From Verrucomicrobiota bacterium (GTDB lineage: Bacteria > Verrucomicrobiota > Verrucomicrobiia > Limisphaerales > SXTU01): DNA of 39,164 nucleotides. Shown here piece by piece: positions 1 through 39,164 of this stretch. A program made the translations under genes and the position numbers. The DNA lies in contig JACRKB010000092.1 of the NCBI GenBank assembly GCA_016235545.1, positions 1 to 39,164 on the forward strand. The letters run 5' to 3'. Within the stretch, counting starts at the first letter, position 1; the number at the start of each line of letters is the position of its first letter. The notes beneath the pieces are model-generated. The model saw only the letters and a program-made list of their open reading frames with translations, was not told where the DNA came from and ran no database searches.

Positions 1-247
1 CAACGGGGTCGAGGTAATCACCCGTGCGGACGAGAATGGAAATGTTCACCAGCGGCAGCTCGCGGTCCGGCACCACGTAGGCCACCGGCCCGGCCTTGAG
101 CGCGACACGGAACTGCTTCGCGTCCGGCGGCGAGTAGTTGAGTTGCGGGTAAGTGAGCTTCTCCGGCCGGTCGGGGATGTCAGCGGCATTGGCGCAAAGC
201 GCGGCCACAGTGCACGCGAACAACGAAAGGATTTGGGTCTGCTTCAT
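1..247 (-). CDS. M16 family zinc peptidase, N-terminal part (cut by window edge)
   Basis: The minus strand reads an open frame from ATG at 247 to the window edge, giving 82 residues that begin MKQTQILSLFACTVAALCANA, a typical Sec signal peptide. The mature part (VPDRELPLVNISILVRTGDYLDP) resembles the start of an M16 (pitrilysin/insulinase) domain, where the strand before the zinc helix carries a pattern such as LPLVxxxxxVRxG. The zinc motif would lie outside the window. It follows the complete M16 gene on the same strand by 14 bp, so the two are probably an operon encoding a periplasmic pair; paired M16 subunits, one often catalytically inactive, are common. Whether this subunit keeps HxxEH cannot be seen here. 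Confidence 0.75.
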   Translation of the reverse strand, partial: MKQTQILSLFACTVAALCANAADIPDRPEKLTYPQLNYSPPDAKQFRVALKAGPVAYVVPDRELPLVNISILVRTGDYLDPV

Positions 248-261
248 GGGAAAGTCGTGGG

Positions 262-1998
262 TTACTTCTTCTCCAGCTCCGCAATCCGCTCGGCGGTCTT
301 CTTCTTCTGGATGTTCAGGAACTGCTGGCCCTTCGCGCCGGCCTTGGCTGACTGCTCTTCCATCTGTTTCAGACTGGCCTTGAGCAGCTCGACATTCTTC
401 TCCGCGGCCAGGCGGCTGAGGAACTGTCGCACCACGGGCAATTGCTGCGGCGTGAGACCGGCGAGGTCGGGGTCGTCGCTCGCGCTCTTGCCGGCCTTGC
501 GGACGACGGTGGCGACGTTGCGGTTTTCCTTCGTGAGGTAGGTGTTCGCCACGCGCTTCACGTCGGCGACGGTGACGGCCTGGAGCTTCGGGCCCGCCTC
601 GTTGATTTCCTGCCAGCGCCCGACGCCGTCATAGCGCAGGAGCGCCTGCATGATGGCGTGGTTGTTGGCGAGCTTGCGGTATTCGCCGGCGGCGAAGTTG
701 TTCTTCACCTTCTGCAACTCCTCCGGCGGCACCTCGGTCGCCTTGATTTTCTCAACCTCGGCGAGCAGGCCGGCCTCAAGGTCGGCGGGCGTCTTCCCGT
801 CGGTCACCTCGCCGCCGACGTTGAACAGGCTCGCCCAGCGCATCGTGTGCTGCTGCGCGTAGGCGGAGGTGGCGGTCTTCGAGCCGAGCACGAGGCCCTT
901 GTAGAGCCGGCCGGTGCGGGTGGAGAGGATTTGCGCGAGGACTTGCAGCGCGTAGGTGTCGTTGTGCCCGAAGGCGGGCGTGTGCCACATGAGGTCCACC
1001 TGCGGGTTTGTGTCGGCGTCGCCGTTGAGACGCTTCTCGGCGGGCTGCTTAATTTCGAGCGTGACGACGTCGGGGGCCTCCTCTTTGCCGCGCGGGATGC
1101 GACCGAGAAACTTCTCGGCGAGCGCGGTGGCCTTCTCCGGGTCGAAGTCACCTACGAGCACGGTGGTGATGTTTTGCGGCGCGTAGTAGAGCGCATAGAA
1201 GTCATCCGCCTGCTTCTTCGTGATGGCGGGGATGTCCGAGGGCCAGCCGACGACCGGCCAGGAATACGGGTGCGACTCCCAGAACATCGCCCAGAACGTC
1301 TCCTCGATGCGGCCCGTGGGCGTGGACTCCGTGCGCATCCGGCGCTCCTCGAAGACGACATCGCGCTCGGCGTAGAACTCGCGGAAGACCGGCCGCAGCA
1401 GCCGCTCGCTCTCCATCCACATCCACAGCTCGAGCTTGTTGGCGGGGACGGTGATGAAATAGACCGTCACGTCATGGCTGGTGTAGGCGTTCATCATGGA
1501 GCCGCCATTGGAGGTGTAGATGCGGTCAAACTCGTTCTTCACGAGAATCTCGCGCTGGGCGTCCACAAGCTTCTTGAACTGGGCCTGAAGCTCCTTGTAG
1601 CGCGGCGTCCAGGTGTCGGGGTTTTGCAGGTCGGCGATTTCCCCGCGTCGCCAGAGGGTCCTCATGTTCGCCTCCTCCTTGCGCATGAGGTCGCGCACGC
1701 GCTCCTGCTCGTTGATGATTTCCACGTCCTTCTTGTAATCCTTGGTGCCGAGCGTGGGCGTGCCCTTGAACATCATGTGCTCGAAGAGGTGCGCCATGCC
1801 CGTGATGCCGGGCCGCTCGTTCGCGCTGCCGACATGGACCACCCAGCCGCCGGCGACGGTCGGCTCGTCATGGCGCGGCAGCAGGAGCAGGCGCATCCCG
1901 TTGGAGAGCGTCTTCTCGATGACGGGAACCTTCTGCGCGCAGGCGGGGAGTGCGAGCAGCGCGAGGAGAAGGCAGAGCGGAAAGAACTTGGTTGTCAT
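262..1998 (-). CDS. M16 family zinc metallopeptidase, lipoprotein
   Basis: 578 residues. The N-terminus has a hydrophobic signal ending in a lipobox-like LPAC (Cys20), so it is probably lipid-anchored. The zinc motif HxxEH is intact: His70-Leu-Phe-Glu73-His74 in the segment MAHLFEHMMFKGT. The third zinc ligand is probably a Glu in the ERDVVFEERR segment (residues 211-220). About 75 charged residues, rich in Glu, Lys and Arg (85-160), separate the zinc helix from the GGSMMNAYTSHD segment, longer than usual for the family. A second M16 domain (peptidase_M16_C) follows from about 235. These enzymes degrade peptides in the periplasm. The truncated gene at 1-247 is its downstream partner. The start has no clear Shine-Dalgarno sequence. 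Confidence 0.9.
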   Translation of the reverse strand: MTTKFFPLCLLLALLALPACAQKVPVIEKTLSNGMRLLLLPRHDEPTVAGGWVVHVGSANERPGITGMAHLFEHMMFKGTPTLGTKDYKKDVEIINEQERVRDLMRKEEANMRTLWRRGEIADLQNPDTWTPRYKELQAQFKKLVDAQREILVKNEFDRIYTSNGGSMMNAYTSHDVTVYFITVPANKLELWMWMESERLLRPVFREFYAERDVVFEERRMRTESTPTGRIEETFWAMFWESHPYSWPVVGWPSDIPAITKKQADDFYALYYAPQNITTVLVGDFDPEKATALAEKFLGRIPRGKEEAPDVVTLEIKQPAEKRLNGDADTNPQVDLMWHTPAFGHNDTYALQVLAQILSTRTGRLYKGLVLGSKTATSAYAQQHTMRWASLFNVGGEVTDGKTPADLEAGLLAEVEKIKATEVPPEELQKVKNNFAAGEYRKLANNHAIMQALLRYDGVGRWQEINEAGPKLQAVTVADVKRVANTYLTKENRNVATVVRKAGKSASDDPDLAGLTPQQLPVVRQFLSRLAAEKNVELLKASLKQMEEQSAKAGAKGQQFLNIQKKKTAERIAELEKK

Positions 1999-2075
1999 GC
2001 GTGGCGGCGGTTGAACGTGCGGGAAAGAAAGCCTGAAACCCGGGGTGTCGTCAATTGCGGCGGTGGGCTGGATTT

Positions 2076-2174
2076 ATCGCAAGGACGCAAGAGCGCAGAG
2101 CCGCAAGGAAAGTGACCCGCGAACCATTTTGATCCCCTCCGCCTTCGCGTCTTTGCGCCCTTGCGTTGAAAAGG
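2076..2174. repeat. Imperfect inverted repeat, family R2 (first copy)
   Basis: The gap between the SDR gene and the M16 gene holds two arms, atcgcaaggacgcaagagcg (2076 onward) and the reverse-complementary cgcgtctttgcgcccttgcg (about 2147-2166), with a spacer of about 40 bp. The arms are themselves built of repeated gcaag/cgcaa words. A similar pair occurs at 24505-24630 and a weaker one at 20798-20860. It could fold into a long hairpin in RNA or be a REP-like element. It may also end transcription of the SDR gene's upstream neighbour, but no U-tract is evident. Confidence 0.6.
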
Positions 2175-2181
2175 TCGCGCC

Positions 2182-2895
2182 TCAACCGGGCCGCACCAAG
2201 ATTTCCTCCACCACCGCGCGGGGTGGGAGGTTGATGGCCAGCAGCGCGCAGTGGGCGATGTCCACAGGCTGCATCATCTTGGCGCGGGCGTCGGCGTCGG
2301 GCACGACGGGCCGCTTGCCGAGCAGTTCGGTGTCAATGTCGCCGGGGAAGACGGAGCAGGCGCGGATGCCGTTGACGCGCTCCTCGGCGTTGATGCACTG
2401 CGTGAGGCCGGCTTGGCCGAATTTCGAGAGCACGTAGCTGGGGCCGCTCTTGGGGCTGGCCTTGAGTCCCGCCTCGGAGACGATGTTGACGATGGTGCCG
2501 GACTTGCGTGCGCGCATCTGCGGCAGAAAGGCCTGCGCGCAATAGTAGGAGCCGTGGAGGTTCGCATCCATGACGGCGTGATAATCCTCCAGTGAAAGCT
2601 CGACCAGCGAGCGGCGCGGGATGTTCGTGCCGGCGGCGTTCACGAGGACTTCCACGGACTTGAACTTCGCCAAGACCGTCTTCGCCATCGCGGCGACTTG
2701 CGTCACATCGCCGATGTCGCAGGGGATGACGAGCAACTGCTTGGAGTGCTTCTTGGCGAGCTTGACGGTGTTCCTCAGCGCCTTCTCGCGACGGCCGAGG
2801 ATGGCGACCTTCCAGCCCTGCGCGGCGAGTTTCAGGGCAATTGCCTGGCCGACTCCACTGCCGGCCCCGGTGACTACTGCGGTTTTGGATGACAT
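2182..2895 (-). CDS. Short-chain dehydrogenase/reductase (SDR)
   Basis: 237 residues, the usual size of a classical SDR. The nucleotide-binding motif TGxxxGxG is at Thr9-Gly16 (TGAGSGVG), the NAAG motif at 86-89, Asn112 in the expected helix, and the catalytic triad Ser140, Tyr154 and Lys158 (YVLSK) is complete. The Arg-Arg after the second beta strand (GRRE, 34-37) suggests NADP(H) preference. Substrate cannot be read from the sequence; many such proteins are annotated as 3-oxoacyl-ACP reductase-like without proof. It lies alone between the kinase and the peptidase pair on the same strand, 47 bp after the kinase gene. The start is ATG at 2895. Confidence 0.9.
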   Translation of the reverse strand: MSSKTAVVTGAGSGVGQAIALKLAAQGWKVAILGRREKALRNTVKLAKKHSKQLLVIPCDIGDVTQVAAMAKTVLAKFKSVEVLVNAAGTNIPRRSLVELSLEDYHAVMDANLHGSYYCAQAFLPQMRARKSGTIVNIVSEAGLKASPKSGPSYVLSKFGQAGLTQCINAEERVNGIRACSVFPGDIDTELLGKRPVVPDADARAKMMQPVDIAHCALLAINLPPRAVVEEILVRPG

Positions 2896-2942
2896 GACGG
2901 CCGGTAGGTTGAAGCCCGCGCTGCCGTGCGCAAGCCGGAAGC

Positions 2943-3818
2943 TTACTTCACGTAGAGCGCCTGCTGGAGCTGCGCGACGAGGACATGCGTGTTCGGGAAG
3001 CGCTTCTCCGGGTCGTGCTCGAGGGACTTGAGGATGATGCGCTCGACGGCGATGGGGATGTCCGCGTTGATCTCGCGAGGAGCCGTGATGGGGTGCTTCT
3101 CATCGAGCTGTTTGCGCAGCACGGCCTCGGGAGTCTCGCCGATGAAGGGCTTGCGGAAAGTGAGAAGCTCGTAGGCGGTCACGCCGAAGGAGAAGATGTC
3201 CGCGCGCTGGTCGAGCGGCTCGTGGCGGATTTGCTCCGGGGCCATGTAGGCGGGCGTGCCGGCGTTGCTGGGCATTCGCTTGGGCAGCTTGGGCAGCGGC
3301 TGCGCGAGGTCGAAGTCCACGAGCCGGATGTCGCCGGCCACGGTCACCAGCACGTTCTCCGGTTTGAAGTCGAGGTGGATGAAGCCCTTTTCGTGCATGT
3401 GCTCCAGCGCCAGCGCCATGTCGATGAGGATGTTGCCGACGAACTCGCCGAGGATCGGATCGTTCCTGGTGATGAGGTGCTTGAGGTTCGAGCCGGCCAC
3501 GCGCTCGAGGAGCGTGTAGTCCACGCCATCAAACTTCCCGTGCTGGTGGAAGCCTATGATGAATGGGTGCCCGTGAATCTTCTCCAGCACCTCGCACCCG
3601 CGAATGAACTGTTTGCGCGCCTGCTTGTCCACCGTGCCGTTGCCCCGAAGCCGGCGCAGAGCGTAAGTCTGCCCATCCTGGTCCGTGGCGGTCCAAATCT
3701 CCGCCGTGCCGCCGCGGTTGATCAGCTCATGGAGGGAATACGGCCCGAAGAGGTGCGGCGCGTTTGGATCGCGGACGGTCGTCTCCTTTTTTTTGCGGAA
3801 GAAGCCCAGTGGTAGCAT
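2943..3818 (-). CDS. Ser/Thr protein kinase-like protein with altered active-site motifs
   Basis: 291 residues and essentially a bare kinase domain (about 27-290), with no membrane segment or sensor. A glycine-rich loop (INRGGTAEIW, 33-42), a HxDxKxxN catalytic loop (His148-Leu-Asp150-Phe-Lys152-Pro-Glu-Asn155), an activation-segment GTPAYMAPE (187-195) and DIFSFGV are all present. Two canonical positions differ: the beta-3 lysine of the AxK motif appears as Arg55 (YALRRL), and DFG is DFD (168-170). The metal-binding Asp168 is kept. It may be a weak, atypical or scaffolding kinase. It is transcribed divergently from the CPBP protease gene. No phosphatase or FHA partner is nearby. Confidence 0.87.
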   Translation of the reverse strand: MLPLGFFRKKKETTVRDPNAPHLFGPYSLHELINRGGTAEIWTATDQDGQTYALRRLRGNGTVDKQARKQFIRGCEVLEKIHGHPFIIGFHQHGKFDGVDYTLLERVAGSNLKHLITRNDPILGEFVGNILIDMALALEHMHEKGFIHLDFKPENVLVTVAGDIRLVDFDLAQPLPKLPKRMPSNAGTPAYMAPEQIRHEPLDQRADIFSFGVTAYELLTFRKPFIGETPEAVLRKQLDEKHPITAPREINADIPIAVERIILKSLEHDPEKRFPNTHVLVAQLQQALYVK

Positions 3819-3989
3819 TCAGTTTCTCGTCCCGGTTCAATTGTGTCCAAGTTCTGCGTCAAGGACGCGCCGCCATCGCATAAGTTACGGCACCGCCCGC
3901 TTTGTCAGCCGATCGTGTGCCAGCCCTGCCTTCTGCGCCCGACTCAATATCCTCTTGGCTCGCTTTCCGCAAGGTTGCTTAATCCGCGC

Positions 3990-4892
3990 GTGCGCGTCGC
4001 TGGACTCTTGCTCTGCTACCTCGCCGGGGTCTTTGCGAGCGGCGCGCTGCTGGCCCCGGGTCTCTTCCACCTCGCGCAATGGGCTGCCGGCGAATTTCCG
4101 ACCCTCCAAAACCTCGCCAGCCAGCCCTTCCACCGCTACGTCAACCGCTCTCTCCTCGTCGTCGCGCTGGCCGGGCTGTGGCCGTTGCTCCGCGCGCTGG
4201 ACCTCGCCGGCCTTCGTGCGCTGGGCCTCGTCAGCCCGCTGGCCGCACGCCGTCCGCTCGCGCTCGGGCTGGTGCTGGGCTTCGGCTCGCTGCTGCTGGC
4301 CGCCGTGCTGATGGCGCTGGCGGGCGTGCGGAGCTTCGGCTTCAGCCACTCGGTGCCCGTGCTGCTGCAACTGCTCGCCAGCGCCACGCTCTCCGCCGCC
4401 GTCGTGGCGCTGTTGGAGGAAATCCTCTTTCGCGGAGTGGTCTTCGGAGCCCTTCGGCGCGCGTGGCCGCGCTGGCCGGCGCTGCTGGCAAGCGCGGTTC
4501 TCTATTCGGCGGTCCATTTCCTCGCGCGCGTCGAGCATACCGGGCTGGTCGAGTGGGACTCCGGCCTGGCGCTGCTTCCACGCATGGCGCGCGGAATCGC
4601 CGCACCCGAGGCACTGTTTCCCCATGCGCTCACCCTGATTCTTGGCGGTGTCGCGCTCGGGCTGGCGTGTCTGCGCACGGGCAATCTTTGGTTCGCCATC
4701 GGGCTGCACGCGGGCTGGGTGTTTTGGCTGAAGGTTTTCAAAACTGTGACCGCGCCCGGGGCGGGCGAAGGTGGTGCGTTTTGGGGGACGGACAAGCTGC
4801 TGGATGGCTGGCTCGCCTGCGTCGTCATGGTCGGCGTCGTCGCCGTGGTTGCGCGGCTGCCACAAACGCAGCCACCGGAAGAAGCTACTTAG
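3990..4892 (+). CDS. CPBP family intramembrane glutamic endopeptidase
   Basis: Integral membrane protein with several hydrophobic helices and the hallmark CPBP/Abi (Rce1-like) motifs: EExxxR in ALLEEILFRG, then a helix with SAVHF, and a final GLHAGW motif. These supply the catalytic Glu and His residues of the family. The frame is open back to GTG 3843, giving 349 residues, but the first 47 residues of that form are Cys/Pro/His-rich and unlike a membrane protein start, and would leave only 24 bp to the divergent kinase gene. I therefore prefer GTG 3990 (300 residues, starting just before the first helix); TTG 3975 is another option. The function in bacteria varies, from prenyl-protein-like processing to bacteriocin self-immunity, and the substrate is unknown. 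Confidence 0.82.
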   Translation: MRVAGLLLCYLAGVFASGALLAPGLFHLAQWAAGEFPTLQNLASQPFHRYVNRSLLVVALAGLWPLLRALDLAGLRALGLVSPLAARRPLALGLVLGFGSLLLAAVLMALAGVRSFGFSHSVPVLLQLLASATLSAAVVALLEEILFRGVVFGALRRAWPRWPALLASAVLYSAVHFLARVEHTGLVEWDSGLALLPRMARGIAAPEALFPHALTLILGGVALGLACLRTGNLWFAIGLHAGWVFWLKVFKTVTAPGAGEGGAFWGTDKLLDGWLACVVMVGVVAVVARLPQTQPPEEAT

Positions 4893-4982
4893 CCACTGAT
4901 GGAACACGGATTGAACTCGGATAAGGCAAGGGCTTCAGCCCAGTTTTTTCATCCGTGTTGATTCCGTGTTTCATCCGTGGCT
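4891..4982. repeat. Inverted repeat, family R1 (short copy)
   Basis: The gap between the CPBP and comF genes has the ends agccactgatggaacacgga (4891-4910) and tccgtgtttcatccgtggct (4963-4982), which are inverted complements with few mismatches. A second internal atccgtgttgattccgtg element precedes the right end. The same end sequences bound the longer copies at 20532-20722 and 36772-36950, but the interior here differs and is shorter. It probably belongs to the same element family or is a deletion derivative. Confidence 0.65.
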
Positions 4983-5006
4983 CCCAATCAGTTCCTCCGT
5001 GCCGAG

Positions 5007-5741
5007 ATGAAATCTGTCAACCGTGACTGGCTTGACGCCGGCCTGAGCTTTCTTTTTCCGGCGGTCTGCCAGCTTTGTGCCGACGCGCGGGCGACGCCCG
5101 CTGAGGGCTACGTCTGCCAGGCCTGCTGGCAAAACCTGCGCTTCGTCACGCCGCCCTGCTGCGAACGCTGCGGCCTCCCGTATGCAGGCGAAATCACCAC
5201 GGCTTTCGAGTGCGCGAACTGCCGCGACCTCGACCTCCACTTCCGATGGGCGCGCGCGTCCGTGGTGGCAAACGACTTCCTGCGTGGCGTCATCCACCGC
5301 TACAAATACAACCGCGAACTCTGGTTTGAGCCATTCCTCACCGACCTGCTTTTGCGCCAGGCCGTCCCGGTCCTGCGTTCGGAAAATTGCACGGGCATCG
5401 TTCCCGTCCCGTTGCACCCCGTGAAACAGCGCGAACGCGAGTTCAACCAGGCCGAACGGCTCGCCCTCCCGCTCGCCCGCGCGCTCGGCATCCCGGTGCT
5501 CACGCACCTCGTCAAGCGCGTCCAGCCCACCCGCACTCAAACCCAGCTCGACAAGCACGCGCGCGCCGACAACGTCCGGCGCGCCTTTGCCCCAGTGCAG
5601 CCCAAGTCCCTCCGCGGCGAGCGCCTCATCGTCCTCGACGATGTTCTCACCACCGGCGCGACCACCAGCGCCGTCGCCCGCGTTCTGCGCGAGAACGGCG
5701 CGGGCGAAGTCCTCGTCTGGACGCTGGCGCGCGGGCTTTGA
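5007..5741 (+). CDS. comF: ComF family phosphoribosyltransferase-fold protein
   Basis: 244 residues from ATG 5007. A GTG 30 bp upstream (4977) is in frame but lies inside the inverted repeat, so ATG 5007 is preferred. The N-terminal part carries the ComF double zinc-finger cysteines (CxLC, CxAC, CCxxCG and CANC), the middle has the conserved Lys-Tyr (HRYKYN), and the C-terminal part has the PRPP-binding motif LIVLDDVLTTGATT. ComF/GntX proteins are needed for DNA uptake in competent bacteria, acting on the cytoplasmic side with the ComFA helicase and DprA; in other bacteria the role is less clear. No other competence gene is nearby. Confidence 0.9.
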   Translation: MKSVNRDWLDAGLSFLFPAVCQLCADARATPAEGYVCQACWQNLRFVTPPCCERCGLPYAGEITTAFECANCRDLDLHFRWARASVVANDFLRGVIHRYKYNRELWFEPFLTDLLLRQAVPVLRSENCTGIVPVPLHPVKQREREFNQAERLALPLARALGIPVLTHLVKRVQPTRTQTQLDKHARADNVRRAFAPVQPKSLRGERLIVLDDVLTTGATTSAVARVLRENGAGEVLVWTLARGL

Positions 5742-5934
5742 ACCGGAGCGATGGAGCAGGCAAACGGTTCGAAAGGGCCTCACAACCAGTCCGAAGTGTG
5801 CGCTCGGCACAGACGGTTTTTGACACCTTCGCCGGGAAGTCCTAGCGTTTCATCCATTGACCGCCCTTGCTTTTGTTGAGCCGTTGAACGCGTCACAGGC
5901 CCCTGCCGCCTGACCCACACCCAGCTACCATCCA

Positions 5935-8229
5935 ATGGAACTCCCACAAGCCGCCCGCCCAAATCCCCACCATCTGGCGGCGCCCGAATCGCCCGAGCCA
6001 TCCACACTGTTGCTGGGCAAGATAGCCACCGGGCTGGCCCTGCTGACCTTGCTCATCTTTTCGCCCGTGGTGGGGCTGAACTGGATCAACTACGACGACG
6101 ACGTGTTCGTCACAAACAACCCGAAAGTCGCGGGCGGCCTCACGTGGGAAGGCATCAAGTGGGCGTTCACATCTGCGGACATAGATTACTGGCGTCCGTT
6201 GAGCTGGCTGTCGCACATGCTGGATATCGAGCTGTTCGGCCCGGTGGCGGCTGGTCACCACCTGGTGAATCTGCTCATCCACTGCGCGGCAGTCGTCATG
6301 GCGTTTCTCGCGCTGAGCCGGATCACGCGTGCGGTCTGGCCCAGCGCGATGGTGGCCGCGCTGTTTGCCTGGCATCCGCTCCATGTGGAATCAGTGGTCT
6401 GGATCGCCGAGCGCAAGGATGTGCTCTGCGGCTTCTTTTTTTTCCTCACGATCTGGGCCTACGCCCGCTACGTGGAATCTCCCAGCCCCCGGCGCTACCT
6501 GACCGTCTTCGGAGCCTTCATACTGGGTGTGATGTCCAAGCCAATGATCATCACCATGCCCTGCGTCCTGTTGCTGCTGGATTTCTGGCCGCTGAACCGC
6601 ATCAGCCTGCCGCCCATCGCCTCAGGCTGGGCTGCGGGCTGGCGTGAGTGCGCCCGCCAGTTCTGGAAAATGTTTGCGGAGAAGCTGCCGCTGTTTGGGG
6701 TGGTGCTGGTGATGTGCTTCTCCACAATCTATTCGCAGCATCAGGTGGGCACCATGAGCGATCTGTCGGACACACCGCTGGACTATCGCGTGCGCAACTC
6801 ATTGGCCGCTTACGGCACATACCTGTGGCAGACCATCTGGCCGACGCGCTTGGCGGTCCTGTATCCGCTGCAGCAACATCAAGCGCTCGGTCCCTGGGTG
6901 GCATCAGCGCTCATCCTTGGTGTGCTCTCGGTGACCTGCCTCGCGTGTGCCCGCCGGCTGCCGTTCTTGCTGACCGGCTGGCTGTGGTATCTCGGCGTGC
7001 TGGTGCCGGTCGTCGGTTTTGTGCAAGTGGGCGAGCAGGCGCACGCCGACCGCTACACCTATCTGCCACTCGTCGGCATTTTCTGCTCGCTGGTCTGGGG
7101 CGCGCGCTATTGGGCAGGAGACCGGGCCGAGCGGCTGCAATCCTTGCGAGTCGCTGCGGGAGTGGTGTTGGTGAGCTGTGCAGTCTTGACCCGGTCGCAA
7201 CTGGCCCACTGGGATAACAGCATCACCCTTTTTACACACGCTGCGAAGGTCACTGCGAACAACGCCACCGCCTACAACAATGTAGGTGCGGAACTCCGGA
7301 TTCTTAACAAACCCAAGGAGTCCATCCTATGGCTCGAAGAGTCTATCCGCATCGCACCCAGACCCAATTCCCTCTGGAACCTGGGGATGAGCTGGCACGA
7401 GTTGGGCGACAACCCCCGGGCTCAACTCCTTGTCTATCGCGCCTTCCGGGAATCTTCAGGGAATCCCTCCACCCCGGGATTGCTCGCCACCATGCGGACC
7501 GCAGCCCAGTCCCAGCCAGAGAACTACGAGATTCGCAAGCTCATAGCCATCGCACTGTCTGTGCGCAAGGACTACGAAGGCGCACAACAAATTTTGGCTG
7601 AGGCGATCAACGTTGCCCCCCAGGACATTCCAGCCCGCCTCGACCGTGCCGCCTACCTCGCGATACTCGGGCGGGAGACTGAGGCGCTTAGCCTGCTGGA
7701 GGAAACTCTGCGCATGGCCCCCACCAACGCCCCGGCCCTCAGCAATTATGCCGCCCTGCTCGCGAAACGTGGGCGCGGCCAAGATGCCCTGGCTCACTAT
7801 CAGACCGCCCTGAAAGCCGCGCCTGACAACGCCGACACCCGTTACAACTACGCACTGCTCCTCCTGCGCAGCCGCCGCACGGCGGAGGCAAAGGCGGAAT
7901 TCGAGACGGTTCTCCGCCGCGAAATCCGCCACTGGCGCGCACTCCAGCAACTGGCGTGGATCGTCGCCACTCAGGAGAAACTCCGTGATGGCCCCGCCGC
8001 ACTCCAGTTCGCCACGGACGCCGTGCAGCTCGCGCCGGAGCGCACTCCCGAGCTGCTCGATGTTCTGGCTGCTGCCCAAGCCGCCGCCGGCCACCACCGG
8101 CGGGCAGCCGCCACCCTCACCGAAGCCATCGAGCTGGCCCGCAAGAAAAACCAGCGCAGCCTGGAAGCGCCGTTTCTAGAACGGCTCAAGCTCTACCAGG
8201 CGGACCGGCCTTTCACCGCGCCTGAATGA
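5935..8229 (+). CDS. TMTC-like polytopic membrane protein with C-terminal TPRs
   Basis: 764 residues. The first 420 or so hold about nine to eleven hydrophobic helices with TMTC/GT-C hallmarks: an acidic first loop (NYDDDVFVTNNP, 52-63), YWRPLSWLSHMLD (85-97), GHHLVNLLIH (107-116) and HPLHVESVVWIAERKD. Eukaryotic TMTC proteins are protein O-mannosyltransferases, and bacterial relatives are usually annotated only as TPR proteins. About 330 residues of TPR follow (NATAYNNVG, ALSNYAALLAKRG, ADTRYNYALLLLRS). I infer a membrane glycosyltransferase with a TPR domain for acceptor recognition, without knowing donor or acceptor. It stands alone on its strand. Confidence 0.85.
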   Translation: MELPQAARPNPHHLAAPESPEPSTLLLGKIATGLALLTLLIFSPVVGLNWINYDDDVFVTNNPKVAGGLTWEGIKWAFTSADIDYWRPLSWLSHMLDIELFGPVAAGHHLVNLLIHCAAVVMAFLALSRITRAVWPSAMVAALFAWHPLHVESVVWIAERKDVLCGFFFFLTIWAYARYVESPSPRRYLTVFGAFILGVMSKPMIITMPCVLLLLDFWPLNRISLPPIASGWAAGWRECARQFWKMFAEKLPLFGVVLVMCFSTIYSQHQVGTMSDLSDTPLDYRVRNSLAAYGTYLWQTIWPTRLAVLYPLQQHQALGPWVASALILGVLSVTCLACARRLPFLLTGWLWYLGVLVPVVGFVQVGEQAHADRYTYLPLVGIFCSLVWGARYWAGDRAERLQSLRVAAGVVLVSCAVLTRSQLAHWDNSITLFTHAAKVTANNATAYNNVGAELRILNKPKESILWLEESIRIAPRPNSLWNLGMSWHELGDNPRAQLLVYRAFRESSGNPSTPGLLATMRTAAQSQPENYEIRKLIAIALSVRKDYEGAQQILAEAINVAPQDIPARLDRAAYLAILGRETEALSLLEETLRMAPTNAPALSNYAALLAKRGRGQDALAHYQTALKAAPDNADTRYNYALLLLRSRRTAEAKAEFETVLRREIRHWRALQQLAWIVATQEKLRDGPAALQFATDAVQLAPERTPELLDVLAAAQAAAGHHRRAAATLTEAIELARKKNQRSLEAPFLERLKLYQADRPFTAPE

Positions 8230-8354
8230 GCGCCGGTCAGATGAAGCCCTTTCGCGGCTCGACTTGAGTCTTTGTCCACATCGGAGTTCGGATGTGAACA
8301 CTGACCGCCGAGTGCTGGCTTGCCCGGAGCAGCCGCGCTCGTCATCTTCAGACC

Positions 8355-9857
8355 ATGCGCCCGCTGCTTCTTCTCTCTGCCGTTGTCGCGTCGTTTTACC
8401 TTTGCGCCGGTCCAGCCAGCGCCGCGCCGCGCCCGCCCAACGTCATCTTCATCATCGCCGACGACCTCGGCTACGGGGACCTCGGCTGCTACGGGCAGAA
8501 GCGCATCCGCACGCCGCACCTCGACCGCATGGCCGCCGAGGGGATGCGCTTCACTCAGCATTACTCCGGCAACGCCGTCTGCGCGCCGTCGCGCTGTGTG
8601 CTGATGACCGGCAAGCACCCTGGCCACGCCTTCATCCGCGACAACCGCTCCATCCAGCCGGAGGGACAGCTCCCCATCCCTGCCGACTCGGTCACTGTCG
8701 CGAAGTTGTTTCAGCAACGCGGCTACGCGACAGGTGGCTTCGGCAAGTGGGGCCTCGGCGGTCCCGGCACGGCGGGCGAGCCGCTCAAGCAGGGCTTCAC
8801 CCGCTGGTTCGGCTACAATTGCCAGGGAGTCGCGCACAATTTCTACCCGGCCTACCTGTGGGACAATGATCGCAAGCTGCCGCTGAAGAACGCCGTGTTC
8901 TCCGCGCATGACACCTTCAAGGACGGCGAGAGTCCGGCGGACCCGATGTCCTACGCGCGATTCCAAGGCACGGAGTATTCCTCCGATCTCATCTGGGAGC
9001 AGGCGCGGCGCTTCGTGCGCGAGGGCCGTGACAAACCTTTCTTCCTCTTCGCGCCGACGACCGTGCCGCACCTGGCGCTGCAAGTGCCGGACGACTCGCT
9101 TGCCGAGTATGCCAATGCGTTCGACGACCCGCCTTACGCCGGCGGCAAGGGCTACCTCCCGCACTTCAAACCGCGCGCCGCCTACGCCGCGATGATCACG
9201 CGGATGGACAAGGAAATCGGCGCGCTGATAAAGCTCGTTGCCGAACTCGGCCTCGATGAGAACACCATCTGGGTCTTCACCTCGGACAATGGCCCGCTGC
9301 ACGGACGGCATGAGGGCCTCGCAGGCACGGACGCGACGTTCTTCAACTCCAGCGGCGGCCTGCGGGATGGCAAGGGCACGCTCTTTGAGGGCGGCTTCCG
9401 CGTGCCGGGCATCGTGCGGTGGAAGGGGAAGATCGCGCCCGGCCAGACCAGCAACCGTGTGACTGGCTTTGAAGATTGGATGCCGACCTTGATGGAGCTC
9501 ACCGGTGCGCACGGAGTCACGCCGAAGGAATCGGACGGCGTCAGCTTCGCGCCGACGCTGCTGGGCGAGCGGCAGGACGCACGGGGATTTCTATATCGCG
9601 AGTTCCCCGGCTACGGTGGCCAGCAGTGCGTGCGCATCGGGGATTGGAAAGGGGTGCGCCAGAATCTGAAGCCCGCACCCGCCGCGAAGAAAGCGCCAGA
9701 CTTCACGATTCAACTCTTCAACCTCCGTGACGACCCGGCGGAGACGACGAACGTGGCCGCGAGGTATCCCGATGTGGTCAACAAGATGGCCGACGTGATG
9801 CGCGCGCAGCACGTCGTGTCCGCCGAGTTTCCATTGCCCGCGCTGGATAAACGGTGA
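8355..9857 (+). CDS. Secreted sulfatase (formylglycine type, arylsulfatase family)
   Basis: 500 residues. A Sec signal (MRPLLLLSAVVASFYLCAGPA) is followed by the sulfatase start NVIFIIADDLGYGDLG, with metal ligands Asp36-Asp37. The sulfatase signature is CAPSR with Cys76, the residue that an FGE or anSME would convert to formylglycine. Later conserved parts are GKHPGH, GGFGKWGLGG and FTSDNGPL (metal-binding Asp-Asn). It hydrolyses sulfate esters, probably on polysaccharides or other organic sulfates, in the periplasm or outside. No maturation enzyme, glycosidase or second sulfatase lies in the window, so the substrate cannot be deduced. It converges with the PQQ-like gene. Confidence 0.93.
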   Translation: MRPLLLLSAVVASFYLCAGPASAAPRPPNVIFIIADDLGYGDLGCYGQKRIRTPHLDRMAAEGMRFTQHYSGNAVCAPSRCVLMTGKHPGHAFIRDNRSIQPEGQLPIPADSVTVAKLFQQRGYATGGFGKWGLGGPGTAGEPLKQGFTRWFGYNCQGVAHNFYPAYLWDNDRKLPLKNAVFSAHDTFKDGESPADPMSYARFQGTEYSSDLIWEQARRFVREGRDKPFFLFAPTTVPHLALQVPDDSLAEYANAFDDPPYAGGKGYLPHFKPRAAYAAMITRMDKEIGALIKLVAELGLDENTIWVFTSDNGPLHGRHEGLAGTDATFFNSSGGLRDGKGTLFEGGFRVPGIVRWKGKIAPGQTSNRVTGFEDWMPTLMELTGAHGVTPKESDGVSFAPTLLGERQDARGFLYREFPGYGGQQCVRIGDWKGVRQNLKPAPAAKKAPDFTIQLFNLRDDPAETTNVAARYPDVVNKMADVMRAQHVVSAEFPLPALDKR

Positions 9858-9973
9858 GGGGAGCGGCCACCAATGCCGACGCGTGAAACCCCTCACCCCT
9901 CGTCCGATGAAGGGAGAGAGAGGCGGAGAACGCGGCGGCCTGCGTTTCCCTCCCAACGGCATCGTTGGAAGAG

Positions 9974-11242
9974 TCACCGCTGCGCTGTCTTCGCGCTGGC
10001 GGCTCCGATGCAGAAGAGGTGTTTGTCGCCGCGCAGGTAGAGCTTGCCGTCGCTGATGGCAGGGGAGGCGTAGGTGGGTTCGCCCAGTTTGTTCTCCGCG
10101 ACGAGCTCGTAGGTTTTTCCCGGCTTCACGACGTGGGCCACGCCGTCGTCGTTCAGGAAATAGACGAGGCCGTTGGCGGAGACGGGCGAGGCGTGGCTGC
10201 GACCAGTCTTCTCCTGCCAGAGCGGCTCGCCGGTCTTGGCCAGGAGGCAGTTCGCCATGCCGGTGTCGCCGACGACGAGGAAGTAGTCTCCCGCGCTGAT
10301 GGGTGAGGACACGTAGGAAACCATGCTGGCCTTGGTGTGGTGCCATGCGACTTGCGGATGGGTGATCTCCGCATGGTGGTAGATGTCACCCAAATCGCCG
10401 CGACCCTCGTGGCGAAGGCCGAGCAGGTGGTGCTGCGGGAAACCAGCGGTGAGGAAGAGCAGGTCGGCGCGCTCGTTATAGACGAGCGAGGCGACGTATT
10501 GCTCGGTCGGGCCTCTGAAATACCAATGCTGCCTGCCAGTGTCGGGGTCGTAGCTGGCCAGTGAAAAGTCGCCGGAGAGAATCATCTGCGTGCGGCCGGA
10601 GAGCTGGCGGATGAGCGGCACGCAGTAGCTGCGGGTCTTGTTCGCGCGCGGGATTTTCCAGAGCGTCTTGCCGGTGTGCTTGTCGAGCGCGGCGAGGTAG
10701 CTGTCGCCGTCGTGGTCGCCATTGACGATTACCTTGTCGCCGTGCAGCACGGGCGAGGTGCAGAAGCCGTGGACGCTTTTGAATGCGCCGGGCCGCGCGA
10801 GCCACCGTTGCTTCCCGCTGAAGTCGTAGGCGGCGACAACCATTTCCTGCACGTCGAGGAAGGCGACGTAGATGAGCTTGCCGTCCGTGGCGGGGGTGCT
10901 GGAGGCGTGGCTGTTTTCGCGGTGCTTTTTCTCCAGCGGCGACTTCACGACGGTCTGTTCCCAAAGAACTTTGCCAGTGTGCTTGTCGAGGCAGAGGAGG
11001 CTGCGCCCCTCGGTCTCCGCGGCGGCCCCGACGGTCAGGAGCCGGTCGCCCCACACGATGGGAGAGGCGTGGCCACCGGCGAGAGGTGTCTTCCAAAGCA
11101 CGTTCTCCGTGCCGCTCCATTTGACGGGGACGCTCTTCTCCGCGCTGGTGCCGTCGCCGCGTGGGCCGCGCCAGGCGGGCCAGTTCTCAGCGACAACAGG
11201 GAACGCGCAGGCGGCAAGGAGCAAGGCTGGGAAAACTTTCAT
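9974..11242 (-). CDS. Secreted PQQ-like beta-propeller repeat protein
   Basis: 422 residues. An N-terminal signal (MKVFPALLLAACAFPVVA) is followed by NWPAWRGPRGDGTS, the usual opening of planctomycete and verrucomicrobial PQQ-like proteins. Repeated WD-like blades follow, with the pattern (L/A)DxHTGKxLW (DKHTGKVLWEQ; DKHTGKTLWKI) and DPDTGRQHW. The end reads ASPAISDGKLYLRGDKHLFCIGA. Such proteins are BamB- or quinoprotein-like propellers; no dehydrogenase catalytic domain is visible, so a scaffold or solute-binding role in the periplasm is as likely as PQQ binding. It lies downstream of tatC on the same strand after 144 bp, and a shared transcript is possible. Confidence 0.88.
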   Translation of the reverse strand: MKVFPALLLAACAFPVVAENWPAWRGPRGDGTSAEKSVPVKWSGTENVLWKTPLAGGHASPIVWGDRLLTVGAAAETEGRSLLCLDKHTGKVLWEQTVVKSPLEKKHRENSHASSTPATDGKLIYVAFLDVQEMVVAAYDFSGKQRWLARPGAFKSVHGFCTSPVLHGDKVIVNGDHDGDSYLAALDKHTGKTLWKIPRANKTRSYCVPLIRQLSGRTQMILSGDFSLASYDPDTGRQHWYFRGPTEQYVASLVYNERADLLFLTAGFPQHHLLGLRHEGRGDLGDIYHHAEITHPQVAWHHTKASMVSYVSSPISAGDYFLVVGDTGMANCLLAKTGEPLWQEKTGRSHASPVSANGLVYFLNDDGVAHVVKPGKTYELVAENKLGEPTYASPAISDGKLYLRGDKHLFCIGAASAKTAQR

Positions 11243-11386
11243 GTGGCTGCAATGGACGGCAGGCGGGCCAACGGATTCACGGGGAGGAGGGCAGGAGGGG
11301 ATTCAACGGGAAAGTGGAACCCGCAGTTGCCTCACGCGAAGGCGCCGTGCGGTAGGGCGTTCACCATCTGCTGTTGCGGGGTTGGC

Positions 11387-13015
11387 CTACGCCTTGTCGC
11401 CAGCCTGCTGTTCAGCCTTCTCGCGCTTGCGGTCGCGCCATTCCCAGAAGCGGGCAATGAGGATGCACACCTCGTAGAGCACGCACAGCGGCGCGGCCAT
11501 GACCATCATGGTGAACGGATCACCCGACGGGCTGACCACGGCGCAGACGAAAAGGTTGATGACGATGAAGTAGGAGCGGAACCAACTGAGCTTCCTGGAG
11601 TCGAGCAGGCCGACCTTCACCACGGTCAGGATGATCACGGGCATCTCGAAGCTCAGGCCCATCGCCAGCAGGAATTTCGGCACCATGCTCAGGTATTCCT
11701 GCGCACGCCACTGGTCAGCGCTGAATCCAAGCCATTGAGAGAATTCGACTGTCATCCGCAGCATCAGCGGCAGGATGACGAAGTAGCAGAACGTCACGCC
11801 GGAGAGGAACAGGACGGTGCCCCACACGGCGAAGGGCTTGATGAACTGTTTCTCATTCACGCGCAGCGCGGGCAGGATGAACTGGCCGAGGAAATAAAAG
11901 ACAAATGGAGCGGCGAGGACCAGGCCGCCAAAGAGCGCAAGCTCGATGGTGATCCAGATCACGTCCAGCGGGCCGAGGATGACCAGCTCGACCAGCGGGT
12001 CCAGCGCGGCGGGCGAATTGGTGGAGAGCTGCAGGCCGAGCAGCTTGTTCGTGCCGATGTCAACGGGGACGACCTGCACGCTGCGCACCTGGCCCGCTGC
12101 GTTGGTGTGGTTGAAATCGGGCTTGATGCCCAGCGCGGGGAGCTCGATCACTCCAAGGCGGTTCGTCCCCAGCATCAGTGGCACGCGTTCCAGCGGCTTG
12201 TTGGTCTTGAGCACCTCCTGCTGCGATTGTATGCGTGCCTCTTTGAGCGGCCAAATCAGCACTTTCACCAGGAAGTTGGCTCCCACGAGGCAGGCCATCA
12301 TTGCCACCAGCACGCTGACGGTGACCTTGATGAGCATCCACCGCAGGTCTTCGAGATGGTCGAGGAACGGCTTGATCGGGCCACCGCCTTCGCCGCCGGG
12401 TTCATCGTCGGAGCGCAGGACGCTTGTGACGGAGCGGACGGCCTTGACGAACCCATGCTCCTCCTCCGGCGGCGGCGGCGTGTAGGCGGGATACTCATAC
12501 TCGCCGGCGTGGTGGTGCGAAGAATCTTCGTGGTGCTGACCGGCGTGATGATCGGCGTGGTTCGGATCGTGGTTCGGATCGTCGTGATGGTATTCGCTCC
12601 CGTAGTCGTGCTGGTGCTCCTGGTGATACGGGTCTTGCTCGTGCGGCTCGGAACCGCTGTGGTCCGGCGGGGTTCCGCTGCTTGTGTCGCCAGCGGACGA
12701 TGTGCGATCCAGCTCCGCCGAGGGAAAGCCTTCGGGGCTTTGCGGCACGGGCGTTGGGGCCACGCTGTCGGACTGCGGGACTGCGCCGGGTGGAGTGCCT
12801 GGTGCCCCCGCTTCAGCCGATGCGGGCGTCGCCGATTCGCCTGAAGGCGGGACACCAACCGACGCCTCCGATGCAGGACCGGCAGGGGACAGGGGTGCTC
12901 CCGTCACGGGCTGCGCCGGGGAGTCTTTGGATTGGGGCACGGACTGCCCGGCGGATGGCTTCACGTCATCCGCAGGGAAAGGCTGCTGGGGCACGCCCTC
13001 TGGCTCACTCGCCAT
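11387..13015 (-). CDS. tatC: Twin-arginine translocase TatC with long Pro/His-rich N-terminal extension
   Basis: 542 residues, roughly twice the usual 240-260. The TatC core starts near 215: FLDHLEDLR keeps the Glu222 and Arg225 equivalents of the signal-binding patch, and FEMPV (Glu457) matches the conserved Glu of the fourth-helix region. The first 210 residues are predicted disordered: 1-118 rich in Pro, Ser, Ala and Gly, 119-169 with 16 histidines among Asp, Glu and Tyr, then TPPPPEEE. The first periplasmic loop (about 255-345) is also expanded. With TatA, TatC moves folded proteins across the inner membrane. The gene starts 32 bp after tatA. The frame is continuous, and the extension is not a fusion to a recognised domain. 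Confidence 0.92.
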   Translation of the reverse strand: MASEPEGVPQQPFPADDVKPSAGQSVPQSKDSPAQPVTGAPLSPAGPASEASVGVPPSGESATPASAEAGAPGTPPGAVPQSDSVAPTPVPQSPEGFPSAELDRTSSAGDTSSGTPPDHSGSEPHEQDPYHQEHQHDYGSEYHHDDPNHDPNHADHHAGQHHEDSSHHHAGEYEYPAYTPPPPEEEHGFVKAVRSVTSVLRSDDEPGGEGGGPIKPFLDHLEDLRWMLIKVTVSVLVAMMACLVGANFLVKVLIWPLKEARIQSQQEVLKTNKPLERVPLMLGTNRLGVIELPALGIKPDFNHTNAAGQVRSVQVVPVDIGTNKLLGLQLSTNSPAALDPLVELVILGPLDVIWITIELALFGGLVLAAPFVFYFLGQFILPALRVNEKQFIKPFAVWGTVLFLSGVTFCYFVILPLMLRMTVEFSQWLGFSADQWRAQEYLSMVPKFLLAMGLSFEMPVIILTVVKVGLLDSRKLSWFRSYFIVINLFVCAVVSPSGDPFTMMVMAAPLCVLYEVCILIARFWEWRDRKREKAEQQAGDKA

Positions 13016-13047
13016 GACCTAGACTCGCTGGAATTGACAGGGTCAGA

Positions 13048-13332
13048 TCAGGCCTTGGGCGCAGCCGAAGACTGGGTGTCCTGTGGCGCTGGGGCCGGAG
13101 CCGCAGGCTTGGGGGCCGGCTCGGGTTTCGGAGGGGCGGCGTATTGGTCCTCACTAACAGAGCGATGCAGGTCATTCTGCATGTCGCTTGAGGCTTTTTT
13201 GAACTCCTTGATGCCCTGGCCGAGGCCTTTGGCAAGTTCCGGGAGTTTCTTGGCCCCGAAGAAGATTAGGATCACGACGAGGATCGCGATCATTTCGGGC
13301 CATCCGAGCATTGCTAACATTTGTGCGTTCAT
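13048..13332 (-). CDS. tatA: Twin-arginine translocase TatA/TatE
   Basis: 94 residues: a short N-terminal membrane helix ([22 protein letters not shown]), the FGxKKLPEL hinge, an amphipathic helix ([14 protein letters not shown]), and a Pro/Ala-rich acidic tail ending [11 protein letters not shown]. TatA forms the protein-conducting assembly of the Tat system. It is directly upstream of tatC (32 bp gap). No separate TatB is visible, and the protein may serve both roles as in minimal TatAC systems. NrtA at 37.3 kb has a twin-arginine signal and is a likely client. Confidence 0.92.
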
Positions 13333-13461
13333 GGTTTCACTAACTGTTTAGGTTTGCGAAACACATCAGGCGGATGCCGGCATCAGGCGGATGTCTTTCG
13401 GTGCCTGCTGCTGCCAGCAGGCGTCCGGCTGTTCGACGGGAGCAGCCGGAAGGCGTTCAAA

Positions 13462-14151
13462 TCAATTCCTGGGCTTGAGCAGGACAAGTTCACCGCGGCG
13501 GTTCTTGGCCCACGCGGCCTCGGTGTGGCCGAGCTCGGCGGGCTTGTCCTCGCCAAGAGTCGTCGTGCGGAGACGGTCGGGGGAAATGCCGGCCTTCGCG
13601 AGCTGCGCACGGATGGCGAGCGCACGGCGCTCGCCCAAGGCGCGGTTGTATTCCTCCGTGCCGCGCTCGTCGCAATGACCCTCGATGAGCAGTTTGTTTT
13701 GCCGCGAAGCCTTCAACGCAGCGATGACAGGTTGCAGCTTGCCCAGCTCGCTGGCCTTCACGATGGCCTTGTCGTAGTCGAAATGAATCGTGTTCGCCGC
13801 GAAGGCGCTGCGGTCCATCGGCATGCCATCAAACTCGCCCTGATCAGCGGCAGGGATGCCACCCTGCTGCGTCAAACCCGGAATGCCACCGGGTGTGAGT
13901 CCGCTGGGAATGGCCGTCCCTACAGCGGGGTTGGATGACGGACCACTGGTGCCACCCGGAGTGATGCCATCGAGCGGACCCTTTGGGGTAGGGAGCTTGG
14001 TGAGGGCGTCTCCGCGCGAGTCGTCTGCAACGCTTGTCCGTGCCCCGTAAATGGGCGTGACGTTCTTCGGGTTCTTGGTCCGGCAGCCGGTGACGGCGAC
14101 GACGGCGAGCAGGGCGACGGTGGCAAGCTTTAGGAAAATGGTGCGTTTCAT
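13462..14151 (-). CDS. pal: Peptidoglycan-associated lipoprotein Pal
   Basis: 229 residues from ATG 14151; the frame is open further upstream but MKRTIFLKLATVALLAVVAV followed by TGC (Cys23) is a clear lipoprotein signal and lipobox. A Gly/Pro/Thr-rich linker leads to an OmpA-like domain with FDYDKAIV and GHCDERGTEEYN. The Asp and Arg that bind diaminopimelate in Pal are kept; the usual Thr of GHTDERG is Cys. It anchors the outer membrane to peptidoglycan as the last part of Tol-Pal. It follows tolB by 26 bp. No cpoB/ybgF gene follows; tatA comes next after 129 bp. Confidence 0.93.
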   Translation of the reverse strand: MKRTIFLKLATVALLAVVAVTGCRTKNPKNVTPIYGARTSVADDSRGDALTKLPTPKGPLDGITPGGTSGPSSNPAVGTAIPSGLTPGGIPGLTQQGGIPAADQGEFDGMPMDRSAFAANTIHFDYDKAIVKASELGKLQPVIAALKASRQNKLLIEGHCDERGTEEYNRALGERRALAIRAQLAKAGISPDRLRTTTLGEDKPAELGHTEAAWAKNRRGELVLLKPRN

Positions 14152-14177
14152 AATTTGTGTTCGGCTGGTGAAAAACT

Positions 14178-15386
14178 TCAGCGTGCCCACGTGGGCTGGG
14201 AGCAATTTCCCAAATTCAGGGGCACATCCTTGACGCGCTTGGTGGGCACGTCAAGCAGAGACAAGGAAAGCGGGCCGCCTCGACCGCGCTTGCAGAACAT
14301 CAGCGTGCGCGAGTTTGGCGCCCACGTCGCGTCCTGGCCCGTGCCGAGCGACTGCGCGTCGCCACCGGCGGCTGGCACTGTGCAAATCTCAAAGCCCCCG
14401 CCGCGCTGCGTGGTGACCGCAATCCACTTCCCGTCGGGCGACCAGTCCGGCTCGGTGGCGTTGAAGACGCCGGTGGTGCGGATGCGCTGTGCTGCGCCGC
14501 CGTTTGCCCCGATGCGGTAGAGCTGGGCCGGGCCGTCGTCACTCGACACATAGCAAATTGTCTGGCCGTCCGGCGACCAGCATGGCGAGGCGACACCCTC
14601 GCGCGAGCGCGTGAGCTGTTGCAAGCCGCGACCGTGGATGTCCGCGACGTAGAGGTCAGGCTTGCCGCCCTTGCTCAGGATCATCGCCACGAGGCGTCCG
14701 CCGGGCGCGACGGACGGCGACAAGTTCGAGCCGCCGTAGCGCGCGACGACATGCCGCTCACCGGTGTCGAGGTTGTGTGAGAAGACGTCGGCGTTGTTCA
14801 GCTTGTAGGAAGTGTAGGCGAGCCATTTGCTGCCCGGCCCCCATGAGGGTGCGGCGATGATGGCGTGGTCGGCGGTGATCGGCGCGGCAGCGTGGCCGTC
14901 ATAGTCGGCCACGTAGATTTCGCCGGGGTTGTTGGCGGCTTTGACCTTAAAGGCGACTTGCGTCCTCGCGATGCCACGCGTCTGGGTGAGCGCGAAGATC
15001 ACATCGTCCGCGAAGGCGTGGGCGAGCTGGCGCTGGCTCGCGCCGGTGTAGGCCTTGGAGAGGAGGTAGTTCTTCGCGCGGTCGGAGACGAAGCCTTCGA
15101 GGCGCGCGCCGTTGGTGCCATGCACGAGGACCGCAGCCTGCTCGGCACTGACGACGGCGCATCCGGCGACTTCGAGATCGAATCGCAGCGTGGTGGCGAC
15201 TTCGCCGGTGAAGCCGCTGAGGGAGATGGGGATGGGCGCTGACGGGTCCGCCTTGCCATAGACTTTGAATGCCGGCTCCTGCGCGCGAGAGATGAGCGGC
15301 GCGGCTGCGGCGAAGAAGAGGCCGGCCAGCGCGGCGCGGCGCGGCATCGGGTTCGTGGAGGAAAGCTGAGATCGGTTTGGGTTCAT
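14178..15386 (-). CDS. tolB: TolB-like periplasmic beta-propeller protein
   Basis: 402 residues. After a signal region (PRRAALAGLFFAAAAPLISRA) comes a TolB N-terminal domain (about 40-160), then a beta-propeller with repeated WSPDG-type motifs (CWSPDGQTICYVS, DWSPDGKWIAVT, TWAPNSRTLMF). TolB interacts with Pal and with the TolA/R/Q motor during envelope constriction at division. The ATG overlaps the tolA stop (ATGA), indicating translational coupling. The N-terminus carries a PRR pair before the hydrophobic stretch, so export by Tat rather than Sec is possible but not certain. Confidence 0.92.
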   Translation of the reverse strand: MNPNRSQLSSTNPMPRRAALAGLFFAAAAPLISRAQEPAFKVYGKADPSAPIPISLSGFTGEVATTLRFDLEVAGCAVVSAEQAAVLVHGTNGARLEGFVSDRAKNYLLSKAYTGASQRQLAHAFADDVIFALTQTRGIARTQVAFKVKAANNPGEIYVADYDGHAAAPITADHAIIAAPSWGPGSKWLAYTSYKLNNADVFSHNLDTGERHVVARYGGSNLSPSVAPGGRLVAMILSKGGKPDLYVADIHGRGLQQLTRSREGVASPCWSPDGQTICYVSSDDGPAQLYRIGANGGAAQRIRTTGVFNATEPDWSPDGKWIAVTTQRGGGFEICTVPAAGGDAQSLGTGQDATWAPNSRTLMFCKRGRGGPLSLSLLDVPTKRVKDVPLNLGNCSQPTWAR

Positions 15387-16408
15387 CCGGTGGTGCGTTT
15401 GGCTTTGAGGTTGAAGTCTATGTTGAAGGTTCGTTGTGATTCGCGGAAACTTGCCGGGAACGGCTCGAACTGAATCACCTTTTGAAGCGTCTCGCGCACT
15501 GATCTGTCAATCGCGCTGTTGCCGCAGGGCTTGAGCAACTGCCACTCCAGCACGCGCCCGCTGCGCGCGACGGTCACGGTGACGCCCACGATGGAGAGCG
15601 CCTCGCTGAGGTTGGGCGGGACCAGCCACATCTGCTCGTAGGTGCGGACCATCATCTGGCCGTAGTCCAGGAAGGCTGCGGCGTTGGGACCGCCGCCGGC
15701 GTCGATGTGGATGTCCACCGGCGAGGAAAGTCCGCCCTGGATGCCGCCGAGGATGGATTTCATTTTCGCCACGCGCTGGAGGTGGGCTTGCTGGGCGGCC
15801 TTGGCGGCGGCGGCGGACTGGGCGCGCTCCTCGGCCTCAGCTTTTTGCCTCAACCTCGCGTCCTCGTCGGCTTTGCGGGAGACGAGAGCTTTCGTGTCGG
15901 CAATCTTGATGGTGGACTTGCTGGGCGAGGCCTTCGCGGGTGGCGGCTCCGGCTCCTTCGCCTTCTTGGTTTCCTTTTTGACGGGGGTTTCCTTGCCTTT
16001 CGGGGTGACGTGCGATGGGCGCGGCTCGACTTTCGTGATCTTGGGCGGCGGCTCCTTCGCGACCTCTTTTTTCTTCACCGGCTCGACGGCCTTGGCCTTT
16101 GGCGCGGGAGCTGGCGGAGCTGGCTCCACCGGGCGCGGCGGCTCGACGGTTTTCGGAACAGGAACTGGCTCCGTGATTGCTGGCGCGGCGGGCGCGGGTG
16201 TGGGCGAGGCAACTGGTGCGGGAGCGGGCGGCGCTTCGGCGGCCCGCAAGAGGGCGTCCAGCTCGCGGGCGCTGACGAGGTTGATGACGGGCGCGTTCGC
16301 GCGCGGCTTCTCCGGCAGGAAGGCGGGCGCGACGACGAGGATTGCGAAGAGCAGCGCATGCATCGCCGCCGAGGCGAGAAAGCATTTTGTCTGGAGCCGC
16401 TGGTTCAC
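15383..16408 (-). CDS. tolA: TolA/TonB-like energy-transducing protein
   Basis: 341 residues from a GTG start at 16408. It has one N-terminal membrane helix (CFLASAAMHALLFAILVVAP), a long Pro/Ala/Lys-rich periplasmic stretch (about 55-175, with VEPPRPVEPAPPAP and KKEVAKEPPPK), a charged helical part (ADEDARLRQKAEAEERAQSA), and a globular TonB-like C-terminal domain (VTVARSGRVLEWQLLKPCG). It would couple the TolQ/TolR motor to TolB and Pal across the periplasm. The C-terminal domain resembles TonB_C, so the protein can also be called an energy transducer TonB; position between tolR and tolB favours the TolA role. It is separated from tolR by a 542-bp gap holding a large inverted repeat. Confidence 0.87.
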   Translation of the reverse strand: MNQRLQTKCFLASAAMHALLFAILVVAPAFLPEKPRANAPVINLVSARELDALLRAAEAPPAPAPVASPTPAPAAPAITEPVPVPKTVEPPRPVEPAPPAPAPKAKAVEPVKKKEVAKEPPPKITKVEPRPSHVTPKGKETPVKKETKKAKEPEPPPAKASPSKSTIKIADTKALVSRKADEDARLRQKAEAEERAQSAAAAKAAQQAHLQRVAKMKSILGGIQGGLSSPVDIHIDAGGGPNAAAFLDYGQMMVRTYEQMWLVPPNLSEALSIVGVTVTVARSGRVLEWQLLKPCGNSAIDRSVRETLQKVIQFEPFPASFRESQRTFNIDFNLKAKRTTG

Positions 16409-16950
16409 TCGGTGAATGGATTGGGATTGGCGGGAGCTAATTCACGCGCGGACGTGGATTCGACGGGAAGCGATGTGTCGTGCTCCGGCATCGTCGCGAA
16501 TTCTTCGCCAAGGCGGGCTCGCATTGGCACCGGGCTTCACAGGTTGTGTGAAAACTTCACCACCGCACTGGAGTCGCTGTTTGCAGCAACGGAGTTGCGC
16601 CAGAGAGTAGCCCACGGCGCGAGCCGTGGGTGCCGCAGGCGACCGTCGCAAGCCCCGGAGGGGCGGCAGAAAACTCGGCCTGACGTCCAGAACTCGCGCC
16701 CTCTCTACCGCCGCTCTGCGGCTCGCCTCCTTCGCCCGAGTGACCCACGGCTCACGCCGTGGGCTACTCTCTGTCGCAACTCTCTTGCTTCGCCGAAGTC
16801 GGCCAAGTGCCGTGGAGTTTTCACACAGTCCGTTCAGCCGGGTGCCGATGAGAGGTTGCCCCCCCCGCTCGCCGGGCAAGGCCATCCAGCCATTTTCGCA
16901 AATGATAAATTTTTCTCCGGCTGATCGCTGACCGCTGATCGCTGAAAGCT
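16409..16950. repeat. Long inverted repeat (R4) interrupting the tol cluster
   Basis: This 542-bp gap has no convincing gene. Positions 16522-16631 and 16743-16850 form inverted arms of about 108 bp that match at most positions. Shared words include ggcacc, tgtgtgaaaact, gagttgcg and a block of about 28 bp, agagagtagcccacggcg (with g[c/t]gagccgtgggt). The block is itself a hairpin. The roughly 110-bp centre contains gccccggaggggcggcag and further small palindromes. No transposase or target duplication is seen. At 16918-16946 a direct repeat ctgatcgctga/ccgctgatcgctga lies just after tolR. Read-through RNA could fold into a long double strand. Confidence 0.8.
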
Positions 16951-17373
16951 TCATTGCTTCAACTCCGTGCTGAAGCTCACCTGTGTCATGCCGCGCCGGG
17001 TGCAGCGGTCGAGCAGTTGCATCGCGTGGTCGAGCTTGCCGTCCTTGTCGCCGCGCACGCGGATGATGAGGTTCGGGTTCGCGCGGAAGTCGGCGACGAG
17101 CTGCGCCTCGATCTGATCGAGCGTCAGCGGACGTTTCTGGAGGCGGAAGTTCCCGGCGCGGTCGATCTCCACGGTGCGGATGTCCTCGGCCTTGGGCGGG
17201 CGGGCCTGCTCTGGCCGCGCGCTCTGGCCGGGCAGGTTCATGTCCAGCGAGCCTTCGAGCATCGGCGTGGTGATGATGAAGATGACGAGCAGCACGAACG
17301 CGAGGTCGAGCAGCGGCGTGATGTTGATCTCGCTCAACGTCACGAGGGAGTTGCGTTGGGAGAAGCGTCTCAT
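16951..17373 (-). CDS. tolR: TolR/ExbD-type motor protein
   Basis: 140 residues from ATG 17373. The frame extends upstream but that part belongs to the overlapping zinc-ribbon gene in another frame; the ATG overlaps its stop as ATGA. It has the ExbD/TolR signature LSEINITPLLDLAFVLLVIF with the proton-path Asp23 in the membrane helix, then a periplasmic domain (VEIDRAGNFRLQK; IRVRGDKDGKLDHAMQLLD). It works with TolQ as the proton-driven motor for TolA. The gene is third in the tolQ-zinc ribbon-tolR run. Confidence 0.93.
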   Translation of the reverse strand: MRRFSQRNSLVTLSEINITPLLDLAFVLLVIFIITTPMLEGSLDMNLPGQSARPEQARPPKAEDIRTVEIDRAGNFRLQKRPLTLDQIEAQLVADFRANPNLIIRVRGDKDGKLDHAMQLLDRCTRRGMTQVSFSTELKQ

Positions 17374-17747
17374 TGGATGCCTAAAATCCGGGCGCCGCCG
17401 AGCAGAAGCCAGAGAACCAGCCCGCCGACCAGCAGGAGGGCAGCCGGCCTGTTCCATCGCTGGAAACGTCGCCTCAACCAGCCGCGTCGCCAGCGCGGGC
17501 GTTTGAAATCAAGTTTGAACACGCTGAAATCCCTGCCGACGTTGCGGAGGGGTTGGTGGCACTTAATGCAACGGCTGGTGGTGCGCAGGTTTGATTTGTG
17601 GCACTTCCGACATTTGAGGCGCAGGTGCGCCCCGCAGGCGGAGCAGATGTCGGACGTGCGGTCGTTGAACGCGCCACACTTCACGCAGTGGACAGGCATG
17701 TCCCTCTGTGCCCGGGGCGGCATCGAGATGTTCTGCTCGTCACTCAT
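17370..17747 (-). CDS. Double zinc-ribbon protein with C-terminal membrane anchor, between tolQ and tolR
   Basis: 125 residues from ATG 17747. Four CxxC pairs (Cys21/24, 35/38, 46/49, 60/63) make two zinc ribbons: CVKCGAF-CSACGAH and CRKCHKS-CIKCHQP. A basic linker (KRPRWRRGWLRRRFQRWNR, 82-100) precedes one membrane helix (about 101-118, PAALLLVGGLVLWLLL). By the positive-inside rule the ribbons should be cytoplasmic. The gene overlaps the end of tolQ by 8 bp and the start of tolR by 4 bp, so all three are surely co-translated. I know of no named Tol component of this type. It could modulate the TolQR motor, help assembly, or sense the cytosol; function is unknown. Confidence 0.85.
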   Translation of the reverse strand: MSDEQNISMPPRAQRDMPVHCVKCGAFNDRTSDICSACGAHLRLKCRKCHKSNLRTTSRCIKCHQPLRNVGRDFSVFKLDFKRPRWRRGWLRRRFQRWNRPAALLLVGGLVLWLLLGGARILGIQ

Positions 17748-18456
17748 CCTTGAGGAATTCTGTCTCCAGCTTCGACGCCAGCTCCTGGGCGAAGTTGTCC
17801 AGCTCGACCGTCTGGACGCGCAGATGATGCACGAGCCAGTTGTAGCCAAACATCGAGGGGATGGCCACGAGGAGCCCGGCGACCGTGGTGATGAGCGCCG
17901 CAGCCACGCCGGGGGCCATCGCCGCGAGGTCCGCGCGGCCCGCCTGCGCCACCCCGGCGAAGGTGTCCATCACGCCCCACACCGTGCCCAGCAGGCCCAG
18001 GAACGGCGCGCCGCTCACCGCCAGCGCGAGCAGGATGATGCCGGACTCGAGGGCGAGCGCCTCACGCGCGACCGCGCTCTCCAGCGTGCGCTTGATATGC
18101 TCCATGGATTTGAGGGAGACGTGCTTCTTGCGCGAGCCATCGGGCTGTTTCAGCCGCGCCTCGGTCTCCACGCAGCCCTCCTGATACACGGTGAAGAGCG
18201 GGCAGCCCTCGACCTGCACGCGCCGGTCGTGGATGTCCAGCACGGTCCTCTGCGCGCGGAACTCTGCCATGAAGAGATCGTTGAGCCGGCGGGCGCGGCG
18301 CATCTGCAGGCTCTTGGAAACCATGACGGACCAAGCGAACATGGAGAAGATCACCAGGAAGATGATGATGACCTTCGCCTCGATGGTGGCCTTCTCCCAG
18401 ATGTAGGTGATCTGGGAATTCGTCCCCGCAGCGAGGATGTAGAGCGGCAAGTTCAT
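17740..18456 (-). CDS. tolQ: TolQ/ExbB/MotA-type proton channel protein
   Basis: 238 residues. One membrane helix near the N-terminus (EAKVIIIFLVIFSMFAWSVMV), a cytoplasmic region with charged helices, and the paired helices of the MotA/TolQ/ExbB family at the C-terminal half (IILLALAVSGAPFLGLLGTVWGV and GVAAALITTVAGLLVAIPSMFGYNW) with the conserved LLGTVxGxxxxF and ALxTTxxGLxVAIP patterns. It forms the stator channel with TolR. First gene of the cluster; the 266-bp gap upstream contains an inverted repeat and the terminator of the neighbouring rhodanese gene. No Shine-Dalgarno motif precedes the ATG. Confidence 0.93.
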   Translation of the reverse strand: MNLPLYILAAGTNSQITYIWEKATIEAKVIIIFLVIFSMFAWSVMVSKSLQMRRARRLNDLFMAEFRAQRTVLDIHDRRVQVEGCPLFTVYQEGCVETEARLKQPDGSRKKHVSLKSMEHIKRTLESAVAREALALESGIILLALAVSGAPFLGLLGTVWGVMDTFAGVAQAGRADLAAMAPGVAAALITTVAGLLVAIPSMFGYNWLVHHLRVQTVELDNFAQELASKLETEFLKDE

Positions 18457-18570
18457 GAAGCAAAAACAACTGGGAGCGTAACGGCGTGTTTGGTGTAACG
18501 CCCGGCGGAAGCGCGGTCAAAACAAACGTGTCGCATGCGGGTGGTCAGACGTGAAAAAGGGCCGCGTGCT

Positions 18571-18652
18571 CCCGGTGAGTGGGCAGGTGAGCAGGAACGC
18601 TCTCGTCCCGCTTTCTCACCTTCTCACTTTCTCACCTGCCCGCTTTCCAGTT
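18571..18652. repeat. Imperfect inverted repeat upstream of tolQ (family R8)
   Basis: The words gtgagtgggcaggtgagcag (about 18574-18593) and ctcactttctcacctgcccg (about 18623-18642) are roughly reverse complements around a short spacer, with a further ctttctcacctt copy. This is one of several simple-sequence palindromes in the gaps of the window. It may overlap the tolQ promoter region; no promoter is identifiable by eye. Confidence 0.5.
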
Positions 18653-18661
18653 CCAACCCTC

Positions 18662-18703
18662 CGCCAAAAGCAAAAGCGCCCCGCGCGTGAGCACGGGGCG
18701 CTT
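18662..18703 (-). terminator. Rho-independent terminator of the rhodanese gene
   Basis: A perfect 10-bp GC-rich stem (aagcgccccg at 18674-18683 with cggggcgctt at 18694-18703) encloses a 10-nt loop. On the minus strand it is followed by TTTTGCTTTT and lies 20 bp after the stop of the rhodanese gene. This is the clearest intrinsic terminator in the window. Confidence 0.85.
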
Positions 18704-18722
18704 GGGAATTTCAACTTAAGGC

Positions 18723-19109
18723 TTAGTTGGCCTTCTCAGTCTTCTCGCCGGCGGACACCCAGCCGGAGATGCCGGCGGAGAGGTGCTTGATGTTCTTGTA
18801 GCCGAGCTTCTCAGCCGCGTTGGCGGCGGCCTTGTAGGCGCTGCAGCTCGGGCCGCCGCAGTAGGCGACGACGAGGGCGTTCTTGTCCGCCGGGAGGGCG
18901 TCGGCGAGCTTCGCCTTGGCCGAGGCGAAATCAATCGCGCCGGGGACATGCTTGTCCTTGTAGGAACCGGTGCCCATCACGTCAATGACGGTGACCTTCT
19001 TGTCGGCGATGGCCTTCTTCAGGTCGGCGATGCTGATGTCGGGGAACTCGCCAGCGAAGGCGGATCCAGCGACGAGGGTGGCGGCGAACAGTGCGAACAG
19101 TTTCTTCAT
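18723..19109 (-). CDS. Exported single-domain rhodanese-like protein
   Basis: 128 residues from ATG 19109; the open frame extends 27 codons further up but MKKLFALFAATLVAGSAFA is a clean Sec signal with AFA cleavage. The rhodanese fold is recognisable from VTVIDVMG, HVPGAIDFA, ALVVAYCGGPSC and SAGISGWVSAG. The active-site Cys84 is present in a loop CGGPSC that contains a second Cys89 and lacks the usual terminal Arg of CxxxxR. It probably acts in the periplasm on sulfane sulfur or as a thiol protein. It is a single-gene unit ended by its own terminator. Confidence 0.88.
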   Translation of the reverse strand: MKKLFALFAATLVAGSAFAGEFPDISIADLKKAIADKKVTVIDVMGTGSYKDKHVPGAIDFASAKAKLADALPADKNALVVAYCGGPSCSAYKAAANAAEKLGYKNIKHLSAGISGWVSAGEKTEKAN

Positions 19110-19232
19110 GATGCTACAGGGTTTTGTTTTGTTTTGTTTATGCGCCGGATTAGCAGCGCGGTGAATACGACGCAGGCTTGCGGAAAACATTCAAGCTTCA
19201 AAACCCGCTCCCAGCGAGCCCCATCGTTCCTC

Positions 19233-20522
19233 TCACCCCGGCTCCCGCACCCAGCGCCGGGCCTTGGATTCAAAACGCGGCAGGCTCCCAGGCTCGGCGA
19301 GCACCACCGGCACACGCAAGGCCAGGCTCGCCTCGAACGCCCCCGCCAGCCGGCCCGCGAGGCCGCAGTCTGAGCTCCCGGCCGCCAGTTCCACGGTCAC
19401 GATCAATTCCGTCAGCGCATGCCGCTGGCTCACCCGCACTTGATATTCCGCCACGCCGCCGGTGCGCCGGATGATTTCCTCGACCGCGCTCGGATACACA
19501 TTCACCCCGCGCACGACAATCATGTCATCCACACGTCCCAGGATGCCGCCTTCGAGCGCGAGGTCCGTGGAACCGCAGGGGCAGGTTGAGAGTTGAGGGT
19601 TGAGGGTTGAGAGTTGGACCAAATCGCCTGTGCGGTAGCGCAGGAGCGGGGAGCCGGTGCGGCCGAGATTCGTCAGGATCAACTCGCCCGTCCCGCCCGT
19701 GCCGACGGGCTGGCCGGTGGCGGGATTGACCACCTCGGCGATGAAGGCCCGCTCGATGACGTGCAGCACGCCGGGCCGCGCGGGGCAGCCGTAGCTCACC
19801 GGGCCGACCTCCGTCATGCCGTGGTGATCATACACGCGAGCTCCGGGCCACAACTCCGCGAGCCGCGCCCGCGTGGCCGGGATGCTTCCGCCCGGTTCGC
19901 CCGCCACGCTGAGCGTCGTCACCCGCGAACGGCGGAGATCAATGCCCTCTTTCGCCGCGACTTCGGCGAGATGGATCGCATACGTCGGCGTGCAGCAAAG
20001 AACCGTCGCGCGCAGATCGAGGATCGCTTGCAGCCGCGCCACACTCGTCATGCCGCCACCGGAGAAGACCAGACAGCCCAGCCGTTGCGCCGACTCGAAC
20101 GCCGTCCAGAAACCCAGGAACGGACCGAAACTGAACGCGAAGAAGATTCGGTCCGCCGCCGTGGTGCCGGCCTTGCGGTGGACCGTCTCCCAGTTGTCCA
20201 GCATCCACGTCCAGCTCTCCGGCGTGTCCAGCCAGCGCAGCGGCCTGCCCGTGCTGCCGCTGGTCTGGTGGCAGCGCGTGTAGCGCTCCAGCGGAAAGGT
20301 GAGGTTGGTGCCGTAGGGAGTGTGTGCGAGCTGGTCGGCCACGAGTTCTGCCTTCGTCGTGAAGGGGCAGCGCGCGCTGAACTCGGCGAGACTCGCCACG
20401 CCATCGAGCAAGCCCGTGCCCGCGAGCTTGCCCGCGTAGAACGGATTCGTCCGCAGCGCGACGAGCAGGACGTTAAGTTTGCTGAGCGTATCGTTCACAG
20501 AGCATCGACCACTAACCTGCAC
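19233..20522 (-). CDS. PaaK/CapK-type adenylate-forming ligase
   Basis: 429 residues from GTG 20522; another GTG at 20498 would drop eight residues, and the longer start lies inside a repeat arm, so the shorter form may be right. It has the phosphate-binding loop TSGSTGRP (87-94), YDHHGMTEVG (231-240), YRTGDL (296-301) and the C-terminal hinge GRVDDMIVVRGVNVYPSAVEEII. This is the pattern of phenylacetate-CoA ligase relatives, which activate an aromatic or other acid with ATP, then CoA. No phenylacetate genes are nearby. Residues 303-313 (QLSTLNPQLST) come from a repetitive DNA tract (19586-19616) inserted in frame before CPCGS. Confidence 0.88.
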   Translation of the reverse strand: MQVSGRCSVNDTLSKLNVLLVALRTNPFYAGKLAGTGLLDGVASLAEFSARCPFTTKAELVADQLAHTPYGTNLTFPLERYTRCHQTSGSTGRPLRWLDTPESWTWMLDNWETVHRKAGTTAADRIFFAFSFGPFLGFWTAFESAQRLGCLVFSGGGMTSVARLQAILDLRATVLCCTPTYAIHLAEVAAKEGIDLRRSRVTTLSVAGEPGGSIPATRARLAELWPGARVYDHHGMTEVGPVSYGCPARPGVLHVIERAFIAEVVNPATGQPVGTGGTGELILTNLGRTGSPLLRYRTGDLVQLSTLNPQLSTCPCGSTDLALEGGILGRVDDMIVVRGVNVYPSAVEEIIRRTGGVAEYQVRVSQRHALTELIVTVELAAGSSDCGLAGRLAGAFEASLALRVPVVLAEPGSLPRFESKARRWVREPG

Positions 20523-20779
20523 TGACCTGCACTAATCCGAATCCATGCAGTTGAGCCACGGATGGAACACGGAACAAACACGGAACAGCAGGCGACTTTC
20601 TTGATGATGCGTGCCAGGTTCGCCACCGCCGTTTGGCGCGCAGGCTCGTCTCCTTGCAAGGTTGTCGCTTCTTCGTCCCCATCCGTGTTTCGTCTGTGTT
20701 CCATCCGTGGCTAAAGAATCGGTCCGGCTAATGGGAACTCGTTCCAATGTCTCCATTAGTGCGGGTCAGTGCAGGATAG
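20512..20779. repeat. Nested inverted repeats: outer R3 arms around an R1 element
   Basis: The outer arms are ctaacctgcactgacctgca (20512-20531, continuing ctaat) and, inverted, attagtgcgggtcagtgcag (about 20755-20774, continuing gatag). Inside lies R1 copy A (20532-20722): ccacggatggaacacggaac near 20555 pairs with gtgttccatccgtgg at about 20696-20710. The interior (ccagcaggcgact-like, ttcgccacc, cgtccccatccgtgttt) matches 36772-36950. The left R3 arm overlaps the 5' end of the ligase gene. A third small palindrome of the R2 type (20798-20860) follows, so no gene is left in the 345-bp gap. Confidence 0.8.
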
Positions 20780-20867
20780 CGGTTCAGTCATCCCGCCAAA
20801 GGCAAAAGGCGCGAAGAGGATTTCCCTTTGCGCCTCCTGTGCCTTGTTGTGGCAAATCATCTGCGGC

Positions 20868-21434
20868 TCACTTCCCTGGCGGTTGCAACTCTGGGTTCGC
20901 TGGCGCGGTGACGGCGGCGGGTTTCTGCGGCGCAGGCGGCGCGGGCTTGTAGAAAGTCACCAGCGTCCCACCGAGCGCGGCCAGCAGGATGCCCACCCAG
21001 AACATCGGCTTGACGCTGCCCCAGCCGCCCGCCGGCGGGTGCGTGACCAGAGCGTAGAGCGCGTTGACCACCGGCGCGCCGGCGAAGACGATGGACATCA
21101 CCACGGCGGGCGTGCCCTTCGCGCCGAAGGCCAGCAGCACGCCCAGCGCGCCCACCGCCCCGACGATGCCCGCGATGAGCGACCACCACAGGCCCTTGGC
21201 CGGGAATGCCCACGACGCGCCGTTGAGCGCAAGGATGGCCAGCGGCGCAAGCACGGCGGTGAGGAAGTAGGCCACACCCACGAAGAGAAACGCCTTGATG
21301 CGCCCGTTGGCGGGGTCTGCCATGCCCATCGCGCCAGTGTGGAGGAAGACGCCATAGACGCCCCATGAAACGACGGTGAGCAGCGCCCACCCCAGCCAAG
21401 CCATGCCCGGTCCCGCAGAGTTTTCAGTGCCCAT
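20868..21434 (-). CDS. EamA/DMT-like small integral membrane protein
   Basis: 188 residues with five likely membrane helices (WLGWALLTVVSWGVYGVFL; AFLFVGVAYFLTAVLAPLAI; WSLIAGIVGAVGALGVLLAF; VVMSIVFAGAPVVNALYALV; MFWVGILLAALGGTLVTFY) and a Pro/Ala-rich tail. The arrangement resembles half of a drug/metabolite transporter (EamA) protein: SWGVYGVFLH and GTPAVVMSIVFAGAPVVNAL are similar to the first and fourth helices. It is shorter than the usual ten-helix DMT proteins, so it may work as a dimer or not as a transporter. The start is ATG 21434; the gene stands alone. Confidence 0.65.
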   Translation of the reverse strand: MGTENSAGPGMAWLGWALLTVVSWGVYGVFLHTGAMGMADPANGRIKAFLFVGVAYFLTAVLAPLAILALNGASWAFPAKGLWWSLIAGIVGAVGALGVLLAFGAKGTPAVVMSIVFAGAPVVNALYALVTHPPAGGWGSVKPMFWVGILLAALGGTLVTFYKPAPPAPQKPAAVTAPANPELQPPGK

Positions 21435-21748
21435 AAAGCGCAGCGACTCTAGGAGAGGGGCGGAGGGAGTTCAATCGGTTTGTCCGCTCAACGCCTGTCC
21501 GGTCCAAACAGAAGCCGGCCGCAGCTCATACCAATTCCCAAAGCCAGTCGGGGGAATGGAAGCAGGATGCCACGATGCGCGTCTTCAACCTTCCCCGGAG
21601 AAGTGGAGAAAACCAACGGCCCGCCAAGTCCCGCGATTTCAACCCCTGAACCTCCGCCTCTGCGTCCGTCCCGTCTCTGCGGTGCTAACTTGCCATCCCA
21701 CCAAATCACATTCCGAACTGGTGTCAGTTCCTTGAAACCGGGCGACAA

Positions 21749-21851
21749 TTCCCTTCCTGCTCGTAATCTTGATCCTAATCCTGCTCCTTCCCATCCCGCT
21801 ACAGTTGAGGAGCAGGGTTAAGATCAAGATTATGAGCAGGAGGAGGGAAGG
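21749..21851. repeat. Long hairpin-forming inverted repeat (R6)
   Basis: Arms 21757-21789 (cctgctcgtaatcttgatcc and on to ctgctcct) and 21809-21841 (aggagcagggttaagatcaa and on to gagcagg) pair over about 33 bp with three mismatches around a 19-bp spacer. The pairing continues outward more loosely (ttcccttcctgctc with gagcaggaggagggaa). The right arm runs into the response-regulator remnant. The rest of the 21435-21748 stretch shows nothing I can assign beyond a poor-quality copy of ordinary sequence. Confidence 0.8.
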
Positions 21852-21994
21852 GCCGCTGGCTCAGACCCGCGATGGAAGGCGTCGGCGAAGACGCCGGTGA
21901 TTTCAAAGCCCGCCTTGCGGTTGAGTTGCCGCGTCCAGAGGTCACGTATGGCAGGGTCGTCATCCACGAGGCGGAGAGAAATGAGTTTGTTCAT
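21830..21994 (-). pseudogene. Response-regulator receiver domain remnant
   Basis: A 54-codon frame from ATG 21994 reads MNKLISLRLVDDDPAIRDLW, then TRQLNRKAGFEITGVFADAF, then HRGSEPAALPSSCS and stop. The first 40 residues look like the start of a receiver domain: a beta strand, the acidic cluster DDD (11-13), the amphipathic helix and the second strand. The phosphoacceptor Asp, the Thr and Lys positions and any DNA-binding domain are missing. The match is lost where the sequence enters the right arm of inverted repeat R6. I read this as a 5' fragment of a NarL/LuxR-type regulator truncated at the repeat. No sensor kinase is nearby. Confidence 0.6.
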
Positions 21995-22080
21995 CTTAGA
22001 ATTGATGTCCGCGCAGGATCACGGAAAATCTCCTCCCCGTGGCAATTTGGAAAACACCGGCCTGGTTGGAGCCTTGAACC

Positions 22081-22455
22081 TTACGGCGGAAGCGTGGCCC
22101 ATTCAGCGTATTGCCTGAAATCGAGAGGTTTGCCGTTCTTGCCCATTGGAACTGCGCGGATGTATTTCCGGTCAATCAGTTGTTGCCAGGAATTTGGAAA
22201 GCTTCCGACTTGATCGAAGAACTTTTCTTTCAATCCACGTAATTCGGCGGGGTTGGCCGGCTCCCCCGGGTGCCCGGCGCGTGAGGAAACCTGACGAGGA
22301 GCAGACATGGGAGAGGGTGCGGCTACTGGACTGCCAGGTGCCACCGCTGGACCGGCTGGAGCGGCCTGCTCCAATGGGGCAGGGCTCGCCGCCGGCGCTA
22401 CAGACTTCCGGCGACAACCGCCCAAAACAACCAGTAGAACGAGAAGCCAGCGCAT
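22081..22455 (-). CDS. Small putative lipoprotein next to a pseudopilin
   Basis: 124 residues from ATG 22455, chosen because MRWLLVLLVVLGGC (Cys14) is a lipoprotein signal with lipobox; the open frame upstream overlaps the pilin gene. A Pro/Ala-rich linker (about 18-70) precedes a short conserved-looking module: LKEKFFDQVGSFPNSWQQLI, DRKYIRAVPMGKNGKPLDF. The module resembles the C-terminal segment of some verrucomicrobial pseudopilins that reads a line such as LVxxGYLxxxPxxPxG. It follows the pilin gene after 32 bp on the same strand and may be its partner. Function unknown. Confidence 0.65.
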   Translation of the reverse strand: MRWLLVLLVVLGGCRRKSVAPAASPAPLEQAAPAGPAVAPGSPVAAPSPMSAPRQVSSRAGHPGEPANPAELRGLKEKFFDQVGSFPNSWQQLIDRKYIRAVPMGKNGKPLDFRQYAEWATLPP

Positions 22456-22487
22456 AAATCGGTAGGGCAGTGAATCAGGTCCGAAGG

Positions 22488-23402
22488 CTAGCGGAATGAA
22501 GCCTTGTTCGTGAGATACACCCAATCCAAATTCAATCCCGCACTGGCAAACGGCCCGGTTCCGATGCCGTTCCAAGTCCGGGTCCGTCCATCCTGCACCT
22601 TGACCATTTCAGTGTGCCCATCGCTGAAGTTCAGCGGATACGACCCGTCATGATGTGAGGCTGGCACGTCATTTTGACTCGTCTGAGTCGTCATGTGAGT
22701 GAGGAAGAATCCGTCATTCATGCTACGCTCATTCTCATCCAGAAAAACGTAGCGATTGGCGGGCTGATCGATTTCAGCCAACCGGTAAAAGACCTTGGCG
22801 CCAGTTGTGAAATTATCGCGACCGGCCATGAAATTATTCGCTGAGTAGCTCCGAAGTCTGTCCTGTCCCAAAGAGGCTCCAGCAGTCGCCACCGTCGAGT
22901 CATTCTTAAATTTGTCTGCGGGGCACTTGTAGGCTTTGAAGTTGCCGGCCATGTAGCGGTTGAAGAGCGGCCGTGTGATGCCGTAGGTGTTTGTTGTGTA
23001 GTTCATCACGGCGGGGTCCAATTTTGGAGCATCATTTGCGTGAAGGGTTGGCCGCATTTCGTAGAACGGATCGTTTCGCATGTCTCCGATGACCCAGGCT
23101 TCCGGGTTTTTGACGTTCCCCGGTCCCCAGTTGCCTCCGCCAGACGGATTGTAATAGAGGTGCACCTGCACGAGCCGGTCGTCAGACTCTGACAGGTATA
23201 GATGCCACGCCGTGGCAAGCTGCTTGAGGTTGTTGAGCGTCAGTGTGGCGGTCGCCTTCATCTTCGCCTTGCTCAAGGCCGGCAGGAGCATCCCAGCCAA
23301 AATCGCGATGATGGCGATGACGACGAGCAGTTCGATGAGTGTGAAGGCCAGCACGGTATCGGACCGGCGGGCCGTGCGGTGGGTGGGCTTCGTGTGGCGC
23401 AT
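22488..23402 (-). CDS. Prepilin-type N-terminal cleavage/methylation domain protein
   Basis: 304 residues. A basic leader ([19 protein letters not shown]) ends before the type IV prepilin motif [20 protein letters not shown]; cleavage would leave Phe20 as residue 1 and Glu24 as the conserved Glu5. The body is the large pseudopilin type common in Verrucomicrobiota and Planctomycetes, ending with [20 protein letters not shown], the H-x-DG / FSDGH signature. It needs a PilD peptidase and a type II-like secretion machine, neither of which is in the window. Such genes occur in many scattered copies in these phyla; their role is not known. Confidence 0.93.
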
Positions 23403-23591
23403 AAGCGAGCGTTGGTTTGACTGTGTCGCTCACTCTAGTCGTGAGGAGTTGGCTGTCAATCGGCAGTTCAGGTGTCCGCACCTGCGCACCTGCGGGGCGC
23501 ATCCCGGTTGATTGGAGCAAGGCTTTGGACAAGTTGATTTTCACCAACTGCTGAGCAGCGGCAGAAAGCAGCCCAGGCCGAGCCCAAGGAG

Positions 23592-23690
23592 GGCGGCAGC
23601 CAGTTGGCTTGGGCATGGTTCTGCGGCCTGAAGGCCGCGCTCCTGGCCGACGGCTCGCGTCCAACTTCGGAGTTCGGGCCAGGTCCCAGG
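23592..23690. repeat. Dispersed repeat R9, copy 1
   Basis: The stretch cggcagccagttggcttggg (about 23592) through tgcggcctgaaggccgcgct and acttcggagttcggg (to about 23680) matches 26729-26816 almost throughout. A perfect little hairpin, gcggcct-gaaggccgc, lies in its centre. The rest of the 23403-23691 gap contains no gene I can recognise. Confidence 0.7.
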
Positions 23691-23691
23691 T

Positions 23692-24384
23692 TCACCGTTC
23701 GTATTCGTGCCGCAATTCCTCCAGCGGCACTCCACGGTAGTAACCCGCCGTCACCCGCCACATCAGCGCATAAGTCCGCAGCACGCCCAGCTTGCGAAAT
23801 TTCCGCGCCGAGGTGACGACCGTGGCGTCCGCCAGCGCGAGGCGGCCCAGCGGACGCAGCCGCGCGCACAGCTCGAACTCCTCCATCAAGGCCACGTCCG
23901 GCACGCCCCCGATGCGCGCCAGGGTATCGCGCCGCAGGAAAATCCCCTGATCCGCCATCACGCGCCGCGCGACGAGCAGCCGCCACCAGCACTTGAAACG
24001 CGATGCGCGCACGAGCCAGCTCGGCGGGTCTCGGAAAACTTTGTAGAACCCGCCCGCCACCACGCCGGGCTGTGCCAGACACGCCAGCAACGCCCTGCCG
24101 GCTTCCGGCGGAACCCACGTATCCGCATGCAGGAGCAAGATGACTTCCCCCCTCGCCCGCTCCGCGCCCGCGCGTAGCTGCCGCCCGCGCCCCGGCGCGC
24201 CATGCACGAGGACGCATCCCGCCGCCTCCGAAACCTTCACCGTGTCATCCGCGCTCCCGCCGTCCGCGATGACAATCTCCCTCACCTCCGGCACCTGCCG
24301 CAGCCGCCGCAGCGTCTCCGGCAGCTCAGCCGCCTCATTCAGCGTCGGGATGATGACGGAGATGCTGGTGGCGGTTTCGTTCAC
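23692..24384 (-). CDS. Family 2 glycosyltransferase, TIGR04283-type
   Basis: 230 residues from GTG 24384. The GT-A start is SVIIPTLNEAAELPETLRRL, with IVIADGGSADDT, then GAPGRGRQLRAGAERARGE, LLLHADTWVP (the DxD-like region, here ADT), ADQGIFLRRD and LMEEFELCARLRPLG. The GRGRQLxxGA and LHADTxxP motifs are typical of the TIGR04283 glycosyltransferases linked in some bacteria with arsenosugar biosynthesis. No arsM or related gene is next to it, so that link is not supported here. The start codon is GTG with no ribosome site. It is transcribed divergently from the binding-protein gene. Confidence 0.85.
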   Translation of the reverse strand: MNETATSISVIIPTLNEAAELPETLRRLRQVPEVREIVIADGGSADDTVKVSEAAGCVLVHGAPGRGRQLRAGAERARGEVILLLHADTWVPPEAGRALLACLAQPGVVAGGFYKVFRDPPSWLVRASRFKCWWRLLVARRVMADQGIFLRRDTLARIGGVPDVALMEEFELCARLRPLGRLALADATVVTSARKFRKLGVLRTYALMWRVTAGYYRGVPLEELRHEYER

Positions 24385-24712
24385 GGGCGCAGTCTAGAAC
24401 GGCAACCCGCCTTTTGACAGTCACGCAGCGACGATGGAGCGCCTGACACCGACCAAAGAGATTCCTCATGTGTCGGCTCAGCTCAAACTCCGAGATGGAG
24501 TGGCCGCAAAAAAACGCAAGGAGACGCTAAGAGAAGAGATTGCGGTCAAGGCTGCGCGCAGTGAAACAGTTCCGGGCAAAGTGATGAAAGCCAGTGTGTG
24601 CTTTGCGTCTTCTTGCGCTCTTTGCGGCCAGCTTCGGAAACAGGGTTCAAATCGCTTCCGGCCTTTGTGCTTGCGGCTCGACTTTCCCGTCCCGGCTGGA
24701 AATCCTCCCAAC
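24385..24712. repeat. Intergenic region with inverted repeat, family R2 (second copy)
   Basis: The gap between the divergent glycosyltransferase and binding-protein genes holds arms cgcaaaaaaacgcaaggaga (about 24502-24521, continuing cgctaagag) and ctttgcgtcttcttgcgctc (24600-24619, continuing tttgcgg), with a spacer of about 65 bp. The words are those of the copy at 2076-2174. An open frame runs from 24434 through the gap into the binding protein, but its translation is low-quality and it passes through the repeat, so it is not used as the start. The two promoters should lie here but cannot be located by eye. Confidence 0.65.
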
Positions 24713-26497
24713 ATGACACGCATGAAAAACAGCTCCCTGTGCCTCGCCGTCGCTCCCGTGGCGATGCTGGTATTCGCAGCCTGCAATCAGGCGGGTGCCG
24801 CGCCGCCCGCCGCGCTCCCCGTGCCCCCGCTTGTCAACGAGTGCGCGCCGGGCATTCGCGGCGGGCGCCTGGTCCTCTCCACTTTCGGCGACCCCAAGAC
24901 CTTCAACCCCATCGCCTCCAACGAAGGTTCCTCCGAGGACATTTACAGGTTCATCTTCTCATCCCTGCTCACGTTGGACATGCCTTCCCAGAAGATGCTC
25001 CCAAGCCTCGCGGACAAATGGTCCGTCGCCGCCGATCAAAAGACGTGGACCTTCAAGCTGCGCCAGGGATTGGTCTGGAGCGATGGCAAGCCGCTCACCG
25101 CCGACGATGTCGTCTTCACCTTTCAAGTCATCTACGATCCCGATGTGCCGAACCCGGCCATTGACCTGCTGAAGGTGGACGGCAAGCCCTTTCTCGTCAC
25201 CAAGCTCGACGCCCTGACCGTGCAGTTCGTCACGCCCGGGCCGTGCGCACCATTCGAGGAGAACGTTGGCAACACGCCCATCCTTCCCAAACACATCCTC
25301 GCCGGGAAACTCGCCGCGAAGAAATTTGTCTCGGCCTACGGTGTGGACACGCCGCCCGCCGAGCTGGTGGGCAGCGGCCCCTTCAAGCTCAAGCAACACA
25401 AGGCCGGCGAGTTCACCCTGCTGGAGCGCAACCCCAACTACTTCGTCGTGGACAAGGCCGGCACGCGCCTGCCCTATCTCGACAACCTGATGTATCAGGT
25501 CGTGCCCGACATGAACGCCATGTCGCTGCGCTTCCTCAAGGGCGAAAATGACCTCCACGAGTTCCTCCGGCCCGACGAGGTTGAGCGCTTCAGGTCAGAG
25601 GCCACGAAGAGCGGACGCTTCCAGATAAAGGAGCTGGGCATCGGCCTGGAGCGCGGCTTCCTCTGGTTCAACCAGAACACCAACCTCAACGCAACGACTG
25701 GCAAGCCCATCGTGGAGCCGAGGAAACTCGCGTGGTTCCGGCAGCAGAAATTCCGGCAGGCCATTGCCCACGCCGTGGACAGGCCCAGCATTGTGAAGGC
25801 CGTCTATGCCGGCAAGGCGCAGGCCAACTTCGGCTACATCACTGCCGCCAACAAAAAGTGGCTCGCCGGCGGCCTGGCCGAATATCCCTTCGACCCTGCC
25901 CGCGCCCGCGCCCTGCTCAAGGAAATCGGCATCCTGGACCGCAACGGCAACGGCATCCTGGAAGACGCGCAGGGCAACGAGATCGAGTTCACCTTCAACA
26001 CCAACACCGGCAACAACGTCCGCGACAAGATCGCCATCTTCATCCAGGCCGACCTGAAAAAACTCGGCATCAAGGTCAATTACCAGCCCATCGAGTTCAA
26101 CACGCTCATCACCCGCATCAATGACACCTACGAATACGAGTGCGTCCTCCTCAGCCTTGGCGGCGGCAGCACCGACCCCTCCTCCTCGATGAACGTGCTC
26201 AAGTCCGACGGCTACACGCACGAGTGGTTTCCGAAGCAGAAGACACCCTCGACACCTTGGGAGGCGCGCATTGATCAACTCATGGACGAGCAGCACAAGA
26301 CGCTGGACTTCGCGAAGCGCAAGGCGCTCTTCGACGAAGTGCAGCAGATCATGAGCAGCCAGGCACCGCTCATCTACACCGTCTCGCCCATAAGCTACGT
26401 GGCCGTCCGCAACGAGATCGCCAACCTCCGCCCCTCCGTCCTGAGCTACTACCGCGTCTCGTGGAACGCCGAGGAGCTTTACTTCAGAAAGAAGTAG
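24713..26497 (+). CDS. Oligopeptide/nickel-type ABC transporter substrate-binding lipoprotein (SBP_bac_5)
   Basis: 594 residues from ATG 24713 (ATG 24722 is also possible). The signal ends in FAAC (Cys24), so it is a lipoprotein. The family-5 solute-binding pattern is clear: GGRLVLSTFGDPKTFNPIAS, LADKWSVAADQKTWTFKLRQ, GLVWSDGKPLTADDVVFTF, a VGSGPFKLKQHKAGE segment and FRQAIAHAVDR. These proteins bind peptides, nickel or other solutes and pass them to DppBCDF-type permeases. No permease or ATPase gene is beside it, so it is an orphan that must use machinery encoded elsewhere. The upstream sequence lacks a Shine-Dalgarno motif. Confidence 0.92.
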   Translation: MTRMKNSSLCLAVAPVAMLVFAACNQAGAAPPAALPVPPLVNECAPGIRGGRLVLSTFGDPKTFNPIASNEGSSEDIYRFIFSSLLTLDMPSQKMLPSLADKWSVAADQKTWTFKLRQGLVWSDGKPLTADDVVFTFQVIYDPDVPNPAIDLLKVDGKPFLVTKLDALTVQFVTPGPCAPFEENVGNTPILPKHILAGKLAAKKFVSAYGVDTPPAELVGSGPFKLKQHKAGEFTLLERNPNYFVVDKAGTRLPYLDNLMYQVVPDMNAMSLRFLKGENDLHEFLRPDEVERFRSEATKSGRFQIKELGIGLERGFLWFNQNTNLNATTGKPIVEPRKLAWFRQQKFRQAIAHAVDRPSIVKAVYAGKAQANFGYITAANKKWLAGGLAEYPFDPARARALLKEIGILDRNGNGILEDAQGNEIEFTFNTNTGNNVRDKIAIFIQADLKKLGIKVNYQPIEFNTLITRINDTYEYECVLLSLGGGSTDPSSSMNVLKSDGYTHEWFPKQKTPSTPWEARIDQLMDEQHKTLDFAKRKALFDEVQQIMSSQAPLIYTVSPISYVAVRNEIANLRPSVLSYYRVSWNAEELYFRKK

Positions 26498-27222
26498 TGG
26501 CGGCAGGCGGCCCCGCCTGCCGTGGAGGTGGGCATTTCGCCCGGAGGCCCGAATGCTGGGCTCGCCGCAGAGATTTCAGCCCGTTTGCCGAAGTCGCAGG
26601 CTGAATGCCTGTGACCTCGCAATTCGGGTTGAACCCGATTTCCGAAATTGGAACCGCAGGGGACGCGAGAAAGGCGGACGGAGCGCGGCGTTCACGCCGC
26701 AGGAGGCCGGGGAGGAAAAGTGCATTCGGCTGCCGGTTGGTTTGGGCACGTCTCTGCGGCCTGAAGGCCGCGCTCCTGGCCGACAGTTCGCATCCTACTT
26801 CGGAGTTCGGGTTCAACCCGAATTCCGAAGTCGGCGGCGGGCGAAGCCCGCCCGGCGCGGGGAGCGCCCGCCGCTGGCGGGCGGTTTTCGGCGGCCCGCC
26901 GAAAACCTCGTTCCACTCACCTTTTTCCGGCCCCGACAAGCCAGTGAGTGAACGAAGGTTTGGGCGGGCCGCCCAAACCTGCACGCGGGCCGCGTGCGCT
27001 CCCCATCCCACTTCGGAGTTCGGGTTCAAACGGCCGGGGCAATTTGGGACCCCTGCGGGGATGCGTCGTCTGGACGCGCTGACCGAAGCTCGGCACAATC
27101 GCCGCTGGGATGAACTCTGGCTGGCCGCCTGAATGGGGGGCAGTGTCCAAGATGCGCCCTTCTCCAGCCTGGCGGTGGCTTTCGCCTTCCCGGCACTGCG
27201 GCGGCGTGGTTCAGTTCGCGCC
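26498..27222. repeat. Repeat-rich intergenic region (R9 copy 2 and several palindromes)
   Basis: About 725 bp without a convincing gene. Positions 26729-26816 repeat 23592-23680. Variants of acttcggagttcgggttcaa occur at about 26798-26817 and again near 27010, and inverted forms (ttgaacccgatttccgaa; caacccgaattccgaagtcg) near 26629 and 26815. Near-perfect hairpins are gttttcggcggcccgccgaaaac (26883-26905, written here as arms gttttcggcgg and ccgccgaaaac) and ggtttgggcgg with ccgcccaaacc (26958-26980). The last 100 bp before the DUF554 gene have coding-like periodicity but no recognisable protein. It looks like a hotspot of palindromic elements. Confidence 0.65.
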
Positions 27223-27942
27223 TTGACCGGCACGTTCATCAACACGGCGGCGATTCTCGTCGGCGGCTTCGTCGGGCTGACTGCGGCGCGCCAGCTCTCC
27301 GCGCAGACGCAGACGCGCATCAAGCTCGCGCTCGCGGCGTTCACCCTTTACGCCGGAGCGAGCATGGTTTGGCAGGGCACTGGCGGGAGCCTCGGCACTG
27401 TGCTCAAGCAGCTTGGCATCGCGATGCTTGCGCTGGTGCTGGGCAACGCGCTGGGCATGGCGCTGCGGCTCCAGGCCGGATTGAACAAGCTCGGGCGCTT
27501 TGTGAAGGAGCGCATCGCCAAGGCCAGCCCGGCGGACGACAACCGCTTCAGCGAGGGCTTCGTCACCTGCACGCTGCTCTTTTGTGTCGGGCCGATGGCG
27601 ATCCTCGGCGCACTCGAGGACGGCACGAGCGGCGACTTCAAAATCCTCGCCATCAAGTCCGCGTTGGACGGCCTGGCGGCGATGGGCTTCGCGGCGACGT
27701 TTGGCCCCGGCGTGCTGCTGGCCGCGCTGCCGGTGCTCGCGTATCAGGGCACGCTCACGCTGCTGGCGCACGCGCTGGCAGACCAACTCCACGATCCGCT
27801 GCTGCTCGGCTCCATCCGCGTCACTGGCGGTCTGGTGGTGATGTGCATCACCGTCGTCATCCTCGACGTGCGGAAAGTTCCACTTGCAAACTACCTGCCC
27901 AGCCTCGCCGTCGCGCCGCTGCTGACGCACTGGTGGAGGTGA
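27223..27942 (+). CDS. DUF554 family membrane protein
   Basis: About 239 residues if it starts at TTG 27223, chosen because DUF554 proteins begin with a GTxxNxxAIxxGGxxG pattern and here TGTFINTAAILVGGFVGL follows that codon at once. An in-frame ATG at 27133 would add 30 residues of basic sequence unlike the family. Further features are six or seven membrane helices, FVTCTLLFCVGPMAILGALEDG (the conserved CxGPMAIxGxxxDG motif), KSALDGLAAMGFAAT and a final PLANYLPSL. The family is widespread (YdfK/YqgA-like), with unknown transport function. It lies alone after the repeat-rich gap. Confidence 0.88.
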   Translation: MTGTFINTAAILVGGFVGLTAARQLSAQTQTRIKLALAAFTLYAGASMVWQGTGGSLGTVLKQLGIAMLALVLGNALGMALRLQAGLNKLGRFVKERIAKASPADDNRFSEGFVTCTLLFCVGPMAILGALEDGTSGDFKILAIKSALDGLAAMGFAATFGPGVLLAALPVLAYQGTLTLLAHALADQLHDPLLLGSIRVTGGLVVMCITVVILDVRKVPLANYLPSLAVAPLLTHWWR

Positions 27943-27962
27943 TAACGAGTTGGGGCTTCGCA

Positions 27963-28436
27963 TCAGTGGCGCAGCGAAGGCGCGGAGGCCCGCACGCCGC
28001 GGGGCAGGAGGAGGCGGCCCAGCCAGTTGAAGGGATGAACCTCGCGTGTCGGCTGGTCGGCGCAGACCAATGGTCGGCCTTCGCTCGCCCAGTCGAAGAT
28101 CGCGCCTTCAAGGTTGAAAACTTCCCGGTGCCCGGCGCGAGCGAGCCGCTTCGCCATGACGGATGAGCGAAAGCCCGCCGCGCAGTAGCAGACGATGGGT
28201 TGCGTCGTCGGCACGTTCTCCAGCACGGCTTTCGCTGCATCGCTGAACTCCACACGTCGCGCACCAGCGAGATGGCTCACGGCGAATTCCTCCGGCTGTC
28301 GCACATCGAGCAGCAGCGGCTGAGGGCGCGAGCTGTCCGCGAGCCACGCGGCGAGCTGCGCGGGCGGGAGCTGCCGCACTTGCGGGAACCAGACGCGCAT
28401 GAACACGCGGGCCAGTGCGCGAAGCAGGGCGCTCAT
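27963..28436 (-). CDS. Rhodanese-like domain protein
   Basis: 157 residues from ATG 28436. After an amphipathic N-terminus (ALLRALARVFMRVWFP) comes a complete rhodanese domain: LLLDVRQPEEFAVSHLAGAR, then the active loop Cys85-Ala-Ala-Gly-Phe-Arg90 and GHREVFNLEGAIFDWASEG. Cys85 and Arg90 fit a persulfide-carrying sulfurtransferase. About 30 basic residues follow the domain. Its ATG overlaps the TGA of the preceding lipoprotein gene (TGATG), so the two are translationally coupled. There is no signal peptide; it is probably cytoplasmic or associated with the membrane. Confidence 0.87.
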   Translation of the reverse strand: MSALLRALARVFMRVWFPQVRQLPPAQLAAWLADSSRPQPLLLDVRQPEEFAVSHLAGARRVEFSDAAKAVLENVPTTQPIVCYCAAGFRSSVMAKRLARAGHREVFNLEGAIFDWASEGRPLVCADQPTREVHPFNWLGRLLLPRGVRASAPSLRH

Positions 28437-29026
28437 CAATGCACATGGAACGGCCCGCCCGCATACATGTAGAGCGAGACGATGCCGAACCAGACGGCCA
28501 CCACCGTGACGTCCGCGACCACCGCCACCGGTGTCATCACCACGCGGAAGGCCGTGCTGCTTTGGTCCACGTAGGTCGGCAGTTGGTGCGGGCCATCCGG
28601 CACGCCGTCGCGGACGATGGTGAAGCTCTTGCTGTCAGCCGCGAGCTTGAGGTAAAGCGGCGGGGCAGGCGCGGGCTGGCCCGCAACGATGACCGGGACT
28701 TCCACCCAGCCCGCACCGGGAGCCGGGCTGGTGAAGCTGGGTTTGCCTCGGGCTGCCAGCGTCTTCGCACTGTCCGGGAGAAAGAACGCGCGTCGGCGGA
28801 TGGAGCTGTCCTTCTCGCGCCGCTCGTCATACGAGACCTTGAGCCGCGACGACGGCGGGCGCTGAAACGTCTTGAGTGTCGCCGTGCCCGCAGGCTCGTA
28901 GTGGTCCGTAAGGCCCGCGTCCGACCAGAGCTTGTGGGTGAGGCCGTATTCCTCATACGTCTGGCAGCCGGTGAACGGGAGCGCACCGGCCAGCAGCAGG
29001 GCGGTGAGGGAGCGCGTCGGCTTCAT
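28436..29026 (-). CDS. Putative lipoprotein with C-terminal membrane helix
   Basis: 196 residues from ATG 29026. The signal ends LPFTGC (Cys20), a lipobox, and the next residues are QTYEEYGLTHKLW. The middle part (SRLKVSYDERREKDSSIRRR; PDSAKTLAARGKPSF; VEVPVIVAGQPAP) has no motif I recognise. The C-terminal part holds a hydrophobic helix (FRVVMTPVAVVADVTVVAVW, about 164-183) and ends in GGPFHVH. The combination of lipid anchor and C-terminal helix is unusual; if both are real the protein spans or sits between membranes. It is transcribed with the following rhodanese gene and divergently from rbsD/fucU. Confidence 0.65.
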   Translation of the reverse strand: MKPTRSLTALLLAGALPFTGCQTYEEYGLTHKLWSDAGLTDHYEPAGTATLKTFQRPPSSRLKVSYDERREKDSSIRRRAFFLPDSAKTLAARGKPSFTSPAPGAGWVEVPVIVAGQPAPAPPLYLKLAADSKSFTIVRDGVPDGPHQLPTYVDQSSTAFRVVMTPVAVVADVTVVAVWFGIVSLYMYAGGPFHVH

Positions 29027-29086
29027 GTGCGAGTGGCGGATTGAAACACCCTTTCCTCCGCCCCGCAAGCGGACCATCCTCCCGCC

Positions 29087-29479
29087 ATGCTCATCACCGG
29101 CATCCTCAATCCCGCCCTCAACTCCCTTCTCGCGCGCGTTCGCCACACGAACACACTCGTCATCGTGGACCGCGGCTTCCCGCTCTGGCCGGACATCGAG
29201 ACCGTGGACATCTCGCTCGTGGACAACGTGCCCACCGTGCTGCAAGTGCTCGCCGCCGTGCGACAGAACTTCTGCGTCTCCCAGGCCTACATGGCCCGGG
29301 AGTTTGTGAAAGAAAACTCACGCAAGACGAAGAACGAGTTCCTCCGCGCGCTGCGGGGCTGCGCCGTGGACTTCGAGCCGCACGAGCAATTCCGCCAGCG
29401 CGTGCCGGAAGCCATCGGCATCATCCGCACCGGCGACACGATTCAGTATGCGAACATGGTGCTGGTGTCGGGTCGGTAA
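29087..29479 (+). CDS. RbsD/FucU family sugar mutarotase/pyranase-like protein
   Basis: 130 residues, the usual size. It begins MLITGILNPALNSLLARV, has the conserved His20 in RHTNTLVIVDRGFP (GHTD in most members), Asp28 in VDRGFP, a VDISLVDNVPTVLQVL segment and the C-terminal YANMVLVSG, as in RbsD/FucU where a YAN motif closes the sugar pocket. The family interconverts pyranose forms of ribose or anomers of fucose. The substrate is not clear, and no ribose or fucose transporter or kinase is present. The next gene, 108 bp on, is a Gfo/Idh/MocA oxidoreductase, which supports a role in a sugar pathway. Confidence 0.86.
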   Translation: MLITGILNPALNSLLARVRHTNTLVIVDRGFPLWPDIETVDISLVDNVPTVLQVLAAVRQNFCVSQAYMAREFVKENSRKTKNEFLRALRGCAVDFEPHEQFRQRVPEAIGIIRTGDTIQYANMVLVSGR

Positions 29480-29587
29480 CAAGGTGGCGCTTGGCGGACC
29501 GGGCACTGAAAGCTGAATCCAGAACTCCGAACCCAAAACTCGGAAAGGGCTTGCCCACCATTTTCCCCGCCCGCGATACTCCACCTC

Positions 29588-30751
29588 ATGAAACACGTCC
29601 GTCTCGGCATCGTCGGCCTCGGCAACATCGGCAAGTTCCACGCCGGCTACCTCCTCGACAAAAAAATCTCCCGCTGCGAGCTGGCCGCCGTCAGCGACGC
29701 CTTCGCGCCAGGCCTCGCGCCCTACCAAAACCGGCCCGGCCTTCAGACCTTTGCGAGCTGCGAGGCGATGATTCGCTCGGGCGCGATTGACGCCCTCATC
29801 GTCGCCACCCCGCACTTTCTCCACACCACCATCGGCATTGACGCGCTCAAGAACGGGCTGCACGTCATGGTTGAGAAGCCCATCTCCGCCCACAAGGCCG
29901 ACGCCGAGCGGCTCATCGCGGTGGCCCAGGCGCATCCCAAGCAAGTCTTCGGCGGGATGTTCCAGATGCGCGTGGAGCCGCGTTACCAGAAGATCAAGCA
30001 GCTCCTTGCCAGCGCGGACTTCGGCCAGCTCGTGCGCGTGAACTGGGTCATCACCGACTGGTTCCGCACTGAAGCATATTACGCCAGCGGTGGCTGGCGC
30101 GCGACGTGGAAGGGCGAGGGCGGCGGCGTGCTGCTCAACCAGTGCCTGCACCAGCTCGACATGCTGCAGTGGCTTTGCGGCATGCCCAAGACCGTGCGCG
30201 GCTTCTGCCAGCTCGGGCGCTATCACAACATCGAGGTCGAGGACAACATCACCACCTTCATGGAATGGGCCAACGGCGCGACCGGCGTGTTCATCTCCTC
30301 CACCGGCGAAGCCCCCGGCACCAACCGCCTCGAACTCTGCGGCACACGCGGCAAGCTCGTCGTCGAGGACAACAAGATGCGCTTCACGCGCAACGAGTCG
30401 GACATGATCGAGTTCAGCAAGACCTCGAAGAGCGGATTCGCCAAGCCCGACGCGTGGAACTGCGAAATCCCCTTCGAGCCGGCGACCAACCCGCACGGCA
30501 TCCTCATCCAGAACTTCGTGGACGCGATCCTCGATGGCACGCCCCTCATCACGCCCGGCGCGGAGGGCATGGGTTCCGTCGAGCTGGCGAACGTCCTCCT
30601 CTACTCCTCACTCATCAACCAGAGCATCGAGCTGCCGATGGACAGCAAGGCGTGGGAGAGCAAGCTCAACGAACTCATCGCCAACTCGCGCCACGAGAAG
30701 AAGGTGGTCGTGAGCACGGCGGAGGATTTCACGAAGTCGTTTAACAAGTAG
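29588..30751 (+). CDS. Gfo/Idh/MocA family NAD(P)-dependent oxidoreductase
   Basis: 387 residues. The Rossmann motif GxGxxG is at 10-15 (GLGNIG), the EKP motif with catalytic Lys97 at 96-98 (VEKPIS), and the substrate region has GGGVLLNQCLHQLDMLQWL, giving the usual His and Asp. The C-terminal (alpha/beta) domain follows (GATGVFISSTGEAPGTNRLEL). Such enzymes oxidise or reduce sugars, inositols or sugar derivatives with NAD(P). Substrate is unknown. No signal peptide, so cytoplasmic, unlike the many Tat-exported relatives in this phylum. It is next to the RbsD/FucU gene and may share its pathway. Confidence 0.93.
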   Translation: MKHVRLGIVGLGNIGKFHAGYLLDKKISRCELAAVSDAFAPGLAPYQNRPGLQTFASCEAMIRSGAIDALIVATPHFLHTTIGIDALKNGLHVMVEKPISAHKADAERLIAVAQAHPKQVFGGMFQMRVEPRYQKIKQLLASADFGQLVRVNWVITDWFRTEAYYASGGWRATWKGEGGGVLLNQCLHQLDMLQWLCGMPKTVRGFCQLGRYHNIEVEDNITTFMEWANGATGVFISSTGEAPGTNRLELCGTRGKLVVEDNKMRFTRNESDMIEFSKTSKSGFAKPDAWNCEIPFEPATNPHGILIQNFVDAILDGTPLITPGAEGMGSVELANVLLYSSLINQSIELPMDSKAWESKLNELIANSRHEKKVVVSTAEDFTKSFNK

Positions 30752-30817
30752 CGCGGGCCGTTCTGCCGCAGGCCGGTATTGATTTCCGGACACGAGCCGC
30801 CTACGTTCGGCCACAGC

Positions 30818-31360
30818 ATGGAAACCACACTCGACCTACCGGTGGTGAGCGACCAGCACGCGTTCAACTTGGAACGCTGGGAGGAAATCTGCGCTGATCC
30901 TGTGCTGGCCGCGTATGAGTTCCGCATCGAAACTGACCGCTATGGTCATCCCACTATGATGCCCCCGCCCGGAATCGACCACGGTGCCTATCAGTCAACC
31001 ATCAGCTTTCACCTCCGCCGGCTGCTCAAGGGCGGCAAGGTTCTCACCGAGTGTCCAGTCTCCACCGCAGACGGGATCAAGGGAGTGGACGTGGTGTGGA
31101 TCTCGACGGCGCGCATCGTCGAGGCCCGCCGGAACAACGTGCTCGTGCGTGCTCCCGAGATTTGCGTGGAGGTCATTTCACCAAGCAACACACGCGACGA
31201 AATCGCGGAAAAGAAACGGCTCTATTTCAATGCGGGTGCCGACGAGGTCTGGCTGTGCGACGCGCGGGGACGTATGACCTTTTTCTGCAAAGCCAACCCC
31301 GGGCAAGGCAGAGCTTCGTCCGCGCTGTGCTCCAGATTTCCAGTCCAGTTGAGTGAATGA
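30818..31360 (+). CDS. Uma2 family PD-(D/E)XK nuclease-fold protein
   Basis: 180 residues from ATG 30818; the frame is open to 30779 but METTLDLPVVS fits the family start. The Uma2 (DUF820) pattern is seen in ERWEEICADP, a GVDVVWIS segment (Asp of the PD motif), PEICVEVISPSN (the ExE/ExK element), then RDEIAEKKRLYFNAGADEVWLCDARG. Residues fit a PD-(D/E)XK nuclease fold, though biological nuclease activity is not shown for most members. Such genes are abundant in cyanobacteria and some Planctomycetes and Verrucomicrobiota, often mobile. No partner antitoxin was recognised. The C-terminus (GQGRASSALCSRFPVQLSE) looks somewhat degenerate. Confidence 0.83.
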   Translation: METTLDLPVVSDQHAFNLERWEEICADPVLAAYEFRIETDRYGHPTMMPPPGIDHGAYQSTISFHLRRLLKGGKVLTECPVSTADGIKGVDVVWISTARIVEARRNNVLVRAPEICVEVISPSNTRDEIAEKKRLYFNAGADEVWLCDARGRMTFFCKANPGQGRASSALCSRFPVQLSE

Positions 31361-31412
31361 GCGGCAACCTTTCCACGCTGCCGATGAGCAATAAGGCTTG
31401 GGAGAAGCAGCC

Positions 31413-31470
31413 GCCGAGGTGAGGAGGCGGACTTTGTTGCGTTCGGAAGAATCCGCCTCGTGACCTCGGC
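31413..31470. repeat. Palindrome between convergent genes
   Basis: Arms gccgaggtgaggaggcgga (31413-31431) and tccgcctcgtgacctcggc (31452-31470) pair at 17 of 19 positions around a 20-nt loop. It lies between the convergent Uma2 and mcsB genes, where it could act as a bidirectional terminator although there is no clear U-tract on either side. Confidence 0.7.
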
Positions 31471-31481
31471 AGCTACCCTGT

Positions 31482-32555
31482 TCACTCCGGCGCTTGCGGG
31501 CGGGGGACGGGGCGGAGGCGGGCGCGGATCATCGTGGCACGGAGGATGTCGCGCTCCTCGGCGCCGAGCTTCTCGGTGTGCTGCTGCTGGAGGTGCGCGG
31601 GCTGGGTGAGGAGGAAAAGCTCGTCGGTGAGGGAGCGGTCGAGCTTCTCGAAAAGGCCCAGCTCTCCGCCGAGCCGCAGGAGGGAGAGCAGGTTCATCGT
31701 CTCCTTGGAGGTGATGGTGTGCGCGTTGGCGAGGATGCCGTAGGCGCGTCCGATGTGGTTGAAGACGATCTTGGACTTCTTTTCGAGCAGCAAGAGGCGC
31801 GCGTTCTCCTCCTCTTCGATGATCTGGTTGAGAGCCTTGCTGATGCGCTCGATGATCTGCGCCTCGGACTCGCCCAAGGTCATCTGGTTGGAGACTTGGA
31901 AGACGTTGCCGAGGGCCTCGGTGCCTTCGCCGTAGAGGCCGCGGACCGCGAAGTTGAGTTTGTTCGCTGCGTTGATGATGCGGGTGATCTCCTCGGCGAG
32001 GACGAGGCCGGGAAGGTGGAGCATGGCGCTGACGCGGATGCCGGTGCCGAGGTTGGTGGGGCAGGCGGTGAGGTAGCCCAGCTCGGGGCTGAAGGCGAAT
32101 TCGAGCCTGGTCTCGAGCGCGGAGTCGAGGGCGTCAATGGCCTGCCAGCAGGCCTTGATTTGCAGGCCGGGGCGCAGCGCCTGCATGCGCAGGTGGTCTT
32201 CCTCATTGATCATCAGGCAGAGGGTTTCCTCCTGGTTCACGACGAGGCCGCTGCCCGAGCCTTTGGCGGCGTGCTCGCGGCTGATGAGGTGGCGCTCGAC
32301 GAGGATTTGCTTGTCGAGCGCGGACAGGTCGTCCATCGCGGCTGCGAAGTGCGGGGCCAGCTGCGGGAGGCTCTCAACGGCGGGCTGAACGGTTTCAAGG
32401 ACGCGGATGCGGTCGGGCTTCTTGGCCCACGAGGGGAAGGGGTGCTTGCGGAGGTTGCGCGCGAGGCGCACGCGGCTGGACATGACGATCTGGTCGTGCG
32501 GGCCGGTGCGCTGGCAGGCGACTGCGGGCGGGGCGAGGAATTCGTGTATGGTCAT
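31482..32555 (-). CDS. mcsB: Protein arginine kinase McsB
   Basis: 357 residues, close to the 363 of Bacillus McsB. The phosphagen-kinase-type domain has SSRVRLARNL (26-35), the NEEDH motif (117-121), and LTACPTNLGTGIR with Cys165, the counterpart of the active-site cysteine. A glycine-rich ATP loop region and ISKALNQIIEEEENARLLLL follow. The C-terminal RDILRA (335-340) matches the RDxxRA phosphoarginine-binding motif known in McsB. It should phosphorylate arginines of proteins, marking them for ClpC-ClpP. McsA is encoded just upstream; ctsR and clpC are not in the window. The spacer to mcsA holds a palindrome. Confidence 0.94.
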   Translation of the reverse strand: MTIHEFLAPPAVACQRTGPHDQIVMSSRVRLARNLRKHPFPSWAKKPDRIRVLETVQPAVESLPQLAPHFAAAMDDLSALDKQILVERHLISREHAAKGSGSGLVVNQEETLCLMINEEDHLRMQALRPGLQIKACWQAIDALDSALETRLEFAFSPELGYLTACPTNLGTGIRVSAMLHLPGLVLAEEITRIINAANKLNFAVRGLYGEGTEALGNVFQVSNQMTLGESEAQIIERISKALNQIIEEEENARLLLLEKKSKIVFNHIGRAYGILANAHTITSKETMNLLSLLRLGGELGLFEKLDRSLTDELFLLTQPAHLQQQHTEKLGAEERDILRATMIRARLRPVPRPQAPE

Positions 32556-32560
32556 GAACA

Positions 32561-32645
32561 GTTTTGGGTTCCGAGTTTTGAGTTCTGAGTCGGGTCAATC
32601 GCGGACGTGCGCCAGCGCAGAACTCGGAACCCAGAACTCAGAACC
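32561..32645. repeat. Imperfect inverted repeat between mcsA and mcsB (R7)
   Basis: The left arm gttttgggttccgagttttg (32561-32580, continuing agttctgag) pairs with the right arm ctcggaacccagaactcaga (about 32624-32643), with about 30 bp between. A related single tract occurs at 29516-29540 (ccagaactccgaacccaaaa). It lies in the 95-bp space between mcsA and mcsB, and could lower read-through from mcsA into mcsB. Confidence 0.65.
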
Positions 32646-32650
32646 GTCTT

Positions 32651-33133
32651 CTATTTCAGCCGCTTGATCTCGTCGCGCAACTGGGCGGCTTCCTCGAAGT
32701 TCTCTTCCGTGATGGCCTTGTCGAGGCGCTTTTGTAGGAGCTTGAGTTTCTGCGCCTCGGCGCGGGACTGCTGGAGGGCGGCTGGGATTTTGCCGGTGTG
32801 GCGTGTGCCCTTGTGCATGGTCTTGAGCATCCCTTCGAGGCCCTCGCCGAAGGTGGCGTAGCATTCGGAGCAGCCGAAGCGGCCCGCCTTTTTGAAGTCT
32901 GCCTGGGAGTAGCCGCAGGTGGGGCATTTCGCGCCCGGCTCCGCAGCGGGTTCGGCTTCGGCTTCAGCGGGTGGTGCGCTCATGCCCAGGAGCAGGTCGG
33001 AGTAGCTGGTGGGGTCGTCCACGCCTTTTTCCTTCGAGCAATCCTCACACAGGTCCACCTTCTGCATCTTGTCGCCCACGATCTTGGTCAGGTGGACCTT
33101 GGCTTCGTTTTGTTTGCAGGCGTTGCAGAGCAT
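32651..33133 (-). CDS. mcsA: McsA-like zinc-finger protein with UVR motif
   Basis: 160 residues from ATG 33133 (MLCNACKQNEAKVHLT); seven extra codons upstream are open but unneeded. Four CxxC pairs (CNAC, CEDC, CPTC, CSEC) form the two zinc-binding regions of McsA, with an Ala/Pro/Glu-rich stretch between. The C-terminal UVR motif is LQKRLDKAITEENFEEAAQL followed by RDEIKRL. McsA activates McsB and adapts it to ClpC. It is 17 bp after ilvE and precedes mcsB on the same strand, so ilvE-mcsA-mcsB is a likely operon. Confidence 0.92.
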   Translation of the reverse strand: MLCNACKQNEAKVHLTKIVGDKMQKVDLCEDCSKEKGVDDPTSYSDLLLGMSAPPAEAEAEPAAEPGAKCPTCGYSQADFKKAGRFGCSECYATFGEGLEGMLKTMHKGTRHTGKIPAALQQSRAEAQKLKLLQKRLDKAITEENFEEAAQLRDEIKRLK

Positions 33134-33150
33134 GGCGATGAAAGATGCCG

Positions 33151-34017
33151 TCAAATTGGCTCGCCGCTGACCTTCGTCAAGGCGTGATACTTCTCAATGA
33201 GCTGCTTCGACATCGCGCCGGGCTGGCCGGTGCCGATGACGCGGCCATCAATCTTCACGACTGGGATGATCTCCGCGCCGGTGCCGGTGAGGAAGCATTC
33301 GTCGGCATTGTAGAGGTCGTAGCGCGTGAGGTTCGGCTCGCCGGTCTTGAGGCCCAGTTCGCGGCCCAGGTCCAGCGCCGTGGCGCGGGTGATGCCGTAG
33401 AGCGCGCCGGCGGAGAGGGGCGGGGTGAGCAGTTCGTTGCCTTTGATGATGAAAATGTTGTCGCCCGTGCACTCGGCCACGTAGCCGTCGGAGTTGAGCA
33501 TGATGGCCTCCTCGACGCCGGCGTTGTTGGCCTCGATCTTGGCGAGGATGTTGTTCAAGTAGTTGAGCGACTTGATGGCCGGGTTGACGGCGTTGTGCAG
33601 GTTGCGCGTGGTGGCCACGGTGACGATGTCCATGCCACGCGCATACAGCTCGGGCGGGTAAAGCTGGATTTTGCCGACGATGACGATGACGGAGGGTTCT
33701 TTGCAGCGGTTGGGGTTCAACCCAAGCGTGCCCACGCCGCGCGTGACGACGAGGCGTATGTAGCCGTCGGTGATTTTGTTCTTCCGGCAGGTGTCCAGGA
33801 CCGCCTTGGTCATCTGGGCGGGCGTCATCGGAATCGTGAGCAGGATGGCCTTGGCCGAGTAGTAGAGGCGGTCGATGTGCTCCTTGAGCTTGAAGACCTT
33901 CCCGTGGTAGGCGCGGATCCCCTCGAAGATGCCGTCGCCATAGAGCAGGCCGTGGTCGAACACGGAGATCTTGGCCTTGCCCTCGTCGTAAAACTTCCCG
34001 TCAATATAGACTTTCAT
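33151..34017 (-). CDS. ilvE: Branched-chain / D-amino-acid aminotransferase (PLP fold type IV)
   Basis: 288 residues from ATG 34017. The frame is open far upstream, but MKVYIDGKFYDEGKAKISVF is the normal start of the family. The PLP lysine is Lys149 in PAIKSLNYLNN, followed by EEAIMLNSDGYVAECTGDNI (the phosphate/substrate loop). The FDHGLLYGDGIFEGIRAY segment with the dimer arm is standard for IlvE and also for D-alanine aminotransferase-like proteins. It transfers the amino group between branched-chain keto acids and glutamate, most likely as the last step of Ile, Leu and Val synthesis. It starts the ilvE-mcsA-mcsB run. Confidence 0.9.
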   Translation of the reverse strand: MKVYIDGKFYDEGKAKISVFDHGLLYGDGIFEGIRAYHGKVFKLKEHIDRLYYSAKAILLTIPMTPAQMTKAVLDTCRKNKITDGYIRLVVTRGVGTLGLNPNRCKEPSVIVIVGKIQLYPPELYARGMDIVTVATTRNLHNAVNPAIKSLNYLNNILAKIEANNAGVEEAIMLNSDGYVAECTGDNIFIIKGNELLTPPLSAGALYGITRATALDLGRELGLKTGEPNLTRYDLYNADECFLTGTGAEIIPVVKIDGRVIGTGQPGAMSKQLIEKYHALTKVSGEPI

Positions 34018-34348
34018 GTCGAAACTTCCCGTCAGCGTAGGGGAACGGCGCAAAACGGCGCAACACAGGAATTGGGAAGCGGGAGCAGAAGGGCGCGACC
34101 TGAGGCGCTGCCCCCGTTTTCTCCCTCGCTCCGCGAGGAACGAGCGGGGCCGCAGAGGGAGCCTCGGCTTTGCCGCAAACCCTCCTCTCCCCAACCCTCT
34201 CCTCCCTCCGATGGAAGCGAGGGTGTCCGCGCAAGCAACGAGAGGCTGTCTCAGTATCCGCCCCCACCGCTGGGGGACTGTAATTTCCGCTTCGCACGCC
34301 GGGGCCATCTGCTACGCTCCGTGCATCAACCTTAGCCCCGTGCTCCCT
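34018..34348. other. Divergent intergenic region between ilvE and the CehA-like gene
   Basis: 331 bp without a gene. It contains a poor inverted repeat, ccctcgctccgcgagg (34131 onward) with ggaagcgaggg (34213-34223), and a pyrimidine-rich run (ctcctctccccaaccctctc, 34181-34200) followed by ctcctccctccgatgg. Related wording (cacccctcgtccgatgaagg) occurs near 9894-9915, hinting at another repeat family. Promoters for both genes must lie here but cannot be pointed out. Confidence 0.5.
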
Positions 34349-36655
34349 ATGCGTGCGTCGTTGCTTGTCCTTTCACTCCTCTCCGCCTTCTCACTCAACT
34401 CACTCGCCGCCGCGCTGCCCATCGTCAGCGAGGTCGAGTGGCAGCCGTTCGTCGCGCAAGTGCGGCGGCTCATCGAGGCCACGGACTATCTCGGCGCGCC
34501 GTTCAGCGCGGCGGACAAGGCGGCGCTGAATACCGCGATGGCGTCGCCCGACCATCCGGCTGCTGTTGTGAAGCTTCAGGAAACCCTCGACCGCTACGCG
34601 CTCTTCGGTGTCCACATCAACCCGGAGATGCGTGTGAAGGTGGCCCAAGGCGACGCCAAGGCCGAGTTGATGCAGGACGGCTGGCGGCAGTTCCTCGTGA
34701 AGGTGGCGAACGAGTCCGGCACCACCGCGCCGCTCGCCGCTGTCAGCCCAAACGCGCAGTCCGTCCACAACGTCCGCGCGGCCACCACTCCGTCCGACAA
34801 ACTGCGGCGCGGCCAAGGCTCCCCGCCCACGCTCAAGGTCGCCGACCTCTGGCTTGACCTCCGCACTTACGACGCCCAACCGCTCCGCCCCGCGCTCTCC
34901 GGCCTCACCGTCGAGTATCGCATCGTGCAGCTCTACAGCCGCGACGCCGGCAAGCGTGAGGCGAAGATTGGCTTCAACGTCGGCCAAGGGACACAGGACA
35001 TCGGCTTCCGCAATGAAGTGGATTTGCTTTTCACCTGCCTGCCCGCGCCGGAAATCACGCTGGGCGTGAAGGACGAGAACAACAAACCCGCCACCGCCGG
35101 CTTCGTCATCCGCGACGCGCAGGGCCGCGTGTATCCGTCGCAGGCCAAGCGCCTCGCGCCGGACTTTGCCTTCCACCCGCAGGTCTATCGCATGGACGGC
35201 GAGAAGCTCCGTTTGCCCGAGGGCGATTACACCATCGAGTTCGACCGCGGCCCGGAGTCGGTGAAGCAGACGAGCAAGGTCAGCGTGACGAAGGCCACGA
35301 AGCGCCTCGACTTCAAGGTCGAGCGGTGGATTGACCCGATGAAGTTCGGCTACATCTCCGGCGACCACCACATCCACGCCGCCGGCTGCGCGCATTACAC
35401 GAACCCGACCGAGGGTGTCCACGCGCCGGACATGGTGCGGCACATCTTGGGCGAGGACTTGAAGGTCGGCGCGAACCTGACGTGGGGGCCGTGCTTCGAT
35501 TACCAAAAGCAGTTCTTCACCGGCAAGGACGACAAGGTTTCCCTGCATCCCTACGTGCTGCGCTACGACATCGAGGTCTCCGGCTTCGGCTCGCACCAGA
35601 GCGGGCACCTGTGTTTGTTGCGGCTGAAGGACCAGATGTATCCCGGCGGCGACTCGAAGAACCATTGGCCCACGCTCGGCTTGAACACGCTGCGCTGGGC
35701 GAAGGCGCAGGGCGCGCTCGTCGGCCCCGCGCACAGCGGCTGGGGCCTTAACCTCCCGACCGGCGACCTGCCCAGCTACGACCTCCCGCCCTTCAACGGC
35801 ATCGGCGCGAACGAATACATCATGGCCGTGACCCACACCGTGCCCGGCCCGGACAAGAAGCCCGTGCCCGCCGTGGACTTCCTCAGCATGGTGGACACGC
35901 CCTACGCGTGGGAGCTGAACATCTGGTATCACACGCTCAACGTCGGCTTCCGCACGCGCATCAGCGGCGAGACGGATTTCCCCTGCATCTACGGCGAGAA
36001 GGTCGGGCTGGGCCGCAGCTACGTGAAGCTCCCGGCGAAGTGGACTTACGAGGATTGGTGCGAGGGCATCCGCGTGGGGAACAACTATGTGAGCGACGGG
36101 AAGAGCCACTTGATTGACTTCAAGGTCAACAACACCTCACTCGGCGTGAACGGCAGCGAACTCAAGCTCGCTGCGCCCGGCATCGTGAAAGTCTCTGCGA
36201 AGGTCGCCGCCCGCCTCAACGACCAACCCGACGCCGCGATGAAGAACCGCCCTTACGCTCAGAAGCCCTACTGGGACATCGAGCGCGCCCGCGTCGGCGA
36301 GTCGCGCGAAGTCCCAGTGGAACTCATCGTCAATGGCAAGCCCGTCGCGACCGGGAGCATCCTCGCCGACGGCTCGCCGGTGAACCTCGTATTCGAGACG
36401 AAAATCGAGCGCAGCAGTTGGGTCGCGCTGCGCATCCTGCCCAGCAGCCACACGAATCCGATTTGGGTGATGGTCGGCGACCAGCCCGTGCGCGCCTCCA
36501 AGCGCAGCGCCGAGTGGTGCGCGAAGTCCTTGGAGCTTTGCTGGACTCAGAAGGACCGCACTTACGCCGCCGAGGAGAAGCCGCAGGCCCGGCAGGATTA
36601 CGAACACGCCCGGCAGGTCTATCGGAGGCTCCTCGCAGAGTCGCCGGTGGACTGA
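34349..36655 (+). CDS. Secreted CehA/McbA-like metallohydrolase
   Basis: 768 residues from ATG 34349, chosen because MRASLLVLSLLSAFSLNSLAA is a Sec signal; the frame is open 111 codons further up through the intergenic region. A beta-rich domain (about 150-330) comes first, then FGYISGDHHIHAAGCAHYTN with His340, His341 and His343 as likely metal ligands, GANLTWGPCFDYQ, and GPAHSGWGLNLPT. This is the PHP-like CehA/McbA pattern, a family that includes carbaryl hydrolase. Substrate is unknown; phosphoesters, lactones and carbamates are candidates. Large secreted members with Ig-like domains are common in Planctomycetes and Verrucomicrobiota. It is a single-gene unit. Confidence 0.8.
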   Translation: MRASLLVLSLLSAFSLNSLAAALPIVSEVEWQPFVAQVRRLIEATDYLGAPFSAADKAALNTAMASPDHPAAVVKLQETLDRYALFGVHINPEMRVKVAQGDAKAELMQDGWRQFLVKVANESGTTAPLAAVSPNAQSVHNVRAATTPSDKLRRGQGSPPTLKVADLWLDLRTYDAQPLRPALSGLTVEYRIVQLYSRDAGKREAKIGFNVGQGTQDIGFRNEVDLLFTCLPAPEITLGVKDENNKPATAGFVIRDAQGRVYPSQAKRLAPDFAFHPQVYRMDGEKLRLPEGDYTIEFDRGPESVKQTSKVSVTKATKRLDFKVERWIDPMKFGYISGDHHIHAAGCAHYTNPTEGVHAPDMVRHILGEDLKVGANLTWGPCFDYQKQFFTGKDDKVSLHPYVLRYDIEVSGFGSHQSGHLCLLRLKDQMYPGGDSKNHWPTLGLNTLRWAKAQGALVGPAHSGWGLNLPTGDLPSYDLPPFNGIGANEYIMAVTHTVPGPDKKPVPAVDFLSMVDTPYAWELNIWYHTLNVGFRTRISGETDFPCIYGEKVGLGRSYVKLPAKWTYEDWCEGIRVGNNYVSDGKSHLIDFKVNNTSLGVNGSELKLAAPGIVKVSAKVAARLNDQPDAAMKNRPYAQKPYWDIERARVGESREVPVELIVNGKPVATGSILADGSPVNLVFETKIERSSWVALRILPSSHTNPIWVMVGDQPVRASKRSAEWCAKSLELCWTQKDRTYAAEEKPQARQDYEHARQVYRRLLAESPVD

Positions 36656-36660
36656 CGCTT

Positions 36661-36728
36661 GGAGGGGGCACTCCTCTCCATTATCAACGAAGCGGTGCCA
36701 ACGCATTGGGACGAAGAGTGCCCTCCTC
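36661..36728. repeat. Small palindrome downstream of the CehA-like gene
   Basis: The arms ggagggggcactcctc (36661-36676) and gaagagtgccctcctc (36713-36728) are imperfect reverse complements about 36 bp apart, a few bases after the stop codon. It could act as a terminator or as an mRNA 3' stabiliser; there is no U-tract. Confidence 0.55.
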
Positions 36729-36771
36729 ACGGCTGTCATCGGGCCATTGCCACGCACCTTTGCGTGTCTGG

Positions 36772-36950
36772 CTAATTCGGAGCCACGCAGTTGAGCGACG
36801 GATCAAACACGGACCAGCAGGCGACTGTCTTGACGAAGCCCGCCGTGTTCGCCACCACCATTTGGTGTGCGCGTGCAGCTCCTTGGGAGGATGCGCCTGC
36901 CTCGTCCCCATCCGTGTTTCATCTGTGTTCCATCTGAGGCAAGAAATCGT
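36772..36950. repeat. Repeat R1, copy B
   Basis: The 179 bp align along their whole length with 20532-20722: ctaat[t/c]cg, gcagttgagc, caaacacgga, cagcaggcgact, ttcgccacc, ctccttg, cgtccccatccgtgttt, tctgtgttccatc and aagaa(a)tcg occur in the same order. The left end has lost nine bases relative to copy A. The ends are inverted (acggatcaaacacgga with tccgtgtttcatctgtgttc). It lies against the truncated LysR fragment. It holds no gene. Confidence 0.8.
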
Positions 36951-37141
36951 TGGCCAATCCGTCGGTGTGAGCACACGGGTTTGCCCACGCTGACAAAAAA
37001 CCGACAGGCAACAACCTCTTCAAGCGCCTTGCGGCCGTGGCTGATGGCGGGCTGCGTCACTAAAAACTCCTGCGCCGGGCCTGAAAAGCCGTCTGAACTT
37101 GCCAAGTTGGAGAAGGCGCGGAGCTGCGTGCTGTCGAGTGG
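36948..37141 (-). pseudogene. LysR-type regulator remnant (HTH part only)
   Basis: The minus strand from 37141 reads PLDSTQLRAFSNLASSDGFS, then GPAQEFLVTQPAISHGRKAL, then EEVVACRFFVSVGKPV and HRRIGQRFL. This follows the LysR winged-helix pattern LxxLRxFxxLAxxxSFxxAAxxLxVTQPAISHxIKxLEE-LGxxLFxRxGK. An in-frame TAG (37142-37144) separates it from the nearest ATG (37150), several conserved residues are changed (AA to PA, LF to FF), and the match ends where repeat R1 copy B begins. The effector domain is gone. It lies divergently beside nrtA, the usual place for a nitrogen- or CO2-responsive LysR regulator of such transporters, so it is probably the dead former regulator. Confidence 0.7.
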
Positions 37142-37279
37142 CTAGCTCATGTAGGAATCTGTTTCATCTGTTGCCGGAATCTCTTTCAGCAGGCGCGGGC
37201 TGGCGCGCGGGGCGGTTGGCATCGCGCCCGCTAAAGCCCGTCACGAGTGAACAACACTGGCTCGGACAACCTGCTGAAC

Positions 37280-38569
37280 ATGAACAAGCCCAACCATCCC
37301 ATCCTCACCAACACTGCCTCACGCCGTCGCTTCATCTCTCGCGTCGGCCAAACCCTCGGTGCCGGCGCGCTGCTTGGCGCCCTGCCTCGCGGCTGGGTCG
37401 GCAGCGTGTATGCCAGCGACGCGCCGGAAACCGCCAAGCTCCGCTGCGGCATCATCGCGCTGACGGACAACTCGCCACTGGTCATCGCGGCGGAGAAGGG
37501 CTTCTTCAAGAAATACGGCGTGGACGTGACCATCGCCAAGGGCGCGAACTGGGCGGCCATCCGCGACTCGCTCTCCTCGGGCGACAACCAGCTCACGCAC
37601 ATGCTCATCGGCATGCCCATCGCCAGCACGATGGGCCTGCTCGGCTCGCCGAAGAAGCCGATGGTCATCCCGTGGCTGCTCAACCGCAACGGCCAGGCCA
37701 TCACGCTCAAGGCCGAGTGGAAGGGCAAGGTGGGCGCCGACCCGAAGGCGATCAAGCCCTTCGTGGACAAAGCGAAAAAACTCGGCGAGCCGCTCGCGTT
37801 TGCCATGACGTTTCCGCCGGGGACGCACGCCATGTGGATGCGTTACTACCTCGGTGCCGGCGGCATCAACCCCGACAAGGACGTGGCGCTCATCACCATC
37901 CCGCCGCCGCAGATGGTGGCGAACATGAAGGTCGGCAAGATGGACGGCTATTGCGTCGGCGAGCCGTGGAACGCCCGCGCCATCGCGGACAAGATTGGCT
38001 TCACAAGCGTCACCACGCAGGAAATGTGGAAGGACCACCCGGAGAAGGTCTGCGCGTTCACCGCGGAGTTCGCCGAGAAGAACCCCAAGACCGTGAAGGC
38101 CGTGCTCAAGGCCCTGCATGAGTCCAGCGGGTGGCTCGACGATCTGAAGAACCGTCCCGAGCAGTGCGAGATTGTCAGCCGGCCCACCTACATCAACTGC
38201 GACAAGGACATCATCCTGGGCCGCCTGCTGGGCAAGCTCGATTACGGCGATGGCCGTCCGGCGGTGCAGGACGATTTCTACATGCACTTCAGCAAGCGCA
38301 ACTGCAATTACCCGCAGCCCAAGTATGCCAAGTGGTGGCTCACGCAGTTCCGCCGCTGGGGCATGGTCACGGGCGCGCCGGACTACGAGGGCGTCGCCAA
38401 GCAGGTCATGCGCGGCGACATCTACACCGAGGCCATGAAGGAGATCGGCGTCACCGACCGCACGCAGGACGACTCCGGCTGGGAAATGTTTGACGGTGTG
38501 AAGTTCGACCCCAAGGGCGACTTGGAGGCGTATGCCAAGGGCTTCGCCGTGAACAGCGCCAAAGGCTGA
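37280..38569 (+). CDS. nrtA: Nitrate-type ABC transporter substrate-binding protein, Tat-exported
   Basis: 429 residues from ATG 37280; GTG 37247 is in frame 11 codons earlier. A twin-arginine signal (ASRRRFISRVGQTLGAGALL) precedes the mature NrtA/CmpA/SsuA-type protein: CGIIALTDNSPLVIAAEKGF, FKKYGVDVTIAKGANWAAIR, MDGYCVGEPWNARAI (a segment typical of nitrate/bicarbonate members), then DYEGVAKQVMRGDIYT. It binds nitrate, or possibly bicarbonate or cyanate, in the periplasm and delivers it to the NrtB permease. A small membrane protein gene follows after 36 bp, then nrtB. The Tat signal links it to tatA-tatC in this window. Confidence 0.88.
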   Translation: MNKPNHPILTNTASRRRFISRVGQTLGAGALLGALPRGWVGSVYASDAPETAKLRCGIIALTDNSPLVIAAEKGFFKKYGVDVTIAKGANWAAIRDSLSSGDNQLTHMLIGMPIASTMGLLGSPKKPMVIPWLLNRNGQAITLKAEWKGKVGADPKAIKPFVDKAKKLGEPLAFAMTFPPGTHAMWMRYYLGAGGINPDKDVALITIPPPQMVANMKVGKMDGYCVGEPWNARAIADKIGFTSVTTQEMWKDHPEKVCAFTAEFAEKNPKTVKAVLKALHESSGWLDDLKNRPEQCEIVSRPTYINCDKDIILGRLLGKLDYGDGRPAVQDDFYMHFSKRNCNYPQPKYAKWWLTQFRRWGMVTGAPDYEGVAKQVMRGDIYTEAMKEIGVTDRTQDDSGWEMFDGVKFDPKGDLEAYAKGFAVNSAKG

Positions 38570-38605
38570 ACTTGTTTCCGCGCCCAACCTCAATGAATGC
38601 CCGCC

Positions 38606-38872
38606 ATGAACACGCTCAAACGCCACCTGTGGATTCGTGCCTGCTGCCAGCGCCCGGTCTGGCGGCGGGCGGCGCTGATCGGGCTGACAATCGGCCTGCT
38701 TCAGGCGGTCGTGCATCAGGGCGAGCATTGGGTGCATCACGAAGTCAACCTGTCAGTCGTTGTCAAAACTTTATGCTCCCCGCTCATCACCTTCGCCGTC
38801 GCGTTCCTTTCGGGCGCGGCGGCGTGGGTGGAACAGCAGTTGCCGGCTGAACCCGACTCTCTCCAATCATGA
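38606..38872 (+). CDS. Small membrane protein between nrtA and nrtB
   Basis: 88 residues from ATG 38606 (ATG 38597 is also in frame). The N-terminus is basic (MNTLKRHLWIRACCQRPVWR), followed by two hydrophobic segments, AALIGLTIGLLQAVVHQG and LITFAVAFLSGAAAWV. His residues cluster between them (VVHQGEHWVHHEVN), which could be metal-binding or functional. The stop overlaps the nrtB ATG (ATGA). I do not recognise the family; its place inside the operon suggests an accessory of the transporter. Confidence 0.65.
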   Translation: MNTLKRHLWIRACCQRPVWRRAALIGLTIGLLQAVVHQGEHWVHHEVNLSVVVKTLCSPLITFAVAFLSGAAAWVEQQLPAEPDSLQS

Positions 38873-39164
38873 AAGCATTCAAATTCGACTGGCTCATCCT
38901 CCCGCTCATCGGCGTCGCTGTGGTGCTTCTGATGTGGCAAATCTCCAGCAAGACGTGGGCGAAGGAACTGCCCACGCCTCATAAAACCTGGGAGGCCAGC
39001 AAGGACTACGTGATGAAGCCGTTCGAAAAGCGCGGCGAGATGGACCAGGGCATTCTCCTGCTGGCCACATACAGTTTGAAGCGTGTGGCCTACGGGTTCA
39101 CGCTCGGCATCCTGATCGCCACCCCGCTCGGCTTCCTGCTCGGATCGAGCGCGACGTTCTTCAA
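38869..39164 (+). CDS. nrtB: Nitrate-type ABC transporter permease, N-terminal part (cut by window edge)
   Basis: The first 98 residues are visible. There is an N-terminal membrane helix (WLILPLIGVAVVLLMWQI), a periplasmic stretch (ELPTPHKTWEASKDYVMKPF), then LATYSLKRVAYGFTLGILIA and TPLGFLLGSSATFF, the start of the BPD_transp_1 core with the SLxRVxxGFxxxxxxxxPLGxxxG pattern of NrtB/SsuC/TauC permeases. It should form the membrane channel for the NrtA substrate; the ATPase genes would lie beyond the window. The start overlaps the stop of the preceding gene by 4 bp, showing translational coupling. Confidence 0.88.
   Translation, partial: MKAFKFDWLILPLIGVAVVLLMWQISSKTWAKELPTPHKTWEASKDYVMKPFEKRGEMDQGILLLATYSLKRVAYGFTLGILIATPLGFLLGSSATFF

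Follow-up and report, generated by a model that had tools for sequence, protein, structure and literature searches.

FliL and YcgR are accessory regulators of the MotAB stators, and their folds differ from that of the zinc-ribbon protein described below. TcaA of staphylococci begins with an N-terminal cytoplasmic zinc ribbon, which is followed by one membrane helix and a large extracellular domain. Where a study from 2025 on the operons of Tol and Ton systems sets out the Tol operon of E. coli, it gives YbgC, TolQRA, Pal, TolB and CpoB, and an extra zinc-ribbon protein does not figure in that description (PMC12204202). The same study mentions Verrucomicrobia, and the word 'zinc' is absent from its main text (PMC12204202). 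A passage of a 2026 review calls the activation of Tol and Ton motors poorly understood (PMC12905483). In the open-licence literature, no paper was found that links a zinc-ribbon protein to TolQ or TolR, and nothing on Verrucomicrobia with a Tol-Pal zinc ribbon, a zinc ribbon with TcaA or Limisphaerales with Tol-Pal; a zinc ribbon with ExbB/ExbD returned only papers that are unrelated by title and the start of the abstract. The window analysed here, a stretch of 39,164 nucleotides from a Verrucomicrobiota bacterium of the order Limisphaerales, carries a Tol operon with one additional gene that, judged from this one phylum, is specific to its order.

The gene between tolQ and tolR

On the minus strand the operon runs from tolQ through the zinc-ribbon gene, tolR and a 542-bp spacer to the tolA-like, tolB-like and pal-like genes, with tatC further down. 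Its features are as follows.

17740..18456, minus strand: tolQ, MotA/TolQ/ExbB family (PF01618, E 8e-31; best NCBIfam match TIGR02796, 152.8 bits, below the cutoff of 221)
17370..17747, minus strand: gene of a double zinc-ribbon protein with a C-terminal tail anchor, 125 aa, no established name (PF12773, helix, basic linker, AlphaFold2 model)
17559..17687, minus strand: two zinc ribbons, residues 21-63, four CxxC pairs (sequence, PF12773, AlphaFold2 pLDDT)
17385..17492, minus strand: long helix, residues 86-121, made of a basic part, then the membrane span, then four residues (hydropathy, AlphaFold2)
16951..17373, minus strand: tolR, ExbD/TolR family (PF02472, E 4e-22; best NCBIfam match TIGR02801, 73.5 bits, below the cutoff of 127.3)
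16409..16950, no strand: spacer from tolR to the tolA-like gene; it contains a large inverted repeat whose arms, 80% complementary, lie at 16585-16670 and 16704-16789
15383..16408, minus strand: tolA-like gene, TonB_2 C-terminal domain (PF13103, E 8e-8)
14178..15386, minus strand: tolB-like gene, PD40 beta-propeller repeats (PF07676, E 4e-22)
13462..14148, minus strand: pal-like gene, OmpA domain (PF00691, E 2e-17)

A TolQ/TolR pair followed by tolA-, tolB- and pal-like genes makes this a Tol-Pal operon. The names tolQ and tolR are based on this operon context and on the best NCBIfam match, and both proteins score below the respective equivalog cutoffs. The inverted repeat of the spacer (16585-16789) has 86-nt arms and is nested in a second inverted pair at 16518-16854. 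Against the PADLOC models, neither the zinc-ribbon gene nor TolR gave a match at E 0.01, and the ZorA3 match of TolQ (13.1 bits, E 0.0058) does not qualify the locus as Zorya-like. A component of a defence system was ruled out for the zinc-ribbon gene, which has no PADLOC match.

The zinc-ribbon gene extends from an ATG at 17747 to a TGA at 17372-17370. The coordinates confirm the overlaps given in the preliminary description, 8 bp with tolQ and 4 bp (ATGA) with tolR. The layout it had read from the protein, with four CxxC pairs, a strongly basic linker and a single C-terminal helix, also holds. The pairs are C21/C24, C35/C38, C46/C49 and C60/C63, and all eight cysteines are invariant in a 26-sequence alignment. 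The 125-aa protein scores 29.0 bits with PF12773 (double zinc ribbon), above the cutoff of 27.3. Its 40-residue linker has a net charge of +11, and the hydrophobic stretch near the C-terminus has a mean Kyte-Doolittle value of 2.21 over 19 residues. An AlphaFold2 model built on an alignment of 19 members places the ribbons at a pLDDT of 94-96 in blocks of residues 21-60 and forms a single long helix over residues 86-121, while confidence is low at the joint of residues 73-80; the whole protein has a mean pLDDT of 78.6 and a pTM of 0.48. Zinc binding by the ribbons is predicted from the cysteine pattern. A search of the same genome with the 125-aa protein found no second copy, the next match having an E value of 0.25.

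Distribution, history and selection

Loci of the order were picked by a TolQ search rather than by a zinc-ribbon match, so that the survey was not confined to places where the protein occurs, and the DNA behind TolQ was then examined for the next tolR. TolQ was found in 137 of 146 genomes at E 1e-80, and 133 loci were read, the window's own genome included. G029, G142, G367 and G373 are not among them; in G142 and G367, which lie outside the 133-locus count, the coordinates place a family member beside tolQ. The zinc-ribbon gene adjoins tolQ in 40 of the 133 loci, 92 are without it and one (G072) ends too early to be scored. These 40 loci are spread over 14 of the 47 families of the order. tolR was also seen behind the zinc-ribbon gene in 37 of them; G073, G385 and G101 were scored as positive with no tolR in the locus. 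Overlap or near-overlap of the gene with tolQ and tolR is common, with starts assigned by a simple ORF rule. Ranking by similarity of TolQ gave a second set, which comprises 80 named loci and overlaps the first; 29 of the 80 contain the gene, and two end at tolQ. One of the 29, L104 (about 4890-5750), has a triple-ribbon copy between tolQ and tolR that is interrupted by one stop and misses some cysteines, either a pseudogene or an assembly error. Nine loci (L062, L063, L067, L091, L093, L100, L120, L126 and L131) are titled Akkermansia muciniphila or, for L063, Proteobacteria; their TolQ is close to that of this order, and the titles are probably wrong.

In 90 of the 92 loci that lack the gene, tolR lies within 170 bases of tolQ, and 17 of these 90 have a 4-base overlap. 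Inspection by eye of the 25 gene-free loci with gaps above 60 bases revealed no ribbon-like gene, although 7 of the 25 have one frame bearing a single CxxC. The remaining 2 of the 92 hold an ORF of another kind in the tolQ-tolR slot. L184 and L190 (G020 and G365) carry such a different ORF, which in L190 is a 23S_rRNA_IVP protein (PF05635); by eye, the slot ORFs of L115, L125 and L184 resemble that of L190. The tolQ-tolR junction thus accepts other genes.

Of 10 congeneric genomes, 9 match the zinc-ribbon protein. One congener, G002, lacks the gene, and there tolQ and tolR overlap by ATGA. Used alone as a query, the protein matched 61 of 146 genomes of the order at E 0.01; this count includes the window's own genome, and a large share of the matches is weak. 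Conservation of the position reaches far past the genus: across lineages the gene is kept beside tolQ and tolR in 40 of 132 scored genomes and 14 of 47 families, and 92 of 132 have no zinc-ribbon gene in the slot. Since these 92 genomes have tolQ and tolR all the same, the motor can do without the zinc-ribbon protein, and a subunit required wherever the motor is present does not describe it.

A survey of tolQ-tolR neighbourhoods across the phylum, as the same description had proposed, found the slot gene in 40 of 133 loci of the order and in none of 29 outside it. In these 29 loci from other orders and classes, which are the best TolQ matches rather than a random draw, tolR follows tolQ within 153 bases and no zinc-ribbon gene lies between. 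A 26-member family profile found no strong relative in 212 other genomes of the phylum; with the best 21 candidates scored per genome, which makes family counts lower bounds, weak partial matches occur in at least 6 of the 212 (best E 2.5e-10). A subunit common to Verrucomicrobiota is ruled out by these 29 loci and 212 genomes. Judged from one phylum, the zinc-ribbon slot gene is confined to this order.

On a FastTree tree of TolQ plus TolR (162 rows), the presence of the gene needs at least 17 changes, compared with 35.8 for shuffled labels, and 7 of the changes are forced by supported branches; this count does not separate gain from loss. One early gain followed by many losses is the simpler reading, because slot and protein are homologous and several early-branching families have the gene. 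The gene appears to have undergone numerous losses, one of them a clean one in the genus of the window. In the six pairwise comparisons among four congeners, dN/dS is 0.16-0.38 for the zinc-ribbon gene, against 0-0.07 for tolQ and 0.05-0.17 for tolR. The protein is under purifying selection yet evolves more quickly than TolQ and TolR. A chance ORF is ruled out by dN/dS and by the homologues that occupy this slot across the order, and the gene is real.

The patchy distribution, with its 17 or more changes and 7 forced by supported branches, the other type of gene found at the junction and the fast protein change are what a neutral or mobile passenger tolerated between tolQ and tolR would leave behind. 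Such a passenger is quite improbable, given the purifying selection, the cysteines that are invariant in the 26-sequence alignment and the same slot held across 14 families.

Multiplied ribbons and relatives outside the operon

The anatomy of the window protein recurs in its operon-linked relatives. Of 39 linked proteins, a count that excludes the cut one of G101, 35 show a hydrophobic stretch of membrane type behind the ribbons at a threshold of 1.6. Two fall just under this value (1.58 and 1.51), and two, from G006 and G109, are clearly without the stretch. The linker is net positive in 37 of 39, and the part after the membrane stretch measures 0-18 residues in 35 of 39. In G004 and G005, which belong to the genus of the window, the zinc-ribbon gene is present as a tandem pair.

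Greater variation is found in the number of ribbons. In family f7, they are repeated in 5 of 8 genomes: three genomes encode three double ribbons with 12 CxxC in proteins called at 247-306 aa, and two encode eight with 32 CxxC in 592-595 aa. PF12773 gives 54 bits on the 247-aa protein, with 2 stretches passing singly, and 125 bits on the 595-aa protein, with 6 stretches passing singly. Each multi-ribbon protein of f7 closes with a basic linker, then a helix, then a short tail. The proteins with eight double ribbons, 32 CxxC and one membrane stretch occupy the tolQ-tolR slot of L065 (6728-8503) and L066 (6728-8512). The ribbon module is multiplied and the anchor is kept, which fits a scaffold of variable valency. 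A stronger version would make the protein a cytoplasmic zinc-dependent regulatory subunit in which the number of modules, one, three or eight, sets the number of the motor's cytoplasmic partners; this is decidedly unlikely.

The family is found beyond the operon as well. With the best 31 candidates scored per genome, so that family counts are lower bounds, the family profile matches at least 49 of 146 genomes of the order at E 1e-8, at least 47 of them strongly (E 3e-17 or better). By comparison of coordinates by hand, 42 of the 47 strong-match genomes have a copy in the tolQ-tolR slot. At least 20 strong copies lie elsewhere, in 12 genomes. The neighbourhoods of 20 unlinked copies vary, and inspection by eye showed no recurrent neighbour, with the simple gene picker showing the ribbon ORF at 14 of the 20 sites and choosing another frame at 6. 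One copy classed as unlinked (G046:C12:103356) is about 3 kb upstream of tolQ. One member outside the operon (L310, 3446-4624) continues past the helix into an extra C-terminal region, presumably periplasmic.

A tree of 14 unlinked and 30 linked rows indicates that the unlinked copies are not one clade (AU p 0.0002); its alignment has 118 columns, with long branches and mostly weak forks, and it omits 6 of the 20 unlinked copies, the multi-ribbon linked proteins, the cut protein of G101, and G006, G061, G109 and G366. For these 14 rows, a separate unlinked subfamily is ruled out by the same AU value. At least one unlinked copy, that of G046, has the operon copies from its own family as its sister group.

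These copies bring in the main rival to an accessory role at the motor. The protein could be a general membrane-tethered zinc-ribbon protein of the order that makes no contact with the motor and has its place in the operon for reasons of dosage or translational coupling; it might, for example, tether RNA or ribosomes, or serve as an adaptor to some partner in the cytoplasm. Besides the 20 or more strong copies outside the operon in 12 genomes, the strongly basic linker is consistent with such a tether, as are the profile matches to human-type DZANK1 ribbons (the best, E 1.6e-6), archaeal DNA polymerase D and ribosomal L40e, and the weak fold matches to RanBP/NZF-type fingers and ribosomal S27e/L40e. 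Fold searches with the zinc-ribbon protein returned generic zinc-ribbon matches only. The copies elsewhere go some way towards the common family beside other genes that had been named as a second ground for refutation, yet 42 of the 47 strong-match genomes use the slot, and the bias of the family to it remains strong. A general tether is possible, if on balance unlikely. Taken together, the preliminary description is partly supported: the gene, its layout and the conservation of its slot stand, the gene is dispensable and patchy in its distribution, and the family is not limited to the slot.

A possible role at the motor and known systems

Residues of the motor proteins were compared with the presence of the gene. 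The comparison comprised 631 column-residue tests on TolQ and TolR and had only 7 supported independent pairs, which leaves it without power, and it singled out no column that follows the presence of the gene. C96 of TolQ occurs more often where the gene is present (35/40 versus 54/92, Fisher p 0.001), with the difference not falling on independent branches. All 132 scored TolQ sequences of the order, that of the window's tolQ (17740-18456) among them, have a cysteine at residue 85, and all 29 from outside the order lack it.

Cysteines of this kind raise the possibility of a zinc or redox sensor, in which oxidation or metal loss would alter the shape of the ribbons and report to the motor or to another partner. 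The eight invariant cysteines of the 26-sequence alignment are in keeping with a sensor, and so is a TolQ C85 that is invariant in the order and missing from the 29 outside sequences. Against it, C85 is just as invariant in the 92 genomes that have no zinc-ribbon gene, and zinc ribbons composed entirely of CxxC pairs are usually structural sites. A sensor is therefore improbable.

The favoured reading, held tentatively and at somewhat less than even confidence, makes the zinc-ribbon protein a dispensable accessory of the TolQ-TolR motor that is specific to this lineage, with ribbons that would bind at the cytoplasmic side of the motor. The tail-anchor anatomy, the association with TolQ-TolR, the selection and the patchy presence all point to it. 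Because the gene overlaps both motor genes, the products are probably made together. One C-terminal helix would anchor the protein in the inner membrane and most likely border the TolQ ring; cytoplasmic ribbons are suggested by the basic linker together with the positive-inside rule. Stabilised by zinc, the ribbons may serve to bind proteins where TolQ faces the cytoplasm, helping assembly or tuning motor activity. With the gene missing from a good number of close relatives, motors with and without the accessory protein can be compared naturally, even within one genus. If the zinc-ribbon protein contacts TolQ, it would offer an entry point to the cytoplasmic control of Tol and Ton motors.

A comparison with known systems shows what is shared and what differs. 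Proteins of PF12773 have the tandem double ribbon in common with the window protein, which scores above the cutoff. PF12773 is a domain label that carries no function, and the linker, helix and operon position of the zinc-ribbon protein lie outside its coverage. The ribbon-then-helix layout recalls TcaA-type proteins as they are generally described, but here only 0-18 residues follow the stretch in 35 of 39 linked proteins. With FliL and YcgR the likeness is one of analogy and consists in the proposed tuning role on a related proton motor. With Tol-Pal, the window operon shares the motor pair and, on the same strand, the tolA-, tolB- and pal-like genes that follow it. Elsewhere in the phylum, tolR lies no more than 153 bases after tolQ in all 29 loci, whereas in the window operon a gene stands between them.
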